Assembly (NCBI RefSeq): GCF_001613125.1
Contig: NZ_BDBT01000014.1
Location: 1 to 64,000, forward strand
DNA length: 64,000 nt
Direction: 5' to 3'
Source of the DNA: Nocardia shimofusensis NBRC 100134
GTDB lineage: Bacteria; Actinomycetota; Actinomycetes; Mycobacteriales; Mycobacteriaceae
Shown here: positions 1 through 64,000 of the stretch, one piece after another
Layout: each line of letters begins with the position of its first letter
Position numbering within the stretch: position 1 is the first letter of the stretch
The notes under the pieces: model-generated
Seen by the model: only the letters and a program-made list of their open reading frames with translations
Databases searched by the model: none
What the model was told of the DNA's origin: nothing
Position numbers and translations under genes: made by a program

Positions 1-85
1 TGGCGGCCAGGCCGATGCCCGCGGCCAGCGCGCCGCGCAGCACGTCGCGGCGGGTGGGTCCGCTAGCGGTTCGCTTGTCATCCAT
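1..85 (-). CDS. Tat-exported protein, N-terminal fragment
   Basis: Only the first 28 codons are inside the window; the gene runs off the left edge. The translation carries a twin-arginine signal: T-R-R-D-V-L-R (residues about 11-17) followed by an Ala/Gly/Leu-rich hydrophobic stretch, as in folded cofactor-binding proteins sent out by the Tat system. An AGGAG element sits just upstream of the ATG. The start overlaps the last 8 bases of the FAD oxidoreductase gene upstream, so the two are probably translationally coupled and may act on related substrates. The mature domain is not visible, so no function is proposed. Confidence 0.7.
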   Translation of the reverse strand, partial: MDDKRTASGPTRRDVLRGALAAGIGLAA

Positions 86-1493
86 GTCGCTCTCCTGAAC
101 AGACGGCGGTCGGAGTCGTGGTCACAGCGGTGGCCGGGGAATGCGGCAGCTGCCGACCGGCCATGACGCCGCGGGCCTGCCACCAATCGGAGACCAGATC
201 GCGCGCCTCACCGGCGACATCGGCGAGCACCGGGGTGACGGCGGGAAAAGAACGGCGCAGCGCGCGGACGGTGAGCTCGACGCTGCGGGCCGGTCCGAGG
301 ATGTCGGAGGGTCGCTTGGTGCGGGAGAAGATTGCGGTGACCTGCGAGGCGAGCCCGCGGTCGGTGGCGGCCTTGCGGTACAGCTCGATCTCGAGGGAAT
401 TCATCGCCGTGCCACGCGCGAGCCGATTGGTCCACTGGAAGATCTCCAGGCACTCGGCCACCCGCTTGTGCTCCCAATCTCGCAGTAGCGCATCGAGTTC
501 GGCGCGATCGTCGAGGACCGGGGCCGCCATCTCGCCCAGCAGCCGCCCGTAGCGCAGTGCGTCGCGAATGCCCTGTGCGGTGACCGGGTCCTTGAAGTGG
601 CCCGCGTCTCCGGCCAGCGCCCAACCGGGCCCCGCCGCGTGCCGGAAATACGACTCGATCCCCGTCGCCGAGCGCACCCGGCCGACCCGCTCACAGCCGG
701 ACAGCCGCTCGGTCAGTCCGGGAAGTCGTTGCAGCGCCTCGGTATAACGGCGTTCGGCGACACCGGGGCGCGACTTCTCGGCGGAAGCGGGCGGCTGCAC
801 CAGGCTGAGCACCAAGCCCTCCTCACACGGAAAGGCAGTGCCGAGATCCGCGCCCTCGCGCCATTGCGCGGCGACGTGCCGCCACGAGTCCGCGGCATCG
901 CGCCAGTACGCGAAGAAGCAATCCCGCCCGCTCGGAACCGTCAGCCACGGTGTCTCGGCGCCGGTCAGCCGGGCGACCGTGCTGCGCCTGCCGTCCGCGC
1001 CGACCACCAGCGCGGCGCGCAGATCGTGCGTGCCCGCGGCATCGGTGTAACGGACACCGACGCAACGCCGCCCCTCCCAGAGCAGTTCCGCTACCCGCGA
1101 CCCCTCGCGCACCTGCGCGCCGGCCGCCCGCGCGGTGTCGACGAGCGCGGCGTCGAGACCGGTGCGCCGCACGCACAGTGCGTAGTCGATGCCGTCGGCC
1201 GGAGTGAAATCCGAGTGGACGCCCACTCCGGATCCCGCCGCGAAGGCGGACCGCAGTTCCGGTGCGCCGATCTCTCGCACTCGCGCCAACGCGCCCACCC
1301 GGCCCAACTCGGCGACCGTCGCCGGCCACAGCAGGTGGGTGGACAACGTGTCCGAGGGAAATTTCGCGGCGTCGAGGACCACCACGGAGCGCCCGGCGCG
1401 CGCGAAGGCGACCGCGGCCGCGGACCCGGCGCAGCGCGCGCCCACCACGATGACCTCGGTTTCTTCGCTCTGCGCGGCGGGCGAGCCGTCCAT
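78..1493 (-). CDS. FAD-dependent oxidoreductase (geranylgeranyl reductase/monooxygenase-like)
   Basis: A 471-residue flavoprotein. The N-terminus has a Rossmann FAD-binding fold with a GARCAGSAAA variant of the GxGxxG loop (about residues 18-27), a DG motif (VVGADGRRS, about 163-171) and a C-terminal GD motif (ALAGDAGHFKDP, about 292-303). These three together define the p-hydroxybenzoate hydroxylase/geranylgeranyl reductase-type fold; cytoplasmic. The substrate cannot be told from sequence. The start was placed at the ATG at 1493, preceded by GAGGGG, because a farther upstream start would lie inside a palindrome at 1517-1533. It is divergent from a TetR gene that probably controls it, and its stop overlaps the start of the Tat-exported protein. 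Confidence 0.85.
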   Translation of the reverse strand: MDGSPAAQSEETEVIVVGARCAGSAAAVAFARAGRSVVVLDAAKFPSDTLSTHLLWPATVAELGRVGALARVREIGAPELRSAFAAGSGVGVHSDFTPADGIDYALCVRRTGLDAALVDTARAAGAQVREGSRVAELLWEGRRCVGVRYTDAAGTHDLRAALVVGADGRRSTVARLTGAETPWLTVPSGRDCFFAYWRDAADSWRHVAAQWREGADLGTAFPCEEGLVLSLVQPPASAEKSRPGVAERRYTEALQRLPGLTERLSGCERVGRVRSATGIESYFRHAAGPGWALAGDAGHFKDPVTAQGIRDALRYGRLLGEMAAPVLDDRAELDALLRDWEHKRVAECLEIFQWTNRLARGTAMNSLEIELYRKAATDRGLASQVTAIFSRTKRPSDILGPARSVELTVRALRRSFPAVTPVLADVAGEARDLVSDWWQARGVMAGRQLPHSPATAVTTTPTAVCSGERHG

Positions 1494-1516
1494 CGGAACC
1501 CCTCGGTCACCTAGTC

Positions 1517-1533
1517 TCGGACACACTGTCCGA
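1517..1533. promoter_or_regulatory. Palindromic operator candidate, TCGGACA-CAC-TGTCCGA
   Basis: Perfect inverted repeat with 7-bp arms and a 3-bp spacer, 24 bp upstream of the FAD oxidoreductase start and between it and the divergent TetR gene. Size and place fit a TetR-family operator; binding is inferred. Confidence 0.6.
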
Positions 1534-1567
1534 TTATGGTGAGGTCGGTCCGGCCGATTGTCAACAA

Positions 1568-1581
1568 CCGCACATGTGCGG
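1568..1581. promoter_or_regulatory. Second palindrome, CCGCACATGTGCGG
   Basis: Perfect 14-bp palindrome without spacer, 74 bp upstream of the TetR start. Its sequence differs from the 1517-1533 palindrome, so it is either a second site for another protein or a structural element. Confidence 0.4.
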
Positions 1582-1654
1582 GCAGAATGGGCGACATGCA
1601 GTCATTCGGCCGATCGGGGCGGCGCCGGGGCGCCGGCAATGCGACGGGCGCCCG

Positions 1655-2299
1655 ATGGCGTCACTGACCCGGGTCCGGAAGACCGCGCGTAAATCGGACG
1701 ACGATCGGCGCGCGGAATTCGAGCAGCGCGTCCTGGCCGCTGTGGAGGAACTGCTCGCCGACGGGACGCCGTTCACCGAGATCGCGGTGCAGCGGATCGC
1801 CGCGGCGTCCGGGTCGGCGCGCTCGACGTTCTACCGCTACTTCCCGGACAAGAGCAGGCTGCTCGTCCGCATGGCCGAGCTGGCGACCGCGGATCTGTTC
1901 CGCGCCGCCGAATACTGGTGGCAGGACGAACACGCCGACGAACAGGCCGGAGTCGTCGCCGCGATCGGCACCATGATCGCCGGCTTCCGTGAGCACCGTT
2001 TCCTGTTGCTGGCCTTGGCCGAGGTCGCCTCCTACGACCGCGACGTCGGCCACTACTGGCGCAGCCGGGTGGCGGCCTTCGTCGAGATCGTGCGCGCCCG
2101 GCTGGAATCCGAACGCGAGGCGGGCCGTGTCGATCCGGGCATCGATCCGGCCGCGACCGCGGTGGTGCTGACATCGATGGTGGAACGTTCTATCGCCACG
2201 GCCTTCGCGAGGGATTCCGGTCCCGACGACGAAGCCATGGCCAGGGCGCTCGGTCGCGCGATCTGGCTGATCGTCTACGGTGACGCGCCGGACCGCTGA
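1655..2299 (+). CDS. TetR/AcrR family transcriptional regulator
   Basis: A 214-residue protein with an N-terminal TetR helix-turn-helix at about residues 41-65 (FTEIAVQRIAAASG followed by STFYRYFPDKSRLL) and an all-helical ligand-binding C-terminal domain with no recognisable ligand signature. Length is typical for the family. The ATG at 1655 was chosen because homology-like sequence begins shortly after it; the upstream in-frame extension is low-complexity and covers the palindromic region. It is transcribed away from the FAD oxidoreductase, with palindromes between the two, the usual layout for a local repressor. The ribosome-binding site is weak, so the exact start is uncertain. Confidence 0.85.
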   Translation: MASLTRVRKTARKSDDDRRAEFEQRVLAAVEELLADGTPFTEIAVQRIAAASGSARSTFYRYFPDKSRLLVRMAELATADLFRAAEYWWQDEHADEQAGVVAAIGTMIAGFREHRFLLLALAEVASYDRDVGHYWRSRVAAFVEIVRARLESEREAGRVDPGIDPAATAVVLTSMVERSIATAFARDSGPDDEAMARALGRAIWLIVYGDAPDR

Positions 2300-2342
2300 G
2301 GAGATCGCGCGAAAACGGTTGTCTCGCAGCGTAGCTCGCTCA

Positions 2343-2906
2343 TCAGCCGCGCGGCTCCACCAAGCGCCGCGCCGCCAGCACGATGGCCTCGCGCTGAGCC
2401 GCCCGGCTCGCCTCGTCGGTGGCCTGCACGGCATGGGTGGCCGACGTGCGGGCCATGTCGGTGAGAATGCGCAGCAGTGTGATCGGATGGAATTCCGTGG
2501 TCACCGTGCCCGCGGCCTGGCCGCGTCTGACCTCGGCGAGCTTCGGCGCGACCTCGGCACGCAGTATCTCGACGACGGCTTCGTGCGCGGCCGGCTCGAG
2601 ATCGGCCCAGGCCTGTAGCCGGGCGTTGTCCGGGTTGGCCATGAAGTGGTCGAACAGCCGCCCGACATAGCCGGGCAGATCATCGGCCGACAGCGCTGTC
2701 TCCGCGGTGGTCTGCGCCGCCCACCGCTGGGTCACCGCCGCGTACAACTCGTCCTTGCCGGGGAAGTAGGCGTACAGGCGGTCCTTGCTGGCCCGCGCTG
2801 CCATCGCGATGCGGTTGATACGCGCGCCCGCCACGCCGAACTCGGCGAACTCCGCCTTCGCCGCGGCGAGAATCCGGTCCCGGGTGGCCTCTCCTGCTGC
2901 ACGCAT
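2343..2906 (-). CDS. TetR family transcriptional regulator
   Basis: A 187-residue repressor-type protein. The HTH lies at about residues 26-49 (GVAGARINRIAMAARASKDRLYAYFPGKDEL), followed by a helical C-terminal domain. A start nine codons farther upstream (2933) is possible, but that codon lies inside the 18-bp palindrome at 2925-2942, so 2906 is preferred. Divergent from the DUF4334/alcohol dehydrogenase pair, which it probably represses together with itself. It ends tail-to-tail with the TetR gene at 1655. Confidence 0.85.
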   Translation of the reverse strand: MRAAGEATRDRILAAAKAEFAEFGVAGARINRIAMAARASKDRLYAYFPGKDELYAAVTQRWAAQTTAETALSADDLPGYVGRLFDHFMANPDNARLQAWADLEPAAHEAVVEILRAEVAPKLAEVRRGQAAGTVTTEFHPITLLRILTDMARTSATHAVQATDEASRAAQREAIVLAARRLVEPRG

Positions 2907-2924
2907 GGCGCTGATCCTAGCTTG

Positions 2925-2942
2925 CCGAACCATTTGGTTCGG
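2925..2942. promoter_or_regulatory. TetR operator candidate, CCGAACCA-TT-TGGTTCGG
   Basis: Perfect 8-bp inverted repeat with a 2-bp spacer in the divergent region between the TetR gene (start 2906) and the DUF4334/ADH operon (start 3032). GGTTCGG appears again at about 2955, possibly a weak half-site. Binding is inferred from position and symmetry. Confidence 0.65.
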
Positions 2943-3031
2943 ATATATCGTCGGGTTCGGATGCGCCGGGCAGCCGCCGCGATAGTCGACGGCGGCGGCA
3001 GCGGAGCCGATACTGTGCGGAGGTAGGGACT

Positions 3032-3517
3032 GTGACGACCGATCGGATCGACTGGCGGGTGCTGCGCGAGGTGGGCGAGGGCGTCTCGCCCCGCGATCTG
3101 GACCAGCTCTGGTCCCAGCTGCCCACCGCGCGCGCCGAGGACATCCTCGGGCAATGGCGCGGCGCCGCCTTCCGGACCGGCCATCCGCTGTGCAATGCGC
3201 TGGCCGCCAGTCGCTGGCACGGCAAGCATTTCCTGGCGCTCGACGACGCCAAGCCGCTGATCTGCCGTGACGACGAAGGCGCGCTGTTCTCGAATATCGA
3301 GCTCGGCCAGGGCGAGGCGACGCTGTGGAACATCGAGTTCCGCGGCGAGGTCACCGCGACCATGGTCTACGACGGGCGCGCGGTATTCGACCACTTCAAG
3401 TGGCTCGACGAGAACACCCTCATGGGCATCATGAACGGCAGGCCCGAGCTGGTGCTCAGCCGCGGCGAGCACTTCTACTTCCTGCTCGAGCGCGACCTCG
3501 ACCGGGGCACGGCCTGA
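3032..3517 (+). CDS. GXWXG/DUF4334 domain protein
   Basis: A 161-residue protein with the signature G-Q-W-R-G (residues 40-44) followed by AAFRTGHPL, as in the GXWXG domain, and a C-terminal part of the DUF4334 type. The biochemical role of this family is not established; members are small, probably soluble and beta-rich. GTG start with GGAGGTAGGG just upstream. Its stop overlaps the start of the zinc alcohol dehydrogenase (TGATG), so the two are co-translated and likely serve one pathway, presumably oxidation or detoxification of an alcohol or aldehyde under control of the divergent TetR. Confidence 0.8.
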   Translation: MTTDRIDWRVLREVGEGVSPRDLDQLWSQLPTARAEDILGQWRGAAFRTGHPLCNALAASRWHGKHFLALDDAKPLICRDDEGALFSNIELGQGEATLWNIEFRGEVTATMVYDGRAVFDHFKWLDENTLMGIMNGRPELVLSRGEHFYFLLERDLDRGTA

Positions 3518-4611
3518 TGACCACCGTCACGACCGCCGCGCTCTCCCGTGATCCGGGGGAGCCGTTCAGCCTGGAGCAGGTGACCCTGGACGGGCCGCGG
3601 GCGAACGAAATCCTGGTGCGCATCGTGGCGTCCGGCATCTGCCACACCGATCTGGTCAGCCGCCCCGCCGGTTCGGCCCAGCGGCCGGTGCTGCTCGGTC
3701 ACGAGGGGGCGGGCATCGTCGAGGAGGTCGGTGCGGAGGTCGTCTCGGTGCGTCCGGGTGACCACGTAGTGCTCACCTTCCGGCACTGCCGCGACTGCCG
3801 CAACTGTGCCGCGGGGCGTCCGGCCTACTGCCTGAAGGCGAACGCGCTGAACACCTTCGGCAGCCGTTCCGACCGAACGCCGCGGGTCACCGTGGACGGC
3901 GCGCGCGTGCTCGACGGCTTCTTCGGCCAGTCCAGTCTCGCGGGCTACGCGCTGTCCACCGAGGACAACACCGTCGTGGTCGACCCTTCGGTGGATCTCG
4001 CGCTCGCCGCGCCGTTGGGCTGCGGCTTCCAGACCGGTGCCGGTGCGGTGCTCAATGTCCTGAACCCGCAGGGGGATTCCTGGCTGGCGCTGTTCGGCGC
4101 GGGCGCGGTCGGGATGGCCGCGCTGCTGGCGGCCGACACCGTCGACGGGCTGCGCACGGTCGTGGTGGAGACCTCGCCGCGGCGTCGCGATCTCGCTGTC
4201 GAACTCGGTGCGGCCGAAGTGATCGATCCCGCCGAGGGCGACACGGTGGAGCGGATTCGCGCACTCACCGGAACCGGGGCGGCGCACGCCGTGGACACCA
4301 CCGGCATTCCCGCGGTGCTCGGCGACGCGGTGCGCGCGCTCGCGGTCGGCGGAACGGTCGTCGCGCTGGGGCTCGGCTCGGGCACTCCGCCGGTGGATGT
4401 GCGCGATCTGGTGATGAACGGCAAGAGCATTCGCGGCTGCCTCGAGGGCGATTCCGTGCCGTCGGTGTTCATCCCGCGGCTGCTGGAGCTCTATCGCGCC
4501 GGCCGGCTTCCGTTGGAGCGACTGGTATCGGTCTATCCCAGCGCCGAGATCGATAGCGCGCTGAACGACCAGCGCGCGGGAAAGATCGTGAAGCCCGTGT
4601 TGCGCTGGTGA
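3517..4611 (+). CDS. Zinc-dependent NAD(P) alcohol dehydrogenase
   Basis: A 364-residue medium-chain dehydrogenase. Catalytic zinc ligands are visible: C42 in CHTD, H62-E63 in GHEGAG and C169 in LGCGFQTGAG. The four structural-zinc cysteines are at about 91, 94, 97 and 105. The cofactor Rossmann loop is FGAGAVGM (193-200). The GCGFQTGAGAV segment is characteristic of class III/aryl-alcohol dehydrogenases, so an aromatic or long-chain alcohol is plausible. The ATG overlaps the DUF4334 stop. Probably derepressed by the ligand of the TetR at 2343-2906. Confidence 0.9.
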   Translation: MTTVTTAALSRDPGEPFSLEQVTLDGPRANEILVRIVASGICHTDLVSRPAGSAQRPVLLGHEGAGIVEEVGAEVVSVRPGDHVVLTFRHCRDCRNCAAGRPAYCLKANALNTFGSRSDRTPRVTVDGARVLDGFFGQSSLAGYALSTEDNTVVVDPSVDLALAAPLGCGFQTGAGAVLNVLNPQGDSWLALFGAGAVGMAALLAADTVDGLRTVVVETSPRRRDLAVELGAAEVIDPAEGDTVERIRALTGTGAAHAVDTTGIPAVLGDAVRALAVGGTVVALGLGSGTPPVDVRDLVMNGKSIRGCLEGDSVPSVFIPRLLELYRAGRLPLERLVSVYPSAEIDSALNDQRAGKIVKPVLRW

Positions 4612-4629
4612 CATCGCGGTCGGGCTCGG

Positions 4630-4660
4630 GCGGGGCGTCGGTGCGATACCGGCGCCCCGC
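4630..4660. terminator. GC-rich hairpin between convergent genes
   Basis: GCGGGGCG pairs with CGCCCCGC and the stem continues through TCGGT/ACCGG (one G-T wobble), giving a 13-bp stem with a 5-nt loop. It sits between the alcohol dehydrogenase stop and the convergent small gene, and could act in both directions. No clear U-tract follows on the plus strand. Confidence 0.55.
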
Positions 4661-4662
4661 TC

Positions 4663-4926
4663 TCATTCGTCGTCCAGGCCCGCCGATAGGTAGGCCGCCG
4701 CTGCCAGCCATTGCCTGCAGCGTGGTCCGTGCACCTCGTGCACCTGGAGGATGTCGCGGGCGCGACGATAGGTCAGCCCGTTCGGCTCGGTCGTGCAGTC
4801 GGCAGCGGCGATCTCGGTGAACATCCTGGCGCGCAGGGTGTCCGCGCGGGCCGGCAGCATGTCGGTTCCCGTACCGGTCGCGGCACCGATGCCGGCCGGG
4901 TACGGGGTTCGCAATGGTTGGCTCAT
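4663..4926 (-). CDS. Small hypothetical protein (87 aa)
   Basis: I do not recognise a family. The protein is soluble-looking, starts MSQPLRTPYPAG and has a C-terminal half with C and H residues (RRARDILQVHEVHGPRCRQW). The ATG at 4926 has a good GAGGGCGG element; an in-frame ATG at 4971 lacks one. About 150 bp upstream lies an inverted repeat plus an ATGCAAGTACATC motif that recurs upstream of another small gene at 8138 in the same relative orientation. This places it with the DUF397/XRE neighbourhood. It may be a developmental or stress accessory protein, but no function is claimed. Confidence 0.6.
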   Translation of the reverse strand: MSQPLRTPYPAGIGAATGTGTDMLPARADTLRARMFTEIAAADCTTEPNGLTYRRARDILQVHEVHGPRCRQWLAAAAYLSAGLDDE

Positions 4927-5056
4927 CGGACCGCCCTCGCCTGTCGCGATGGGGAGGCGATTCTCACGCATCGGTGTCGTGACGGACGGACACCGAAATC
5001 GAAGTCGCGCCTACGGGTTCGGCGCACCTCCCCGGTTGATGTTTGCCGGAAGTTTA

Positions 5057-5087
5057 TGCATCTGTCGCTTACAGATGCAAGTACATC
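5057..5087. promoter_or_regulatory. Inverted repeat TGCATCTGT-N5-ACAGATGCA with GTACATC
   Basis: Perfect 9-bp arms (5057-5065 and 5071-5079). The right arm runs into ATGCAAGTACATC (5075-5087), which is repeated exactly at 8267-8279. It lies upstream of the minus-strand gene starting at 4926 and just past the methyltransferase stop. Candidate regulator site. Confidence 0.5.
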
Positions 5088-5177
5088 CGAAAGGATTCCG
5101 GGCGGTCTGGAAATGACGAGGCCGCCGTCCGTTCGGACGGCGGCCTGCGTTGTGCCGCAAGAAATTCCGGTGACGCG

Positions 5178-5975
5178 TCAGGGCTTGCGCGCGACGCCGC
5201 CGTACGCCGAGATCGGCCTGACCTCGCCCACCTGGGTGGCGTCGGGACGCCACTCGGTGATGGAGCTGAATCCGGGCTCGACGAACTCCAGGTCGTCGAA
5301 GACGGCGCGGATCTCGTCCTGGGTGCGCGCGGTGTACGGGACGCCGCCGGTCTCGGCGTAGTTCTTGCACAGCGCGACGTAGTTGGGGTTGTCGATCGTG
5401 CCGTCCCACATGACGAGGTAGCTGCCGGAGGGCACCGCGGCGAGCACGGTGTCCACGATGCGGCGCAGTTCGTCGTAGGTCTTGGCATGGCCGAGCACGC
5501 CCATGAACATCACGGCGACCGGCTCGTTGAAGTTGAGCACGTTGCGGGCGTCGGCCACGATCTGATCGGCGTCGTGGAAGTCGCAGTCCACGTAGGTGGT
5601 CACGCCTTCGGGGGTGGTGCTGGTCAGCAGCGCGCGTGCGTGGGTCAGCACCAGCGGATCGTTGTCGACGTAGACGACCTTGGTCTCGGGGGCGATGCCC
5701 TGGGCGACCTCGTGGGTGTTCTGCATGGTCGGCAGGCCGGTGCCGATGTCGAGGAACTGACGGATGCCGACCTCGCCGGCCAGATAACTCACGGCGCGGA
5801 TGAGGAACTGTCGCGACTGGACCGCCATGGTGGTGATGTCGGGGTCGACCTCGATGCCCGCGTCGCCTGCGACCCGGTCGATTTCGTAGTAGTCCTTCCC
5901 GCCCATCCAGTAATTCCAGATGCGCGCGGAATGCGGGATATCGGTCCGGATCAAGGGTGCGTTGGTTTCGGGCAT
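5178..5975 (-). CDS. SAM-dependent methyltransferase, Methyltransf_19/DUF574 family
   Basis: A 265-residue protein of the actinobacterial SAM_MT_54 type. Its diagnostic N-terminal segment RIWNYWMGGKDYYEIDR (about 18-34) is present, followed by the SAM-binding loop FLDIGTGLPT (74-83) and the acidic strand-2 end VVYVDNDP (100-107). Substrate unknown for the family; such genes are abundant in spore-forming or differentiating actinomycetes and often sit near XRE/DUF397 pairs, as here. The ATG at 5975 has GAGGAG upstream; a longer in-frame extension to 6155 has no family similarity. GTACATCCGA at 6083-6092 matches the repeat found upstream of two nearby small genes. Confidence 0.88.
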   Translation of the reverse strand: MPETNAPLIRTDIPHSARIWNYWMGGKDYYEIDRVAGDAGIEVDPDITTMAVQSRQFLIRAVSYLAGEVGIRQFLDIGTGLPTMQNTHEVAQGIAPETKVVYVDNDPLVLTHARALLTSTTPEGVTTYVDCDFHDADQIVADARNVLNFNEPVAVMFMGVLGHAKTYDELRRIVDTVLAAVPSGSYLVMWDGTIDNPNYVALCKNYAETGGVPYTARTQDEIRAVFDDLEFVEPGFSSITEWRPDATQVGEVRPISAYGGVARKP

Positions 5976-6082
5976 TGTGTACGACTCCTCGGACGAGCTC
6001 GGACGAGCGATGTACTTCGTGGTGGACGCACCATCCCGCTGCGGCGCGCCGGATAATCGGCGCGGGCGTGTCGCGAATATCG

Positions 6083-6092
6083 GTACATCCGA
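6083..6092. promoter_or_regulatory. GTACATCCGA motif upstream of the methyltransferase
   Basis: Ten bases identical to 5081-5090, embedded in ATCGG-TACAT-CCGAT, about 108 bp upstream of the methyltransferase start and in the same orientation relative to its gene. Part of the local motif family. Confidence 0.35.
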
Positions 6093-6265
6093 TGTTGCTC
6101 TGTGACAGTACAAGATTCGTGCGCCCCGAGCGGTGCGGATGCGATAGCTGAGCACGCCCGTACCGGACAGTCTTCAACCGGTGTAACAAAGCCGACCGGT
6201 AGGTCCGAAAAAGATTGTCGCACAACGCCACACGCGGCGAACTCCGTGCTATCGTTCGCGCGGCG

Positions 6266-6301
6266 GTGCAGATGCAAGAACGTTTGAGTTTGCATCTGCA
6301 C
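6266..6301. promoter_or_regulatory. 12-bp inverted repeat GTGCAGATGCAA-N12-TTGCATCTGCAC
   Basis: A perfect 12-bp inverted repeat with a 12-bp spacer, 46 bp upstream of the DUF397 gene. The arms share AGATGCA/TGCATCT with the repeat at 5057-5079. Such long symmetry in a promoter suggests an operator for a dimeric regulator; the adjacent WhiJ-like XRE protein is the obvious candidate. A hairpin in the leader transcript is the alternative. Confidence 0.6.
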
Positions 6302-6346
6302 AACCGACTCGTACGAATCTCTCGCACTGCGCACAGAGGAGTGGAT

Positions 6347-6571
6347 ATGTCGGAGAACAAGGCGCACCGTGTCACCGGTGCTTGGCGCAAGAGCTCGTTC
6401 AGTGGCCCCAGCGGCGGCAACTGCGTCGAACTGGCCGAGGCGACCGATGGTCGTGTGGCCCTGCGTAACTCGCGTGACCCCGAAGGTCCGGTCGTCTTCT
6501 ACACCCGCCCGGAGATCGACGCGTTCGTTCGCGGCGCGAAGGCGGGAGAATTCGACGATTTGACTAACTGA
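6347..6571 (+). CDS. DUF397 domain protein
   Basis: A 74-residue protein with the family hallmark G-A-W-R-K-S-S-F-S-G (about 10-19), then GGNCVELA, a VALRNSRDP segment and a C-terminal FVRGAKAGEFD. DUF397 proteins are small partners of WhiJ-like XRE regulators in Streptomyces and relatives and are thought to modulate them; the biochemical role is not settled. GAGGAG precedes the ATG. The XRE gene follows 146 bp downstream on the same strand, the standard pair order, and a 36-bp inverted-repeat block lies in the promoter. Confidence 0.92.
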   Translation: MSENKAHRVTGAWRKSSFSGPSGGNCVELAEATDGRVALRNSRDPEGPVVFYTRPEIDAFVRGAKAGEFDDLTN

Positions 6572-6717
6572 AAGGTAACATTGGGATCAATGCGGTGAGT
6601 CCTGCGACGCCGAGCGGATGCCAGGGGGTTCGCCATGGCTGTAACGCTCAGCTGTTCTTGGCGCGACGACGTATGTGACACACTGGTGGGCAAACTCGAG
6701 TATCGGAGACGAGCTCA

Positions 6718-7617
6718 ATGATCGCAGATCCCAATGCGCAACCTCACGACGGCGGCCGTGCGCCTCGACCGGCTGCGGAACGTGGTCCGACCGTGTTGCG
6801 GATCGCGCTCGGCGGTCAGCTGCGAAAGCTACGGGAGAGCTGCAATATCACCCGCGAGGCAGCGGGTGACGCGATCCGCGGCTCGCATGCCAAGATCAGT
6901 CGTCTCGAGTTGGGGCGAACGGGTTTCAAGGAACGTGACATCCGGGATCTCCTCACTCTCTACGGTGTCACGGATCCCGCCGAGCGCGAGGCCTTCCTCG
7001 ATCTCGCGCGGCGGGCGAACGAGCCGGGGTGGTGGCATCGCTACAGCGATCTGCTTCCACAGTGGTTCGGCACGTACCTGGGGCTGGAACAGGCGGCCAG
7101 CAAGATTCGCACCTACGAGGCGCACTTGGTGCCCGGCCTGTTGCAGACACCGGATTACGCAAGGGCGGTGCTCGCACTGGGAAGCGACAACGCGGACACC
7201 GACCGACGGGTAGCCGTCCGTCGGCGCAGGCAGGACATTCTGCGCCGTACCGATCCACCGATCGTGTGGGCCGTCATCGACGAGGCCGCGCTGCATCGGC
7301 CGGTCGGCGGCTCGCGGGTGCATCTCGAGCAGATCGAGCATCTGATCGAGTACTCCGATCTGCCCAATGTGACCGTGCAGGTCCTGCCGTATTCGGCGGG
7401 TGAGCACGCCGCCGCGGGGAGTTCGTTCAGCATCCTGCGTTTCGCGGAGGCGGAACTGCCCGACGTGGTGTACCTGGAGCACTTGACCAGTGCGCTGTAC
7501 CTGGAACGCAGCCAGGATCTGGCGCTGTACCGCTCGGTGATGGATCGCCTGAGTGTGCAGGCGATGGCTCCGGATAAATCGCGCGAGTGGCTGAAGGATT
7601 TCGCCACCCGCTTGTGA
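6718..7617 (+). CDS. WhiJ-like XRE-family regulator with DUF5753 domain
   Basis: A 299-residue protein: an XRE helix-turn-helix at about 33-68 (LGGQLRKLRE through KISRLELGRTGF), then a DUF5753 domain with the usual landmarks EPGWWHRYSDLLPQWFGTYLGLE, VPGLLQTPDYARA and the C-terminal VVYLEHLTSALYLE. The family includes developmental regulators such as Streptomyces WhiJ. It is paired with the DUF397 gene just upstream and followed by a strong intrinsic terminator. A closely similar paralogue, without a DUF397 partner, lies at 10206-11129. Confidence 0.92.
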   Translation: MIADPNAQPHDGGRAPRPAAERGPTVLRIALGGQLRKLRESCNITREAAGDAIRGSHAKISRLELGRTGFKERDIRDLLTLYGVTDPAEREAFLDLARRANEPGWWHRYSDLLPQWFGTYLGLEQAASKIRTYEAHLVPGLLQTPDYARAVLALGSDNADTDRRVAVRRRRQDILRRTDPPIVWAVIDEAALHRPVGGSRVHLEQIEHLIEYSDLPNVTVQVLPYSAGEHAAAGSSFSILRFAEAELPDVVYLEHLTSALYLERSQDLALYRSVMDRLSVQAMAPDKSREWLKDFATRL

Positions 7618-7631
7618 TCCGCTGACAACAG

Positions 7632-7679
7632 ACAACTGTGGCCTGTCCGGAACGATCCCGGGCAGGCCACAGTTGTTTT
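7632..7679 (+). terminator. Intrinsic terminator after the XRE gene
   Basis: ACAACTGTGGCCTG pairs perfectly with CAGGCCACAGTTGT (14 bp); the stem extends five pairs (one G-T wobble) to a 7-nt loop, and TTTT follows at 7676-7679. It begins 15 bp after the XRE stop. Confidence 0.9.
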
Positions 7680-7832
7680 CGTCGCTGATCCGGGCCGAAC
7701 CAGGGCCCGAGCCGAGAGATCACCACTCGGCAGGCACCGGACAGCAATCCTTCGGCTGCGCCGTCGTACGGCGGCTCGATCCACCGGCCCGAACGCGCCG
7801 ACGCTCGCGTGGCGTGGTGCGGGCCGGTGATG

Positions 7833-8138
7833 TCAAGGCTTGATGCAGGTGGATGCGATCCGCCAGAAGGTTTCCGGCTGCAGAGAGTTCAGATCCCAGT
7901 CCTCGGCCAGCTCGTGCGCGGTGCTGACGATCCGATCGATGTCGAAGTCGTTGCGCGTCGCCGCGCCGGTGGACTCCACAGCGTCGATGACGAAGGCGAC
8001 CGCTGTCTCTCGCGTGTACCTGGATGGCGCGTGCCCGGTGCGGGCCGGCGGTGTGCTCATTGTCCTACCGTTCGGTGGCTGAACGGCCGGTGTGGGTTCG
8101 ACGAGACCGACGTGGCCGTCAATGAGTGAATGATTCAT
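7833..8138 (-). CDS. Small hypothetical protein (101 aa, or 75 aa from an internal start)
   Basis: I do not recognise a family. The C-terminal two thirds look like a real globular segment (AVAFVIDAVESTGAATR, FDIDRIVSTAHELAEDWDLNSL). Two starts are plausible: ATG 8138, preceded by CAGGGGCG, and ATG 8060, preceded by GGTAGGA, which would drop the first 26 residues. It converges on the XRE gene, separated by the terminator. Upstream lies the ATGCAAGTACATC motif shared with the small gene at 4663-4926, so the two are probably co-regulated. Confidence 0.6.
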   Translation of the reverse strand: MNHSLIDGHVGLVEPTPAVQPPNGRTMSTPPARTGHAPSRYTRETAVAFVIDAVESTGAATRNDFDIDRIVSTAHELAEDWDLNSLQPETFWRIASTCIKP

Positions 8139-8734
8139 CTGAGCGCCCCTGACTTTCGGCGGCGGCTAATCTCTGGCGACATAGCCATCGATTCGCCGTA
8201 ACAGCCGCCCCTGGTTGTCCCCTGATCAGCTATGCGATTCCGAGTCTAGGACCGTGCCTCTTGCAAATGCAAGTACATCTGCAAGGTCCATTTGTATTCA
8301 CACGGTGGGATTTTCGCGTATTCGCAGTAGGTTCCGATCGTGTCGACCGGGAGGTCTCGCTATGGATGACTGCCGCCGATTATCCCCGAGTGAATACCGA
8401 ACGCTGCCCGTCGTGCGGCGATGTTGTCGCCGCTCGTGGCCTGCCGGATCGGGTGTAGACGGGCCCGGCCGGGCATGGGTGGAGCTATCGGTGAGAGCCG
8501 GCATGGTCCTGGCCGGTGCTCACCGTGTGTTCGGAGAACGAGTCGTGCGGTGTGACCGGATGGTTCCGTGCTGTCTCGTCCGCCTTGCCCTCTTGGTCTA
8601 CCGCTTCTGTCAATGGAAGGGGAGCAGGCACGCGCAATCGTGATGAAAACGAATCCGCTCGCGCGGTGGCGCATTAAATCCGACCGGTTGTTAGGTTCTG
8701 ATCCCGTTGTCACGCAGATCAGTTGGGCAATTTT
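8139..8734. other. Intergenic region of about 600 bp
   Basis: No convincing gene. Short frames here lack typical third-position GC and recognisable motifs; one plus-strand frame holds a CPSCG pair near 8420 but nothing else. The block contains the TGCAA-rich motif at 8261-8286 and presumably the promoter for the minus-strand gene at 8138. It could hold a decayed gene. Confidence 0.5.
8261..8286. promoter_or_regulatory. TGCAA-rich site with ATGCAAGTACATC
   Basis: Contains TTGCAAATGCAAG and TGCAAG; ATGCAAGTACATC (8267-8279) is identical to 5075-5087. It lies about 130 bp upstream of the minus-strand gene starting at 8138, in the same orientation as the copy upstream of 4926. Confidence 0.45.
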
Positions 8735-9394
8735 TCAGCTAACGATTCCGGCGACGGCATCCGCGATGGGGGTCGCGCCTTCGACCAGCTCCAGAGTGGT
8801 GTGCACGGTATTCGCGGCGGGCAGTAGCGCGGCGATCACCGCGGCCACGTCCGCGCGGGCGATACTGTCGCGACCCACCCGTTCGGTGCTGAGGGTGACC
8901 GACCCGGCCGGTGCGGAATCGACCAGCCGCCCCGGTCGCAGAATCGTCCAGTCCAGGTCCCTTGACCGCAGATCGTCCTCGGCCTGGGTCTTGGCCTCCA
9001 GATAGGCCTTCCAGACCTCGTCGCGGCCCGGTGCGGGCGGTTCGCCGGTGCCCATGGCCGAGATCTGCACGAAGCGCCGCACGCCCGCCCGTTGCGCTGC
9101 GTCGGCGAGCAGGATCGAGCCGTCCCTGTCGACGGTGTACTTGCGCGCCGTGCCGCTGCCCGGGCCCGCGCCCGCCGCGAACACCGCCGCGTCCGAGCCC
9201 GCGATGGCCTCGGCCAGCTCGTCGACGCTCGCCTGCTCGAGGTCGAGGATCACCGGGATCGCCCCGGTGGTCGCGACGTCGTCGGCGTGCTCGGGATTGC
9301 GGATCAGCGCGCGTACGCGATGACCCTGCCGGCTCAACTGCTCGGCCAGGCGCAGGGCGATCTTGCCGTGTCCCCCCGCGATCGCCACATCCAT
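8735..9394 (-). CDS. NAD(P)-binding atypical SDR (NmrA/epimerase-like)
   Basis: A 219-residue protein beginning MDVAIAGGHGKIA, an atypical short-chain dehydrogenase nucleotide loop (GGHGKIA, 7-13), followed by a VRALIRNP basic patch that usually selects NADP. Other landmarks: FVQISAMGTG, a KAYLEAKTQAEDDLRSRDLDWTILRPGRL segment and a C-terminal threshold of hydrophobic helices. Proteins of this type are often redox sensors or epimerase-like enzymes with no defined substrate. AGGAAGGA sits before the ATG at 9394; an in-frame extension to 9463 lacks family sequence. The DUF2599 lipoprotein gene lies 65 bp upstream on the same strand. Confidence 0.85.
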   Translation of the reverse strand: MDVAIAGGHGKIALRLAEQLSRQGHRVRALIRNPEHADDVATTGAIPVILDLEQASVDELAEAIAGSDAAVFAAGAGPGSGTARKYTVDRDGSILLADAAQRAGVRRFVQISAMGTGEPPAPGRDEVWKAYLEAKTQAEDDLRSRDLDWTILRPGRLVDSAPAGSVTLSTERVGRDSIARADVAAVIAALLPAANTVHTTLELVEGATPIADAVAGIVS

Positions 9395-9459
9395 GGTCGA
9401 TTCCTTCCTGTCGCGCTCGTGGTAAGGCGGGATCTCGCGGCGCGAGCCGTCCGGGTGTG

Positions 9460-10002
9460 TCAACGCTCGGGACCGCCGGGATTGCAGGACGCCGCTACGG
9501 TTCCTTCATACCCGACGGCGGGGCGCCAGGGCTCGAGGTTCCAGCTGGGCTTGTCCGGCTGGACCAGTCGGGCCCAGTGCCAATGGCAGACGAACTGGTC
9601 GTACATGCCCGGCGACTCGGCGGCCGGGGAGTGGGCGCGGATCTCCGCCCAGGCGCGTTCCTCGGCCCGGGGGAAGGTGGTGTCACGGCCTGCGCGGGTG
9701 GGGAAGACCAGCAGCCTGGCCCCGTCCTGGCTCTCGGTCCACTCCACGCGCTCGATCAACGGTTGTCCGGCGTAGGGGTCGACCGTCGGTGGCGCGAGGG
9801 TCGATGTGGAGCGGGCCGGCGCCGTAGCGGTGGCAGGCGGGGGGACGGTCGTGGGGGCGGAAGTGTGGGATGCCGGAGCCGGGGAAGTCGTCGGGGAGGA
9901 GGCATCCGAACCGCATGCGGCGAGTCCGGGTGCGGCGCACAGGACGAGGGTGGCGATCCATGTCCGTAGCCGCTCGATACGGACCCGCTGCCGTGGTGTC
10001 AT
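9460..10002 (-). CDS. DUF2599 domain lipoprotein
   Basis: A 180-residue protein with a lipoprotein signal: charged start, hydrophobic stretch and the lipobox L-A-A-C (27-30), then a Ser/Thr/Pro/Ala linker to about residue 70. The C-terminal domain matches the DUF2599 pattern: VEWTESQDGARLLVFPT, MYDQFVCHWHWAR, KPSWNLEPWRP and a final CNPGGPE. Two cysteines there may form a disulfide outside the cell. Function of DUF2599 is unknown; it occurs in mycolata. GAGGAGGG precedes the ATG. Divergent from the second XRE regulator. Confidence 0.85.
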   Translation of the reverse strand: MTPRQRVRIERLRTWIATLVLCAAPGLAACGSDASSPTTSPAPASHTSAPTTVPPPATATAPARSTSTLAPPTVDPYAGQPLIERVEWTESQDGARLLVFPTRAGRDTTFPRAEERAWAEIRAHSPAAESPGMYDQFVCHWHWARLVQPDKPSWNLEPWRPAVGYEGTVAASCNPGGPER

Positions 10003-10205
10003 CGCGTGTCCCTCCTCGCGCCGAACCGGACGGCGGCCGTGTCCGCCGCACCCGGACCAGGGTAGCCAACGCGGAAATCGGCTGAGGGAAACGGTGTTCC
10101 CGTGTGGGGAATATGACGGAAGACACTCCGGTTTAGTTGTGGAGTCATACCTCTCGCGCATGGCAGACTCTATGGATGCGTTCCACGGAAGGTCGGCTGT
10201 TCGAC

Positions 10206-11129
10206 GTGTCTCGTCATGAATCTTCTTCCTCGGCAAGGCAATCCGCGCACGAAGGTGGTCCCACCGTGCTTCGAATGATCCTCGGCGGCAAGCTGCGGCG
10301 ACTGCGTGAGGGGCGTGGCATCACGCGGGAGGAAGCCGGTGAGGCGATCCGCGGCTCGCATTCGAAGATCAGCCGACTCGAATTGGGACGCACCGGATTC
10401 CGGGAACGTGATCTGGTCGATCTGCTGGCGCTGTACGGGGTGTCCGACGAGGCCGAGCGCGACGAGTTTCTGGAGCTGGCCCGCCGTGCGAACGCCTCGG
10501 GCTGGTGGCACCGCGATTCGGACTGGCTACCCAAGTGGTTCGACACCTATCTGGGATTGGAACAGGGCGCGCGGCTGATCCGCTGCTACGAGCCCAGGGC
10601 CGTGCCCGAACTGCTCCAGACCGCCGACTACGCCCGCGCCCTGCTGACGCTGGCCCACCCGGACAAGCCCGCGGACGCCGTCGAACGCCGGGTCGCGCTG
10701 CGCATGCGCAGGCAGCACATCCTGGAACGCGCCGACCCGCCGCAGGTCTGGCTGATCGTCGAGGAGGCGGCGCTGCGCAGGCCGATCGGCGGATCCACGG
10801 TCTGGCGGCAGCAGTTGGACCGATTGATCGAGGCGGTCTCACAACCCAACATCACTCTGCAGGTGCTCGCCGATCACGTGGGCGGACCGGCGTTGACCGA
10901 CGGCGGCTTCACCATGCTGCGCTTCACCGAATCCGACCTGCCCGACATCGTGTACCTGCAGCAGCTGACCGGCGCGCTGTACCTGGACAAGGAATCCGAT
11001 CTGGCGGCATATCGCGCGGTGGCCAATATGCTCTCGGTGCATGCCTCGCCGCCGCAGTACACCAGGGGTCTGCTCGATGCGCTGCGGCACCGCAGGCCCG
11101 AGACCGTGGACGAGCCCCGCGCGCGGTGA
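10206..11129 (+). CDS. WhiJ-like XRE/DUF5753 regulator, paralogue 2
   Basis: A 307-residue close paralogue of the regulator at 6718-7617: GPTVLRMILGGKLRRLREG, the HTH with SHSKISRLELGRTGF, then the DUF5753 landmarks SGWWHRDSDWLPKWFDTYLGLE and IVYLQQLTGALYLD. The GTG at 10206 was chosen because GGAAGG lies upstream and the length then matches the paralogue; an ATG at 10176 in frame is the alternative. Unlike the first copy it has no DUF397 gene beside it; its upstream neighbour is the divergent DUF2599 lipoprotein. It ends convergent with the AMP-ligase gene, 28 bp apart. Confidence 0.85.
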   Translation: MSRHESSSSARQSAHEGGPTVLRMILGGKLRRLREGRGITREEAGEAIRGSHSKISRLELGRTGFRERDLVDLLALYGVSDEAERDEFLELARRANASGWWHRDSDWLPKWFDTYLGLEQGARLIRCYEPRAVPELLQTADYARALLTLAHPDKPADAVERRVALRMRRQHILERADPPQVWLIVEEAALRRPIGGSTVWRQQLDRLIEAVSQPNITLQVLADHVGGPALTDGGFTMLRFTESDLPDIVYLQQLTGALYLDKESDLAAYRAVANMLSVHASPPQYTRGLLDALRHRRPETVDEPRAR

Positions 11130-11157
11130 TCACCGTATGCGGCCCGAGCAGGCCCGG

Positions 11158-13260
11158 TCAGGAATTGGGCGCGATGGTGCCGATGATGGGGTGCTGTGCG
11201 GGCTCGCCGCCGGGTCCGGCGAGCAGCCGCTTGAGGATCTTGCCGGTGTCCCCGCGCGGCAGTGCGCTGAGGAAGGTGACATCGCGCGGCACCGAGAAGC
11301 GGCTCAGCCGATTGCGGATGTAGGTGCGCACCATGTCCGAATCCAGCCCGGCGCCTTCCCTTTTCACCACGAACGCGGCCAGCCGCTGACCGTACTCGCG
11401 GTCGGGGACGCCGACCACCGCGACCTCGCGGACCTGCGGCAGGAACGACAGCGCTTCCTCGACCGGACGTGGGAAGACGTTCTCGCCGCCGGAGATGATC
11501 ATCTCGTCGTCGCGGCCGGCGATGTACAGCCGGCCGGAGGCGTCGAGATAGCCGAGATCGCCGGTGTCGAGCATGCCGTCGGTCTCGTCGGGCGGCGCGG
11601 CGTTGACGTAACCGTCGAAGAGCATGTGATTGCCGACGAACACGTGCCCGGTGGCGCCCACCGGGACCGGCTTGTGGTCGGGACCGAGCACCGCGATCCT
11701 GGTCCCCAGCGGTGGGCGGCCCGCGGTGGCGGGCGAGGCGAGCAGATCGGCCGGGCAGGCGACGGTGGCCCAGGAGACCTCGGTCGAACCGTAGACGTTG
11801 TAGAGGATCTCGCCGTAGGCGTCCATGAAGTCCAGCACGGTGCCCGCCGCGAGCGGCGCGCCACAACTGGCGACCACACGCAGGCTGGAGGTGTCGTATC
11901 GGGACCGCACGTGCTTGGGCAGTTCCAGGATGCGGTGCACCATGATCGGCACCACGATCAGGGTGTGCACCCGGTGCTCGGCGACCAGGCGCAGGCATTC
12001 CTCGGCGTCGAACTGAGCGGTCAGCACCACCCGCGCGCGCAGCGCGGTGCTCAACTGCAGCGCCGCCAGCCCCCAGGTGTGGAACAGGGGCGCGGGGATG
12101 AGCATGGTCTCGCCCATCTCGAGCGGAATGCGCGACAGCAGTGCCGCGACGGTGCCGAAACCCTTGGGCTGAGGTCTGCGCGCACCCTTGGGCGTGCCGG
12201 AGGTGCCAGAGGTCAGCACGATGAACTTGCCGGGATTGGCGGGCCTGCGGAAGCGGGTGTGCCCCATGCCCGCCAGGTCGTCGAGGGTGAGTCTGCCGGG
12301 GAACGCGGTGGTCGCGCCGGTGCTGTAGCGGGGCAGGTCGGAGTGCAGATACCGGACCAGTGGATCGAATTCGTCATCGACGAACAGTGCCGAGAGCTTG
12401 TCGCGCTGCACGACGTCCTCGATCTGGCGGGCGGGCAGGCCGGTGTTGATCAGCGCGACGTCGATGCCGAGTTTGCCCGCCGCGACCATGGTCTCGACCA
12501 TGCCGCGATGGTTGCGCGACAGCAGGCCGACCGAGTCGCCCGCGCGCATGCCCAGTTCCGCCAGCGCGGCCGCGATCGCGGTGGTGCGGCGATGCATCTC
12601 GCCGAACGTCAGCTCGCCGTGCGCGTCGATCAGCGCGGTGCGCTCGGGTTCGGCGATCGCGCCCGCCGCGTACCCGCCCGCGAGATTGAAACCCCACGCC
12701 GTGAGGGTGCGTAACTGCTTGAGGCCGACGTCGGGACGCGTGGTGGGCACCATCCCGGCACCGATCACGTGACGCAGTACCTCCGCGCGTCTGCGCAGCG
12801 GTGAGTTCTCTCCGTTGACGAGCACCGAGGTGGGCGCGCCGCGCACCAGGTCCGACAGCCGGCGCAGCCCGCGCTCGGTCCACGCGACGATCACCGCGTT
12901 GGTGGCCTGCTCGACGGCCGGATGCATCCGACCGGGCGCGAAGAGGGTGACCACCACCCGGGTGTGCCGCTCGTCGCCCAGCAGACGCACCGAGGCGAAG
13001 CTGCCCTGCGCCGGGCAGACCAGTTCCAGGCTCTCGTACCACCGCCGGATGCGCAGCTGCACGATGTGCACCCGAATCCCGCTGTGCGCGGTGCCCACCC
13101 GGATCCGGAGCATGGCGTGTCCGCCCACCGGCTCCATCGGATCGCAGGCACCGATATTGGAGAAGACGCGCTGATAGGTCTGTGGTTCGCGGAGCAGATC
13201 CCAGACCGACTGGCGGGGGATGGGAAGTTCCGCGGTCACATCGAAGACATCGGTAACCAC
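11158..13260 (-). CDS. SRPBCC-acyl-CoA synthetase (FadD-like) fusion
   Basis: A 700-residue two-domain protein. Residues 1 to about 145 look like an SRPBCC/START-type lipid-binding fold (ELPIPRQSVWDLLREP, then alternating beta strands and a long helix). Residues from about 180 form an AMP-binding ligase: A3 loop TSGTSGTPKG (350-359), A5 YGSTE (490-494), TGDLG (566-570), GGENVFP (591-597) and the catalytic lysine K674 in GKILK. The ligase half activates a carboxylate, probably a fatty acid, as an acyl adenylate. The fused lipid-binding domain is unusual and may present substrate. GTG start with a weak ribosome-binding site. The acyl-CoA carboxylase gene lies upstream on the same strand. Confidence 0.88.
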   Translation of the reverse strand: MVTDVFDVTAELPIPRQSVWDLLREPQTYQRVFSNIGACDPMEPVGGHAMLRIRVGTAHSGIRVHIVQLRIRRWYESLELVCPAQGSFASVRLLGDERHTRVVVTLFAPGRMHPAVEQATNAVIVAWTERGLRRLSDLVRGAPTSVLVNGENSPLRRRAEVLRHVIGAGMVPTTRPDVGLKQLRTLTAWGFNLAGGYAAGAIAEPERTALIDAHGELTFGEMHRRTTAIAAALAELGMRAGDSVGLLSRNHRGMVETMVAAGKLGIDVALINTGLPARQIEDVVQRDKLSALFVDDEFDPLVRYLHSDLPRYSTGATTAFPGRLTLDDLAGMGHTRFRRPANPGKFIVLTSGTSGTPKGARRPQPKGFGTVAALLSRIPLEMGETMLIPAPLFHTWGLAALQLSTALRARVVLTAQFDAEECLRLVAEHRVHTLIVVPIMVHRILELPKHVRSRYDTSSLRVVASCGAPLAAGTVLDFMDAYGEILYNVYGSTEVSWATVACPADLLASPATAGRPPLGTRIAVLGPDHKPVPVGATGHVFVGNHMLFDGYVNAAPPDETDGMLDTGDLGYLDASGRLYIAGRDDEMIISGGENVFPRPVEEALSFLPQVREVAVVGVPDREYGQRLAAFVVKREGAGLDSDMVRTYIRNRLSRFSVPRDVTFLSALPRGDTGKILKRLLAGPGGEPAQHPIIGTIAPNS

Positions 13261-13556
13261 TGGCGTGCAATTCTCGTCGGCCGGTTCGAACGGCTCGGGT
13301 CGGCGGGAAATCTATTTGTAACCGGCCGTCCGATCCCGGTCAAGCATTTTCGGTTATTCCCGCGCACACCTTGTCCGCCGACCCATTCGCATCCCGGAAT
13401 GGGCTGTGCGAGAGCACAACGCGGCTGGTCAGCGGGATGAGCGCCGGTCGGTCGGGTATGGCGCCGACCGGCCAGTCGGCCGCCGCGGGCGACTTTCCGG
13501 GAAATTTGTGACGAGTCATAGTCTCCCGGGAAATCACCCGCGCCGCGGCATTTCTC

Positions 13557-15107
13557 CTACACAGGGAACAGGCTGTGCTTGCGCGGGTTGGCGCGCGGGC
13601 GCGGGTTCTTGTCGCGCAACATCCGCAGCGCCTTGCGGATCTCGAGCCGGGTCTGCGACGGCTCGATCACCCCGTCGATGTAGCCGCGCTCGGCGGCGAT
13701 CCACGGGGTGGCCATCGTCGCGTTGTAGAAGTCGATCATCTGCTGACGCACCACCGGGCGCTGCTCTTCGGGCGTCTCGGCCAGACGCTTGCGGCCGATG
13801 ATCCCGACCATGCTCTCCGCGCCCATGACCGCGATGCGCGCGGTCGGCCAGGCGAAGCTGATGTCGGCGCCGAGCGGCTTGCAGCCCATGACCGCGTATC
13901 CGCCGCCGTAGGCCTTGCGGGTCACGATGGTCACGATCGGTACCGTCGCTTCGATCACCGCGCGGAAGAAGCGGCCGCCACGCTTGATGACGCCGTTGCG
14001 CTCCTCCTCGATGCCGGGCAGCACACCCGGAGTGTCCACCACGAACACCAGCGGCAGGCCGAAGGCGTCGCAGAGCCGGATGAAGTGGGTGGCCTTGTCC
14101 GAGCACTGGGCGTCCAGCGCGCCGCCGAGTACCTGCGGCTGATTGGCGATCACGCCGATGCTGCGGCCGTCCACCCGCGCGAAGGCGGTGATGAGGTTGG
14201 GGGCGGTGCCCGCGGCGACCTCGTGCAGCTGACCGTCGTCGAAGATGCGCAGCAGGACCTCGTGCATGTCGTAGCCGACCTTGTCCGAGTCCGGGATGAT
14301 CGAATCGAGCTCGCGATCGTGATCGGTCAGCTCCGGCTCGAGGCCGGGATTGACCACCGGCGGCTGCTCGAGGCAGCTCGACGGCAGGTAGCCGAGGTAA
14401 TCGCGGACCCAGTCGAAGGCCGCCTGCTCGCTGGGGGCCACATGGTGCACGGTGCCGTTCTGGGCCTGCACCGCCGCGCCGCCCAGTTCCTCGGCGCTGA
14501 CCGTCTCACCGGTGACGGCCTTGATCACCTCGGGGCCGGTCACGAACATGTAGGACTTCTCGGTCGCGACCAGCACGTCCATGTTCACCGGCCCGTAGAC
14601 CGACCCGGCCGCGCACTTGCCGAGCATGATCGCGACCTGCGGCACGAAGCCCGACAGATCCTCCTGCCTGCGGCACATCATGGCGTACCAGGCCAGTGAG
14701 GTCACCGCGTCCTGGATGCGGGCGCCGCCGGAGTCGTTGATCGCGATGACCGGGCAGGCGTTCTGGTAGGCGAAGTCCATGGCCGCGGCTACCTTCCGGC
14801 CGAACATCTCGCCGACCGAGCCGCCGTGCACGGTCTGATCGTGGGCGATCACCACCACGGGCCTGCCGTTGATCTCGCCGCGCCCGGTGACCACGCCGTC
14901 GCCGTACATGGCGTTGCCGCCGCCGGGCTGGCGCACCAGCTTGCCGATCTCGACGAAGGTGCCCTTGTCCAAGAGCAGGCGCACACGTTCGCGAGCGCTG
15001 GGTATCTCCTTGGCCTTGCGCTTCGCGATGCCGGCCTCGCCGGCAGGTTCCTCGGCGAGCTCCAGGATCCCCAGCAGCTGATCCAGCTTGTCTCGCGTAC
15101 CGCTCAT
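13557..15107 (-). CDS. Acyl-CoA carboxylase, carboxyltransferase beta subunit
   Basis: A 516-residue AccD/PccB-type subunit. It transfers carboxyl from biotin to acetyl-, propionyl- or longer acyl-CoA. Visible are the paired oxyanion-hole regions: [13 protein letters not shown] in the N half and [12 protein letters not shown] in the C half, and [10 protein letters not shown]. Length is typical. The chain-length preference cannot be read here; mycolata carry several paralogues for malonyl-CoA, methylmalonyl-CoA and mycolic-acid extender units. No biotin-carboxylase alpha subunit lies nearby, so it must share one encoded elsewhere. The neighbouring SRPBCC-FadD fusion suggests fatty-acid metabolism as the shared theme. 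Confidence 0.92.
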
Positions 15108-15357
15108 ATGTTGTCTTGTCCTTCGAATCGGCCGTGGCGCCCGATCCGTCGAGGAAGTCGAACGGAGGCGCGGCGCTCGACTCTATCGGTGATGAGACGC
15201 TTCGCACACCCCGGGATGGATTGTCATGGGCGGCGTCACAACGAGCGCGGGCGTGACGTGAGGACTTCGGGGCTCCGGTCCGCCCATCGGGACCGGTATC
15301 ATCAGCGGCACCCGCCACGGCAGGTGCTGCAGTGTTCACGACGGATGGGGGCAGGCG

Positions 15358-15834
15358 ATGCGACCGGCTCTGAGGTGCCTGGTCTGGGAACTGGACAACA
15401 CGCTGTGGGACGGCGTGGTCAGCGACGGGACGAATACCGCGCCCCGGCCCGCGGCCCTGCGCACCCTGCGGACGCTGAGCGAACGCGGGATCTGGCACGC
15501 GGCGGCCAGCCGCAGTGACCGCGACATGACACGCGAACAGCTCTACCGGCACGGCATCTACGAGATGTTCTCCGCGCTGGAGATCGGCTGGGGCCGCAAA
15601 TCGGCGTCCATCGTGCGCATCGCCCGCACACTGGGCCTGAGCCTGGACACCGTCGGCTTCATCGACGACGAACCGGTGGAGCGCGCCGAGGTGCTGCGCG
15701 CGCTGCCCCAGGTGCGCTGCTACGCCGCCCGCAATGTCGACGTGCTCGCCGCGCTGCCCGACTTCCGTCCGGTGGGTCGCTCGGGCCCGCACCCGACGCC
15801 GCCGCTGGGCTTCGACCGCATCCCGGCCATCTAG
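15358..15834 (+). CDS. HAD-IIIC (FkbH N-domain-like) protein with altered nucleophile
   Basis: A 158-residue stand-alone HAD domain resembling the N-terminal part of FkbH-like proteins: LVWELDNTLWDG, AAASRSD (S51), K81 in WGRKSAS and the acidic pair D103-D104 in GFIDDEPVERAEVL. In FkbH/HAD-IIIC proteins motif I is D-x-D-N-T; here position 11 is Glu (ELDNT), so the usual nucleophilic Asp is missing. Either catalysis is altered or the protein binds without phosphotransfer. FkbH proteins load glyceryl units on carrier proteins, but no acyl-carrier gene is nearby. It converges with the GMC oxidoreductase downstream. Confidence 0.8.
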   Translation: MRPALRCLVWELDNTLWDGVVSDGTNTAPRPAALRTLRTLSERGIWHAAASRSDRDMTREQLYRHGIYEMFSALEIGWGRKSASIVRIARTLGLSLDTVGFIDDEPVERAEVLRALPQVRCYAARNVDVLAALPDFRPVGRSGPHPTPPLGFDRIPAI

Positions 15835-15897
15835 CCGCACGGCGAGGCCGGGACAGGGTTCGTGCTCCGGCCCGCGGTGTACTCCGGTTGCTACGTC

Positions 15898-17484
15898 CTA
15901 GCTCGCGGATCGCAGGAGGCGAGCCGCCTGCTCCCCGATGAAGACGCTCGGCGCGTGGGTGTGCCCGCGCACCAGCAGCGGCATCACCGAGGCGTCGGCC
16001 ACGCGCAGGTTCTGCACGCCACGCACCCGCAGGTCCGGATCGACCACGCTGACCGCGTCGGTGCCCATCCGGCAGGTTCCGATCGGGTGGTAGAGGGTGT
16101 GGGCGTAGTCGGTGAGCGTGTGCTCGAGGATCGCCTCGAGGTCGGCCGGTGCGTTCGGCGGGTAGATCAGGTCGCCGAGGATCGCTTTCATCGCGGGCGT
16201 GTCGGCGATCCTCGCGCAGGTGCGCAGACCGGACAGGATGGCCGCGCGGTCGACACCGCCGCTGTCGGACAGGTATCGCGGGTCGATGATCGGCTTGGCC
16301 AGCGGGTCGGACGACGCCAGGCCGATCCGGCCCCGGCTGTGCGGACGCAGCAGCACAGTGGCCAGGATGTTGCCGTGTTCGGCGGGCTCGATCAGGCCCT
16401 CGTTGTAGAACGGGGCGGGGGCGTAGACCAGCTCCAGATCGGGCTGTTCGAGCTCGGGCCTGCTCTTCACGAACCCGTAGGCCTCGCCGACATTGGAAGT
16501 GAGCATGCCGCGATGGCGCAACAGGTAGTTCACCAGCTCCAGCGGCTTCTCGGCGGCGAAGAGTGAATCCTCGCAGGAGTAGCCGATGCCGGCCACCAGG
16601 TGGTCCTGCAAATTCGCGCCCACCTCGGGGGCATGGTGGACGACCGGGATGCCCTGGCGCGCCAGTTCGTCCGAATCGCCGATACCGGACAGCATCAGCA
16701 GTTGCGGACTGTTGATCGCACCACCGCACAACACGACTTCGCGTCGGGCACGCAGCACGAAAGTCTCCGGACCACGGCGGTATTCGACGCCGATGGCCCT
16801 GGTGCCCTCGAACAGGACCTTGGTGACCTGCGATTCGCTGAGCACGGTCAGATTGCGGCGGCGCATCGCCGGCTTGAGATACCCGTCCGCGGTGCTCCAG
16901 CGTCTGCCGTTGTGCTGGGTGACCATGGTCTGGCTGAAACCGTTGGGCTGAGGGCGATTCGGCGGCTCGACGGAGAACCCCGCCTCCTGGACGGCGGTCA
17001 GGAAGGCCGCGGTCGACGAGCGTGGGCTGCGCTGGCGCTGGATGTGCAGCGGCCCGCCGGTGCCCTCGTCGGGAAACCGGGCATCCTGCACGTTCTCGAT
17101 GCGTCGGAACTGCTCGACGGCGGCGGCGAAACCCCACTGCTCGCCGGCCAGCAGCGCCCACTCGTCGTAGTCGGCGCGGAACCCGCGCACCCACATCATC
17201 GCGTTCATCGATGAGGAGCCGCCGAACATCCGTCCGCGTGGCCAGTAGATCTGTCGATTGCCGAGGTGGGGCTGGGGCTCGGTCAGATAATCCCAGTCCA
17301 GATCGGTGCGGAACAGTTTCGCGAACCCGGCCGGGATGTGGACGAACTTGTTCTTGTCCGCGGGCCCGGCCTCGAGGGCGACCACCTCCACGCCGGGGTC
17401 CTCGCTGAGCCGATCGGCGAGGACCGCGCCCGCGGATCCGGTTCCGACGACGATGTAGTCGGCGGTCATCTTGTCTGTGGCCAC
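15898..17484 (-). CDS. GMC-family oxidoreductase (choline/alcohol dehydrogenase-like)
   Basis: A 528-residue glucose-methanol-choline oxidoreductase. N-terminal FAD loop VVGTGSAGAVLADRL (12-26), E38 equivalent in VVALEAGP, GRMFGGSSSMNAMMWVRG (GMC signature 1), GAINSPQLLMLSGIG (GMC signature 2) and the C-terminal active-site part YHPIGTCRMG and VRGHTHAPSVFIGE. It oxidises a primary or secondary alcohol with FAD; the substrate is unknown. GTG at 17484 has GGAG at good spacing; ATG at 17469 is the alternative. The choD gene lies 104 bp upstream on the same strand, suggesting co-transcription. Confidence 0.9.
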   Translation of the reverse strand: MATDKMTADYIVVGTGSAGAVLADRLSEDPGVEVVALEAGPADKNKFVHIPAGFAKLFRTDLDWDYLTEPQPHLGNRQIYWPRGRMFGGSSSMNAMMWVRGFRADYDEWALLAGEQWGFAAAVEQFRRIENVQDARFPDEGTGGPLHIQRQRSPRSSTAAFLTAVQEAGFSVEPPNRPQPNGFSQTMVTQHNGRRWSTADGYLKPAMRRRNLTVLSESQVTKVLFEGTRAIGVEYRRGPETFVLRARREVVLCGGAINSPQLLMLSGIGDSDELARQGIPVVHHAPEVGANLQDHLVAGIGYSCEDSLFAAEKPLELVNYLLRHRGMLTSNVGEAYGFVKSRPELEQPDLELVYAPAPFYNEGLIEPAEHGNILATVLLRPHSRGRIGLASSDPLAKPIIDPRYLSDSGGVDRAAILSGLRTCARIADTPAMKAILGDLIYPPNAPADLEAILEHTLTDYAHTLYHPIGTCRMGTDAVSVVDPDLRVRGVQNLRVADASVMPLLVRGHTHAPSVFIGEQAARLLRSAS

Positions 17485-17587
17485 TCTCCCACTCCGATCT
17501 TCTGCATCGAGGCAAAGATACGAGGATGCGGGTTACCCCGGTGGGGTTTCGCCGCAGCCTGTCTTCCGGTCGAGCCGCGGTGCGTCC

Positions 17588-19321
17588 TCAGGCGGGCCTG
17601 GAGGCATCCTGTTCGGCGTGGTTCACCGGGAAGATCGGCAGAACCAATGCGGCGGGCGCGCTTTCGGGCACCACAGGCCGAGCCGGCGGGACCGGTGCGA
17701 TGCGACGGTACGGCTCGTCCTGCGGCGGGCGCTGGTCCAGCTCGCCCTTGTTCGGCCAGTAGGCGGCGGCGCGTTCGGCCTGGGCGGTGATGGTCAGCGA
17801 GGGATTCACGCCCAGGTTGGCCGAGACCGCCGAACCGTCGACGATGCTCATCGTCGGGTAGCCGTAGACGCGGTGGTAGGCGTCGATGACACCGTGCTCG
17901 GCGTCGGCGCCGATGGCCGCGCCGCCCAGGAAGTGCGCTGTGAGCGGGATGTTGAAGATCTCGCCCCAGCTGCCGCCCGCGATGCCGCCGATCTCCTCGG
18001 CGACTTTGCGGGTCACCTGGTTGCCGACCGGGATCCAGGTCGGATTCGGCTCTCCGTGCCCCTGCTTGGAGGTCAGCCGGCGTCCGAACAGACCACGCTT
18101 GGTGTAGGTGGTGATGGAGTTGTCGAGGTTCTGCATCACCAGCGAGATGATGGTGCGCTCGCTCCAGTTCTTGGTGCTCAGGAAGCTGAGGGTGTCCATC
18201 GGCTTGCGCAGCACCAGCAGCACGAACTTCAGCCAGCGCGGCAGCTTGCCGCCGCCGTCGACCATCAGGGTCTGCAGCAGGGCCATGAAGTTGGAGCCCT
18301 TGCCGTAGCGCACCGGTTCGATGTGGGTGTCGGGGGTGGGGTGGATCGAGGAGGTGATCGCGACGCCCTGGGTGAAGTCCTGACCGGGCTTCAGCTTCTT
18401 GGTCGCCGCGCCCACGATCGCCTCGGAATTGGTGCGGGTGAGCACACCGAGACGGTTCGAGAGCTTGGGTAGCACCCCCTTGTCGCGCATCTTGAACAGC
18501 AGTTGCTGGGTGCCGCGGGTGCCCGCGGCCATGACCACGTGGCGCGCGGTGTAGCTCTTCGGCTGCGTGCCGATGATCTTGCCGGTGCGCTTGGTCTCGA
18601 CGGTCCAGGTGCCGTCCGGCTGTGGGAGCACCGCGGTGGCCGTCGTCATCGGCAGGACCTGCGCGCCCGCCTGCTCGGCGAGGTAGAGGTAGTTCTTGAC
18701 CAGGGTGTTCTTGGCGCCGTACTTGCAGCCGACCATGCAGTCGCCGCATTCGATGCAGCCGGTGCGCTCGGGGCCGGCGCCGCCGAAGTAGGGGTCGGGC
18801 GCGTTCTTGCCCGGCTCGCCGAAGAACACGCCGACCGGGGTCTGCACGAAGGTGTCGCCGCAGCCCATGTCGTCGGCGACCTTCTTGAAGATCACGTCGG
18901 CCTGGGTCATGTGCGGGTTCTGGACCACGCCGAGCATCTTCTTCGCCTGCTCGTAGTACGGGGTGAGCTCCTCGCGCCAATCGGTGATGTCGCGCCACTG
19001 CGCGTCGCGGAAGAACGGCTCCGGCGGCACGTAGAGGGTGTTGGCGTAGTTGAGCGAGCCGCCGCCGACGCCCGCGCCGCCGAGGATCAGGACGTCGCGC
19101 AGCAGGTGGATGCGCTGGATGCCGAAGCAGCCGAGTGCGGGCGCCCAGAGGAACTTGCGGATGTCCCAGCTGGTCTCGGGCAGTTCGTCGTCGGCGTAAC
19201 GCGCGCCCGCCTCGAGGACGCCGACCGTGTAGCCCTTCTCCACCAAGCGCAGCGCGGTGACGCTGCCACCGAATCCGGACCCGATGATGAGCACGTCGAA
19301 GTCGGTCTCTCGCTGGGACAT
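17588..19321 (-). CDS. choD: ChoD-type GMC oxidoreductase (cholesterol oxidase family)
   Basis: A 577-residue protein that strongly resembles mycobacterial ChoD: VLIIGSGFGGSVTALRLVEKGY (FAD loop GSGFGG 14-19), SWDIRKFLWAPALGCFGIQRIH, GAGVGGGSLNYANTLYVP, a cysteine cluster CIECGDCMVGC and the C-terminal NLGVNPSLTITAQAERAAAYWPNKGELDQRP. The cysteine cluster and length separate it from secreted Streptomyces cholesterol oxidases. Annotated as cholesterol oxidase in mycobacteria, though a role on sterols is debated for that branch. No signal peptide. Divergent from a MerR-type regulator, with a palindrome between. Confidence 0.92.
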   Translation of the reverse strand: MSQRETDFDVLIIGSGFGGSVTALRLVEKGYTVGVLEAGARYADDELPETSWDIRKFLWAPALGCFGIQRIHLLRDVLILGGAGVGGGSLNYANTLYVPPEPFFRDAQWRDITDWREELTPYYEQAKKMLGVVQNPHMTQADVIFKKVADDMGCGDTFVQTPVGVFFGEPGKNAPDPYFGGAGPERTGCIECGDCMVGCKYGAKNTLVKNYLYLAEQAGAQVLPMTTATAVLPQPDGTWTVETKRTGKIIGTQPKSYTARHVVMAAGTRGTQQLLFKMRDKGVLPKLSNRLGVLTRTNSEAIVGAATKKLKPGQDFTQGVAITSSIHPTPDTHIEPVRYGKGSNFMALLQTLMVDGGGKLPRWLKFVLLVLRKPMDTLSFLSTKNWSERTIISLVMQNLDNSITTYTKRGLFGRRLTSKQGHGEPNPTWIPVGNQVTRKVAEEIGGIAGGSWGEIFNIPLTAHFLGGAAIGADAEHGVIDAYHRVYGYPTMSIVDGSAVSANLGVNPSLTITAQAERAAAYWPNKGELDQRPPQDEPYRRIAPVPPARPVVPESAPAALVLPIFPVNHAEQDASRPA

Positions 19322-19351
19322 GGGCTCTCCTCGGTCGGTCGACAGTGACGC

Positions 19352-19366
19352 GCGTTACGCTAACGC
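19352..19366. promoter_or_regulatory. Palindrome GCGTTA-CGC-TAACGC between choD and MerR
   Basis: Perfect 6-bp arms with a 3-bp spacer, 31 bp upstream of choD and 52 bp upstream of the MerR-type gene. A wider GACAGT/ACTGTC pair (about 19341 and 19377) flanks it. Likely regulator site for the divergent pair; inferred. Confidence 0.55.
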
Positions 19367-19417
19367 CGACAGCTGTGACTGTCAACGAAAGCTCGTCGCA
19401 GCCTCTATGCTGACCAC

Positions 19418-20101
19418 GTGTCCCGCTACAACCGCTCGCAGCTCGCCGACCTCAGCGGTGTTCCGGCGCGGACGATCCGCTACTACCACTCCCTCGGCGT
19501 GCTCCCCAGACCCGCTCGCGCGGGCAAGGAAGTCGTCTACGGCGACGAGCATCTGACCCGGTTGCGCGAGATCGCCGAGATGCAGACGCGTGGTCTGCGG
19601 CTGGGGGCGATCCGCGAGGTGTTCGACGCCCAGAGTCAGCAGGGCGCCCCGGCCGACTGGCGCGCGGTGCTCGATCCCCGCTATCCGGGCGCGAGCGAGC
19701 AGTCGGTGGTGCTCGACGACGAGCAGCTCACCGGGCTGCTCGGTGATCGCCGCGCCGAGATTCTCGACGAACTCGTCGCCGCCCAGTACATCGTCCCTTG
19801 TGAGGCGGGCTGGCGCATTCCCGATCAGCCCATGCTCAAGGGCGCTCTCGTTCTCTACGACCTCGGCACCGACATCTCCCTGAGCGGCGCGCTGCGCAAA
19901 CTCATCCGGGCTCGGCTCGCCGACCTCGCCGACGAGATCGTCGCGACCTTTCGTGACGCCCTGCCCACCGGTTACGGGGGAGAGGGGATCGGCGTCGACC
20001 ACCACCGGTTCCGTGAACGCTTCCGCGCCGCGGCCCGGGAAGTCGCGGGCGCGACCCTGGCCGACGAGATCGACCGCGCAGTCCGCGAATCCGAAGCCTG
20101 A
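19418..20101 (+). CDS. MerR-type HTH regulator
   Basis: A 227-residue protein with an N-terminal winged MerR helix-turn-helix: YNRSQLADLSGVPARTIRYY, then HSLGVLPRPARAGKEVVYGDEHLTRL and an LREIAEMQTRGLRLGAIREVF helix. The remaining 150 residues form an effector or dimerisation part with no metal-binding cysteine pattern, so it is not a metal sensor of the classic kind. GTG start. Divergent from choD, which it probably controls. A 9-bp-stem terminator follows at 20150-20185. Confidence 0.82.
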   Translation: MSRYNRSQLADLSGVPARTIRYYHSLGVLPRPARAGKEVVYGDEHLTRLREIAEMQTRGLRLGAIREVFDAQSQQGAPADWRAVLDPRYPGASEQSVVLDDEQLTGLLGDRRAEILDELVAAQYIVPCEAGWRIPDQPMLKGALVLYDLGTDISLSGALRKLIRARLADLADEIVATFRDALPTGYGGEGIGVDHHRFRERFRAAAREVAGATLADEIDRAVRESEA

Positions 20102-20149
20102 TCCGAACCTCCGTCCGCCGCGACCGGTCGAGCCCCGATTTGTGGCCGC

Positions 20150-20185
20150 CGCCCGGTCGCGCATCAGGTCGTGACCGGGCGTTTT
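20150..20185 (+). terminator. Intrinsic terminator after the MerR-type gene
   Basis: CGCCCGGTC pairs with GACCGGGCG across a 14-nt loop, followed directly by TTTT (20182-20185). It lies 49 bp after the stop. Confidence 0.7.
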
Positions 20186-20281
20186 CGAGAGATTGCGGGA
20201 CAGAGTCAGGCCTCCTGAGTGTCGATACGGCCGCGGCTCTGCGCTCGCAGAGGCGCGGCCCGATCGGTCGAGGCTATTGTG

Positions 20282-20298
20282 TGGGACCGTCGGTCCCA
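20282..20298. promoter_or_regulatory. Operator candidate TGGGACCGTCGGTCCCA
   Basis: Perfect palindrome with 8-bp arms around a single central T, 76 bp upstream of the AurF-like gene, with an AT-rich ATATATCC just after it. Typical TetR-type half-site spacing. The TetR gene immediately downstream of the AurF-like gene is a candidate ligand-responsive repressor. Confidence 0.6.
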
Positions 20299-20374
20299 TA
20301 TATCCTGAAGCGCACCACGCGCCCAGCGTGCGCACAGCCGGTGTCGCATCGCCGGCGGGAACGAGGAGGCATCG

Positions 20375-21364
20375 ATGACGCTGTCCGAATCGGCGAGCAC
20401 AGGATTGTTCGACCAGGCATACCGGGAAGCGCTGGCGACGCTCTCGGACGGGTCGGTGCATCGCAAATTCGACCCTTATCTCGATATCGATTGGGATGCA
20501 CCGGAATTCGTGATCGACCCGGACGATCCGAGGTGGGTTCTCTCGCCGGAGCACGATCCGCTCGGCGCGACCAGGTGGTATCGCGAACTCCCGATCCACC
20601 GGCAGATCGAGATAGGGCGGTGGCGCACCGCCAACGCGATCAAGGTCGGCGCGGCCTTCGAGAGCGTGCTGATCCGCGGCGTGATGCAGTACATCATGAA
20701 GCTGCCGAACGGCTCGCCGGAGTTCCGCTACTGCTTGCACGAGATGACCGAAGAGTGCAACCACATCCAGATGTTCCAGGAGCTGGTCAACCGCATCGGC
20801 GTGGATGTGCCGGGCATGCGGCCGATCTTCCGCGCGCTCTCGCCTTTCATCGGCGTCGCGGGTGGATTCGCCCCGGCCATCCTGTTCATCGGGATCCTCG
20901 GCGGTGAGGAACCGATCGACCACTACCAGAAGGCTCTGCTGCGCGACGGCGCGAACATTCCGCCCGCGGTCCGGCGCACGATGCAGATCCACATCGCCGA
21001 GGAAGCGCGCCACATCAGCTTCGCCAACAAGTTCCTCGAGGCGCACCTGGCGCACATGTCCCCGGCGGGCCGGGCGGCGGCCGCGGTCGCTTTCCCGGTG
21101 GTGATGCGCTGGCTGGCCGGCGAGATCATGGTGCCGCCGCGGTCGTTCGCGAAGGAGTTCGGCATCCCGCGCGAAGTGTTCGCCGAGGCGTTCTGGCGGG
21201 CGCCGCACTCCCGGCGGATCCTGTCCGGCTACTTCGGGGATGTGCGCAGACTGGCCGCCGACCTCGGACTGATGACGCCGGTCAGCGCGAAGCTGTGGGC
21301 ACTGCTGCACGTCGACGGTGAGCCGTCGCGGCACCGAGGGGAGCCCGTCCGGCGGATCGCGTGA
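20375..21364 (+). CDS. AurF-like diiron oxygenase
   Basis: A 329-residue helical protein of the p-aminobenzoate N-oxygenase (AurF) family. Candidate iron ligands are spread as expected: E96 in AFESVLIRG, the EECNH run (126-130), H206 in QIHIAEE, and EARH ending at H213. AurF-type enzymes activate O2 at a diiron centre for N-oxygenation or hydroxylation; the substrate here is unknown. Strong GAGGAGG upstream of the ATG and a 17-bp palindromic operator in the promoter. It converges on a TetR gene 15 bp downstream. Confidence 0.85.
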   Translation: MTLSESASTGLFDQAYREALATLSDGSVHRKFDPYLDIDWDAPEFVIDPDDPRWVLSPEHDPLGATRWYRELPIHRQIEIGRWRTANAIKVGAAFESVLIRGVMQYIMKLPNGSPEFRYCLHEMTEECNHIQMFQELVNRIGVDVPGMRPIFRALSPFIGVAGGFAPAILFIGILGGEEPIDHYQKALLRDGANIPPAVRRTMQIHIAEEARHISFANKFLEAHLAHMSPAGRAAAAVAFPVVMRWLAGEIMVPPRSFAKEFGIPREVFAEAFWRAPHSRRILSGYFGDVRRLAADLGLMTPVSAKLWALLHVDGEPSRHRGEPVRRIA

Positions 21365-21379
21365 CCGGCTCGGCGAGGC

Positions 21380-22111
21380 TCAGTGGGGCGCGCGGACGGT
21401 GGAGAGGCGGGTGAGCACGGCGAGCAGCGGCTCGTTCGGATCGAGGTCGAGGCCCTGTGCGCGACCGACCCCGTCGAGCACGCTCCACGCGTAACCCGCG
21501 AGCTCGCCGATCAGTCGCTCCCTGCTCAGCGTGCGTTCCCGGCTGCGCACCCAGCGAGTCACGGTCGCCTCGGTCATCGACACGATCGCGAAGGTCATCG
21601 TGTCGACCACCGGCTCGTCCACGACGCCGACCACCCCGGCCAGCTCCGATACCAGCGCGCGGGTGTCGGCCGCGATCCGGTCCTTCAGGCTGCTGATGCC
21701 GTCCACGTCCTCGGGAGCGCCGTCGACCGGCCCGCGACGAAGGAACTCGTAGAGTCCGGCGTGCTGGTCGATCCAGTCCACCACCACGGCGATGGTGCGA
21801 TGCAGGATCTCGTTGATGGAGCCGGTCGAGACGTCCAGCGCCGCGGCCAGGGCGTCGGCGAACTGGTCGGCGATGGCGGTCCTGGTCCGCCGGTCCAGCT
21901 CGTCGCGTCCGGAGAACTGCCGGTAGACCACCGATTTCGCGAGCCCGGCCCGTTCGGTGATCCGCTGCATCGGCACCTCGGCGCCGGGTGGGGTCTCTTC
22001 GATCAATTCGACGAGCGCGGCGACGATCCGCTCACGCCTGCCCTCGTTGTGCGGCTGCCAGCGCGCCCGTCTGCCCCCGGGAGGTGGGTCCGGTGGCAGG
22101 AGGGTCGGCAC
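21380..22111 (-). CDS. TetR family transcriptional regulator
   Basis: A 243-residue regulator: a basic proline-rich N-terminus, then the HTH (VPMQRITERAGLAKSVVYRQFSGRDEL, about residues 46-71) and a helical C-terminal domain of the type with a WVRSRERTLSRERLI segment. GTG start; the ribosome-binding site is weak. Tail-to-tail with the AurF-like gene and head-to-head with the PucR-type gene, so either neighbour could be its target. Confidence 0.82.
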   Translation of the reverse strand: MPTLLPPDPPPGGRRARWQPHNEGRRERIVAALVELIEETPPGAEVPMQRITERAGLAKSVVYRQFSGRDELDRRTRTAIADQFADALAAALDVSTGSINEILHRTIAVVVDWIDQHAGLYEFLRRGPVDGAPEDVDGISSLKDRIAADTRALVSELAGVVGVVDEPVVDTMTFAIVSMTEATVTRWVRSRERTLSRERLIGELAGYAWSVLDGVGRAQGLDLDPNEPLLAVLTRLSTVRAPH

Positions 22112-22268
22112 GCACCGAGTCTAGAACAGAGCTGACACGACCTGGACTCGATCACAAGGGGGAGTGGGGGAGTTCGTCGGGTATCACAAACACTGTCGGT
22201 ACCCGGCCGATGCGCGCGCGAGGGCCGTTAGGTTGAATCGCTGCGATACTCGGGCGGAAGGAATCTCC

Positions 22269-23546
22269 ATGACCCCACCACCCACTGCCGATCCGGATCT
22301 GATCGTCTCCGGCAGGCCCGCGTCCACACATCTGAGGGATGTTCGCACGATTTCGCGCCGGATGGTCGGTCACTTCGTCGAGAATGTCGCGCCTTGCGGG
22401 ACTCTGCCCGGCGAAGCGCTCAGCGGTGACGTGACAGCGGTGACCAGGGTTTGCCTGCAACTGGCGATGCGGATGCTCGACGGCGACGAAATCGGCGAGG
22501 ACATCGAGAGCGTGGCCGGCGCCGCGGCGGGCTGGGCGCGCGAGGGCATCCCGATCGACACCATCCAGCACGCGATCCACGAGGGCTTCAAGCTCAGCTT
22601 CGAGGTGATCCAATCGCAGGCCAGCGCACAGGATTACCAGAGCCTGGTGAACGTGGCGCGCCGGTTCATGGAAATCCTGGACACCATCACCGCGGCCGTC
22701 TCCGCGGCCTATGTGCGCGAACTGCGCGCGGTGGTCAGCGAGCACCACACGGCCGCGCACACCCTCACTTCGGCGTTGCTCGCGGGCAACAGCACCTCGA
22801 CGATGGTGCGCGAGTGCGGCATTCCGCTGTCGGAGGAATATCACGTGCTGGCGTTGGCGATTCCGCCGCACCGTGACGAACACAATCCGGCGCTGGACGC
22901 GGGGGTCGTGGCCAGGCGCAAGTTGCGCAGGTTGCAGGCCGAACTCGCGACCAGGTGCGGCGAGACCGCGCTGTCGTTGCTGAGCGTGGACGGCGGCACC
23001 GTTCTGATTCCGGTCCCCACCTGCGCGGACGAGGACCTCGACGAACTCGTCGCCGGATTGTCGGCGGCGGCGCAGGTGCCGGTGCGCGCGACTGTCGTCT
23101 CGGCTGCGCCCGCCGGGATTCCGCAAGCCGCCGATCAGGCGCACGAACTACTGGACATGGTGCATCGGATGCACTGCGAATCCGGTCTGTACCGGTTCAC
23201 CGACCTGGCGCTGGAGTACCAGCTCACCCGCCCCGGCCCGGCGCTGGAATTCCTCGGCTCACTGCTCGATCCGCTCGAGGACTACCCGGAGTTGCTGGAG
23301 ACACTGCGCGTGCACATCGCGACCAATCTCAACCGGCAACGCACCGCGCGGCTGCTGCATGTGCACACCAACACCGTCGACTACCGGCTCAGACGGATCG
23401 GTCAGCTCATCGCCTTCGACCCGACCAAGCCGGCCGGCCTCTGGTACCTGCGGTCGGCGCTGGTCGCCCGCACACATCACGTCGACGAACGCCCCGCGGC
23501 GCACGACTTCCCCGAATCCACCGTGCGCCTCGGCAAGCGCGCCTGA
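22269..23546 (+). CDS. PucR/CdaR-type transcriptional regulator
   Basis: A 425-residue regulator. The N half (about 1-180) is a helical sensory part (HAIHEGFKLSFEVIQ); the middle is a GGDEF-like CdaR segment; the C-terminus has the PucR HTH: LLETLRVHIATNLNRQRTARLL followed by HVHTNTVDYRLRRIGQL. The GGAAGGA before ATG 22269 supports this start over one 105 bp upstream. Neighbours are a divergent TetR gene and a convergent secreted beta-glucosidase. Its ligand and targets are unknown. Confidence 0.87.
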   Translation: MTPPPTADPDLIVSGRPASTHLRDVRTISRRMVGHFVENVAPCGTLPGEALSGDVTAVTRVCLQLAMRMLDGDEIGEDIESVAGAAAGWAREGIPIDTIQHAIHEGFKLSFEVIQSQASAQDYQSLVNVARRFMEILDTITAAVSAAYVRELRAVVSEHHTAAHTLTSALLAGNSTSTMVRECGIPLSEEYHVLALAIPPHRDEHNPALDAGVVARRKLRRLQAELATRCGETALSLLSVDGGTVLIPVPTCADEDLDELVAGLSAAAQVPVRATVVSAAPAGIPQAADQAHELLDMVHRMHCESGLYRFTDLALEYQLTRPGPALEFLGSLLDPLEDYPELLETLRVHIATNLNRQRTARLLHVHTNTVDYRLRRIGQLIAFDPTKPAGLWYLRSALVARTHHVDERPAAHDFPESTVRLGKRA

Positions 23547-23561
23547 CCCGCGCCGGTCACC

Positions 23562-24881
23562 TCATCGAGGGACGCCGACCGGTTCCAGACAGCTGGCGAC
23601 ACCGTCGACCAGCGAGCACAGACGCGGGTCGCGGGTGGGCCGGTAGTCCGCGGGCACGCCGCCGGCCCGGGTGATCTCGCGGTAGGCCGCCACGGCATCG
23701 GTCGGCTTGCGGGTGAGCGTCGGGTCGGTGTGCACATCGACCGTGTAGAGGCCGAATCGCGCGCGGTAGGAACCCCATTCGAAGTTGTCGGTGAGGGTCC
23801 AGTAGTTGTAACCCATCACATTCATGCCGTCGGCTTCGGCGCGTTGCAGCCAGTAGACGGTGTCGCGCAGATGATCGGCGCGGCTGTAGCCGTCGGCGCG
23901 CGGCTGCCCGTTGTCGGTCGGCATCCCGTTCTCCACGATGTAGAGCGGCTTGCCGGGGAAGGCGCGGGCGTAGTGACGCAGGGCGTAGTAGATGCCCTCC
24001 GCGTGCAGCGGGTTCTTCCAGAGTTCGGCGATGCTCCACTCGCCGGCCAGCGCGTCGGGTGAGACGCCGTAGTAGTAGTCGATCCCGATGTAGTCGAGCT
24101 TGGCGCCGATCTTGTCCAGCAGCGGCTTGTTGAGCAGATCTTCGACGGCGGGGATGTAGGGGACATTGCTCGTGACCATCGCGCCGGGCTGCACGGCGTG
24201 GATGTGGTCGTAGATCGCGTTGTGCGCCTGCGCGATCCGGTCGTGCATGGTGGGCGCGTCGCCTGCCGCGAGACCGCCGTAGGTCACCTCTCTGACCTGG
24301 TAGACCATCGGCTCGTTGAACGTCACCCACAGCGGGTCGGCCTGCGCGTAGCGGTCGACCACCCGGCGCGCGTTGGCCACCCAGGCCTCGACCATCCCCG
24401 GATCGCCCCAGCCGCCGCGATCGGCCTGCCAGCCCGGATACACCCAGTGGTCCAGCGTGATCATCGGCCGCATGCCCGCGGCCCGGATCGCCGCGATCAC
24501 ATCGTCGTAGAACCGGAACCCCTGCTCGTCCCACGCGCCCGGCGCGGGCTGTACCCGAGCCCATTCGACGCCGATGCGATACACCTTCACCCCGAGCCCG
24601 GCCGCGAGCGCGATGTCGGAGCGATACCTGCCGTGGAAATCGACGGAGTTCAGATAGGGATCCTCGGTCCTGCCCTGGGCGACGTAACGCGACCAGTTGC
24701 TGTCGGGCGCGTCGCCCTCGGATTGGAACCCGGAAGACGCGACGCCCCAGAGGAAGTCCGCACTCATGGGTGCGACCGCGTCCGGGGCGGGGAGGCTGTT
24801 CGCGGCCCCCGGATTCCCGGCGACGAGAAGGGCCAACGCGGTGGTGAGGCCGACGAGAGTCAGCCGGCGTCGAGAATGCAT
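23562..24881 (-). CDS. Secreted GH1 beta-glucosidase
   Basis: A 439-residue glycoside hydrolase family 1 enzyme with an N-terminal signal peptide (MHSRRRLTLVG, hydrophobic core to about 22, likely cut after an Ala near residue 27). Retaining catalytic residues are visible: acid/base E190 in TFNEP and nucleophile E317 in IVENG. FLWGVASSGFQSEG is the GH1 N-terminal signature. It hydrolyses beta-linked disaccharides or glycosides outside the cytoplasm. CAGGAG precedes the ATG at 24881; the in-frame extension upstream has no support. Palindromes at 24991-25009 may be a LacI-type operator. Confidence 0.9.
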   Translation of the reverse strand: MHSRRRLTLVGLTTALALLVAGNPGAANSLPAPDAVAPMSADFLWGVASSGFQSEGDAPDSNWSRYVAQGRTEDPYLNSVDFHGRYRSDIALAAGLGVKVYRIGVEWARVQPAPGAWDEQGFRFYDDVIAAIRAAGMRPMITLDHWVYPGWQADRGGWGDPGMVEAWVANARRVVDRYAQADPLWVTFNEPMVYQVREVTYGGLAAGDAPTMHDRIAQAHNAIYDHIHAVQPGAMVTSNVPYIPAVEDLLNKPLLDKIGAKLDYIGIDYYYGVSPDALAGEWSIAELWKNPLHAEGIYYALRHYARAFPGKPLYIVENGMPTDNGQPRADGYSRADHLRDTVYWLQRAEADGMNVMGYNYWTLTDNFEWGSYRARFGLYTVDVHTDPTLTRKPTDAVAAYREITRAGGVPADYRPTRDPRLCSLVDGVASCLEPVGVPR

Positions 24882-25213
24882 CGTGCTCCTGTTCCGGCGT
24901 GGGGGAGTGCGGCGAATGGCCTCGGGCTCCGGTGCCGGTGGGGTAGTGGGTTCACTGTAGGGGAGTATTCCGCTCGGGAGAGTGCGGCGAGAACCGGTTC
25001 CGGAATTCCATTGACGGCCAATCGATTTCGGCTCAACCGGAACGCCTGATGCTCGAAGAAAGGATCTACCGAATCTACATCTCGATACGTAGATATGCGC
25101 ATCTAAACATGTTTTTTCCCCATCACCAATAACGCCCGACCACCGACAACACTCACCAAAAAAGCAGCAAGGACGGCAGGCGGTGCGGATATCGACGACG
25201 GCACCGAGATTGT
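24882..25213. other. Intergenic region upstream of the beta-glucosidase
   Basis: About 330 bp without a gene, between the beta-glucosidase start and the 3' end of the EEP-family gene. It holds GAACCGGTTC, GGAATTCC, an ATCTAC-N10-GTAGAT inverted repeat (25073-25094) in an AT-richer stretch, and a short T-run. Promoter elements for the beta-glucosidase are expected here. Confidence 0.5.
24991..25009. promoter_or_regulatory. Tandem palindromes GAACCGGTTC and GGAATTCC
   Basis: Two perfect short palindromes separated by one base, 110 bp upstream of the beta-glucosidase. Sugar-responsive LacI-type repressors bind sites of this general form; no LacI gene is nearby, so assignment is tentative. Confidence 0.35.
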
Positions 25214-25936
25214 CTACAGGGTCGCGTCGACAGTCACCGTGGCGTGGACATAGTTGTGGTCGGAGCGATCGCCGCTGTCGTCGACATCGGCGTCGACGAC
25301 GGTGAGTCCGCGAACGACGATATGGTCGATATCGCGGGAGCGGCTGGGCATCGGCCGCGGGCGCGTCGGCAGTGCGGAGTCGGAGAATTCGGCGATGGTG
25401 AACTCGGGAAGGTGGCCGGCGACCGCTTCTCGGGACGTGTTGAAGTCGCCGAGGATCACCATGGGCGATCCGCTGTGGGTGCGGGCGAAGCGGGCCAGGC
25501 GGTCGAGCTGGCCGCGATTGCGTCTTGCGCCGCTGAGATGTGTTGCCACGACGATCAGTTCGCCGAGTTTCACAGCGAGAATGCCCTTGCCCGGATCGTC
25601 GCGGAACGCTCGGGCGGCGACCTCCCTGCCAGGCTGGTCCAGGATGAGTACCAAGTACTCGGCGGGCTCGGTGAGTTCGGCCGCAACCCGCCGCGGCGTG
25701 GGCGTGCGCGGATAGCGGAAGAACAGAACGGCGCGGTCGGGTAGCGCGATCCGCAGGCTGTTGAGCAGGTCGCCGCTGACCTCCTGCAACGCGATGATCT
25801 GTTCGGTTCTGCCTGCGATCCACTCGGTGATCGCGGTGATGCGCGCGGCTTCGTCGGGCCACTGCCGTGGCGCCTCCTCGCCCCAGTTGTCGGCGTGGAT
25901 GCGGTGCAGGACATTCCAGGTGGCCACCGTGATCAT
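25214..25936 (-). CDS. Endonuclease/exonuclease/phosphatase (EEP) family protein
   Basis: A 240-residue protein of the EEP fold. Metal and catalytic motifs: ATWNVLH (N8), IALQEVSG (E52), VATHLSG, ILGDFNTSR (D/N pair) and the C-terminal DRSDHNYVHATV (D-H pair). It hydrolyses a phosphodiester or phosphomonoester; without a signal peptide it is presumed cytoplasmic. Substrate unknown. A membrane-anchored member of the same superfamily is encoded at 61787-62740. Confidence 0.87.
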   Translation of the reverse strand: MITVATWNVLHRIHADNWGEEAPRQWPDEAARITAITEWIAGRTEQIIALQEVSGDLLNSLRIALPDRAVLFFRYPRTPTPRRVAAELTEPAEYLVLILDQPGREVAARAFRDDPGKGILAVKLGELIVVATHLSGARRNRGQLDRLARFARTHSGSPMVILGDFNTSREAVAGHLPEFTIAEFSDSALPTRPRPMPSRSRDIDHIVVRGLTVVDADVDDSGDRSDHNYVHATVTVDATL

Positions 25937-26026
25937 CGTGAGTCGATGCTACCCATTCCTGGGAGGATTCCCCGGTTGGCGGCGTGCGGCGCCCGGCGGC
26001 GGGGGTGATCGTGCCAAGATGGCGAG

Positions 26027-26512
26027 ATGTCCGCGAACCCGTTGCCCAGGATCGCCCGGCGTCTTGCGCAGTGGCGGTGGGTGATGCGCACCGCGCCGGT
26101 GGTGATGTGGTTGGAACGCCTGCTGCGGCGGGTGAGCGGCGGCCGGATGGGCGTGCTCGACCTGGCCGGTCTGCCCGCGCTGGAGCTCACCGTGGCCGGC
26201 CGCAAGACCGGCATGCCGCGCACGACGGCGCTGCTGTACGTGCCGCTGGGCGCGGACTGTCTCGTCATCGGATCGAATTGGGGAAAGCCGACCCATCCGA
26301 TGTGGTCGGCGAACCTGCGCGCTGCCGAGACCGCTGTCGTGCACCGGGGTGGTGAGCGGTTCCGTGTGCGGGTCGTGGAGGTGACTGGTCCGCGCCGGAA
26401 GGAACTGTGGGAGCACGCTGTGCGTGTCTGGCCCGGGTACGCGATGGAGTGCGAGCTGTCGGGTGGGCGGGAGTTCCGGATGTTCGAGTTGCGGCGCTCG
26501 GACGAGACCTGA
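26027..26512 (+). CDS. Deazaflavin (F420)-dependent nitroreductase-like protein
   Basis: A 161-residue protein of the Ddn/flavin-deazaflavin oxidoreductase-B type: LELTVAGRKTGMPRTTALLYVP, LVIGSNWGKPTHPMWSANLRA and a C-terminal FRMFELRR. The family binds cofactor F420H2 and reduces quinones or nitro compounds; typical length is 130-160. The basic, hydrophobic N-terminus (about 1-40) may associate with the membrane. F420 is common in Nocardia and Mycobacterium, and a second F420-type enzyme lies at 28799-29710. Confidence 0.88.
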   Translation: MSANPLPRIARRLAQWRWVMRTAPVVMWLERLLRRVSGGRMGVLDLAGLPALELTVAGRKTGMPRTTALLYVPLGADCLVIGSNWGKPTHPMWSANLRAAETAVVHRGGERFRVRVVEVTGPRRKELWEHAVRVWPGYAMECELSGGREFRMFELRRSDET

Positions 26513-26536
26513 GCCCGAGCGCCCTTGTGCCTGTCG

Positions 26537-26899
26537 TCAGCCGATCGCGTGGAGAACCTCGGGTAGTGCAGTGACGCCGTCGGAGGCGAGGAAGTGACCG
26601 GCGCCGGGGACGACGGATGCGGTGGTTCCGAGGAGTCCGGCCAGCCGGTCGGTGTGAGCGACGGGGACGAAGACGTCTGCGTCCGAACGCAGGAGCCTCA
26701 GCCGGTCGACGCGGTCGCGAAGACCGGTGATGTCACAGCCGTCCCCGATGTAGGGATCGAGTTCGGGGAGGGCGGGCACGGTGGCCGGGATGCCTTTCGC
26801 GTCGAGTCTTCCGGCGAGCCAGCCGAACCAGTGGTCGTCAGGGGTCGCGCTGTAGCCGTGGATGATCGAGGCGCGCTGCCGGGTTGTCGCTGTTGTCAT
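26537..26899 (-). CDS. RBBP9/YdeN-type alpha/beta hydrolase lacking the nucleophile segment
   Basis: A 120-residue relative of RBBP9/YdeN serine hydrolases, which are normally about 180 residues. The N-terminus (IIHGYSATPDDHWFGWLAG) and C-terminus (LRSDAD with Asp, VPGAGHF with His102) are intact, but the expected middle, with the G-H-S-x-G nucleophile elbow, is absent. The join falls near residues 42-46 (TVPALPELDPY), where a VPALP-like repeat may have recombined in frame. Two of three catalytic residues remain, so serine hydrolase activity is probably lost. Divergent from a MerR gene, the usual partner arrangement. Confidence 0.75.
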   Translation of the reverse strand: MTTATTRQRASIIHGYSATPDDHWFGWLAGRLDAKGIPATVPALPELDPYIGDGCDITGLRDRVDRLRLLRSDADVFVPVAHTDRLAGLLGTTASVVPGAGHFLASDGVTALPEVLHAIG

Positions 26900-26917
26900 G
26901 TCGGCAGAGGGTAGGGG

Positions 26918-26933
26918 TTCACGTCGGCGTGAA
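26918..26933. promoter_or_regulatory. MerR operator candidate TTCACG-TCGG-CGTGAA
   Basis: Perfect 6-bp arms with a 4-bp spacer, between the divergent hydrolase (start 26899) and MerR gene (start 26957). MerR proteins bind such dyads between promoter elements. Confidence 0.6.
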
Positions 26934-26956
26934 GGTCAAACCGGAGAGGAGTCGAC

Positions 26957-27328
26957 ATGCTGATCGGTGAGCTCGCGGAGCGGACCGGGGTAAGTGCGCG
27001 CGCGTTGCGCCACTATGAAGATCGCGGGCTGCTGCATCCGACCCGCGATGGTAACGGGTATCGGGTCTATGCCGAAGCCGACGTCGTCCGGGTGGCGCAG
27101 ATCCAGGCGATGATCGCCGCCGGGTTGGGGTCCTCGATCATCGTGCGGTACCTCGAGTGCGCGCGCACCGGCGATCACGGGACTTCGCTGGAGATGTGCC
27201 CCGATCTGCGCGCGTCGCTGGACTCCGTCGCCAGGCGTTTGGACGCGCAGCAACGGGAGATCGGTGAGATGCGGCGTCGGCTGGACGGCTTGATCGACAG
27301 CAGTGGCGTCCACTCGGCTGCGCGGTGA
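26957..27328 (+). CDS. MerR family transcriptional regulator
   Basis: A 123-residue MerR protein: MLIGELAERTGVSARALRHYEDRGLL, then HPTRDGNGYRVYAEADVVRVAQIQAMIAAGL, followed by a short C-terminal coiled coil (LDSVARRLDAQQREIGEMRRRL) for dimerisation. One cysteine is present (MCPDL) but no metal-site pattern. GGAGAGGAG precedes the ATG. It probably controls the divergent truncated hydrolase and itself through the dyad at 26918-26933. Confidence 0.9.
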   Translation: MLIGELAERTGVSARALRHYEDRGLLHPTRDGNGYRVYAEADVVRVAQIQAMIAAGLGSSIIVRYLECARTGDHGTSLEMCPDLRASLDSVARRLDAQQREIGEMRRRLDGLIDSSGVHSAAR

Positions 27329-27438
27329 ACGGGTCGGTGGTCTCGGTCGACGACGCTGCGCGGGCACGGGTGCGCCGGGCCCCTTCAGTCGCGCACCGTG
27401 CAAGCCTGTCGGTGACGGCAGAAGGCCGTGTCCGCTGA

Positions 27439-28644
27439 TCAGAGGCCGAGTTTGGTGACGGCGTTGTCCTGGAGCGGATCGGCGGTGCGGATGTAGCCGT
27501 GGACGGTGCGGGGGTTGGACCATCGGCCTTGGCGCATGATCTCGCGGTCGCTGGCGCCGCCGAGCGCGGCCTGGGTGGCGAAGCCGGCGCGTAGCGAGTG
27601 GCCGGAGAAGAGGGCGGGGTCGAGTCCGGCGCGGGCGGCGTAGCGTTTGACGAGTTCGGCGACGGCGCGGCCGGACATGGGGCGCTCGCCGATGCCGCCG
27701 TGGCGGGTGATGGTGGGGAGCAGGGGATCGTCGTCTCGTTCTGTGGGCAGGCCGGTGAAGCCGTGGCAGCGGTGGATGGCCTCGCCGTCGCGTGGGCGGG
27801 TGCAGAATTCTCGGACGGCGAGTGTTCCTCCGCGGTAGTGGTTTTCGAGCAGTCGTAGCCAGTCGGTGTAGGCGCAGACCGGGCAGGTGCGTGGGTGACG
27901 GCCGCGGGGGAGGGCGACGCGGTGTTCGGCGGCGCCGGTGGGGTCGGTTTTGGTGGCGGGGAGGTGGATGAGCAGCATCGGCTCGCCGGTGGTGTGGTCG
28001 GTGCGTACCACGATGTCGCCGATGCGTAGCCCGGCGAGTTCGCTGCGGCGGAGGGCGCCCGCGAAGCCGACGAGCAGGGCGAGGGCGTCGCGGCGTCGGG
28101 CGGGTTCGGTGGGCCAGCCGGGCTCGGGCAGGCCGTCGAGGAGTTGTTCGAGGGTGTGCAGCAGGACGGGGCGTTTCCTGGTGGGGGCGGTGCGCCTGGT
28201 GCGGCGGATGCCGCGCAGGGTCAGGCGCACGACGTCGGAGCGGGTGGGGGAGGCGAGGCCGTTGGCGGCGTGTACGGCGGCGATGGCGGCGGACTTGCGT
28301 TCGAGGGTGGCGGGGCTGAAGGCCCAGCCGCCGTCCTCGCGTTCGGCGTCGGCGGCGGCCGCGAGATAGACGGCGACGTCGAGCGGTTCGGCCGGTAGCG
28401 CCTGGCGGCCTTCGCCCGCGCACCACGCGGCCCACGCGATCCAGTCGCTGCGATAGGCCCGCAAGGTGTTCGGTGATTGCGATGCCTCGAGGTAGCGTCC
28501 CAGCGCGCCGGCCTGCCCGTCGTCGAACCGTTCCCGCACCTGGCGCAGTGCGGCGGCGTCGACGAGGACGCTGCCTACGCCGCGCCGTAGTTCGCCGCGT
28601 ACGGATTCCGGCATCGCGACGACGACGGCCGCCTCTGTCGTCAC
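27439..28644 (-). CDS. Tyrosine recombinase/integrase
   Basis: A 401-residue site-specific recombinase. The N-terminal SAM-like core-binding domain (SPNTLRAYRSDWIAWAAWC) precedes a catalytic domain with R199 (GALRRSEL), K232 (TKTD), H349-x-x-R352 (HSLRAGF), W375 (GRWSNP) and the nucleophile Y384 (VHGYI). All catalytic residues are present. An extra C-x-x-C (CPVCAYTDWL) lies between K and H. GTG 28644 has a GGAGAG site; earlier ATGs lack one. No excisionase, relaxase, tRNA or paired repeats were seen, so its DNA target is unknown. Confidence 0.88.
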   Translation of the reverse strand: MTTEAAVVVAMPESVRGELRRGVGSVLVDAAALRQVRERFDDGQAGALGRYLEASQSPNTLRAYRSDWIAWAAWCAGEGRQALPAEPLDVAVYLAAAADAEREDGGWAFSPATLERKSAAIAAVHAANGLASPTRSDVVRLTLRGIRRTRRTAPTRKRPVLLHTLEQLLDGLPEPGWPTEPARRRDALALLVGFAGALRRSELAGLRIGDIVVRTDHTTGEPMLLIHLPATKTDPTGAAEHRVALPRGRHPRTCPVCAYTDWLRLLENHYRGGTLAVREFCTRPRDGEAIHRCHGFTGLPTERDDDPLLPTITRHGGIGERPMSGRAVAELVKRYAARAGLDPALFSGHSLRAGFATQAALGGASDREIMRQGRWSNPRTVHGYIRTADPLQDNAVTKLGL

Positions 28645-28798
28645 CTGCTCTCCTTCACCGATCACCATCGCACGCAATGGGTTCGAGTGTATGGGGCGTG
28701 CGGCCCGCATCCCGGGTGCGTCCTCGACCGGCGTGGCGGACGCCGGTCGAGGACGTGGCAGCGCGAGCGGCGGCGGAACGCTGCGGCTCGGGCCGATG

Positions 28799-29710
28799 TC
28801 AGGACTTCAAGCTGGTGAGCAGCTTGCGGGTACGTCCCGCGGCTTCGCCGCCGTCGAAGACGATGCCGACGAATTCGGTGGCGCCCGCGTCGATTACCCC
28901 GCGAATACGTTCGGCGACCTGGTCTTCGGTGCCGACGATCGCCATGTCGGCGGGTCCGGCGACGCCCTCGCGGTCCATCATGGCGCGGTAGGACGGCAGT
29001 GTGCCGTACATCTTGAAGACCTTGCCCGCGCGTGCGCGTGCGGCGTCGGGTTCGTCGGTGACCAGGACCGGGAGGGCGCAGACGATGCGTGGGGCGGGCC
29101 GGCCGGCGGCGGTGGCGGCTTCGGTGATGGTGGGGGCGATGTGGTCGCGGATGGTGGTGGGGCCGGTCATCCAGAGGATGGTGCCCTCGGTGGCGCGTCC
29201 GGCCAGTTTCAGCATCTGTTCGCCGAGCGCGGCGACGAGGACGGGGACGTGGTCTTCGTTCGGCACGGTGAGCGCCAGGTTGGCGGTGACGGTTTCCCCG
29301 GTGAACGACACGGGGTTGCCCTCGAGCAGCGGGGTCAGCACCTCGAGGTATTCGCGCATGTGCCGGACGGGGCGGCCGAAGTCGTGGCCGTACATGTTCT
29401 CGATGACGATCTTGTGGGACAGGCCGATGCCCAGCGTCAGCCGGTCGGGTCCGACGGCGAGAGCGGTGCTGCGTGCCTGCTGCGCGAGCGCGCCGGGGTG
29501 GCGCGGGTAGGTGGGGACGACGGCGGTGCCGATGGGGATCTCGGGGACCCGGCTGCCCGCGATGGCGAGTGCGGTGAGTGCGTCGAGGCCGAACACGTGC
29601 GGCAGCCATGCCGAATCGAAGCCTTCGTCGGCGGCCTGGCGCAGTTCGTCGGTGAACAGGCGCAGGCTGTCGGGTCCGGCGTGTTCGTTCAGCAGGATTC
29701 CGATCCGCAC
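28799..29710 (-). CDS. F420-dependent LLM-class oxidoreductase
   Basis: A 303-residue luciferase-like TIM-barrel protein: MRIGILLNEHAG, WLPHVFGLDALTALAIAG, GTAVVPTYPRHPGALAQQA and LTLGIGLSHK match actinobacterial F420-dependent LLM oxidoreductases of the TIGR03564 type. It would transfer hydride from F420H2 to, or from, an unknown substrate. Cytoplasmic. It ends 155 bp from the integrase start and is separate from other genes. Confidence 0.87.
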   Translation of the reverse strand: MRIGILLNEHAGPDSLRLFTDELRQAADEGFDSAWLPHVFGLDALTALAIAGSRVPEIPIGTAVVPTYPRHPGALAQQARSTALAVGPDRLTLGIGLSHKIVIENMYGHDFGRPVRHMREYLEVLTPLLEGNPVSFTGETVTANLALTVPNEDHVPVLVAALGEQMLKLAGRATEGTILWMTGPTTIRDHIAPTITEAATAAGRPAPRIVCALPVLVTDEPDAARARAGKVFKMYGTLPSYRAMMDREGVAGPADMAIVGTEDQVAERIRGVIDAGATEFVGIVFDGGEAAGRTRKLLTSLKS

Positions 29711-30017
29711 GGCGTCTCCTTGTCGTCGTCCCGGTGGGGAGCTGATCTCGGTCTCTCCCGAAGCCTACGCGTAGACGGGTCGCCGCCGCGGCGGCGTCGG
29801 CTACCAGTGCTGGGTTGTGCGGTTGTTGGAATGGGTGTAGTGGAAGGGGTGCCTGCCGCTGGTTTTGGCCGCGGTGTCAGGACTGTGGGAGCCTGGTATG
29901 TCATCTCTGGGAAAGAGCTGGTCCTGATGTGCTCCGCGCCGTCGCGCGCGTCGTTGTTCCTGCTCCTCGTCGAAGTGATCATCACGTTTCCGCACGTTCG
30001 ATCACGAGGAGTGCCCG
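29711..30017. other. Intergenic region before the methyltransferase
   Basis: About 300 bp between the divergent LLM oxidoreductase and the methyltransferase. Short frames here do not show the codon bias of neighbours. It contains TACGCGTAG near 29766 and the promoters of both genes; CACGAGGAG precedes the GTG at 30018. Confidence 0.45.
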
Positions 30018-31361
30018 GTGTCGAGGATTCACTGGACCGAGACGAACACGGCCCGTTGCGTCCGCTGGCATTCCGAGAGCGCCACGCAGCCGCCCAGGGT
30101 GGTGGTCGGCGCGGACGACCGTATGAAAGCCGACACCGCCTACCGTCTGGCCTGCGAAGGCACCGACATGTTGTGGCGGGGCGACTTCCACAACGCCCGT
30201 CAACTCCTGCAGGCACTCGGCCGCCGCGTCGACCGGAAATCCGTGGTCGGTGGCCGGAGCCCGGCCGAGTCCTTCCACCTGCATCGCCGGTCCCGCAATC
30301 ACCGGGCGCGCGTGCTGGGCAGGATTCTCGTGCTGCTGGACGAAGAATATCGCTTGGACCTGCGCCGAGCTCCTGATGTCCGGCTGGCGTGCACCGAGGC
30401 GTACGGGCCGTCGTCGGAGCCGATGGCCGTCTCGCTCACCGAACTGCTCGGCGTGATCGGCGCGCACCAGTGGCGTGTCAAGGGTGTGCGGGTTCGAGAT
30501 CTCGATGCGCGTATCCACCCGCACTACGGTGTGTTCTCCCCGGTCAGGGGCGAATACGTGGATCTCGTCGCCCAGGCGCCGCTGCCGGTTCAGTGGAGCC
30601 GGGATGTGCCACGCACCGCCTTCGACCTCGGCACGGGGACCGGAGTGCTTGCCGCCGTCCTGGCCCGTCGGGGCATCGACCATGTGGTCTCCACCGACAT
30701 CAGCCCGCGCGCTCTGGCCTGTGCGCGCGAGAACATCCGCAGGCTCGGCCTCACCGAGCGCGTCGATGTCGTCGGCCCTGCCCTCTATCCCGGCGGCCGC
30801 GCGGACCTGGTCGTCTGCAACCCGCCCTGGATTCCCGCCCGGCCCACCTCCGCCGTGGAACAAGGTGTCTACGACCCGGACGGCGATATGCTGCGCGGCT
30901 TCCTGGACGGGCTCGGCGCTCACCTCGCGCCGGAAGGTGAAGGCTGGCTTGTTCTTTCGGACCTGGCCGAGCACTTGGGGCTCAGGACGCGTGGCGAGCT
31001 GCTGACCGCCATCGAGGCGGCGAACCTGCGCGTGGTGGGCAGGATCGACACCGTGCCGCGGCATCCGCGAGCGCGGGATTCCGCGGACCCGCTGCACACC
31101 GCCCGGGCGGCGGAAGTCACCTCGCTGTGGCGTCTGGCCGTCGATCGAGGCGGCGACGCCGGTCCCGTGCCCGGTTCGGGGCAGGCGTTTTCGGTGGGTT
31201 CAGCGCAGGCTGCCCCGCGACTTCATGGCCCGGCAGTAGACGGCGAATCCTGTGGTGAGGGCGAGGACTCCGAGGTCGAACAGTGCCAGTTGCGGGCCGA
31301 GGGTCTGCCAGCGGTCGCGGAATCCGAAGGTGAGCACATCGAGGATCAGCAGGCCCAGTAG
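30018..31361 (+). CDS. Class I SAM-dependent methyltransferase (HemK/PrmC-like NPPW)
   Basis: A 447-residue frame whose middle is a Rossmann methyltransferase: DLGTGTGVLAAVLA (203-216), STDISPRALACARENIRRL (225-243) and the catalytic N-P-P-W (268-271), a motif of N-methyltransferases acting on amide or amino nitrogen. The N-terminal 200 residues are a helical substrate-recognition part with HPHYGVFSP. Similarity ends near residue 376; the last 70 residues are antisense to the convergent membrane-protein gene and look like read-through, so a frameshift or a lost stop near 31146 is possible. GAGGAG precedes the GTG start. Confidence 0.8.
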   Translation: MSRIHWTETNTARCVRWHSESATQPPRVVVGADDRMKADTAYRLACEGTDMLWRGDFHNARQLLQALGRRVDRKSVVGGRSPAESFHLHRRSRNHRARVLGRILVLLDEEYRLDLRRAPDVRLACTEAYGPSSEPMAVSLTELLGVIGAHQWRVKGVRVRDLDARIHPHYGVFSPVRGEYVDLVAQAPLPVQWSRDVPRTAFDLGTGTGVLAAVLARRGIDHVVSTDISPRALACARENIRRLGLTERVDVVGPALYPGGRADLVVCNPPWIPARPTSAVEQGVYDPDGDMLRGFLDGLGAHLAPEGEGWLVLSDLAEHLGLRTRGELLTAIEAANLRVVGRIDTVPRHPRARDSADPLHTARAAEVTSLWRLAVDRGGDAGPVPGSGQAFSVGSAQAAPRLHGPAVDGESCGEGEDSEVEQCQLRAEGLPAVAESEGEHIEDQQAQ

Positions 31362-31652
31362 TCCGGCGATCGAGGCCGAGACGGCCCATCGGTTGCGCAG
31401 GAGCAGCAGGATCGCGGCCAGGAGCGCGCTCCAGACGCCGACGGTCCAGAAGACGGCAGGGAGCAGCGGGTAGTCGGTGAAGTATTGGATCTGTTCGCTG
31501 TCGTAGTTCTGTGCGCGGAAGTAGGCGCTGTTCTCGCTCAGGGCCATGGTGTGGTCGTAGGCGCCGACACCGTAGAAGAAGACGGACGCGATGCCGACGC
31601 CCCAGAGATGCCAGGGGGTCGTGGAGCGGGTGTCGGGCGCTGTCTCGGTCAT
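31200..31652 (-). CDS. Four-TM membrane protein of unknown function
   Basis: A 150-residue protein with about four hydrophobic segments (HLWGVGIASVFFYGVGAY, LPAVFWTVGVWSALLAAILLLL, VSASIAGLLGLLILDVLTFGF, LALFDLGVLALTTGFAVY). A conserved-looking loop YDHTMALSENSAYFRAQNYDS follows the first segment. I do not recognise a named family. GGAGGGA precedes the ATG at 31652. Its 3' end overlaps the methyltransferase frame by 162 bp. Confidence 0.75.
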   Translation of the reverse strand: MTETAPDTRSTTPWHLWGVGIASVFFYGVGAYDHTMALSENSAYFRAQNYDSEQIQYFTDYPLLPAVFWTVGVWSALLAAILLLLRNRWAVSASIAGLLGLLILDVLTFGFRDRWQTLGPQLALFDLGVLALTTGFAVYCRAMKSRGSLR

Positions 31653-32139
31653 TCTCGCGCTTCCCTCCGGTCGCCTCGCCGCGCGAAAGGCGAGGTGGTG
31701 GTCCTCGGTGGCCATTCGGCCCGGCCGTCACCCAGTTGATTCTGCCTGGAGTGAGGACGTCTGCGTGGGACGCCGATTCCGGGGTGGCTGTGGTCTTTAC
31801 AGGCGGGATCGGCGTGTTCGCGGAAGTAGCGCGGGCGGATTCGACAACGGGCGTCGCCTTTTCGGCTCTGACGGCTCGTTTGGCACTGCCGTACCACCGA
31901 ACACAGTTTTTCGACCGGGATACGTCGCTTTCTGTTTCGTGTCACCAACGCAACGTAATGCCAACGGTATCGATCGTCGGCGGCCCGTCGGTCCGGCGAG
32001 TGCTACGCCGTCTTCCCGTCTGACCCCCGATAACGTTCACTTATCGGAGGTCAGGCATCGGGAGTCTCTTGATCGGCAACGGCGGGATGATTCCGTCGTA
32101 ATACGTTGCAACCAACGAAAACAACGCTACGATTCACCG
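31653..32139. other. Intergenic region upstream of the coiled-coil protein
   Basis: About 490 bp with no convincing gene. It is visibly less GC-rich than its flanks, with CAACG-rich words (CAACGCAACGTAATGCC near 31946; TACGTTGCAACCAACG near 32103) and the inverted repeat at 32027-32047. Divergent promoters for the membrane protein and the coiled-coil gene are expected here. Confidence 0.45.
32027..32047. promoter_or_regulatory. Inverted repeat CCGATAA-N7-TTATCGG
   Basis: Perfect 7-bp arms with a 7-bp spacer, 93 bp upstream of the coiled-coil gene's GTG. Candidate operator, possibly for the encoded protein itself. Confidence 0.45.
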
Positions 32140-33264
32140 GTGTCCAGCGTGTGCAACTACCCCGGCTGTCATCGACCGATCACTCGCGGCGGCGGACCCG
32201 GTCGGCCATCGGAATACTGCGATCACCCCGACCACACCCGATGGCGTGCCTGGCGCGAGCGTCAACGACTCCAGCAGGAAGCTCAGGCGCCGGAGGCAAC
32301 CGTCACTGTGACGCAACAGGGTCCGGTGACGATTGCGCGGCTGCGCGCCGACGAACTACTCACCCAGTTCCGGAATCTGGCCGACCAACTGAACGCCACG
32401 CTCGGTGCGGCGGTGGCGGAGTTGTCCACGCTCGCTGATCCATCCGTGGCCGAAGCGCAGGTGCAGGCCGTGCAGGCCGACGCCGCCCGACGGATCGCCG
32501 AAGCGGAGATGGCCGCCGCCGCGGCCGAGCAGGCGCGCAGGGCGGCCGACGAGGAACGGCGCGGCGCGATGGCCGCCGCCGATGACGCCGCGGCCGCTGC
32601 CGAGCGAGCCGAAGAGCTCGTCGCCGAGGCGAACTCGGCACGGGAAGAGGCCCTGCGGGAAGTCGAACAGGTGGTGGCGCGCACCTCCGAAGAGATCTTC
32701 GCCCTCCGCGGCGAGACCGAAGAGCAGATCAGGGCCGCGCGTCGGGACGCCGAGCGGGAGATCGAGCGGGTCAGGCAACAGGCCCAGCAGGACATCGAGG
32801 CCACGCGGGCGAAGGCTGCGGCCGAGACCGAACAGGTGCGCCGCGAAGCCGCCCAGCAGATCACCGCTGCGGCCGCCGAACGCGACCTGGCGGTGCAGCG
32901 CGCCGCCGACGCCGACCGCGCCGTCACCCGCGCCGAACAGATCGCCATCGAACGGCAGCAGTTGCTCGAGGAGAACCGCGCCGAAATGGCCCGTCTGCGA
33001 GGCGAACTCGATCGCGTGCGGGGTGACCTCGATCGAGTCCGCGCCGAAGCCGAACAGGCGCGCCGCGATGCCGAGGCCACGCTGACAGCCCAGCGCGCGG
33101 AGGCTGTGGAAGCCCTCGAACGCGCACGTGCCGAAGCGGCGCAACGGATCACCGCTCTCGACGACGCGCGTGCCCAGACTCTCGCCCGCGCCGAACGCGC
33201 CGAACGTCAGCTCGACGAGCTACTGGCGCAACGGCGCTCGGTCGGCACGGCTGATCCGGCCTGA
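32140..33264 (+). CDS. Zinc-finger-like coiled-coil protein
   Basis: A 374-residue protein. The N-terminus has clustered Cys/His: C5, C10, H11, C27, H29 and H32 (CNYPGCHRPI and YCDHPDHTRW) followed by a basic RAWRERQRL, which looks like a small zinc-binding, possibly DNA-binding unit. From about residue 65 to 370 it is almost continuous Ala/Glu/Arg/Gln heptad sequence, a long coiled coil. Plasmid proteins of the KfrA type have this plan, HTH or finger plus coiled coil, but no homology is claimed. GTG start chosen where the Cys motif begins; GTG 32149 is the alternative. Confidence 0.75.
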   Translation: MSSVCNYPGCHRPITRGGGPGRPSEYCDHPDHTRWRAWRERQRLQQEAQAPEATVTVTQQGPVTIARLRADELLTQFRNLADQLNATLGAAVAELSTLADPSVAEAQVQAVQADAARRIAEAEMAAAAAEQARRAADEERRGAMAAADDAAAAAERAEELVAEANSAREEALREVEQVVARTSEEIFALRGETEEQIRAARRDAEREIERVRQQAQQDIEATRAKAAAETEQVRREAAQQITAAAAERDLAVQRAADADRAVTRAEQIAIERQQLLEENRAEMARLRGELDRVRGDLDRVRAEAEQARRDAEATLTAQRAEAVEALERARAEAAQRITALDDARAQTLARAERAERQLDELLAQRRSVGTADPA

Positions 33265-33292
33265 TCGGGGAGGGCGCGGCGGGGGCACCTGC

Positions 33293-34498
33293 CTAATTGT
33301 TGGCGCGTTGGATGGAGCGTCGGACCAGGCCGCGGATGCCGGGGAGTTGGATAGCGCGGAGCATGAGTTCGCCCGCCCAGACGTGCGCGCGTGACGGTGG
33401 GGCGAATCGGCTCATTCCTTTGCGGGCCAATGCCTGTCGTTTGCGGACTTCGGGACGCAACGACGTCTCCCAGGAGTCCAGTGCTGTGGAGATGTCGTCG
33501 CTGTGGGCTGCTATGGCGGCGCCGAGCCGGTCGGCGCCGTCGAGGGCGAGGGCCGCCCCGTAGCCGGCGAATACGGTGACGCACCAGGCTGCGTCGCCGA
33601 GCAGAACGACTCGGCCGCGACTCCAGCGGTCCATGACGACTTGGCCGACCGAGTCGAAGTAGGCGGCAGCAGGGTCGGCCTCGAGTTGGCGGAGGGCATC
33701 GGCGACGCCTCGGCCGAGATCTCCGAATGCTCGAGTGAGCGCGGTTGCGGGGCCGAGGGCCAGTTCCGCGTTCGGATCGGCGCTGCGGTAGGTGAAGAAC
33801 GCCGAGGACCGACCCGGCCCCAGGTTCATCACCGCGGCTGTGCGCCGGGGTCCGAGGAAGGTCGTGCCGGCACCTTCCGGTACGTGCTCGGGAACCTGTT
33901 CGAGCGGGAATGCTCCTACCATGTGGCCCAGGTCCACCTGGTAGTCGGCCTCGGGGCCGAATACCAGTTCACGGATTCGGGAGTGCACGCCGTCGGCGCC
34001 GATGAGCAGGTCGGTTCGCAGGCAGGTGCCGTCGCTGAGGGTGGCGACGACTTCGTCGGCATCCTGGGTGACTGCCTGCACGGTGGTGCCGAAACGGATG
34101 TCGGCGAGATCGGCCACCGCGTGGTAGAGCGCCGACTCCAGATCGCCGCGGAACAGGCTCAGTGCCCGATTCCCGACAGCGGCTTGTGCGACGGCGGCCG
34201 GAATCGTGAACTTTTCCCGGCCGTCCGCGTGAACCAGGATCGAGGTGAAGAACCCGATGTCACGCGAAGCCAGCGTCGGTACCAGTCCGAGCCGCTCCGC
34301 GGCGTCGTATCCGGGTCCGTGCAGATTCACCAGATAGCCGCTGCTGCGCCGGGCTTGAGCACGCTCGACCACGACGACATCCCAACCGTGCTGGTGCATC
34401 CGCAGCGCAGCAGCCAGGCCGGCGATACCGGCGCCCACGACCACTACTCGCTTCATCTCTGTCCCGGCGGCACCCGGCGCCGCGTTCTCTCCAGCCAT
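33293..34498 (-). CDS. FAD-dependent aromatic-type monooxygenase
   Basis: A 401-residue group A flavin monooxygenase: VVVVGAGIAGLAAALRMHQHGW (GxGxxG), DG motif LIGADGVHSRIRELVFG, and GD motif VVLLGDAAWCVTVFAGYGAALALDGA. The SGYLVNLHGPGYDAAERLGL segment is shared with TetX- and polyketide-hydroxylase-like enzymes, so hydroxylation of an aromatic or antibiotic-like compound is plausible. Cytoplasmic. ATG 34498 has GGAG upstream; ATG 34456 is an alternative. Two strong palindromes sit 60-111 bp upstream. Confidence 0.88.
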   Translation of the reverse strand: MAGENAAPGAAGTEMKRVVVVGAGIAGLAAALRMHQHGWDVVVVERAQARRSSGYLVNLHGPGYDAAERLGLVPTLASRDIGFFTSILVHADGREKFTIPAAVAQAAVGNRALSLFRGDLESALYHAVADLADIRFGTTVQAVTQDADEVVATLSDGTCLRTDLLIGADGVHSRIRELVFGPEADYQVDLGHMVGAFPLEQVPEHVPEGAGTTFLGPRRTAAVMNLGPGRSSAFFTYRSADPNAELALGPATALTRAFGDLGRGVADALRQLEADPAAAYFDSVGQVVMDRWSRGRVVLLGDAAWCVTVFAGYGAALALDGADRLGAAIAAHSDDISTALDSWETSLRPEVRKRQALARKGMSRFAPPSRAHVWAGELMLRAIQLPGIRGLVRRSIQRANN

Positions 34499-34557
34499 CA
34501 CTGCCACTCCTGGATCGGTCCGTTGTCGGCGAGAGCAGGGCACTGCACTCTCACCTT

Positions 34558-34580
34558 ATCGTCAACTAATAGTTGACGAT
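34558..34580. promoter_or_regulatory. Operator 1: 23-bp palindrome ATCGTCAACTA-A-TAGTTGACGAT
   Basis: Perfect 11-bp arms around one central base, 60 bp upstream of the FAD monooxygenase. Typical of a TetR-family dimer site. Confidence 0.75.
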
Positions 34581-34588
34581 GAGGGTGA

Positions 34589-34609
34589 TCGTCAACCTAC
34601 AGTTGACGA
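34589..34609. promoter_or_regulatory. Operator 2: TCGTCAAC-N5-GTTGACGA
   Basis: Perfect 8-bp arms identical to the core of operator 1. Centres are 30 bp apart, close to three helical turns, suggesting two repressor dimers on one DNA face. Confidence 0.7.
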
Positions 34610-34668
34610 ATGGCTCGTCAGGTACCACGTCCACGACGCCACACTGCGGCCTCGCCGGGTGGTGTGGG

Positions 34669-35238
34669 TCAGTCGGTGCGCAGGCGTGCGTGCATGTGCA
34701 TGTCGTGGCGGCCGTCGTGGTGGCGGCCTGCCCCGCGCAGGGTTCCTTCCAGTAGGAACCCGCACTTGCCCGCGACTCGGCAGGAGGGTTCGTTGAGCAC
34801 CGAGTGGGTGAGTTCGATGCGGTCGAAACCGATGTCGTCGAAGGCCCAGCGGGTCAGGATGTGGGCGGCGCGCGGCGCGACGGCCCGGCCGCGCCAGGCG
34901 GGCATCGTCCAGTAGGCCAGCTCGGTGACGCCTTCGGCGAGATCGGTGCGGCGCAGACCGATCCGGCCGGCCGGCTCGCCTTCGACGGTGACGGCCCACT
35001 GCCCTCGGCCGAGGGTCCAGGCCGAGCGCCAGTGGGGGATCCACTGGCGCACTTGCTCTATCGATTCGGCGGTGCGCACATGCCAGCGGCGGATCGCGGA
35101 GTCCTGGAACGCCTCGAAGACCGCGGGTGCGTCGGTGTCGGCCCAGGGGCGGAGCGCAAGGCCGTCCGCGCCGGTCAGTGTCGGTTGCGCGGTGGTGAAC
35201 CTGGCGGGATCGATTGTCCCCGGCAAGAACTCGGGCAT
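34669..35238 (-). CDS. GNAT acetyltransferase (RimJ/RimL-like)
   Basis: A 189-residue N-acetyltransferase: LRPWADTDAPAVFEAFQD, GRIGLRRTDLAEGVTELAYW and the acetyl-CoA-binding MPAWRGRAVAPRAAHILTRWAFDDIGFDRIEL, with a closing AGKCGFLLEGTLRGA. It would acetylate an amino group of a protein or small molecule. The Q/RxxGxG/A loop appears as RGRAVA, slightly divergent. Cytoplasmic. It shares a strand with the FAD monooxygenase and lies between it and the exopolysaccharide region. Confidence 0.85.
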   Translation of the reverse strand: MPEFLPGTIDPARFTTAQPTLTGADGLALRPWADTDAPAVFEAFQDSAIRRWHVRTAESIEQVRQWIPHWRSAWTLGRGQWAVTVEGEPAGRIGLRRTDLAEGVTELAYWTMPAWRGRAVAPRAAHILTRWAFDDIGFDRIELTHSVLNEPSCRVAGKCGFLLEGTLRGAGRHHDGRHDMHMHARLRTD

Positions 35239-35389
35239 TTCGTCATTGTCCGCCCTCGGGATCGACGGCGCAGCCGAGTGCAGCGGTATGTCCCGTTGTG
35301 CGGGAATTGTTGCACCAGCGCGGATCAGGCGACGTGCCGGTGTCGCGAAGGTGCCGCCGGGTCGGCTCGCGCGCTTCTATCATGGTGTT

Positions 35390-36004
35390 ATGCCTGATAA
35401 CTATGGTGGAAGGCAGGTCGCGTCGCAGGTCCGCGGTGGGCGGGAGGCGATGCTGGTGCTCGGCGCCGCGTCCTTGGTGCTGGGGGTCGTGGTCGCGCTG
35501 TGGCCCGGTAAATCGATTCCTATGCTCGAGCTGCTGGTGGGTGGGTATCTGGCGCTGAGCGCGGGAGTTCAGGTGGTCCTCGCGGCGGGGGCGCGGTTCG
35601 CGTGGCCGTTGCGTGGGTTGCTGGTGATCAGCGCGGCGCTGACGGTGATGCTCGCGGTGGTGTGTGCGCAGGGCGGCAATTCGGTGCCGATGCTGTCGAT
35701 GTGGCTGGGGATGGGGCTGACGTTCCGAGGGGTGAGTCAGGCGATGGTGTCGGTGTGGGACGACCAGCTGTCCGATCCGGGACGCCACGAATTGTCCGGG
35801 GTGGCGACGGCGGTGGTGGGCGTGGTGTTGCTGATCGTTCCGCTGGAATCGACGGCGGCGCTCGGCTGGGCGGGCGGGGCCGCGTTGATCGTGCTGGGGG
35901 CGGCGGAGTTCGCGCTCGCCGGTGTCGGGCGCGGCGAGACCAGGACGGCGTGGTCACGCCGCGGGTCGATGCAGTCCGCCGGGTGGCCGCGGCCGGTTCA
36001 GTAG
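35390..36004 (+). CDS. HdeD/DUF308-type membrane protein
   Basis: A 204-residue protein with six hydrophobic segments arranged as three repeats of a helical pair, each with G-rich turns (AMLVLGAASLVLGVVVALWPGKSIPMLELLVGGYLALSAGVQ; WPLRGLLVISAALTVMLAV; TAVVGVVLLIVPLES). This matches the short HdeD-family repeat (DUF308). HdeD aids acid resistance in E. coli; the actinobacterial role is unknown. ATG 35390 begins the sequence after a CATGGTGTT leader. Its 3' end overlaps the WbaP-like gene by 7 bp, tail to tail. Confidence 0.8.
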   Translation: MPDNYGGRQVASQVRGGREAMLVLGAASLVLGVVVALWPGKSIPMLELLVGGYLALSAGVQVVLAAGARFAWPLRGLLVISAALTVMLAVVCAQGGNSVPMLSMWLGMGLTFRGVSQAMVSVWDDQLSDPGRHELSGVATAVVGVVLLIVPLESTAALGWAGGAALIVLGAAEFALAGVGRGETRTAWSRRGSMQSAGWPRPVQ

Positions 36005-37494
36005 GCTCCTTCGCCCTTGGCGACGGTGTGCAGGGTGCGGGTGATGATCGACAGATCCAGTGCCATCGACCAGTTCTCGACATAGGAGATGTCCAGCTCC
36101 ACCGACTCCTCGGGGGAGAGGTTCGAGCGGCCGCTGACCTGCCACAGGCCGGTGATGCCGGGGCGCACCAGCAGCCGGCGGCGCATGATGCCGTCGTAGG
36201 AGTGCACTTCGCGGCGCACCTGTGGCCGGGGGCCGACCACGCTCATGTCGCGGCGCAGGACATTGAAGAACTGGGGCAGCTCGTCGAGGCTGTATTTGCG
36301 CAGGAACCGGCCGATGGGGGTCACGCGGGGGTCGTTCTTCAGTTTGAAGAACAGCGGGTTGCCGCCGTTGGCGCTGATCAGCGAGTCGGCCTTGCGGTCG
36401 GCGTGGGCGTACATGCTGCGGAACTTGATCATCTGGAACGGCTTGCCGTCCATGCCGATCCGTTCGGACAGGTAGAACACCGGGCCGTGGCTGGTGCATT
36501 TCACCGCGACGGCGATGGCCAGCAGCAGCGGGCAGATGAGTGTCACCACCAGTGTGGCGAAGCAGATGTCGAACACCGCTTTGCTCAGCGACAGCGCGCG
36601 GTCGTATTGGGGGCGTTCGATGTGCAGCATGGGCATGCCGCCGAGCAGTTGCGCGGACATGCGGGTGCCGGAGATGTCCATGACGCCGGGCGCGACGATC
36701 AGCTCCACGCCGAAGGAATCCAGATCCCAGGCCAGGCGGCGGATGTCGCGCGGACCGAGTCGGTCGGTGGCCATGACCACGACAGTGTCGGCTTCGGTGC
36801 GCCGCGCGGCGCGCAGCACCGACCGGTCGTCGCCGGCGACGGGGATCTCGCGTCCGGCGACGGTGAGGGTGGCCGGTTCGGCCGGGTCGGCGCCGGTGGA
36901 GGTGCACACCCCGACCACGTCGTAGCCGTAGTGGGGGTGGCGGGCCAGCGTGGTGGCGATGGCGGTGGCGGCGTCGGCGCCGCCGACGACGAGCACCGAG
37001 CGACGGTAGCGGCCGAGGGCGCGGTGGCGGGTGGTGTGGCCGCGCCACAACGCGCGGGTCAGTGCCAGGCCGAGCAGGCCGAGTGGCATGGCCACGAGGA
37101 TGTAGTCGCGGACGGCGCCGAGATCGGTGACGACGGCGATGATGGCGGTGACGCCGAATGCTCGCAGGGTCGCGCCGGCCAGTCTGCGGTTTTCCTCGAC
37201 GACGCCGGTGCGGTGGGAGCGAGAGTCGTTCCAGCCCAGGCCGATCGACCACGCCAGGGCGATCGCGACCGAGAGCGCGGTGTCGGCGACGGTGCGGTCG
37301 GGTGTCCAGGTCAGCAGGTTCGTGGGGCCGGTGCCGACGGTGACGAGTTGGGCGAGCAGCACCGCGGCGGTGACGACGAGGGTGTCGGTGGCGATGAGGC
37401 GGCGTAGATAGTTCGCGCGCCAGCGGTCACGCTCACCCGGACGGGAGAAATGCAGATCTACGGCACCGTTGGTGCCGGTGAGATCGAGGACCAT
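35998..37494 (-). CDS. Polyprenyl phosphoglycosyltransferase (WbaP/CpsE-like)
   Basis: A 498-residue initiating enzyme of polysaccharide synthesis. It has an N-terminal set of about four membrane segments, a soluble CoA-binding-like domain (RSVLVVGGADAATAIATTLARHPHYGYDVVGVC), then the catalytic part: a reentrant-helix region (KAVFDICFATLVVTLICPLLL), KFRSMY, LRKYSLDELPQFFNVLRRDMSVVGPRP and RPGITGLWQVSGRS. It transfers a sugar-1-phosphate from a nucleotide sugar to undecaprenyl phosphate at the inner face of the membrane. Divergent from the export/assembly genes, with a 440-bp promoter region between. Confidence 0.93.
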   Translation of the reverse strand: MVLDLTGTNGAVDLHFSRPGERDRWRANYLRRLIATDTLVVTAAVLLAQLVTVGTGPTNLLTWTPDRTVADTALSVAIALAWSIGLGWNDSRSHRTGVVEENRRLAGATLRAFGVTAIIAVVTDLGAVRDYILVAMPLGLLGLALTRALWRGHTTRHRALGRYRRSVLVVGGADAATAIATTLARHPHYGYDVVGVCTSTGADPAEPATLTVAGREIPVAGDDRSVLRAARRTEADTVVVMATDRLGPRDIRRLAWDLDSFGVELIVAPGVMDISGTRMSAQLLGGMPMLHIERPQYDRALSLSKAVFDICFATLVVTLICPLLLAIAVAVKCTSHGPVFYLSERIGMDGKPFQMIKFRSMYAHADRKADSLISANGGNPLFFKLKNDPRVTPIGRFLRKYSLDELPQFFNVLRRDMSVVGPRPQVRREVHSYDGIMRRRLLVRPGITGLWQVSGRSNLSPEESVELDISYVENWSMALDLSIITRTLHTVAKGEGAY

Positions 37495-37937
37495 CGAGAG
37501 AAATACCTAGCTTGAACCTTGAACCGTCGTATTCCAGCCCCCGAAAATAGGGGCGGAATGCCTGCCTGTGACAGCACGTCCGGCGACGCCATGCGGAGAC
37601 GATTCGAAGCCGGGCCGATCTGTTGCGAAAGTATTGCCACATAACGGCGTTGGGCACAAGTGGTGCGATCGAGATCACAGTGTAACGGGGTCTGGTCGGG
37701 GTATACGCGTATGCGCTCGAAAGGGGTGGGCCGGGCTCCGGTGGCGAATTCTCGGCGTGACCGGGCGGCCGGATCGATAACTGCTGGTGTGCTGCGCCGG
37801 GGCGGTAAAGAGCATCGATCGAACGGACGACTCGCGGATTCGGCGTGCGAGTGCTAGCTTTCCGGGGTCGGCAGAGAAGTCGCTTCTCGGGCTGCGGGGC
37901 GCCGCCGACGGTTAGGTTTGTTTTCGAGTGGAGCCCG
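37495..37937. promoter_or_regulatory. Divergent promoter region of the exopolysaccharide locus
   Basis: About 440 bp without a gene. It contains GCCCC-N8-GGGGC near 37537, ATACGCGTAT (37703-37712), several AT-containing hexamers and the leader of the first cluster gene. Both the WbaP-like gene and the long plus-strand gene set should be expressed from here. Confidence 0.55.
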
Positions 37938-39182
37938 GTGTTGCGTTGTCGTCTGTGTGACTCTTCTCGGTTGAGCAGTGTGCTCGACCTGGGAGCCACA
38001 CCTCCGTGTGAGAAATTCCTGTCCGCCGATGAGCTGGACCGGCCCGAACCCACTTATCCGCTGCATCTGCGGGTGTGTGAGGACTGCCTGCTGGCGCAGA
38101 TCCCGGCGTTGATCACCCCGGAAGAGACGTTCACCGAATACGCCTACTTCTCCTCCTACTCCGATTCCTGGGTGCGGCACGCGCGCGAGTTCGTCGCCGG
38201 CGCCGTCGCGCGGCTGGGGCTCGGTGGCGAATCGTTCGTGGTGGAGGTGGCCAGCAACGACGGCTACCTGCTGCGTCACGTCGTCGAGGCGGGCGTGCCG
38301 TGCCTGGGTATCGAGCCTTCGGTGAATGTGGGCGCGGCCGCGCGCGAGGCTGGTGTGCCGACGCTGACCCGGTTTCTGGACCCGGAGCTGGCCGGACAGG
38401 TGCGTGCCGAGCACGGGCCCGCGGACCTGGTGGTCGCCAACAACGTCTACGCGCACATCCCGGACCTGCTCGGATTCACCCGTGCGCTGGCCACGCTGGT
38501 GGCCGAGGACGGGTGGATCTCCATCGAGGTGCATCACGCGCTGAATCTGGTGCGGCACGGACAGTTCGACACCATCTATCACGAGCATTTCCAGTACTAC
38601 ACGCTGGATTCGGCGCAGCGAGCGCTGGCCACGGCCGGTCTGGCCGTCGCCGACGTCGAGGAGTTGGGCACCCACGGCGGATCGTTGCGGATCTGGGCGC
38701 GCCCGCGGGCGGTCGCCGAGCCGACGGCGCGGGTGGGCCGGGTGCTCGCGGCCGAGGCCGCTGCGGGTCTGCACACCGTCGCCGGATGGGACGTGCTGCG
38801 CACCCGCGCCCAAGCGGTGCGGCAGGATCTGCTGCGGTTTCTGCTCGATCAGCGAGCGGCCGGCAAACGGGTTGTCGGCTACGGCGCGCCGGGCAAGGGC
38901 AACACGTTGCTCAACTACTGCGGTATCCGCCCGGATCTGCTCGAGTACACCGTGGATCGCAACCCCTACAAGCACGGCCGGTTCACCCCGGGTACCCGCA
39001 TTCCGATCCACGCTCCCGAACGCATCGACGCGGACCGTCCGGATGTGGTGGTGGTGTTGCCGTGGAATCTGGAGGCGGAGCTGACCGCGCAACTGGCCCA
39101 TATCGGTGCGTGGGGTGGGCGGCTGGTGTTCCCGATGCCCACGGTGCGGGTGGTCGAGCCGATGGAGGTCGGTGCGCGGTGA
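37938..39182 (+). CDS. Sugar C-methyltransferase-family protein 1 (NovU/TylC-III-like)
   Basis: A 414-residue three-part protein: N-terminal zinc-binding part (C4-x-x-C7 ... VCEDC), the methyltransferase core (EVASNDGYLLRHV) with VANNVYAHIPDL, and a C-terminal domain (VVGYGAPGKGNTLLNYCG). Such enzymes C-methylate NDP-4-keto-deoxysugars in antibiotic and O-antigen pathways. GTG start at the zinc motif. It opens the plus-strand set and overlaps the cytidylyltransferase by 4 bp, so it probably works on the CDP-sugar. Confidence 0.88.
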   Translation: MLRCRLCDSSRLSSVLDLGATPPCEKFLSADELDRPEPTYPLHLRVCEDCLLAQIPALITPEETFTEYAYFSSYSDSWVRHAREFVAGAVARLGLGGESFVVEVASNDGYLLRHVVEAGVPCLGIEPSVNVGAAAREAGVPTLTRFLDPELAGQVRAEHGPADLVVANNVYAHIPDLLGFTRALATLVAEDGWISIEVHHALNLVRHGQFDTIYHEHFQYYTLDSAQRALATAGLAVADVEELGTHGGSLRIWARPRAVAEPTARVGRVLAAEAAAGLHTVAGWDVLRTRAQAVRQDLLRFLLDQRAAGKRVVGYGAPGKGNTLLNYCGIRPDLLEYTVDRNPYKHGRFTPGTRIPIHAPERIDADRPDVVVVLPWNLEAELTAQLAHIGAWGGRLVFPMPTVRVVEPMEVGAR

Positions 39183-39961
39183 AGGTCGTGCTCTTCTGCG
39201 GCGGGTACGGCATGCGGATGCGTTCCGGTGACGGCGACGGCGTGCCCAAGCCGATGCAATTGGTCGGTCCGCGCCCGCTGATCTGGCATGTGATGCGCTA
39301 TTACGCGCACTTCGGGCACACCGAGTTCATCCTGTGCCTGGGCTACGGCGCTCACCACATCAAGGACTTCTTCCTCACCTATCGGGAGACGATGTCCAAC
39401 GACTTCGTCATCCGTGGCGGCGAGGTGCAGCTGCTGGGTTCCGACATCGCGGACTGGACGATCACCTTCGTCGACACCGGGGTGGAATCGGCGATCGGGG
39501 AGCGGCTGCGGCGGGTGCGCCCGTACCTCGACGGCGACGAGATGTTCCTGGCGAACTACTCCGACGTGCTGACCGACGCGCCCCTGGACCTGATGGTCGA
39601 GAAGTTCCGGGACTCGGAGGCCGCGGCGTCGATGATGATCGTGCCGCCGCAGTCGTCGTTCCACTGCGTGGATGTGCTGCCGGGCGGGGAGATCAAGAAC
39701 ATCACCCCGGTCGCGAAGCTGCCGATATGGGAGAACGGCGGGTTCTTCGTCCTCACCCAGGAGATCTTCGATCACCTGCCCGAGAACGGGGACCTGGTCG
39801 AAGACGCCTGCGGGGCGCTGGCCGCCCAGGGCAGGCTGTTCGGCTACCAGCACTTCGGGTTCTGGAAACCGGCCGACACGTTCAAGGAACGCGCCGAGCT
39901 CGACGCCGGATACGTCCGGGGCGAGCGGCCGTGGATGGTGTGGGAGCGTCCGGCGCGGTGA
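39179..39961 (+). CDS. Glucose-1-phosphate cytidylyltransferase-like nucleotidyltransferase
   Basis: A 260-residue sugar-phosphate nucleotidyltransferase. The signature VVLFCGGYGMRMR then PKPMQLVGPRPL binds nucleotide and sugar phosphate; FLANYSDVLTDAPL holds the metal-binding Asp, and WENGGFFVLTQEIFDHL completes the fold. Length and the HHIKDFFLTYRE segment match glucose-1-phosphate cytidylyltransferases (RfbF), so CDP-glucose is the likely product. GTG start overlaps the preceding stop by 4 bp. No clear CDP-glucose 4,6-dehydratase is present; the SDR at 40612 may serve. Confidence 0.87.
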   Translation: MKVVLFCGGYGMRMRSGDGDGVPKPMQLVGPRPLIWHVMRYYAHFGHTEFILCLGYGAHHIKDFFLTYRETMSNDFVIRGGEVQLLGSDIADWTITFVDTGVESAIGERLRRVRPYLDGDEMFLANYSDVLTDAPLDLMVEKFRDSEAAASMMIVPPQSSFHCVDVLPGGEIKNITPVAKLPIWENGGFFVLTQEIFDHLPENGDLVEDACGALAAQGRLFGYQHFGFWKPADTFKERAELDAGYVRGERPWMVWERPAR

Positions 39962-40608
39962 TCACACTGACCCCGTCGCGGCTCACCGAGATCGCGATGC
40001 TCGGTGCGCACTGTGACGACATCGCCATCGGCATGGGCGCGACCCTGCTGACCGTCGCCGCCGCCAACCCGGGCCTGCGGGTGCGTGCGCTGGTGCTCTC
40101 CGGCGGCGGCACCGACCGTGCTGCCGAGGAACGGCACGCGCTCGAATCCTTCTGCCCTGGAGCCGATCTCGAACTGACCGTGCTCGACGTGCCGGACGGG
40201 CGCGCGCCCGCGCACTGGGACCGGATCAAGGACGCACTCGCGGCGTTCCGGGCAGGCGTCGAACCGCAGCTGGTGTTCGCGCCGCAGCGCGCCGACGCCC
40301 ACCAGGACCACCGTCTGCTGGCCGAGCTGGTGCCCACCGAGTTCCGCGACCACGCGGTGTTCGGCTACGAGATCCTCAAGTGGGAGACCGACACCCCGCG
40401 CCCGAACGTGCTGCATCCGGTGACCCCGGAGATCGCCCGGCGCAAAGCCGAACTGCTGGCGCGGTGCTATCGCTCCCAAGCCCACCGGGACTGGTTCGAC
40501 GACGAGTCGTTCCTCGGTCTCGCGCGCCTGCGGGGCGTGCAATGCCACGCCGGGTACGCGGAGGGTTTCGTGGTGGACAAACTGATCGTCGATTTCGGAG
40601 GTGCGTAG
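39958..40608 (+). CDS. PIG-L family deacetylase
   Basis: A 216-residue LmbE/PIG-L zinc hydrolase: the metal motif reads G-A-H-C-D-D (canonical AHPDD) at about residues 16-21, followed by GMGATLLTV, and HQDHRLL carries the distal histidine. Such enzymes remove N-acetyl from GlcNAc-type sugars or lipids. Here it probably deacetylates an amino sugar in the polysaccharide pathway, which fits the aminotransferase at 53902. GTG start with 4-bp overlap. Confidence 0.88.
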   Translation: MITLTPSRLTEIAMLGAHCDDIAIGMGATLLTVAAANPGLRVRALVLSGGGTDRAAEERHALESFCPGADLELTVLDVPDGRAPAHWDRIKDALAAFRAGVEPQLVFAPQRADAHQDHRLLAELVPTEFRDHAVFGYEILKWETDTPRPNVLHPVTPEIARRKAELLARCYRSQAHRDWFDDESFLGLARLRGVQCHAGYAEGFVVDKLIVDFGGA

Positions 40609-40611
40609 CAG

Positions 40612-41640
40612 ATGCGTGTTCTGGTCACCGGCTACCAGGGGTACCTGGGAACGGTCATGACCCCGGTGCTGGCCGCGCGCGGGCACGAGGTCGTCGGCTT
40701 GGACACCGGATATTTCGCCGACTGCGTGCTCGGCGGTGAACCCGCCGATCCGCCCGGGGTGGCGCTGGATCTGCGCGACGTGCGGGCCGAGCATCTGACC
40801 GGTGTCGACGCGGTGGTGCATCTGGCGGCGCTGTCGAATGATCCGTTGGGGGCGCTGGTCCCGCAGATCACCCACGACATCAACCATCACGCGTCGGTGC
40901 GCCTGGCGCGGCTGGCCAAGGACGCCGGGGTGCGCCGGTTCCTGTACGCCTCGACGTGCTCGGTGTACGGCGCCGCCGGTGACGGGCTGGTCGACGAGTC
41001 CGCGCCGTTGCGTCCACTGACCCCTTACGCGCAGAGCAAAGTGCGTGTCGAGGACGATCTGCTGGCGATGGCCGACGCCGATTTCGCGCCGGTGTTCCTG
41101 CGCAACGCGACGGCGTTCGGGTTCTCGCCGCGGCTGCGCGCCGACATCGTGCTCAACAATCTGGTCGGGCACGCGGTGCTCGACGGGGTGGTGAAGGTGC
41201 TTTCCGACGGCACGCCGTGGCGTCCGCTGGTGCATGCCGCCGATATCGCCGAGGCGTTCGCGGTGTGCTTGGAGGCGCCGGTGGACACGATTTCCGGGCG
41301 CGCCTACAACATCGGCACCGAGGTCAACAACCGGACTGTCGCCGAGATCGCCGAGGCGGTGGCCGCGGTGGTGCCCGGCTCGAAGGTCGTCATCACCGGG
41401 GAGTCCGGCGCCGATCCGCGTTCCTATCGGGTGGATTTCGGTGCGGCTCGGCGGGAGCTGGGGTTCCAGGCGCGCTGGAGCATCGCCGACGGCGCGCAGG
41501 AGCTGTATCGGGAGTACATCGCGCGCGGATTGACCGCGCAGGATTTCGCGGGCCGGTTCGTGCGGTTGGCGCGGCTGCGGGCGCTGGGTGAATCCGGTGC
41601 GGTCGACGCCGAGCTGCGCCGGGTCAGGGCCGGTGCGTGA
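40612..41640 (+). CDS. NAD-dependent sugar epimerase/dehydratase (extended SDR)
   Basis: A 342-residue extended SDR: nucleotide loop VLVTGYQGYLG (GxxGxxG), STCSVYG, the catalytic Y-A-Q-S-K, and PLVHAADIAEAFAVCL. It acts on an NDP-sugar as epimerase, dehydratase or reductase. The order in this locus (cytidylyltransferase, PIG-L, SDR) suggests a CDP-sugar. The family alone does not fix the reaction. Its 3' end overlaps the convergent RmlC-like gene by 17 bp. Confidence 0.88.
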   Translation: MRVLVTGYQGYLGTVMTPVLAARGHEVVGLDTGYFADCVLGGEPADPPGVALDLRDVRAEHLTGVDAVVHLAALSNDPLGALVPQITHDINHHASVRLARLAKDAGVRRFLYASTCSVYGAAGDGLVDESAPLRPLTPYAQSKVRVEDDLLAMADADFAPVFLRNATAFGFSPRLRADIVLNNLVGHAVLDGVVKVLSDGTPWRPLVHAADIAEAFAVCLEAPVDTISGRAYNIGTEVNNRTVAEIAEAVAAVVPGSKVVITGESGADPRSYRVDFGAARRELGFQARWSIADGAQELYREYIARGLTAQDFAGRFVRLARLRALGESGAVDAELRRVRAGA

Positions 41641-42190
41641 GGTGTGCGGAGTCGATCAGCTCCTGCCAGCTGCCCGCGGCGCGGTCGCGGGCGGAGATCA
41701 CGGTGACCGGCAGCGGCCATGCGACGGCGAGGTCGGGGTCGTCGTAGGCCACCGCCAGGTCCTCGGCCGGGTCGTGCGGGCGGTCGATGCGGTAGCAGAC
41801 GTCGGCGGTGCCGGTCAGCGCCTGGAAGCCGTGCAGGAAGCCCGGCGGGACGTAGAGGTGATGGAAGTCGGTGTCGTCGAGGCGGAACGCCTGATGGCGG
41901 CCGAAGGTCGGCGAGCCGGGGCGGATGTCGACGAGCACGTCGTGCACGGCGCCGTGGGAGCAGCGGACCAGTTTGGCTTCGCCTGCTCCGCGGCGTCCGT
42001 GCAGTCCGCGCACCACACCGCGCCGCGACCGGGACTGGGAGTCCTGCACGAAGCGTGCCGCCGCGCCGGCGCCGTGAGCGGTGTCGAAGACCTCGGCGTC
42101 GAAGGTGCGGGTGAACAGTCCGCGTTCGTCGTGGAACGGTTCGGGGATCAGCAGCTCGACATCGGCGAGTTCGGTGGTCTGGATGCGCAC
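41624..42190 (-). CDS. dTDP-4-dehydrorhamnose 3,5-epimerase-like protein, antisense within the operon
   Basis: A 188-residue RmlC-family cupin: FHDERGLFTRTF, VRGLHGRRGAGEAKLVRCSHG (catalytic His in RGLH), VYVP replaced by LYVPPGFLHGFQAL and the YDDPDLAVAWPL closing strand. It epimerises C3/C5 of a 4-keto sugar nucleotide. It is the only minus-strand gene inside the plus-strand set: its 3' end overlaps the SDR gene by 17 bp and its GTG start is 14 bp from the next plus-strand start, so cluster transcription must cross it antisense. Confidence 0.88.
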   Translation of the reverse strand: MRIQTTELADVELLIPEPFHDERGLFTRTFDAEVFDTAHGAGAAARFVQDSQSRSRRGVVRGLHGRRGAGEAKLVRCSHGAVHDVLVDIRPGSPTFGRHQAFRLDDTDFHHLYVPPGFLHGFQALTGTADVCYRIDRPHDPAEDLAVAYDDPDLAVAWPLPVTVISARDRAAGSWQELIDSAHLTHRP

Positions 42191-42204
42191 CCGGTGATGG
42201 TGCC

Positions 42205-43317
42205 ATGAGCGGAATCTGCCTGGCGTGCGGCGGCGCGGCGTTGGAGACGGTGCTGGATCTGGGGGCGATGCCTGCCGCGGACTGGTTCCCGCCGGTCGAA
42301 CAGCCCTACGACCCGGCCGAGGCGGGGTATCCGCTGGCGATGCTGTTGTGCCGGGGCTGCGGCCTGGCGCAGTTGGAGCGCGATGACACCGTCACCGAGG
42401 AACCGCGCGGGGTGGAGCCGCGGGCGTTGCGTGAGCAGGCCGCCGACGCGGTCGCCCGGGTCGCGGCGGCGGGGTTGCTGCGGGGGCGCACGGTGCGCGA
42501 GTTCGGCAGCCCGCACGGCGGCAGCTGGCTGGATCTGCTCGCCGCGCGCGGGTTCACCGCGGTCGACGGCATCACCGGCGGGGTCGCCGATGTGGTGCTG
42601 GACTGTTTCGGGTTGATGCACGAACGCGATCAGCGGGCGGCGTTCGCGCAGCGGGCGGCGGCCACCGCGCCCGGTGGGGTGCTGCTGGTGCAGTACCATC
42701 CGTTGCACACGATTGTCGGTGGGGATCAATGGAATGCGTTGCGGCACGGGCATTTCGCCTATTACGGCCTGCGGGTCCTGCGGGACATGCTGTCCGCGGC
42801 CGGGTTGTCGGTGGTGCGTGCGTGGGACTTCGATCTCTACGGCGGCACGGTGCTGATCGCGGCCGTGCCGGGGCAGGCGCGGGCCGGTGAATCGGTGACG
42901 CGGGTGCTCGAGCGTGAGGCGACGGTGAGCGACCCGCAGGTGGTGCGCGGACTGCAGCGCGCGGCCGACCGGCAGGGCGCGGCGCTGCGCGCGGCGCTGG
43001 AAGCCGAAGCCGCCCGCGGTGCGCGGGTGTATGCCTACGGGGCGGCCTCGCGGGCGGTGGCGTTGCTGTGCCGGGCCGGGATCGATCGTGCGCTGCTGGC
43101 CGGTGTCGCCGACGCCTCGCCCGCCAAACAGCGGCGGCGGATGCCCGGGACCGATATCCCGATCATCTCGCCGGAACACCTGGTCGCCGCACGCCCGGAC
43201 CGGGTGCTGCTGACCGTGCCCGACCTGCTCGCCGAAGTCGCCGAGCGCTACCCGCAACTCGACGGCCGCTGGTTCGGAGTCGACGACGCGCAACCGGTGG
43301 CGGGGAGGGCGTTGTGA
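42205..43317 (+). CDS. C-methyltransferase-family protein 2, divergent
   Basis: A 370-residue paralogue-type relative of the protein at 37938: zinc-binding N-terminus (CLACGG ... CRGCGL), a core, and the C-terminal domain (VYAYGAASRAVALLCRAG). The core is shorter by about 40 residues, and the SAM loop reads REFGSPHGGSWLDLLA in place of the usual EVASNDGYLL, so SAM binding may be weak or lost. It may still bind a sugar nucleotide as a non-methylating partner. The ribosome-binding site is poor. It overlaps the next gene by 4 bp. Confidence 0.8.
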   Translation: MSGICLACGGAALETVLDLGAMPAADWFPPVEQPYDPAEAGYPLAMLLCRGCGLAQLERDDTVTEEPRGVEPRALREQAADAVARVAAAGLLRGRTVREFGSPHGGSWLDLLAARGFTAVDGITGGVADVVLDCFGLMHERDQRAAFAQRAAATAPGGVLLVQYHPLHTIVGGDQWNALRHGHFAYYGLRVLRDMLSAAGLSVVRAWDFDLYGGTVLIAAVPGQARAGESVTRVLEREATVSDPQVVRGLQRAADRQGAALRAALEAEAARGARVYAYGAASRAVALLCRAGIDRALLAGVADASPAKQRRRMPGTDIPIISPEHLVAARPDRVLLTVPDLLAEVAERYPQLDGRWFGVDDAQPVAGRAL

Positions 43318-44153
43318 ACACGCTCGTCTCGGTCTGTGTCCCCGCCTACAACGCGGAACGGACCCTGGAACAGACTCTGCGCTCGATCCTGGATCAGGAT
43401 CTGGATTTCGAGTTGGTGGTGCTGGACAACGCCAGCGACGACGCCACCGGCGAGATCGCGGCTTCCTTCGGCGACCCGCGGCTGCGGGTCGAACGCAACG
43501 AGACCACCCTGCCGATCGGTGACAACTGGAATCGCGCGATCGGCCACTCCACCGGCGCACTGGTGAAAGTGGTGTGCGCCGACGACATCCTGCTGCCGGG
43601 CTCGCTGGCCGCGCAGGTGGAGGTGATGCGCGATGCGTCTTTCGCGATCAGTTCCACGCGGTTCCAGGTGATCGACGAACAGGGTGAGCTGGTCGAAACC
43701 GATCTCGGCCTGCCCGGTCTGGCCGGGGTGCACAGTCCGCGGGCGCTGGCGCGGACCATCGTGCGGCGCGGACCCGCCGATTTCGGGCCCACCGCCGCGG
43801 CGATGTTCCGGCGTGAGCATTTCGACCGGGTCGGCGGGCTGCGGGGGGACCTGGTGTTCCCGATGGATGTCGACCTGTTCGCCCGCGTCGGCCAGTTCGG
43901 CTTGTTCTTCGGGTTGCCGCAGGTCGCCGCCGCCTGGCGGGACTCGACGTTCAATTTGTGCAGCCGCACCTCCACGGTCAGCAAACTCACCGAACTGCTG
44001 CGTTTCCATCATCGTCTGGCCCGTGACTGTCCGCGGCTGCTCTCGCCTGCGGATGTCGCCGTCGGTGACGTGCGGATCGCGGGCATGGCGTTGGAACGGC
44101 TGCGCGTGCGCGCCGGTGCGGCACTACGCGCAGGGCGTGGGTCGAGCCGATGA
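43314..44153 (+). CDS. Family 2 glycosyltransferase
   Basis: A 279-residue GT-A enzyme: VSVCVPAYNAERTLEQTLRSIL, VVLDNASDDATGEI and VVCADDILLPGSL (DxD-like acidic site) with a GGLRGDLVFPMDVDLFARVG acceptor region. It adds one sugar to the lipid-linked repeat unit on the cytoplasmic side. GTG start overlapping the preceding stop by 4 bp; also overlaps the following GT4 gene. Confidence 0.9.
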   Translation: MNTLVSVCVPAYNAERTLEQTLRSILDQDLDFELVVLDNASDDATGEIAASFGDPRLRVERNETTLPIGDNWNRAIGHSTGALVKVVCADDILLPGSLAAQVEVMRDASFAISSTRFQVIDEQGELVETDLGLPGLAGVHSPRALARTIVRRGPADFGPTAAAMFRREHFDRVGGLRGDLVFPMDVDLFARVGQFGLFFGLPQVAAAWRDSTFNLCSRTSTVSKLTELLRFHHRLARDCPRLLSPADVAVGDVRIAGMALERLRVRAGAALRAGRGSSR

Positions 44154-45229
44154 CCGCCTCCGCCACGACCCGCGTGCACCTGTGCGGGTCGGAGTGGTTC
44201 GGCGCCGCCGCGGGCGGGCTGAACCGCTATTTCACCGACCTGTACGCCGCGCTGGCTCTGCGCGCCGACCTGTCGGTCACCGCCGCCGCTTTCGGCGACC
44301 CACCCGAGGGTGGGTCGTCGTGGGGTCCGGTCGGTGGCTCCACCCGGCAACGGGTCCGGACCGCGCGCCGCGACCCGGTCGCACGCACCGGTGAATCACT
44401 GATCCTGGACCGTCATTTCGCGCTCTACGGTCCGCCGCGCGGCAGGCATCGGCTGGTCGTGCACTTCCACGGGCCGTGGGCGGCGGAAAGCGCTGCGGCG
44501 GGACAGGGTTCGACGGCCGTGCGGACGAAGTATCTCGTCGAGCGGGTGCGGATGCTGCGTGCGGACCGGTTCGTGGTGCTCTCCGAGCACATGCGGGCCG
44601 TGCTGGCCGACGACTACGGGGTGGACCCGCGAGCGGTGGAGGTGATCGCGCCCGGGGTGGACCTGGACCGGTTCCGTCTCGCCGCTCCCGCCACCGAGGA
44701 CCGGCCGATCGTGTTGTGTGTGCGACGGCTGGAGAACCGCATGGGTATCGACGTGCTGCTGCGCGCCTGGCCGGCGGTGCGCGCCGCGCACCCGTGGGCC
44801 AGGCTCGTCGTCGTCGGCACCGGCACCGCCGAACCCGCCCTGCGCGCCCGGGCCGAAACGCTCGGTGACGCGGTGTGGTTCACCGGCCGCGTCGGCGACG
44901 ACGAACTGGCCGAACTCTATTCCCGCGCCGCGCTGACCGTGGTGCCCTCGGTCGCGCTCGAGGGGTTCGGGCTGATCGCGCTGGAATCGCTGGCCGCCGG
45001 GCGCGCCCCGGTGGTCACCGACTGCGGCGGGCTGCCCGACTCGGTGCGCGGACTCGATCCGAGCCTGATCGTGGCAGGCGGTGACGCCGACGCACTGGCC
45101 GCACGCCTGGTGGAGGCCCTGGACGGGAAACTGCCCGATGCCGCCGCCTGCCGCGCGCACGCGGAAACCTTCTCCTGGGCCGCGGCCGCCGAACGTCACG
45201 CCGTGCTGTATCGGGAGCTGGCCCGGTGA
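44150..45229 (+). CDS. Family 4 glycosyltransferase 1
   Basis: A 359-residue GT-B enzyme: GGLNRYFTDLY near the N-terminus, SEHMRAVLADDYGV, VIAPGVDLDRF, VLCVRRLENRMGIDVLLRAWP and the E-x7-E donor site PSVALEGFGLIALESLAAG. Retaining transfer from a nucleotide sugar is expected. Co-translated with neighbours (4-bp overlaps at both ends). Confidence 0.9.
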   Translation: MTASATTRVHLCGSEWFGAAAGGLNRYFTDLYAALALRADLSVTAAAFGDPPEGGSSWGPVGGSTRQRVRTARRDPVARTGESLILDRHFALYGPPRGRHRLVVHFHGPWAAESAAAGQGSTAVRTKYLVERVRMLRADRFVVLSEHMRAVLADDYGVDPRAVEVIAPGVDLDRFRLAAPATEDRPIVLCVRRLENRMGIDVLLRAWPAVRAAHPWARLVVVGTGTAEPALRARAETLGDAVWFTGRVGDDELAELYSRAALTVVPSVALEGFGLIALESLAAGRAPVVTDCGGLPDSVRGLDPSLIVAGGDADALAARLVEALDGKLPDAAACRAHAETFSWAAAAERHAVLYRELAR

Positions 45230-46452
45230 CGCGCGCGGTCTTCCTCTCCCACACCGCCGCCCCCTCCGGCGCCGAGCTGGCGACGCTGCGGCTGCTCAGC
45301 GCCCTGGAGAGGAATACGAAGCGCACCGGTGAACGCCATGTCGCGGCGTCGGCCGGAGCCGCGGTCGGCGGCGGGGCGGTCGAGGAAGCAGCGCCGGTGC
45401 GCGCGTCGATGCTGCTGACCGAACACGGTCCGCTGGTGGAGTTGCTGCGCGCCCGCGGCATCCCGGTCACGGTGTGCGGCAACGACTTCGACAGCCGCAG
45501 CCTCACCATCGCCGGATCGGGACCGCTGCGGCTGATCGGCGGCGCGTTCGAGTTGATCCGGCTGGGCAGGCGGCTGGGAGAGTATGTGCGCGCCGAGAAC
45601 GCCGATGTGCTGGTCGCCCAGAGCACCAAAGCGCTGCTGATGGGTGCGGTGGCGGCGCGGCGCGCGCGGGTGCCGCTGGTGTGGCAGGTGCACGACCGGA
45701 TCGCGAGCGAGTACTTCGGGACCGTGCTGGCGGTGCTGCTGCGGACGCTGGGCTGGATCGTCGCGCGCGGCGTCGTCGCCAACAGCCACGCCACCCTGGC
45801 CACGCTCTGGACCCGCGGGCGCGTCGCCGCTGTCGCCTATCCCGGCGTGGAGGACACCGCCACGGGCGAACGCGCACCGCAACGCGCGCCCGCGGACACC
45901 CGGATCGTGCTCGTGGCCCGGCTCACCCCGTGGAAGGGCCACCACATCCTGCTGCGCGCCCTGCCGCTGCTGCGTCGCCCGCCTGCCGCGGTGACCCTGG
46001 TGGGCGGGACGTTCTTCGGGGAAGAGGACTACCGCCGTGAACTCGAACGCGCCGCGGCCGAGCTGACGGTTCCGGTCGCGTTCACCGGCCACGTCGACGA
46101 TCCCGGCCCCTACCTGCGTGCGGCCGACATCGCGGTGCACTGCTCGGTGACGGCGGAACCGTTCGGGCAGGTCGTGGTGGAGGCCATGCGCGCCGGGTGC
46201 GCGGTCGTCGCCACCGACGCAGGCGGACCCACCGAGATCGTGCGCCACGACATCGACGGGCTGCTCGTGGCGCCCGGCGACCCGGCCGCCCTCGCCGCCG
46301 CTGTGGACCGGCTCGTCGCCGATCCCGCGCTGCGCACCCGTCTCGCCGACGCGGGCGCCCGGCGCTGCCGGGACTTCTCGATCGAGGAAACCGCGCGTGT
46401 GGTCACCGCGTTGCTGCACGCCGTCACCGGGAACGAGGTGGGTGCGCGATGA
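45226..46452 (+). CDS. Family 4 glycosyltransferase 2
   Basis: A 408-residue GT-B enzyme: FLSHTAAPSGAELATLRLL, WQVHDRIASEYFG, VANSHATLATLW, VARLTPWKGHHILLRALPLL and the donor site SVTAEPFGQVVVEAMRAGCAVVATDAGG. A short insertion of about 25 residues around 35-58 is not typical. It adds a further sugar to the repeat unit; donor unknown. 4-bp overlaps with both neighbours. Confidence 0.9.
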   Translation: MTRAVFLSHTAAPSGAELATLRLLSALERNTKRTGERHVAASAGAAVGGGAVEEAAPVRASMLLTEHGPLVELLRARGIPVTVCGNDFDSRSLTIAGSGPLRLIGGAFELIRLGRRLGEYVRAENADVLVAQSTKALLMGAVAARRARVPLVWQVHDRIASEYFGTVLAVLLRTLGWIVARGVVANSHATLATLWTRGRVAAVAYPGVEDTATGERAPQRAPADTRIVLVARLTPWKGHHILLRALPLLRRPPAAVTLVGGTFFGEEDYRRELERAAAELTVPVAFTGHVDDPGPYLRAADIAVHCSVTAEPFGQVVVEAMRAGCAVVATDAGGPTEIVRHDIDGLLVAPGDPAALAAAVDRLVADPALRTRLADAGARRCRDFSIEETARVVTALLHAVTGNEVGAR

Positions 46453-47984
46453 GCCTGGCCGATCAGACCACCGTCCCGATCCGTATCGTCGCCCGGCACT
46501 ACCCGGTATCGCTGGACGGTCTGCGCACCCCCGACTACGACCTGCCCACCGAGGTCATCCCCGCCTTCGCCGACTGGCCGACCGAGAAGCTGCCGGTCCT
46601 GTCGACCCGCGCCCTGCACGCCGCCGCCGAGGAAGCCGCGGGCGCACCGCGGTCGCGGGCACGGGAACTGGCCGGGCTGCTGCGCGACATCGCCTACGTC
46701 AGTTTCGGCAAGTACGGCCAGTATCTGGTGACGGTGGCGACGTTGCCGCTGATCGCGCGCGTGCTCGGCACCGCCGGGCTCGGGCTGCTCGCCATCGGCA
46801 TGTCCGCCTACTTCCTGGGCTCGCTGCTCATCGACCTGGGCATCACCTCCTACATGGCCGCGCGCGTGCAGGAATCGGGCATGCAGGAATCGGGTGTGGA
46901 CTCCGGGGTGGTCAACCGCGTCCGCGGCACCTACCTGGTGATCCGCGCGAGCATCCTCGCCGTGGTCGGAGCGGCGTTGGCGATCGCGGTCGTCGCCGGC
47001 GCGCCCGAGCAGGCGACCATGATCGTGCTCGGCTTGTTCGTCGGCGGCTTCTGGTCGATGTCGGAGGACTGGGTGCTCATCGGCCAGGGCCGCTTCGGCG
47101 CCTCCACGCTGTATCAGTCCATCGCCCGCGTCGGCTATCTCGGGCTGCTGCTGGTGTTGCTGCCGAGATTCCCGAGCGCGGTCATGGCTCTGCTGTGCCT
47201 GCTGGGGTCGGCGGTGATCAGCGTCGCGTTGACCTGGTGGGATACCTGGCGCACCTTCGGCGCGCCGACCGCGCCGCGCGGAGTGTGGAAGCTGGTGCGT
47301 TCGGCGGTGCCGGTGGTCAGCGGACGCCTGCTCACCACCAGCTACGGGCAAGGCGCGGCGACCGTGTACGGCACCGTGCTCGACGCTGTCTCCCTCGGCT
47401 TGTTCTCCGCCTCGGACCGGTTGGTGCGCGCGGTGCAGTCCATGCTCGATCCCATCGGGTTCGCGCTGCTGCCGCGGCTGGCCGAACGGGGCAGCGGAGA
47501 ACGGTTCTGGCCTGATGCGTTGCGCTCGCTGGCGGTGTGCGTGGCGGTGGCGTGTGTGGCCTCGGCGGCGTTGTGGGTCGGCGCGCCGCTGCTGATCCCG
47601 GTGGTGTTCGGCGCGGAATTCGCCGAAGCGGTCGCGGTGCTGCGCCTGGAAGCGTTGATCCTGCCCGCGACGACGGTGACCTCGTTCGTCACCACCGCGG
47701 TGCTGCCGGTGCGTCAGGACACCAACGGTGTGCTGATCGGGGCGCTCGTGGGCACCTGTGTGGCGGGTGCGGCGCTGCTCATGGCGGTGCGCACCCATTC
47801 GATGTGGACCCTGGCGGGCGGCATCGTCGCCGCCGAATGCGCCGTGGCCCTGTGGTATCTCGCGCGCATGCGCGGAATGTTCGTGCGTGAACGCGCCGCG
47901 AGTGCGCCCGGGGGTGCCGTCCTCGGCGAGGGTGCCCTCGGTGGCGGGGTCCGCACGGACGCGGAAAGAAGAAGGACGCGATGA
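46449..47984 (+). CDS. Wzx-type polysaccharide flippase
   Basis: A 511-residue membrane protein with about 12 hydrophobic segments and a roughly 75-residue soluble N-terminus. The region FGKYGQYLVTVATLPLIARVLGTAGLGLLAIGMSAYFLGSLLIDLGI is typical of the oligosaccharide flippase fold. It moves undecaprenyl-linked repeat units across the membrane. The tail is hydrophilic and Gly/Ala-rich. It sits between glycosyltransferases and the polymerase gene, as in Wzx/Wzy loci. Confidence 0.87.
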   Translation: MSLADQTTVPIRIVARHYPVSLDGLRTPDYDLPTEVIPAFADWPTEKLPVLSTRALHAAAEEAAGAPRSRARELAGLLRDIAYVSFGKYGQYLVTVATLPLIARVLGTAGLGLLAIGMSAYFLGSLLIDLGITSYMAARVQESGMQESGVDSGVVNRVRGTYLVIRASILAVVGAALAIAVVAGAPEQATMIVLGLFVGGFWSMSEDWVLIGQGRFGASTLYQSIARVGYLGLLLVLLPRFPSAVMALLCLLGSAVISVALTWWDTWRTFGAPTAPRGVWKLVRSAVPVVSGRLLTTSYGQGAATVYGTVLDAVSLGLFSASDRLVRAVQSMLDPIGFALLPRLAERGSGERFWPDALRSLAVCVAVACVASAALWVGAPLLIPVVFGAEFAEAVAVLRLEALILPATTVTSFVTTAVLPVRQDTNGVLIGALVGTCVAGAALLMAVRTHSMWTLAGGIVAAECAVALWYLARMRGMFVRERAASAPGGAVLGEGALGGGVRTDAERRRTR

Positions 47985-48985
47985 AGATCCTGTTCCTCGG
48001 CGACGACTGGCTCGGCAGCAATGCGCGCTCGCTCGCCGAAGGTTTCCGAGCCCTCGGCCACGAAGTGATCGTGATCGACTCCACCCCGGCGACGCTGCCG
48101 CCACGGCTGTCGCCGTCGTGGATGTATGCCAAAACCCATGAGCAGCGCGCCCCGTGGACGATCGAGCGCATCCACACCCGTCTCGAGCGCGCCGCCGCCG
48201 AACTGCGCCCGGACCTGGTGTTCGGGTTCAAATCCGTGCACCTGGACCAGCGCCGCCTGCTCGACATCCCGGCCGCGCTGCACGTGCACTACAGTCCCGA
48301 CGACGTCGCCAACCCGGCGAACACGACCGCGGACTATCTGGCGCACGAATCGGAATGGGATCTGGTGGTCACCACCAAACGTCACAACGTGCCCGAACTG
48401 CTGGCACGCGGAGCCGAGGAGGCGTTGTTCGTGCGCAGCGCCTACGACCCGGCCTGGCATCACCTGGCCGCCCGGCGCAGCACCCGCCAGTTCCTCGTCG
48501 GCTTCATCGGCGCCTGCCGCCCCGACCGCCGCGACGGCATGGTCTCCCTGGCCCGCACCTACGGTGCGCAACTGCTGGTGTGCGGGCCGGGCTGGCGGCG
48601 GGTGCGGCGGCTGCGCACCACCCGCGCCGCCGTCACCGCCGGGGTGTACGGGGAGGACTTCTCGATCACCGTGGCCTCGGTGACCGCGAACCTGGTGCTG
48701 CTCAACTCCGCCAACCGCGACACCCACACCTGCCGCACCTTCGAAGTGCCCGCCGCGGGTGGACTGTTCGTCGGCGAACGCACCGACGAACACGCCGAAC
48801 TGCTCGAGGACGGCGCCGAAGCGTTCCTGTTCTCCAGTCGCGACGAACTCGACGACATCCTCGAACGCTGCTCGCAGTACCCCGACCAGGTGACCAAGAT
48901 CGCCGAAGCCGGTCACCGGCGCATCGTCGAAGGCGAGCACACCTACACCGACCGGGCGAGGGAGATCCTGCGTGCCCTTCAGTAG
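47981..48985 (+). CDS. CgeB-like glycosyltransferase
   Basis: A 334-residue protein: MKILFLGDDWLGSNARSLAEGF, PDLVFGFKSVHLDQRRLLDIP, VHYSPDDVANPANTT, VTTKRHNVPELLARG and the C-terminal RTFEVPAAGGLFVGERTDEHAELLEDGAEAFLF, the pattern of CgeB-type spore-polysaccharide glycosyltransferases. It presumably decorates the polymer or adds a late sugar. Overlaps the flippase by 4 bp and the polymerase by 14 bp. Confidence 0.85.
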   Translation: MKILFLGDDWLGSNARSLAEGFRALGHEVIVIDSTPATLPPRLSPSWMYAKTHEQRAPWTIERIHTRLERAAAELRPDLVFGFKSVHLDQRRLLDIPAALHVHYSPDDVANPANTTADYLAHESEWDLVVTTKRHNVPELLARGAEEALFVRSAYDPAWHHLAARRSTRQFLVGFIGACRPDRRDGMVSLARTYGAQLLVCGPGWRRVRRLRTTRAAVTAGVYGEDFSITVASVTANLVLLNSANRDTHTCRTFEVPAAGGLFVGERTDEHAELLEDGAEAFLFSSRDELDDILERCSQYPDQVTKIAEAGHRRIVEGEHTYTDRAREILRALQ

Positions 48986-50390
48986 TGTGCCGGGCACTGG
49001 TGTGCAGGGAATCGGTGATGTGCTCGGCAACGGCCCGCTGCTGGTGATCATCGCCGCGCTGGCGACGATGGTCCTCGCCGGAGTGCTGGTCTCCGGTGTG
49101 CTGCGGGTGCTGCTGATCGCCCAGGCCGTGTACTGGTCGATGTCGTATGTGGCGCGCCCGGTGCTGCTGCTGGTGGTGCGGCCCGACCCGCACTTCGGCG
49201 ACAACATCGCCGACCCGAGGCTGGCGGAGATCGGCTACGACGTCGGCATCGAAGGCGCGCTCGGACCCGTCGCGTTCGGGCTGTCGGTATACGCCGCGCT
49301 CGTGCTCGCCTACGCGATATGGGCGCGTCCCCGCGAACGCGCCCGCCGCGCCGCCCTGGCGGGCGACCCCGACTTCATCACCACCCTGTGGGCGCTCTAC
49401 GCGCTGGGCACCCTCGCCCGCTTGGCCAGTGTCGCGGGCGGCACGGCGGGGCAGGCCGGTGAAGTGGAAAGCGCCTCACCGCTGCTGAGCCTGCTCACCA
49501 TGCCTGCCACCCTCGGCGCGGTCGGGTTGCTGGTGTTCGCGCGTCCGGCCACCCACCACGCCAACCTGGCGGTCCTCGGGTTCCTGGTCCTGGGTGAACT
49601 GTGGTGGACCACCGCCATCTCCTCCAAGACCCCGATTCTGGGTGCGGCGTTGGCGATCGCGGTGCGCTTCGCCCTCACCGGCTGGACGCGCGCCAAAATC
49701 GGTGGCATCGCGGCGGTGTCGGTGCTGGGCATCGTCGGGTTCGACTGGCTGCAGTCGCTCAAGACCACCCCGTATCTGAAAGCCGAAGCCGCCAACATCG
49801 ATTCCGCCTACCCGGAGTCGGTGCGTCCGTTCCTGAGCCTGCTGCGCCGCTTCGACCTGCTCGAAGCCGCCACCGACGCCTACTATCTCGGGCCGAACTC
49901 GTGGTTGAGCGCCGGTGAGGTGATCGGACACCTGGCCAAAGCCATGGTGCCCAGCCAGCTGCTCACCACGGAGAAGCTGCACGCGGGCACGGCATGGGCC
50001 GCGCAGGTGCGCGGCGCGTCGGTGGACATGAGTCAGGTGTCGGTGTCGCTGGCCGAGGGCAATGTCGCCGAAGGTTATGTCCTCGGCGGGTACACCGGCG
50101 TCGTCGTCGGCATGGTGTTCACCGCCGTCGTGCTGATCGGGTGGGGGCGGTCGCTGTATGCCGGGCACCTGGTGCCGGTGCTGTTCGGTGTGGCGCTCAT
50201 CGAGGTGCCGGTGGTGTTCGAGCGCGGGATGCTCGGCAGCGCCGAAACCCTCGGCAAATATCTGCAAGTCGTCGTGCTGGCCTGGCTGACCCGTCTCGCG
50301 GTGGGTTACTGGCGCCGGCACCGGGAACGGATCACCGAGCCGTCACCGCGGCCGGAACCGGCGATCGTTGGGAGTGAAGGAAACCGATGA
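48972..50390 (+). CDS. Wzy-like polysaccharide polymerase
   Basis: A 472-residue membrane protein with about ten hydrophobic segments and a large loop (about residues 255-330, including YLKAEAANIDSAYPESVRPF). Wzy polymerases are highly divergent, so the call rests on topology, length and position between the flippase and the chain-length protein. GTG start overlaps the CgeB-like gene by 14 bp. Confidence 0.7.
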   Translation: MPFSSVPGTGVQGIGDVLGNGPLLVIIAALATMVLAGVLVSGVLRVLLIAQAVYWSMSYVARPVLLLVVRPDPHFGDNIADPRLAEIGYDVGIEGALGPVAFGLSVYAALVLAYAIWARPRERARRAALAGDPDFITTLWALYALGTLARLASVAGGTAGQAGEVESASPLLSLLTMPATLGAVGLLVFARPATHHANLAVLGFLVLGELWWTTAISSKTPILGAALAIAVRFALTGWTRAKIGGIAAVSVLGIVGFDWLQSLKTTPYLKAEAANIDSAYPESVRPFLSLLRRFDLLEAATDAYYLGPNSWLSAGEVIGHLAKAMVPSQLLTTEKLHAGTAWAAQVRGASVDMSQVSVSLAEGNVAEGYVLGGYTGVVVGMVFTAVVLIGWGRSLYAGHLVPVLFGVALIEVPVVFERGMLGSAETLGKYLQVVVLAWLTRLAVGYWRRHRERITEPSPRPEPAIVGSEGNR

Positions 50391-51940
50391 TGGAACTGCC
50401 CGACTATCTGCGTATCGCGCGCCGCCGCTGGCCGATACTGCTCGCCGGACCGGCGCTGGGCATCGGCCTGGCCGCCTACCAGGTGCAGGCGACCCCGCAG
50501 ACCTATACCGCCTCCAGCAGCATGTATGTCTCGATGGCCACCGGCACCTCGGTCGCGGACTCCTATCAGGGCGGGCTGGCCGCCCAGCAGCGGGTGCGGT
50601 CCTACCTCGAGCTGGTCACCAGTGACACCGTCGTGGACCGTGTCATCGGCCAGCTGTCTCTGGACACCAGCCGTGGGGAGTTGGCCGCGCAGATCGGTGC
50701 GGACTCCCCGCCGGCGACGACCCTGTTGCAGGTCTATGTCACCGACGAGAATCCCGAACGCGCGCGCGTCATCGCCGATGAAGTCGTCTCCCAGATGCGT
50801 GCGCTGATCCACGATCTGGAAACCATCGAACGCAGCGCGGCTCCCGCCGCGCGCGTCGCCGTCGTCGACCGCGCCGAACTGCCCACCGAACCCGACGGTG
50901 GCGGCGGCACCAGCCTGCTCGCCGCGGGCGCGGTCGGTGGACTGCTGCTCGGCGCTGTCGCGGCCTACCTGCTGGAACGGTTCTCCCGCAGGCCCCGCGA
51001 CCTCGACGACCTCGAACCGTTCGGCGTGCCGCTGCTGGGGACCGTCGACCTCGGCGGTGACGCCGAAACCGCCGGCCTGCGGGCCGTGCGCGCCCGCCTG
51101 CCCGAAACCGCCACACCCCTGCTGGTCACCGGGGCGGGCGCGGGCAGCGCACCGGGATTCGCCGCCGCGCTGGCCGGGGCGATGGCCGCCACCGGCCGCC
51201 GGGTGCTGCTCATCGACGCCGACACCACCGGCGCGGGCACCAGCACACTGCTGCCCGTCACCGCGGGGAACTGGCCGATCCGGGAATCGGCGACCCTGCA
51301 CAGAACCACCGTCGCCGCCGGACACGACTACCTCGAGAACGCCACCCTGCGCACCACCAAGATCGACCTGCGCACCATCCCCGCCGCCGTGCCCGCCGAC
51401 GAACCCGTCCTCGGCCCCCACATCCCCGGCGGACTCGACCTGGTGCTGCGCGGAGAAGCGCGCCTCGACGACACCACGACCAACTGGACCGCGCGCGGCA
51501 TCACCGTGCTCACCCTCGGCACCGCCGACGCCCGCACTCCCGACCTGATCGCCTCGGCGCGCTTCACCGCGCTGCTCGCCGAGGCCGCGCAACGCTACGA
51601 CCATGTGATCGTCGAAACCGCCGCTCCCGGCGACGCCGCCGACGCCGCCGCGGTGGCCGCACGCAGCGCGGGCGTCCTCGCGGTCACCGTGCTCGGCGAC
51701 GCGACCACCACGCGGATCGAACAGGACCTGGCCGCGCTGGGGGCTGCGGGCGGCCAGCTCACCGGCCTGGTCGCCGTGCCGTCGCGGCGCACTCTGTGGC
51801 AGCGGCTGTCGGGCCGCGACACCACCGCACCTGTGCCGTCCGCCGCCACACCGCCCGCCGTCCCCGCCCCGAACCCGACCGCCGCCACGGCAGGCGCGGC
51901 GGCCACGGTCGACGCCGCAGGTCCCGGGCAGGTCCGATGA
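50387..51940 (+). CDS. Wzz/BY-kinase-like chain-length protein with degenerate P-loop
   Basis: A 517-residue protein: N-terminal Wzz part (YLRIARRRWPILLAGPALGIGLAAYQV as first membrane helix), a periplasmic helical region, a second membrane helix at about 178-196, then a cytoplasmic BY-kinase-like domain. The Walker A' strand VLLIDADTTG (273-282) is present, but the expected Walker A (GxxxGK[ST]) reads TGAGAGSAPGFAAAL (248-262) without the lysine, and no tyrosine cluster ends the protein. It likely controls polymer length structurally without kinase activity. 4-bp overlaps at both ends. Confidence 0.82.
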   Translation: MMELPDYLRIARRRWPILLAGPALGIGLAAYQVQATPQTYTASSSMYVSMATGTSVADSYQGGLAAQQRVRSYLELVTSDTVVDRVIGQLSLDTSRGELAAQIGADSPPATTLLQVYVTDENPERARVIADEVVSQMRALIHDLETIERSAAPAARVAVVDRAELPTEPDGGGGTSLLAAGAVGGLLLGAVAAYLLERFSRRPRDLDDLEPFGVPLLGTVDLGGDAETAGLRAVRARLPETATPLLVTGAGAGSAPGFAAALAGAMAATGRRVLLIDADTTGAGTSTLLPVTAGNWPIRESATLHRTTVAAGHDYLENATLRTTKIDLRTIPAAVPADEPVLGPHIPGGLDLVLRGEARLDDTTTNWTARGITVLTLGTADARTPDLIASARFTALLAEAAQRYDHVIVETAAPGDAADAAAVAARSAGVLAVTVLGDATTTRIEQDLAALGAAGGQLTGLVAVPSRRTLWQRLSGRDTTAPVPSAATPPAVPAPNPTAATAGAAATVDAAGPGQVR

Positions 51941-53268
51941 CCGGACTCCGTCGCCGCCACCTGCTCGCCGCCGGACTCGGCATCGCCGCGGTGCCGATCG
52001 CCTCCTGCAACGCCCAGGAACCCACCGGCCCCATGCCACCGGGAGGAACCGCCGTGCGCAACATCCGTGACTTCGGCGCCGTCGGCGACGGCAAGGCCGA
52101 CGACACCGCCGCTCTGGCCGAAGCCGCCCGCACCGACGGACCGCCGCCGGTGATCTACCTGCCCGCGGGCGACTACAAGGTGACCGCGTTCCCCGAGCTG
52201 CCCGATTACGCCGTCGTCTACGGTGACGGCGCCGACGTGACCACCGTGTTCTGCGAAACCGACACCACCCTGGTGACCCTGCGCAACAAGCAGCGGGTCC
52301 GGTTCGCGCGCATGGGTTTCTACCTCACCGGTCCCGAAGCGACCGCCATCCAGCTCAGCGAGTGTTTCCGCTGCAGCTTCGACACCGTGCTCGTGCGCGG
52401 TAATCACCTCGGCGACAACTTCCCCCGCTACGCCCGCCAACGCGGCGTCGTGCTGGAGGCCAACACCGGCGGCACCTCTTTCGTCGACTGCGACATCAAC
52501 AACTTCGGGATCGGGCTGAGCACTTCCTGCATCCAGAACTACGTCACCTCCTCGAAGTTCACCAGCAACCGCATCGGCGTCCTCGGCGTCGGCACCGACG
52601 ACCACGCGGCCGGACTGTCGATCACCAATTCCGAGTTCGTCTCCGACACAGATCCGGGCACCACCGACCGGCACCTGCTCATCGACGGGCCCGCCGCCAA
52701 CTGGTGGCTGACCAACGTGTGGTTCGAAGGCTCCGAGGTCGCCGTGCAGGTCGGGGTGGCCGGACGCGGTGGGCCCGCCCAATTCGGCATGATCAACTGC
52801 AAAGTCGCCGGGCGCACCGCCTGCGTCGAACTCAACCACTGCCGCCAGCCGTATCTGGCCAACGTCGCCTTCGACCCCGACCCCGGCCACAGCCCCGCCG
52901 AACTGCGCATCGACCCCGCGGGCTGCCCCGAGGGCACCGCCGTCAACCTCATCTCCAGCGCGGGGGAGGACCTCGACTCGCGGGTGTTCCCCGACCACTG
53001 GCAGGTCATCGGACGCGGCCGCGTGCACCGGCCCACCTTCACCGGCACCGTCACCGCCCAAGGTACGGGCGAGGCCGAGATCCTGCGCGCCCGCTCCCAG
53101 GACGGCACCGCCGTCGCCTCCGTACTCGCCTCCGGCGCCTACGTTTCCGACCGCGCCGACGCCGGCGTGGTGCTGCGCGACGGCGAAGGCGGCTACTGGC
53201 GGCTCGTCGTGGCCCCCAACGGCGCACTGACCACCGCCCCTTTGGGCAAGGACCGGCCGGCCCGCTGA
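51937..53268 (+). CDS. Tat lipoprotein with pectate-lyase-like beta-helix
   Basis: A 443-residue exported protein. The signal has L-R-R-R-H-L-L (4-10) and a lipobox I-A-S-C (21-24), so it is probably a Tat-dependent lipoprotein. NIRDFGAVGDGKADDTAAL is the hallmark of the pectate-lyase superfamily domain (right-handed beta-helix), as in polysaccharide depolymerases and epimerases. Catalytic residues were not identified. Its place in the locus suggests binding, trimming or anchoring of the polymer outside the membrane. Confidence 0.85.
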   Translation: MTGLRRRHLLAAGLGIAAVPIASCNAQEPTGPMPPGGTAVRNIRDFGAVGDGKADDTAALAEAARTDGPPPVIYLPAGDYKVTAFPELPDYAVVYGDGADVTTVFCETDTTLVTLRNKQRVRFARMGFYLTGPEATAIQLSECFRCSFDTVLVRGNHLGDNFPRYARQRGVVLEANTGGTSFVDCDINNFGIGLSTSCIQNYVTSSKFTSNRIGVLGVGTDDHAAGLSITNSEFVSDTDPGTTDRHLLIDGPAANWWLTNVWFEGSEVAVQVGVAGRGGPAQFGMINCKVAGRTACVELNHCRQPYLANVAFDPDPGHSPAELRIDPAGCPEGTAVNLISSAGEDLDSRVFPDHWQVIGRGRVHRPTFTGTVTAQGTGEAEILRARSQDGTAVASVLASGAYVSDRADAGVVLRDGEGGYWRLVVAPNGALTTAPLGKDRPAR

Positions 53269-53271
53269 CCC

Positions 53272-53865
53272 ATGAGCACCACGCCCGGCGCCACCACGCC
53301 CCACCGCTGCAGGCCCAGCCTCCGGGGCCTGCTGTGCCTGCTGCGCCTTCCGCTGGCGATCGCGGCGACGATCACGGCCCTCGCCCTGGCCGGGATCCCG
53401 GTGTTCGTGCACCCCCAGCTCGACCCGCTACGGCCCGCCGACGCCATCGTGGTGCTCGGCGGCACCCCGTACGAACGCTTCGACATCGGTGTGGACCTCG
53501 CGCGCGCGGGACTGGCTCCGGAACTGGTGATCGCCGCCTCCACCGGCTTGGACGACCCTCTCATGGACCGCTACTGCCGCGGCGAATACCCGTTCCGGGT
53601 GCAGTGTTTCGAACCGCGCCCGTGGACCACCCAGGGCGAGGCGCAGGAGATCCGCCGCCGCGCCGAATCGGGCGGTTGGCGTCACATCATCGTCGTCACC
53701 TTCACCCCGCACATCTCCCGCGCCCGCTACATCATCGGCAAATGCTTCGACGGCGAACTCACCATGGTCGCCAGCCCCGCCCCGACCGGCCTGGCCTACC
53801 AGGGGTGGATGTATCTGCGCCAGAGCGCCGGCTATCTGCGAGCCTTCACCGAGACCGGCTGCTGA
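53272..53865 (+). CDS. YdcF/SanA-type DUF218 membrane-anchored protein
   Basis: A 197-residue protein: one N-terminal membrane segment (LPLAIAATITALALAGIPVFV) and a DUF218 domain outside it (DAIVVLGGTPYERFDIGVDLARAGLAPELVIAAS, GEAQEIRRRAESGGWRHIIVVTF). The family binds nucleotides and affects envelope polysaccharides in E. coli (SanA, ElyC, YdcF); the reaction is unknown. It follows the beta-helix gene by 3 bp. A 15-bp tandem duplication spans its stop codon. Confidence 0.82.
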   Translation: MSTTPGATTPHRCRPSLRGLLCLLRLPLAIAATITALALAGIPVFVHPQLDPLRPADAIVVLGGTPYERFDIGVDLARAGLAPELVIAASTGLDDPLMDRYCRGEYPFRVQCFEPRPWTTQGEAQEIRRRAESGGWRHIIVVTFTPHISRARYIIGKCFDGELTMVASPAPTGLAYQGWMYLRQSAGYLRAFTETGC

Positions 53866-53887
53866 GCCGAAAGCTGCTGAGCCGAAA
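53858..53887 (+). repeat. Tandem 15-bp duplication across a stop codon
   Basis: GCTGCTGAGCCGAAA occurs twice head to tail (53858-53872 and 53873-53887). The first copy includes the TGA stop of the DUF218 gene; the second lies in the leader of the next gene, upstream of the aminotransferase ribosome-binding site. Confidence 0.9.
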
Positions 53888-53901
53888 GAGGAACCCCCGC
53901 C

Positions 53902-55248
53902 GTGATCACCGACTTCACCCGCGACAACGCCGCCCAGGCCCGCCTGCACGACCTCGTGCCCGGCGGCGCCCACACCTACGCCCGCGGCGCCGACCAATAC
54001 CCCGAAAACATGGCGCCGGTCCTCGTGCGCGGCCACGGCTGCCGCGTCACCGACTGCGACGGCAACGAATTCGTCGAATACGGCATGGGACTGCGCTCGG
54101 TCACCCTCGGCCACGGCTACCGGCCCGTCGTCGACGCCGTCACCGCCGCCATCGCCGACGGCGTCAACTTCTCCCGCCCCACCCTGCTCGAACTCACCGC
54201 CGCCGAAACGTTCCTGAACCTCGTCCCCGGCGCCGACATGGTGAAATTCGCCAAGAACGGCTCCGACACCACCACCGCCGCCGTCCGCCTGGCCCGCGCC
54301 GTCACCGGCCGAACCGCCATCGCCGTCTGCGACCAGCCGTTCTTCTCCGTCGACGACTGGTTCATCGGCACCACCGCCATGTCCGCGGGCATCCCGTCCC
54401 CACCCACCGTGCGCTTCGCCTACGGCGACCTCACCGCTCTCGACGCCGTGCTCACCGGCCACGACATCGCCTGCGTCGTCATGGAAGCCGCCACCGCGCT
54501 GCACGAACCACCCCCCGGTTACCTGGCCGGAGTGCGCGCACTGTGCGACCGGCACGGCGCACTGCTGATCTTCGACGAAATGATCACCGGCTACCGCTGG
54601 TCGGCGGGCGGCGCCCAGCAGATCTACGACATCACCCCCGACCTGTCGTGCTGGGGCAAAGCCATGGGCAACGGATTCCCCGTCTCCGCTCTCGCCGGCC
54701 GCCGCGACTACATGGAACTGGGCGGCCTGCGCACCGACGCCGAGCGCGTCTTCCTGCTCTCGACCACCCACGGCCCCGAAACCGGCTCCCTGGCCGCCTT
54801 CCTCGCCGTCGCCCACGCCTACACCACCACCGACCCCATCGGCCGGATGGAAGCCGCGGGTCGCTGCCTGCGCACCGGGTTCGAACAGATCACCGGCGAA
54901 CTCGGCATCGGCGACCATCTGCGCATCGCGGGCCGCCCCTCCTGCCTGATCTTCCAGACCCTCGACCCGCACGGACACCCGTCCCAGCCGTACCGCACCC
55001 TGTTCCTGCAGGAAATGTTGCGCCGCGGCGTCCTCGGGCAGTCGTTCGTCACCTCCGCCGCCCACACCGACACCGACATCGACCACACCCTCGAGGCCTG
55101 TCGCGCCGCCGCCGCGATCTACGCCCGCGCCCTCGACCAGGGCAGCGTCGACGGGCTGCTGAACGGTCGCCCCGTCGCGCCCGCCCTGCGCGCCCTCGCC
55201 GCACCCCGTCGCCTGGAAAACCGCGCGCCCGCGACGAGACCCGCATGA
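53902..55248 (+). CDS. Class III PLP-dependent aminotransferase (GSA-aminomutase-like)
   Basis: A 448-residue enzyme of the glutamate-1-semialdehyde aminomutase branch: VPGGAHTYARGADQYPENMAP, FAKNGSDTTTAAVRLARAVTG, D225 in IFDEMITGYRW and the PLP lysine K253 in SCWGKAMGNGFP. In polysaccharide loci such enzymes aminate keto sugars. Here it may make an amino sugar that the PIG-L enzyme later unmasks, but amination of another keto compound cannot be excluded. GTG start after an AAAGAGGAA element. Confidence 0.87.
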   Translation: MITDFTRDNAAQARLHDLVPGGAHTYARGADQYPENMAPVLVRGHGCRVTDCDGNEFVEYGMGLRSVTLGHGYRPVVDAVTAAIADGVNFSRPTLLELTAAETFLNLVPGADMVKFAKNGSDTTTAAVRLARAVTGRTAIAVCDQPFFSVDDWFIGTTAMSAGIPSPPTVRFAYGDLTALDAVLTGHDIACVVMEAATALHEPPPGYLAGVRALCDRHGALLIFDEMITGYRWSAGGAQQIYDITPDLSCWGKAMGNGFPVSALAGRRDYMELGGLRTDAERVFLLSTTHGPETGSLAAFLAVAHAYTTTDPIGRMEAAGRCLRTGFEQITGELGIGDHLRIAGRPSCLIFQTLDPHGHPSQPYRTLFLQEMLRRGVLGQSFVTSAAHTDTDIDHTLEACRAAAAIYARALDQGSVDGLLNGRPVAPALRALAAPRRLENRAPATRPA

Positions 55249-55369
55249 CCGCGCGCTCCACCGTCACCGCCGGACCGTCTCCACAGTCGATGCCCGCAGC
55301 ATCGCCCGCATCGCACCGAACCGAACGACCCAGCACGCGGCGAGCCCGCAGCGCACAGGAGATCAAGCA

Positions 55370-56497
55370 ATGACCGAGCCGCGCCTCGCGATCGTGCACG
55401 AACGCTTCACCGAATACGGCGGATCCGAAGCCGTGGTCGGCGAATTCGCGCGCACCTGGCCCCAGGCGCCGGTATTCGCGCCGCTGGTCGACGCCGCCCG
55501 CGCACCCGCCGTCGCCCACCCTCCGTGGGACACCATCACCGCCACCTGGCTCGACCGCGTACACGCCGCCACCGGCCGCCGCTCCCACGCGCCGCTGCTG
55601 CCGCTGGTGCCCCGAGCGCTGCGCGGACTGCCGCTGCGCGACGGCTACGACGCCGTCGTCGTCAGCCATCACTCCTTCGGCATCCAAGCGGCGCTGGCCA
55701 CCGACGCGCCCGTGATCGCCTACGTGCACAGCCCCGCCCGCTGGGCCTGGGACCCCGCCTTCCGCGCCCGCGAAGCCGGCGGACTCGCCGGACGCGGCGC
55801 ACTGGCGGCGCTGGGCGTTCTGGCCCGCCGCGCCGAACTCGCCGCCGCACCGCACCTGAGCGCCGTCGTGGCCAACTCCCATGCTGTCGCCGACCGCGTC
55901 CGCGACTGGTGGGGGCTGCCCGCCGAGGTGATCAATCCGCCCGTGCGCCTGGACCGTTTCGCTCCCGACCCGGCCCTCGCCCGCGAGGACTTCCTGCTCT
56001 TCGCCGGTCGCCTCGTCCCCTACAAACGCCCCGACCTGGCCATCCGCGCCGCCCAGCGCAGCGGCCGTCGTCTCGTCGTCGTCGGCGACGGACGCTACCG
56101 CCGCCACCTCGAAACCCTCGCGGGCCCGGAAACAACCTTCCTCGGCGCCGCACCCGATCACGTCCTCGTCGACATGTACCGCCGCTGCCATGCCCTGCTC
56201 ATGCCCGGCGTCGAAGATTTCGGCATCGTCCCCGTCGAAGCCATGGCCTGCGGCACGCCGGTGATCGCGGTGGGGGAGGGCGGCGCCCTGGACACCGTGC
56301 TGCCCGGCCTCAGCGGCGCACACGTCGCCCACGGCGCCGACGACGAGGTCGTGGAAGGATTCGCCGCGGTGCTCGCCGACCCCACGGCGACCGACCTCGA
56401 CCCCGCCGAGATCCGCGCCCACGCGCAAACCTTCGGCCCCGAGATGTTCCGGTCGCGGATGGCGCAGGTGGTCGACGGCGTCCTCGCCGCGCGCTGA
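55370..56497 (+). CDS. Family 4 glycosyltransferase 3 (mannosyltransferase-like)
   Basis: A 375-residue GT-B enzyme: VHERFTEYGGSEAVVGEFA, YVHSPARWAWDP, VVANSHAVADRVRDWWG, FAGRLVPYKRPDLAIRAAQRSGR and donor site PGVEDFGIVPVEAMACGTPVIAVG. The YVHSP segment and overall layout resemble WbdA/WbaZ-type mannosyltransferases. CAGGAGATC precedes the ATG. It closes the polysaccharide gene set, 121 bp after the aminotransferase. Confidence 0.9.
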   Translation: MTEPRLAIVHERFTEYGGSEAVVGEFARTWPQAPVFAPLVDAARAPAVAHPPWDTITATWLDRVHAATGRRSHAPLLPLVPRALRGLPLRDGYDAVVVSHHSFGIQAALATDAPVIAYVHSPARWAWDPAFRAREAGGLAGRGALAALGVLARRAELAAAPHLSAVVANSHAVADRVRDWWGLPAEVINPPVRLDRFAPDPALAREDFLLFAGRLVPYKRPDLAIRAAQRSGRRLVVVGDGRYRRHLETLAGPETTFLGAAPDHVLVDMYRRCHALLMPGVEDFGIVPVEAMACGTPVIAVGEGGALDTVLPGLSGAHVAHGADDEVVEGFAAVLADPTATDLDPAEIRAHAQTFGPEMFRSRMAQVVDGVLAAR

Positions 56498-56636
56498 CCG
56501 GATCGCGGCGTCTCGCGATCTCCGGCCCCGCCGGAGCCCGACCCGCCGCACCGGCACACGCTCACCCCGGCCACGGAGATCGCGACGGGTAGTTCCACTC
56601 ATGCCCGCCCGGACGCACCCCGGATACTCTCGCCCC

Positions 56637-57392
56637 ATGGTGCCGCAGCTGATCTTCGGGCTCCCCACGCACGGGTTCTTCGTGGCGCTCGGGGTGGCGG
56701 TCGCCGCCGTCGTCTTCGTCGCCGAATGCCGACGCCGCGGTGCGCTCGGTGAGGAATCGCTGGTCGCGGTCACCGGCGCGCTGGTCGGCGGAGCGATCGG
56801 GATGCGCCTGTCGAGCCTGGCCGAAACCCTCGACCCCTACGAAAGCTGGCTGTTCGGCGCGCGCAGCGTGCTCGGCGGACTGCTCGGCGCCTACCTCGGT
56901 GTGCTCGTGGCCAAACGGCTGATCGGCTACCGCGAACGCACCGGCGACCTGTTCGCCCCCGCCGTCGCCCTCGGCATGGCCGTCGGCCGCATCGGCTGCC
57001 ACCTCACCGAAGCGCCGGGACGCCCGACCGGACTGCCCTGGGGCGTGCACGCACCGGGCACGGTGCCCGAATGCCCCGGCTGCGCGAGCGGATCGGCTGT
57101 GCACCCCAGCTTCCTCTACGAAGTCGCCTTCCACCTGGCGGCGTTCTGCTGGCTGCGGTGGGCGCGCGAGAAGATCACCGCCCCAGGGGAACTGTTCACC
57201 CTCTACGTCGGCGCCTACGCCGTCTTCCGGTTCCTCGTCGAGTTCACCCGCGCCAACGACACCGTGTGGCTGGATCTGACCCGCCCGCAATGGTTCCTGA
57301 TCCCCGGGCTGATGCTCGTCGCGGTGCGCTGGAGCATCGGCTACCGGCGCGGCGCCTACGACTCGATTCTCGGACGAAAGGTCGCGACATGA
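56637..57392 (+). CDS. Lgt-like diacylglyceryl transferase homologue
   Basis: A 251-residue membrane protein with about seven hydrophobic segments. Hallmarks of prolipoprotein diacylglyceryl transferase are present: R118 in GRIGCHLTE with E125, HPSFLYE (156-162), and the last-helix set R198/E202/R205 (FRFLVEFTR). The FHGGLIG-type His is replaced by Leu (SVLGGLLG, about 78-84), and the GRxGN part lacks Asn, so it is a divergent paralogue, probably not the housekeeping Lgt. It may move a diacylglyceryl or related group from phosphatidylglycerol. Overlaps the next gene by 4 bp. Start uncertain (ATG 56601 also possible). Confidence 0.78.
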   Translation: MVPQLIFGLPTHGFFVALGVAVAAVVFVAECRRRGALGEESLVAVTGALVGGAIGMRLSSLAETLDPYESWLFGARSVLGGLLGAYLGVLVAKRLIGYRERTGDLFAPAVALGMAVGRIGCHLTEAPGRPTGLPWGVHAPGTVPECPGCASGSAVHPSFLYEVAFHLAAFCWLRWAREKITAPGELFTLYVGAYAVFRFLVEFTRANDTVWLDLTRPQWFLIPGLMLVAVRWSIGYRRGAYDSILGRKVAT

Positions 57393-57964
57393 CCACACCA
57401 CCGCCCCCATCCGACCCGCCGTACCAGGGACCGCCACCGCCGCAGGGCCCCCCGCCCGATCACGAGACGCGGCACCGAGAACCGCAGCATCCCGGGCAGC
57501 GGTATCCCTGGCAGCGGTATCAGCCCTACGCGGGACCGATACCGTATCCGGGAGCGCCGGATCCCGCGCCGAGACAAGGCGGTGTCGTCGCCGCTTTCGC
57601 AGTCGCCGGAGCCGCCCTGTTCATCGTCGTCAACACTCTGTTCGGGCTCTTCGTCTTCGTCACCGTGGCAAACGCCGCCGACACCGCCGACTCCTACCCG
57701 GTGATCCTCGGCGTCGCCGCCGCGTTCAGCGCGCTGGCCGCGTTCGGTGGCGGTGCGGTCCTCATCCTGCTGCGCAAACCCGTCACCAAAGGCCTCGGCC
57801 TGGGATTGATGATCGGCTGGGCGCTGGTCAGCATCTGCACCGCAGGCTTCTGCACCGGCATCAACCCCAACCTCTACAGCGCGCCCCCACCGCACGGCGC
57901 GGCCACCGAGAACCACACGATGGTCACCGAGAACATGGTCACCGAGAACGGAGCACACCCATGA
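57389..57964 (+). CDS. Proline-rich three-TM membrane protein
   Basis: A 191-residue protein. Residues 1 to about 62 are Pro/Gln/Tyr-rich and cytoplasmic-looking; then three membrane segments follow (VVAAFAVAGAALFIVVNTLFGLFVF, VILGVAAAFSALAAFGGGAVLILL, GLGLGLMIGWALVSICTAGFC). The architecture resembles DUF4190-type proteins of actinomycetes; function unknown. The C-terminal tail has a tandem MVTEN repeat from a 15-bp duplication near 57919-57948. It overlaps the Lgt-like and radical SAM genes by 4 bp each, so it is made with them and may scaffold the system. Confidence 0.75.
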   Translation: MTTPPPPSDPPYQGPPPPQGPPPDHETRHREPQHPGQRYPWQRYQPYAGPIPYPGAPDPAPRQGGVVAAFAVAGAALFIVVNTLFGLFVFVTVANAADTADSYPVILGVAAAFSALAAFGGGAVLILLRKPVTKGLGLGLMIGWALVSICTAGFCTGINPNLYSAPPPHGAATENHTMVTENMVTENGAHP

Positions 57965-59526
57965 GCACCGGGATGCCGCTACGCGGGGACCGTATCCTGC
58001 GCTACGTCACCGCGTTCTGCCCCGAATGCCACCACGAGAACCCGGACCGGCCGCTGCCCGAGGTCGCTCGTCTGTCGGGCTGGCTCGCCGAACGCGACGG
58101 CCGCGTGCACCTCGAACGCGGCTGTCCCCGCCACGGCATGATCCGCACCCTCTACGACGAGAATCCCGAAATCCTCACCTACCTCGAACGCTGGACCGCC
58201 CCCACCAAGGCCCACCTGCCCGACACACCCGGCAACTTCGACCCGGTGCCCTCGGCCTACCTGCGCGGGCTGCCGGAAATGCAGACCCAGCACACCTGCA
58301 TCCTGCTCGAAGACATCGTCGACACCTGCAACCTGCGCTGCCCCACCTGCTTCGCCGACTCCGCCCCCGACCTCGGCGGCGTCGTCGCCGTCGCCGACGT
58401 CCTCGCCAACGTCGATCAGCGCCTGGCCCGCGAGCACGGCACACTCGACGTTCTCATGCTCTCCGGCGGCGAACCCACCCTGCACCCGCAACTGCCCGAA
58501 CTGCTCGCCGAGCTCACCGCCCGCCCCATCACCCGAATCCTGATCAACACCAACGGCATTCGCATCGCCCGCGACGACGATCTGCTCGCCCTGATCGCCG
58601 AACACCGCGAACGCGTCGAGATCTACCTGCAGTTCGACGGCCTCAGCGCCGCGGCGTCGCGCCACCACCGTGGCGGCGACCTGCGCGCACTCAAAGCGTT
58701 AACCCTGCAACGCCTCTCCGAGCACGCCGTGTTCACCACCCTGGTGATGACCGCCGCCCTCGGCGTCAACGACGACGAGATCGGCGCCGTCGTCCAGACC
58801 GCGCTGGACACCCCGTTCGTCGGCGGGGTGTCCATCCAACCCCAATTCGGCTCCGGCCGATCCGGCGAGATCGACCCCACCGACCGGCTCACCCACACCG
58901 GCGTGCTGGCCCGCCTCGAGCCCCAAACCGGCGGCCGGGTCACCTGGCGTGACCTCACCGCCCTGCCCTGCTCCCACCCGCACTGCTGCTCGGTCGGCTA
59001 CCTGCTGCGCGACGACGCCGGAACCTGGCGTTCCCTGGTCGGGCTCATCGGCCACGACACCCTCGCGCAACGACTCGGACTGGTCGCCAACCGCATCGCC
59101 GACAGCGACATCCCCGCCGAACTGCGCCTGGCCGTACGCGAATCACTGCACGGACTGCTCTCCGAACAATCCTCCCTGTCCCACCCCGACATCGGGAAAC
59201 TGTGGCAGAACATCTGCCAGACCTGCGATCTGGGCATGTCCACCCTGCTCACCCTGGCCTCCTCGGCGCTGCCCGGCCGCAGAGCCCGGCTGCGCCGACT
59301 GCTCGGCGAACGCGTCGTGCGCATCACCGTCAAACCGTTCATGGACATCTCCACCATGATCGAAGAACGCCTCACCCAATGCTGCGTCCACGTCGGCACC
59401 CGCGCGGGCACAGCCGACCAATGCGCCCCGTTCTGCGCCGTACAGGCCTGGCCCGCCCTGTCCCGCCAACGTCTCTCCGCCGCCGCGCCCGCCGGACGCG
59501 CGCTGCTGCCGGTGCAGCCGCGATGA
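57961..59526 (+). CDS. Radical SAM protein of the Tes (tetraether synthase)/MJ0619-like family
   Basis: A 521-residue radical SAM enzyme. The SAM-cluster motif is C123-x3-C127-x2-C130 (TCNLRCPTC), followed by LSGGEPTLHP and INTNGIRI. Auxiliary cysteines are arranged as in the archaeal tetraether synthase family: FCPECH (C20, C23), GCPRHG (C55), HTC (C113), PCSHPHCCSVGYLL (C337, C342, C343), and a C-terminal FMDIST ... CCVH ... CAPFC. In archaea Tes couples two lipid tails through a carbon-carbon bond; MJ0619 homologues are methylases. So a reaction on an unactivated alkyl chain is plausible. Co-translated with an Lgt-like protein. Confidence 0.82.
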   Translation: MSTGMPLRGDRILRYVTAFCPECHHENPDRPLPEVARLSGWLAERDGRVHLERGCPRHGMIRTLYDENPEILTYLERWTAPTKAHLPDTPGNFDPVPSAYLRGLPEMQTQHTCILLEDIVDTCNLRCPTCFADSAPDLGGVVAVADVLANVDQRLAREHGTLDVLMLSGGEPTLHPQLPELLAELTARPITRILINTNGIRIARDDDLLALIAEHRERVEIYLQFDGLSAAASRHHRGGDLRALKALTLQRLSEHAVFTTLVMTAALGVNDDEIGAVVQTALDTPFVGGVSIQPQFGSGRSGEIDPTDRLTHTGVLARLEPQTGGRVTWRDLTALPCSHPHCCSVGYLLRDDAGTWRSLVGLIGHDTLAQRLGLVANRIADSDIPAELRLAVRESLHGLLSEQSSLSHPDIGKLWQNICQTCDLGMSTLLTLASSALPGRRARLRRLLGERVVRITVKPFMDISTMIEERLTQCCVHVGTRAGTADQCAPFCAVQAWPALSRQRLSAAAPAGRALLPVQPR

Positions 59527-59801
59527 GCGAAACCGGTGTCTACTACCAGGAAGCGGTCGCACGCCGATCGCCACCCGACCCGCTGAACCTGTGCGTCTAC
59601 GCCACTGTCGCCCTGCTCACCTGGCTGCTCGGCCCCATCGCGCTGACCGGTTTCGCCGCGCTCGGATTCCTCGCCTACTGGCGGGCCAGGCGGGCGGGGT
59701 TGCTGCGCAGCAAGTGCTGGTTGCGCGACACCCGGCTGGTACTGGCCTATCTGGCCGTCCTGAGTGTCGTCGGCGTGCTGGCCTCGACGCCACTGCTGTA
59801 G
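59523..59801 (+). CDS. Small two-TM membrane protein
   Basis: A 92-residue protein with two hydrophobic segments (LCVYATVALLTWLLGPIALTGFAALGFLAYW and LVLAYLAVLSVVGVLAST) joined by a basic loop (RARRAGLLRSKCWLRD). I do not recognise a family. It overlaps the radical SAM stop by 4 bp and closes the four-gene unit. It may anchor the radical SAM enzyme to the membrane. Confidence 0.72.
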   Translation: MSETGVYYQEAVARRSPPDPLNLCVYATVALLTWLLGPIALTGFAALGFLAYWRARRAGLLRSKCWLRDTRLVLAYLAVLSVVGVLASTPLL

Positions 59802-60292
59802 GTCCGCGCTGTCGCTACCGGTCCACCGGCCGTCGACGATAGGGAGCGACGGACCCGGCGCCCCGGCTACCGCGACCATCAGGACCCCGGCTACCGGAAC
59901 CGGTCGAGCCGACCGGGCCGGGGCGCGGTGCCTCCGAGCGCCGACTCGGGGAGTACCGGCGGCGAACGGCCGGTGTCGGGCGGCGAATACTCCGATGAAC
60001 TCTGCCCCGGCCGGTCACGCCGGACATCTCAGGTCTCACCGAGCCGAATCCGATCACAGAATGCGCCGCCAGCAGGGCATATGCTGTCGGCGCATCCGTC
60101 TCGGTGACCCGTGAAAGTTGTTCTCCGGCAACGATCGACGCTTCGAAGACCGCACACCGATGTCTCTTTCCGGGGGTAACGTGGCCCGGCGCGAAGAGGA
60201 AGACAGCCCGGCGCGAAGAGGGAAGTAGCCCGGCGCGAAGAGGGTGGCGGCGTCGTGAACGCCGGTCGAGTACGAAGTCCGAGGAGTTGCTG
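59802..60292. other. Intergenic region with tandem repeats
   Basis: About 490 bp with no convincing gene; frames here are Arg/Pro-rich shadows. It contains the three 22-bp repeats at 60184-60249 and ends in GAGGAG just before the GTG at 60293. Promoter and leader of the following gene. Confidence 0.5.
60184..60249 (+). repeat. Three tandem 22-bp repeats with core GCCCGGCGCGAAGAGG
   Basis: The 16-bp core starts at 60184, 60206 and 60228, an exact 22-bp period (about two helical turns). The last six bases of each unit vary (AAGACA, GAAGTA, GTGGCG). They lie 44-109 bp upstream of the three-helix-bundle fusion gene and might be regulator half-sites or a replication-slippage product. Confidence 0.85.
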
Positions 60293-61762
60293 GTGCCTGT
60301 CGAAACAACCCGCGAAGAACAGGCTTTGCGCCGCTTGACCGACAGTCTCGTCGAGAGCTACGCCGGACAGCACCCGCCGGAACGAGTGCGCTCGGCTATC
60401 GGCGACGCGCGTGAGAAGTTCGACGGCACACCGGTGCGCGAGTTCGTGCCCGTCCTCATCGAACGCATCGCCCGTCGAGAACTCGACGGCCACGCCGAGC
60501 CCGAGGCGGCACGCGAACACCTCGCGACGCCGGTGCCGAACCCGCACCACAACGCGGTGGAAAGTGCCGCGGTGGAAAGTGCCGCGGTGGAGCATGTTTT
60601 CCCCGATGCAGGCAGCCGCGCCGGAACGCCGGGCCTGCGGCGCTTGCTGCCGATCGCCGCGACGTCGAGCCCGCGTCGCCTGTTGCCGATCGCCGCAGCG
60701 CTGGCCCTGGTCGCCATCGTGGTCGTCGCCGTGGTCGCCGTCGCCGGCCGCGAGCCCTCCGATGCCGCGGCGGCAGGCGGCACCACCGACCTGACCACCG
60801 TGCGCGGCGCGGTGGGCTCGGAGAAGGCGTCCTTCTTCGAAGACCCCCGCGTCGCCGAAGAACTGGCCCGCGACGGCCTGCGCGTCGAGATCGAACCGGC
60901 CGGCTCGCGCCAGATCGCCGACATGGATCTCACCGGCTACAGCTTCGCCTTCCCCTCCAGCGTCCCCGCCGCCGAACGCATCCTGCGCGCCCACGACATC
61001 AGCACCCGCTACACCCCGTTCGCCTCCCCGATGGCCATCGCCACCTTCACCCCCATCGCCGAGGTGCTCACCACCGCGGGCGTCATCCGCCCCGGCCCCG
61101 CCCCCACCTTCGACATGGCGCGCTATCTGGAACTGGCGCAACGCAATACCGAATGGACCCACCTGGCGGGCAACACCGCCTACCCGGTCCGCAAGAACAT
61201 CCTCGTCTCCACCACCGACCCCCGCACCTCCAACTCCGCGGCCATGTTCCTCGCCATCGCCGCGTTCGTCGCCAACGACAACGCCGTCGTCCAGGGCGCC
61301 GAAGCCCAGCAGCGGGTACTGCCGCTGCTGTCGCGGCTGTTCACCGGCCAGGGCTACGCCGAGAACTCCAGCGCGGGCACCTTCGGCGAATACCTGACCG
61401 CGGGCATGGGACCGGCCCCGCTGGTCCTGATCTACGAAGCCCAATTCGTCGAAGCGAAAGCGCAAGGCCGCATCACCCCCGACATGGTGCTGACCTACCC
61501 CACGCCCACGGTCCTGTCCACCCACACCGTCGTCCCCCTCGACGACGCGGGCGACCGGCTCGGCCGCCTGCTCACCGAGGACCCCGAACTCCAGCGTCTG
61601 GCCGCCGAACACGGCTTCCGCACTCGCGACACCGCCGCTTTCGCCGCGGTCGCCGCCGAGCACCGGGTTCCCGTGCCCGCCGAGGTCATCGATGTCGTCG
61701 ACACCCCCACCTACGAAACTCTCGAAGCGCTGCTCCAGGGAGTCATCACGGCGTACAACTGA
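60293..61762 (+). CDS. Three-helix-bundle domain/TM/solute-binding-like fusion protein
   Basis: A 489-residue protein. Residues 1-65 match the small three-helix-bundle dimerisation domain otherwise seen with arsenate reductases and on its own in mycobacteria (EEQALRRLTDSLVESY, VRSAIGDAREKF, PVREFVPVLIERIARREL). A linker with a 15-bp tandem repeat follows, then a membrane helix at about 131-151, then about 335 residues that look like an extracytoplasmic solute-binding-type domain (SFFEDPRVAEELARDGLRVEIEPAGS, YPTPTVLSTHTVVPL). A sensor or receptor tethered to the membrane is a reasonable reading. GTG 60293 with GAGGAG. Confidence 0.75.
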   Translation: MPVETTREEQALRRLTDSLVESYAGQHPPERVRSAIGDAREKFDGTPVREFVPVLIERIARRELDGHAEPEAAREHLATPVPNPHHNAVESAAVESAAVEHVFPDAGSRAGTPGLRRLLPIAATSSPRRLLPIAAALALVAIVVVAVVAVAGREPSDAAAAGGTTDLTTVRGAVGSEKASFFEDPRVAEELARDGLRVEIEPAGSRQIADMDLTGYSFAFPSSVPAAERILRAHDISTRYTPFASPMAIATFTPIAEVLTTAGVIRPGPAPTFDMARYLELAQRNTEWTHLAGNTAYPVRKNILVSTTDPRTSNSAAMFLAIAAFVANDNAVVQGAEAQQRVLPLLSRLFTGQGYAENSSAGTFGEYLTAGMGPAPLVLIYEAQFVEAKAQGRITPDMVLTYPTPTVLSTHTVVPLDDAGDRLGRLLTEDPELQRLAAEHGFRTRDTAAFAAVAAEHRVPVPAEVIDVVDTPTYETLEALLQGVITAYN

Positions 61763-61786
61763 GCTGGGGCGAGTGCCGCGTCGGGC

Positions 61787-62740
61787 CTACGATCCGAGGT
61801 GGATCCGCGCCACCACGGCGCGGTGGTCCGCTCCCGGCAGCTCCACCGTCTCCACCGAGACCGCTCGGCCACCGGCGACGAGAACGTGGTCGATGCCGAC
61901 CAGCGGCGGCCACCGCTTGTCCGTCGGATACGTGACCAGATGCCCCGCACCCGCCTGCTCGGCCGCGTCGCCGAAACGTCCCGACGCCATCGCGCGGTAC
62001 TGCGCGTGATCGTGGGTCGCGTTGAAGTCGCCACCGGCGATGACCGGCCGATCCGACGGCGACCGGCCGAGAATCTCACGCAGACGGGACAATTCGTCGG
62101 CCCAGACCTCAGTGCTGTATACCGGCGGCACCGGATGCAGCGCGTACACCGTGACCGGGCCGACCTCGGGAATCGCCGCCGTCGCCGACAACTGGTTCAA
62201 CACGAACCCGTCGTACTCGACCGTCTCCGACAGCGGGTAGACGCTCCAGATCCCCGTCCCGGCTGCGGTGCGGCCGGGGGAGAGGTACCGGTACGGCAAC
62301 AACTCGTCGAGCCCCGCCGCGCCGAGCGTCTCGACCGCCGTGGGCGTCAGCTCGTTGACGGTCAGCACATCGACGCGCCGCTCGCGCACCTGATCGACCA
62401 GCGCGCGGGGATCGGCCCCGTCGAACAGCAGATTGGCCTGCATCACCGTCACCACCGGACCGTTCTCGTCCCCGGAACCAGAGATGTACAGCGGAGCCTG
62501 CGTCCACGCCGCGGCGGCAACGACGACGACCGCGACCCCCGCACCCACCCGGCGCCGCGAGGCGACGAACACCGCCAGCCCGACGAGTGCGGAACCCATC
62601 AGATACGGCGCACCCGACGCGGCCAACACCAGCGGTTGCCAGGACAGTCGACCGACATGCAGCGCGACCCCGGCCACCCCCGCGAGCGTCGCGGCCCACG
62701 CGAGCACACCGACACCGACCCGGACCAGTTTCGAATTCAT
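61787..62740 (-). CDS. Membrane-anchored EEP-family phosphatase
   Basis: A 317-residue protein with three N-terminal hydrophobic segments (about residues 9-75) then an endonuclease/exonuclease/phosphatase domain: VMQANLLFDGADP, VLTVNELTPTAVETL, VYALHPVPP, VIAGGDFNATHDHAQYRAM and IDHVLVAGG with a final GADHRAVVARI. The catalytic domain probably faces outward. Such proteins hydrolyse phosphodiesters or phosphate esters of lipids or nucleotides; substrate unknown. The start was placed at ATG 62740, where the first membrane helix begins; an upstream in-frame ATG at 62827 adds no conserved sequence. It overlaps nothing and follows the DapA-like gene by 83 bp. Confidence 0.82.
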   Translation of the reverse strand: MNSKLVRVGVGVLAWAATLAGVAGVALHVGRLSWQPLVLAASGAPYLMGSALVGLAVFVASRRRVGAGVAVVVVAAAAWTQAPLYISGSGDENGPVVTVMQANLLFDGADPRALVDQVRERRVDVLTVNELTPTAVETLGAAGLDELLPYRYLSPGRTAAGTGIWSVYPLSETVEYDGFVLNQLSATAAIPEVGPVTVYALHPVPPVYSTEVWADELSRLREILGRSPSDRPVIAGGDFNATHDHAQYRAMASGRFGDAAEQAGAGHLVTYPTDKRWPPLVGIDHVLVAGGRAVSVETVELPGADHRAVVARIHLGS

Positions 62741-62823
62741 ATCCGGCTCGTGACAACAGCCCACATCCCATGTCCCCTTCCCCGGACGGTCACAACACTG
62801 TATCGACTGGTCCGGGTCCGGAA

Positions 62824-63732
62824 TCACACCGGCGCGGCGAGGACGGTCATCGCCTCCCGCAGCCGCGCACGCTCCGGCGCGGCCGCCTCGAGCAGCGGAA
62901 GACGCACCGTCGCGTGCTCGATGACACCGAGTTCGGCCAGCGCGGCCTTGGCCATGACCGCGCCCTGCGAGGTGCGCATCACCGCGTCGATCAGCGGGAT
63001 CAGCGCGGTGTGAATCGCTCGCGCCGCGACCAGATCACCGTCGCCGACCGCCCGCTGCAACTGCGCGATACGGTCCGCGGCCACATTGCCGACCACGCTG
63101 ACCACTCCGGTCGCCCCGCACGCGAGATACGCCGGATTGAGTTCGTCGATGCCGCAGTAGTAGGCCAGCGACGTGCGGGCCATGACCGACATCGCCTCGA
63201 ACAGATCGCCTTTGGCGTCCTTGACCGCCCGTATCCGGGGATGCGCGGCCAGCTCGATCAACGTCGCGGCCTGCATGGCGATACCGGTGCGAGCGGGCAC
63301 GTCGTAGAGCATGACCGGCAGCGCGGTGGCGTCGGCGACCGCGAGGCAGTGCGCCACGACCCCGGCCTGCGACGGCTTGGAGTAGTACGGGCACACGACG
63401 AGCAGCGCGTCCGCGCCGGCCGCCTCGGCCTCCCGCGCCCGCCGCACACTGGCCGCGGTGTCGTAGGAGCCGACCCCGGCGATCACCTTCGCCCGGCCCG
63501 CCGCCGCGGACACCACCGAGCGCACGAGACCCACGGCCTCGGCATCGCTCACCGTGGGTGATTCGCCGGTGGTGCCCGCCACGACGAGGCCGTCGCACCC
63601 CGTGGCGAGCAGGTGCTCGACCACGTTCTCGAGGTCGGGCTCGCTGATCGTCGTGTCCGGCCGCATCGGGGTCACCATCGCCACCAGGTTCGTGCCGAAG
63701 AGGTCGGCCGCGCGGTGCTGTGTCTCGGTCAT
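62824..63732 (-). CDS. dapA: DapA/NAL-family aldolase (4-hydroxy-tetrahydrodipicolinate synthase-like)
   Basis: A 302-residue TIM-barrel aldolase. AGTTGESPTVSD (Thr-Thr of the substrate site), VMLYDVPARTG (Tyr that relays a proton) and the Schiff-base Lys in RAVKDAKGDLFEA are all visible, the combination expected of DapA, which condenses pyruvate with aspartate semialdehyde for lysine and diaminopimelate. Related aldolases use other substrates, and dapB and other lysine genes are not adjacent, so it may be a paralogue. AGGATCGGGG precedes the ATG. Divergent from a LysR gene, which could regulate it. Confidence 0.83.
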   Translation of the reverse strand: MTETQHRAADLFGTNLVAMVTPMRPDTTISEPDLENVVEHLLATGCDGLVVAGTTGESPTVSDAEAVGLVRSVVSAAAGRAKVIAGVGSYDTAASVRRAREAEAAGADALLVVCPYYSKPSQAGVVAHCLAVADATALPVMLYDVPARTGIAMQAATLIELAAHPRIRAVKDAKGDLFEAMSVMARTSLAYYCGIDELNPAYLACGATGVVSVVGNVAADRIAQLQRAVGDGDLVAARAIHTALIPLIDAVMRTSQGAVMAKAALAELGVIEHATVRLPLLEAAAPERARLREAMTVLAAPV

Positions 63733-63805
63733 GACCCCGATCCTGTCCCGCATGACATCTGCGGTCCAGCGATGCTTTCTGGACGATATTCATTAGCATG
63801 GCTTC

Positions 63806-64000
63806 ATGATCGATGTCGGCGCGCTGCGCGCACTCCAGTCGGTGGCCGCGCTCGGCACACTGGCCCGCGCGGCCGACGAACTCGGTTTCACCGCCTCGGC
63901 GGTCTCTCAGCAGATCAAACGACTCGAACAACAGATCGGGGTGCCGGTACTGGCCCCGGCCGGTCGCGGCGTCGTACTCACCGCCGCGGGTACGGCTCTC
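63806..64000 (+). CDS. LysR family regulator, N-terminal fragment
   Basis: The first 65 codons are in the window; the gene continues past the right edge. The translation is a LysR winged HTH: VGALRALQSVAALGTLARAADELG, then FTASAVSQQIKRLEQQIGVPV and a GRGVVLTAAG wing. The ligand-binding domain is outside the window. It diverges from the DapA-like gene with 73 bp between starts, the classic layout for a LysR regulator and its target. Confidence 0.88.
   Translation, partial: MIDVGALRALQSVAALGTLARAADELGFTASAVSQQIKRLEQQIGVPVLAPAGRGVVLTAAGTAL

Follow-up and report, generated by a model that had tools for sequence, protein, structure and literature searches.

Within the window, that is, the whole stretch of 64,000 nucleotides of Nocardia shimofusensis DNA analysed here, four genes are located on the + strand between positions 56637 and 59801. 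They encode an Lgt-like diacylglyceryl transferase paralogue of 251 aa (56637..57392), a putative acceptor protein here called P2 (57389..57964), a Tes-fold radical SAM protein of 521 aa, hereafter rSAM (57961..59526), and TM2, a small membrane protein of 92 aa that is an optional partner (59523..59801). All three gene junctions are ATGA with a 4-bp overlap, and the four overlapping ORFs of the first-pass annotation were so confirmed. The ORF of the first gene has an extra in-frame ATG upstream, at 56601. The topology of the cassette proteins was predicted from hydropathy and charge only.

Conservation was surveyed on 86 rows, consisting of the window and 85 loci, and counts over these rows refer to the matches listed. 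Of at least 547 confirmed relatives, the best 80 supply the named loci, which are therefore biased to orthologues. Two pairs of rows with contigs of identical length look like the same genome (L025/L030 and L026/L035), and the rows of Nonomuraea, Microbispora and allied genera are not independent, their wider neighbourhood being also common to them. Less biased tests were a P2 search in 60 genomes, a class sample of 246 genomes including the own genome, and an adjacency test within that sample. There, orthologues were recognised by E values below 1e-260 for rSAM and up to 1e-45 for the Lgt-like protein, and distant rSAM relatives had E values from 3e-46 to 1e-63.

Membrane proteins of the cassette

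The product of the first gene was assigned to the Pfam family PF01790 (LGT) with 107.5 bits (cut-off 24.9), and it scored below the Lgt equivalog TIGR00544 (66.7 bits, cut-off 118.9). Its structural model predicts seven long helices, and 5AZB was the only PDB match with an E value up to 0.001. The protein retains R118, E125, H156-P-S, Y161, E162, Y194, R198, E202 and R205. Among them, R118, E125, Y194, R198, E202 and R205 correspond to Arg143, Glu151, Tyr235, Arg239, Glu243 and Arg246 of E. coli Lgt and are conserved in 84/84 of the listed rows. According to the available part of PMC4728403, E. coli mutants at R143, E151, R239, E243 and R246 are inactive, and those at Tyr26 and His103 are inactive as well. 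The initial proposal of a divergent Lgt homologue is thus borne out by the family score and by the retained phosphatidylglycerol (PG)-binding and activating residues. Asn146 of E. coli Lgt is replaced by C121 in 84/84 rows among the matches listed, His occupies the position of Tyr26, and L79 that of His103. The head loop contains a CPGC pair (C146/C149), with CxxC present in 80/84 of the listed rows. The loss of the HGG-type His pointed out in the first-pass annotation is real but has little meaning, because the other Lgt of the own genome (L001), which is 32% identical to the Lgt-like protein, has Trp at the His103 position. An additional Lgt is encoded elsewhere in the own genome and in 16/16 other carriers of the class sample, scoring more than 200 bits in 14 carriers, 125 bits in G069 and 134 bits in G092. 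In G187 the Lgt-like match is interrupted by one TGA, and the adjacency search there gave one unbroken match. Since Asn146, Tyr26 and His103 are replaced, and mutation of Tyr26 or His103 inactivates the E. coli enzyme, the transfer activity of the Lgt-like protein could be lost or changed.

P2 is composed of a proline-rich N-terminus, three hydrophobic segments, a conserved last helix GLGLMIGWALVSICTAGFCTGINPNLY and a lineage-specific tail. Its earlier description as a proline-rich protein with three TM segments was accurate as far as it went, and had overlooked a near-invariant Gly-X-Cys (Gly153-Phe154-Cys155, 57845..57853, + strand) at the predicted extracytoplasmic end of the third segment. 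No Pfam or NCBIfam family matched P2 above the cut-off, and the matches of 23 members against Pfam were weak and mixed, none being accepted. Gly and Cys are invariant in 23/23 rows of alignment A6, whose members L100, L105 and L106 are weak or by-eye P2 finds. In addition, Gly was found at position -2 in 76/76 pattern-matched segments among the matches listed, with a pattern that fixed Cys and left Gly free; in locus L027 the Cys of P2 comes without the Gly. The residue at -1 is F, I, L, Y or W, so the motif is not a lipobox. The loop between the second and third segments has a mean of 2.6 K/R, versus 0.1 beyond the Cys. With such a near-invariant motif where its last helix is predicted to reach the outside, P2 is likely the acceptor protein. 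Conservation of a TEN-repeat in the C-terminal tail of P2, considered as a hint of a peptide substrate, was discarded after a pattern search found this tail in the window only.

The P2 profile, an HMM built from pattern-found sequences, detected P2 on the same strand in 78/86 rows of the matches listed and missed 8/86. L057 and L103 lie at contig edges, and the other six misses have a different short TM protein within the cassette or next to it, as judged by eye. Tandem P2-type genes were present in 9/86 of the listed rows. In the less biased search, P2 was found in 5/60 genomes, the own genome included, and every one was a carrier. TM2 has two hydrophobic segments and the motif SxCxLxDTRLVLxYL, and its C24 and C65 are invariant (12/12 in an alignment of 12). 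It was identified in 48/86 rows among the matches listed, always 3' of the rSAM gene and on the same strand. By named loci (best 80 of at least 547), its frequency was 9/9 in Nocardia, 15/15 in Nonomuraea, 2/18 in Mycobacterium and 1/12 in Mycolicibacterium. P2 is a cassette-specific partner and TM2 a frequent one.

The radical SAM protein

Pfam analysis of rSAM identified the Radical_SAM domain and the HMPTM N-terminal zinc ribbon. The top curated family was TrsS (NF045646) with 189.5 bits (cut-off 490), and the Tes family (NF045702) gave 143.7 bits (cut-off 450), both scores being under the cut-off. Outside the Tes and TrsS models, which lead this profile search, scores did not exceed 39.5 bits in the 25 of 42 NCBIfam families shown (MoaA, 36.1; StsB, 35.0), and no SPASM placement was obtained. 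The best PDB sequence match was Tes/GDGT-MAS 7TOL (E 4.5e-32). The predicted structure of rSAM aligned with 7TOM over 451 residues (Z 29.5, rmsd 3.6) and has the Tes fold over its whole length, with rubredoxin, RS and C-terminal auxiliary domains; MoaA came next (Z 17.2) and other radical SAM structures had lower Z, rank or absence in the structure search not being taken as exclusion. The model has a pLDDT of 70.5, which falls below 50 in several stretches, residues 103-139 and 374-404 among them; the RS-cluster loop and portions of the C-terminal region are modelled with low confidence. As a defence gene rSAM was rejected, PADLOC giving generic viperin-type radical SAM matches only (34.9 bits).

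The protein contains a rubredoxin-like site (C20/C23/C55/H58), the RS cluster cysteines C123/C127/C130, and C342, C474, C475 and C492 as putative ligands of a C-terminal auxiliary cluster. Among the matches listed, Tes Cys338, 455 and 456 are kept in 86/86 rows and Cys470 in 85/86; we infer which of the C-terminal cysteines would ligate the cluster. At the positions of C73, C77 and C80, the ligands of the N-terminal [4Fe-4S] cluster of Tes, Cys is absent and Gln replaces His in 86/86 of the listed rows, and residues 84-112 of rSAM contain no Cys at all. The Tes cysteine layout previously ascribed to rSAM hence stands for the rubredoxin-like, RS and C-terminal cysteines and fails for the N-terminal auxiliary cluster. 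Additionally, Lys replaces Tes Met439 and Val replaces Tyr459 in 86/86 rows of the matches listed. In a tree of 12 rSAM orthologues, nine distant relatives and M. jannaschii Tes, which holds no Mss, archaeal series or outgroup and from which no origin is claimed, the orthologues form a long separate branch of 1.49 substitutions per site. The score under the cut-off, the lost N-terminal cluster and the replaced Met439 and Tyr459 speak against the assignment of rSAM to the Tes family, and the joining of tails through carbon-carbon bonds is in consequence not supported. As judged from its sequence, rSAM is a separate subfamily and not a Tes.

Linkage and distribution of the genes

Orthologues of rSAM and the Lgt-like gene had one and the same distribution in the class sample, 17/246 genomes, and they adjoined each other in 17/17. 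On the contrary, an Lgt-like gene was found beside the distant rSAM relative in 0/9 genomes having only such a relative, within about 1.5 kb on each side. Therefore, the Lgt paralogue and the Tes-fold rSAM are a co-directional pair, together in every class-sample genome with either of them, and their linkage is far beyond chance. Among the matches listed, the Lgt-like gene lies beside rSAM on the same strand in 84/86 rows, the two exceptions beginning too close to the edge of a contig, and the gene order shifts between the 86 rows while the cassette partners stay constant. The pairing is thus conserved far beyond the own genome. Of the two refuting outcomes that the first-pass annotation named for computation, a SPASM placement of rSAM and missing linkage elsewhere, neither was observed. 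Four genomes of other classes retain the Lgt-like, rSAM and TM2 genes, in one case split over two contigs; P2 was unmatched by its profile in all four and visible by eye in one.

The biggest common flanking clusters comprise 28, 27 and 26 loci among the matches listed and were not counted as part of the system. Almost all of their members belong to Nonomuraea, Microbispora and allied genera, Aldersonia and Nocardia being represented singly, and the flanking families are nearly absent at Nocardia and mycobacterial loci. The distant actinomycete relative at L009 adjoins a methyltransferase gene and thioredoxin-like, DsbD-like and multicopper-oxidase-like genes, as read from translations.

Possible functions and comparison with known systems

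The cassette looks like an undescribed route by which a membrane protein or a lipid is modified. The explanation that we prefer, with a probability of about 40%, is a dedicated actinomycete lipidation module in which the Lgt-like protein would put diacylglyceryl on the P2 Cys and rSAM would modify the lipid tail; we infer both chemical steps, the transfer to P2 and the tail modification, from sequence features. As its PG-binding and catalytic residues are kept, the Lgt-like protein is proposed to take diacylglyceryl from phosphatidylglycerol and attach it to the thiol of Gly-X-Cys, a non-lipobox acceptor at the outer end of the last P2 helix. A cytosolic rSAM, perhaps held by TM2, would dock on the inner side of the membrane, abstract H from an unactivated lipid-tail carbon and form a new bond there via its C-terminal Fe-S cluster, a step modelled on the proposal for Tes. 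rSAM might act on the lipid attached to P2 or on a phospholipid close by, and P2 would end up with a chemically modified lipid anchor of an unusual kind. The lipid-modification reading of the first-pass annotation survives here in its conserved linkage and lipid theme and loses its support in Tes membership. Several observations weigh against a lipidation module. rSAM works on the cytosolic side and Lgt on the outer side, and a shared substrate needs explaining; the Gly-X-Cys is not a lipobox, TrsS scores higher than Tes, and rSAM has lost the N-cluster ligands, Met439 and Tyr459; the P2 profile misses the other-class genomes, L027 has its Cys without Gly, and TM2 is rare at mycobacterial loci. 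A bolder version is doubtful: a dedicated Lgt paralogue would S-diacylglycerylate a membrane protein at a C-terminal non-lipobox Cys, and the Tes-fold rSAM, acting from the opposite face of the membrane, would then join a tail of that anchor to a lipid of the inner leaflet. The result would be a covalent membrane-spanning anchor in actinomycetes and a new class of protein lipidation.

It is rather unlikely that rSAM modifies the P2 polypeptide in a RiPP-like or protein-modifying manner, the Lgt-like protein then lipidating the product as in lipidated RiPPs of the lipoprotein pathway. Among the 60 genomes P2 was found in carriers only, and it varies outside its C-terminal helix and is doubled in 9/86 of the listed rows, as substrates often are, and RiPP-lipoprotein hybrids have precedent in the available text of PMC12636315. 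However, what is conserved in P2 is a membrane helix whose end is predicted outside, away from a cytosolic enzyme; rSAM lacks SPASM/MoaA family scores, Tes being far better by fold, and no leader-binding domain appeared in the family scans. Unlikely as well is a TrsS-like, non-lipid chemistry of rSAM, related to thiols or metals, with the Lgt-like protein acting as a membrane thiol enzyme or anchor that has lost transfer. The higher TrsS score (189.5 versus 143.7 bits), the Cys at Lgt Asn146 (84/84) and the CxxC (80/84) among the matches listed, the two invariant TM2 cysteines (12/12) and the L009 neighbours suit it. Nevertheless, the arginine/glutamate network for PG binding is retained in 84/84 of the listed rows, the nine distant relatives retain the N-cluster and the six scored fit both TrsS and Tes better than rSAM, and no Lgt-like gene lies beside any distant relative examined.

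A true operon for membrane-spanning lipids is improbable; in it, rSAM would work like Tes and Mss and link the tails of phospholipids in bulk, and the Lgt-like protein would move the products or attach them to protein. The Tes fold and the C-cluster cysteines are common to rSAM, the Tes variants M439A and Y459F/L remain active (excerpts of PMC9433317), and bacterial Tes homologues have been proposed as such synthases (excerpts of PMC8941075). Against this, rSAM is under the Tes cut-off and has lost the N-cluster, and it replaces Met439 and Tyr459, which are invariant in 1,000 archaeal homologues (PMC9433317, same excerpts); in the available portions of the literature on those pathways, no Lgt paralogue and no P2-like protein is mentioned, and the distribution is patchy (17/246 class genomes). 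Finally, chance neighbours or the hitch-hiking of unrelated genes would be a very improbable explanation. Actinomycete genes are frequently packed with short overlaps, and Nonomuraea, Microbispora and allied genera share a wider neighbourhood, but both genes occur in the same 17/246 genomes with adjacency of 17/17 versus 0/9 for distant relatives, and the company is constant while order changes and the flanking families nearly disappear from Nocardia and mycobacterial loci.

Bacterial Tes relatives are known by sequence, their reactions being only proposed in the available parts of PMC9433317 and PMC8941075. Here, a Tes-fold subfamily has a constant partner of well-understood chemistry, Lgt, and a candidate acceptor with one near-invariant Cys, which turn the function of such relatives into a concrete experiment. 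If the lipidation module were true, it would represent a second diacylglyceryl route of protein anchoring, C-terminal and with no lipobox, and radical lipid-tail modification would take place in Nocardia, Mycobacterium, Nonomuraea, Microbispora and others.

Among the listed titles and abstract openings of the open-licence PMC literature, none described the pairing of an Lgt homologue with a radical SAM enzyme. Both terms occur in PMC7641849, PMC3877243 and PMC12010503, and the available text of PMC7641849 is unrelated. TrsS, listed as a selenoprotein family in the accessible part of PMC13188914 and with no description of its function found in the literature, is the top-scoring curated family for rSAM, but rSAM is far under its cut-off. 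Six distant actinomycete relatives score higher than rSAM with TrsS (307-323 bits), also under the cut-off, and the nine distant relatives differ from rSAM in retaining the N-cluster and in having Gln/Glu at the 439/459 positions. With Lgt (E. coli 5AZB and L001 of the own genome), the Lgt-like protein has in common the fold and the set Arg143/Glu151/Glu202/Tyr235/Arg239/Glu243/Arg246, and it differs in the changes Asn146 to Cys, Tyr26 to His and His103 to Leu, the head-loop CPGC and the sub-equivalog score. The MNIO-modified DAG-RiPPs likewise combine post-translational modification with diacylglyceryl transfer, although their route is the general lipoprotein pathway with a lipobox at the N-terminus, and the term radical SAM is absent from the available text of PMC12636315. 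Mss, compared here by its published description, is reported to have the catalytic architecture of Tes, and the excerpts of PMC13274423 mention no Lgt partner for it. In comparison with Tes/GDGT-MAS (MJ0619; 7TOL, 7TOM), rSAM is 27% identical and departs in its score under the NCBIfam cut-off, the lost N-terminal [4Fe-4S] ligands, the replacements of Met439 by Lys, Tyr459 by Val and Ser271 by Phe, the conserved cysteines 113, 337, 422 and 488, which align to non-Cys positions of Tes, and the link to an Lgt paralogue. Its likeness to Tes comprises the whole-length fold, the rubredoxin-like CxxC...CxxH, the RS motif CxxxCxxC and Cys 338/455/456/470, together with Gly145, Arg210, Gln268 and Arg275.

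Layout and conservation of the cassette

The Lgt-like gene, P2, the radical SAM gene and TM2 are co-directional at 56637-59801, and the 4-bp overlaps claimed by the first-pass annotation were borne out, as all three junctions are ATGA. The assembly consists of 6.33 Mb in 75 contigs, and a second Lgt (PF01790, E 2.1e-66) is encoded on a different contig. Among the matches listed, the best named ones of the radical SAM protein came from Nocardia species (82-84% identity).

The window and 85 loci with a radical SAM protein of at least 70% identity gave 86 rows, a biased set of best matches including two likely duplicate genomes, in which the Lgt-like gene (84/86), P2 (78/86) and TM2 (48/86) were found, always co-directional and arranged in two or more orders. 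Two rows lack the Lgt-like gene (L046 and L103), both beginning too close to the end of a contig. The rows of Nonomuraea, Microbispora and allied genera also have a wider neighbourhood in common. TM2 follows the radical SAM gene every time; among named loci it was present in Nocardia (9/9), Nonomuraea (15/15), Mycobacterium (2/18) and Mycolicibacterium (1/12), and Cys24 and Cys65 are present in every one of 12 diverse members.

A less biased sample was provided by 246 genomes of the class, own genome included. The radical SAM orthologue (E below 1e-260) was identified in 17 and a distant relative alone in nine; the Lgt-like gene (E up to 1e-45) occurred in exactly those 17 and adjoined the orthologue in every one, so the conserved pairing that the first-pass annotation proposed to look for in other actinomycetes does exist. 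No Lgt-like gene was detected within about 1.5 kb on each side of the nine distant relatives. A further Lgt was present in all 16 other carriers, 14 at more than 200 bits and two at 125-134 bits. A sample of 296 genomes from the phylum included four from other classes with the orthologue; the Lgt-like gene and TM2 stand together with it in three, and in the fourth the genes are split over two contigs. The P2 profile gave no match in these four, and a P2-like protein was seen by eye in one of the three with an unsplit cassette.

Upstream, an aminotransferase gene (53902-55248; 664.7 bits against a cut-off of 486 for NF004856, NCBIfam; PRK06209, glutamate-1-semialdehyde 2,1-aminomutase) is directly followed by a glycosyltransferase gene (55370-56497), both perhaps part of a surface-sugar region. 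The protein at 60104-61762 has the NF046112 N-terminal three-helix dimerisation domain (61 bits, cut-off 25); of the fetched stretches around the cassette, several from Nocardia-like loci (L023-L025, L029-L033) contain a homologue and the others showed none.

The Lgt-like protein and P2

The Lgt-like protein scored over the Pfam LGT cut-off and under the Lgt equivalog cut-off. Its AlphaFold2 model (pLDDT 83, seven long helices) had E. coli Lgt (5AZB) as sole PDB match with E up to 0.001. The equivalents of Arg143, Glu151, Glu202, Tyr235, Arg239, Glu243 and Arg246 are invariant in 84 rows; in the consulted text of PMC4728403, E. coli Lgt is inactive when Arg143, Glu151, Arg239, Glu243 or Arg246 is mutated, and phosphatidylglycerol is bound by Glu151 and Arg143. 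At sequence level the group is set apart by three substitutions: Asn146 to Cys and Tyr26 to His (both 84/84), and His103 to Leu (80/84) or Ile (4). The loss of the HGG-motif His, described in that same text as essential, is therefore real, as the first-pass annotation had noticed; it is weak evidence, because L001, the other Lgt of this genome, has Trp there. We classify the protein as a new Lgt paralogue.

P2 has a proline-rich N-terminus followed by three hydrophobic segments, and Pfam and NCBIfam scans placed it in no known family above threshold. Conservation is confined to the last helix (GxGLMIGWALxSIxTAGFCTGxNPxxY), and many members end within a few residues of it. Among 23 aligned members no position is invariant except the Gly and the Cys of Gly-X-Cys. 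Since Lys/Arg residues average 2.6 in the TM2-TM3 loop versus 0.1 after the Cys, this Cys is predicted to lie outside, the face of the membrane on which Lgt acts; its location, although not its sequence, is like that of a lipobox cysteine. P2 was found in five of 60 genomes, own included, all five being carriers with one copy each. The sixth carrier (G039) has at the P2 place a divergent protein (L027) with the Cys and without the Gly. In the most distant genome (G450), translations read by eye revealed, before the Lgt-like gene, a short protein with one hydrophobic segment, its C-terminal helix similar to that of P2 and bearing Gly-Ala-Cys.

The head-loop CxxC pair of the Lgt-like protein is kept in 80/84 rows. 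P2 is divergent in all four rows lacking it (L097, L104, L106, L108), which hints at contact between both proteins; CxxC is retained in four other divergent-P2 rows (L027, L100, L102, L105), and relatedness of the rows may explain the coincidence.

In this genome P2 is extended at its C-terminus by a segment with repeated VTEN words (57905-57964), which a pattern search detected in none of the other loci examined; L023 has a shorter extension of this type. Two P2-type genes were present in nine cassettes, both before the Lgt-like gene in six Nonomuraea loci and between the Lgt-like and radical SAM genes, one copy being a weaker match, in three mycobacterial ones (all nine: L040, L045, L056, L060, L063, L068, L070, L073, L081).

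The radical SAM protein

This protein contains an HMPTM-type zinc ribbon and a Radical_SAM domain. Tes is its best PDB sequence match, and the model has the Tes fold along its whole length; the RS-cluster loop and parts of the C-terminal region are modelled with low confidence. The Tes-family cysteine layout previously proposed holds in part: compared with Tes as presented in the consulted text of PMC9433317, the rubredoxin-type site, the RS cluster and Cys338/455/456/470 are common to both, whereas the N-terminal cluster ligands are missing and Met439 and Tyr459 are replaced by Lys and Val (86/86 rows in each case). These losses and replacements rule out that the protein is a Tes; we classify it as a new subfamily alongside Tes and TrsS. 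The N-cluster is present in nine distant relatives from other actinomycetes, with Gln/Glu at positions 439/459, and therefore at least three sub-lineages exist. Tes-like tail chemistry is compatible with the losses, because that text reports that Tes variants M439A and Y459F/L are active and that the reaction proceeds via a cluster sulfur, the C-terminal cluster being proposed.

In G450 near-identical repeats, each about 30 residues long, are inserted in frame between the RS and C-terminal domains of the radical SAM reading frame (L162, 742-3441). In G019 (L009 and L028) a distant Tes/TrsS-like protein adjoins a methyltransferase gene; further neighbours, read by eye, would encode a thioredoxin-like lipoprotein and DsbD-like and multicopper-oxidase-like proteins, and the locus may represent a distinct thiol or metal system.

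A putative lipidation module

What is observed comprises the module, the pairing that stays constant across the samples, the residues kept and lost, and the folds; the first-pass annotation is confirmed in its gene set and pairing, and only partly supported in its interpretation. We classify the set as a putative lipidation module, in which the Lgt-like enzyme would transfer diacylglyceryl onto Cys155 of P2 and the radical SAM protein would modify a lipid tail. A weak point is that the two active sites lie on opposite faces of the membrane, an arrangement that would be natural if the radical SAM protein acted, as Tes does, on tail ends at the membrane mid-plane. The TrsS score of this protein is another, and with it a radical reaction of a non-lipid kind is a possible alternative.

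The lipidation module is not described in the open-licence texts searched, where no title or abstract start described a radical SAM enzyme paired with an Lgt paralogue. Related systems appear in the parts of the literature consulted: bacterial homologues of Tes are on record and have been suggested to make membrane-spanning lipids (PMC8941075, PMC11868695), Mss is reported as a bacterial coupler (PMC13274423), and RiPPs that carry lipids pass through the general lipoprotein pathway (PMC12636315).
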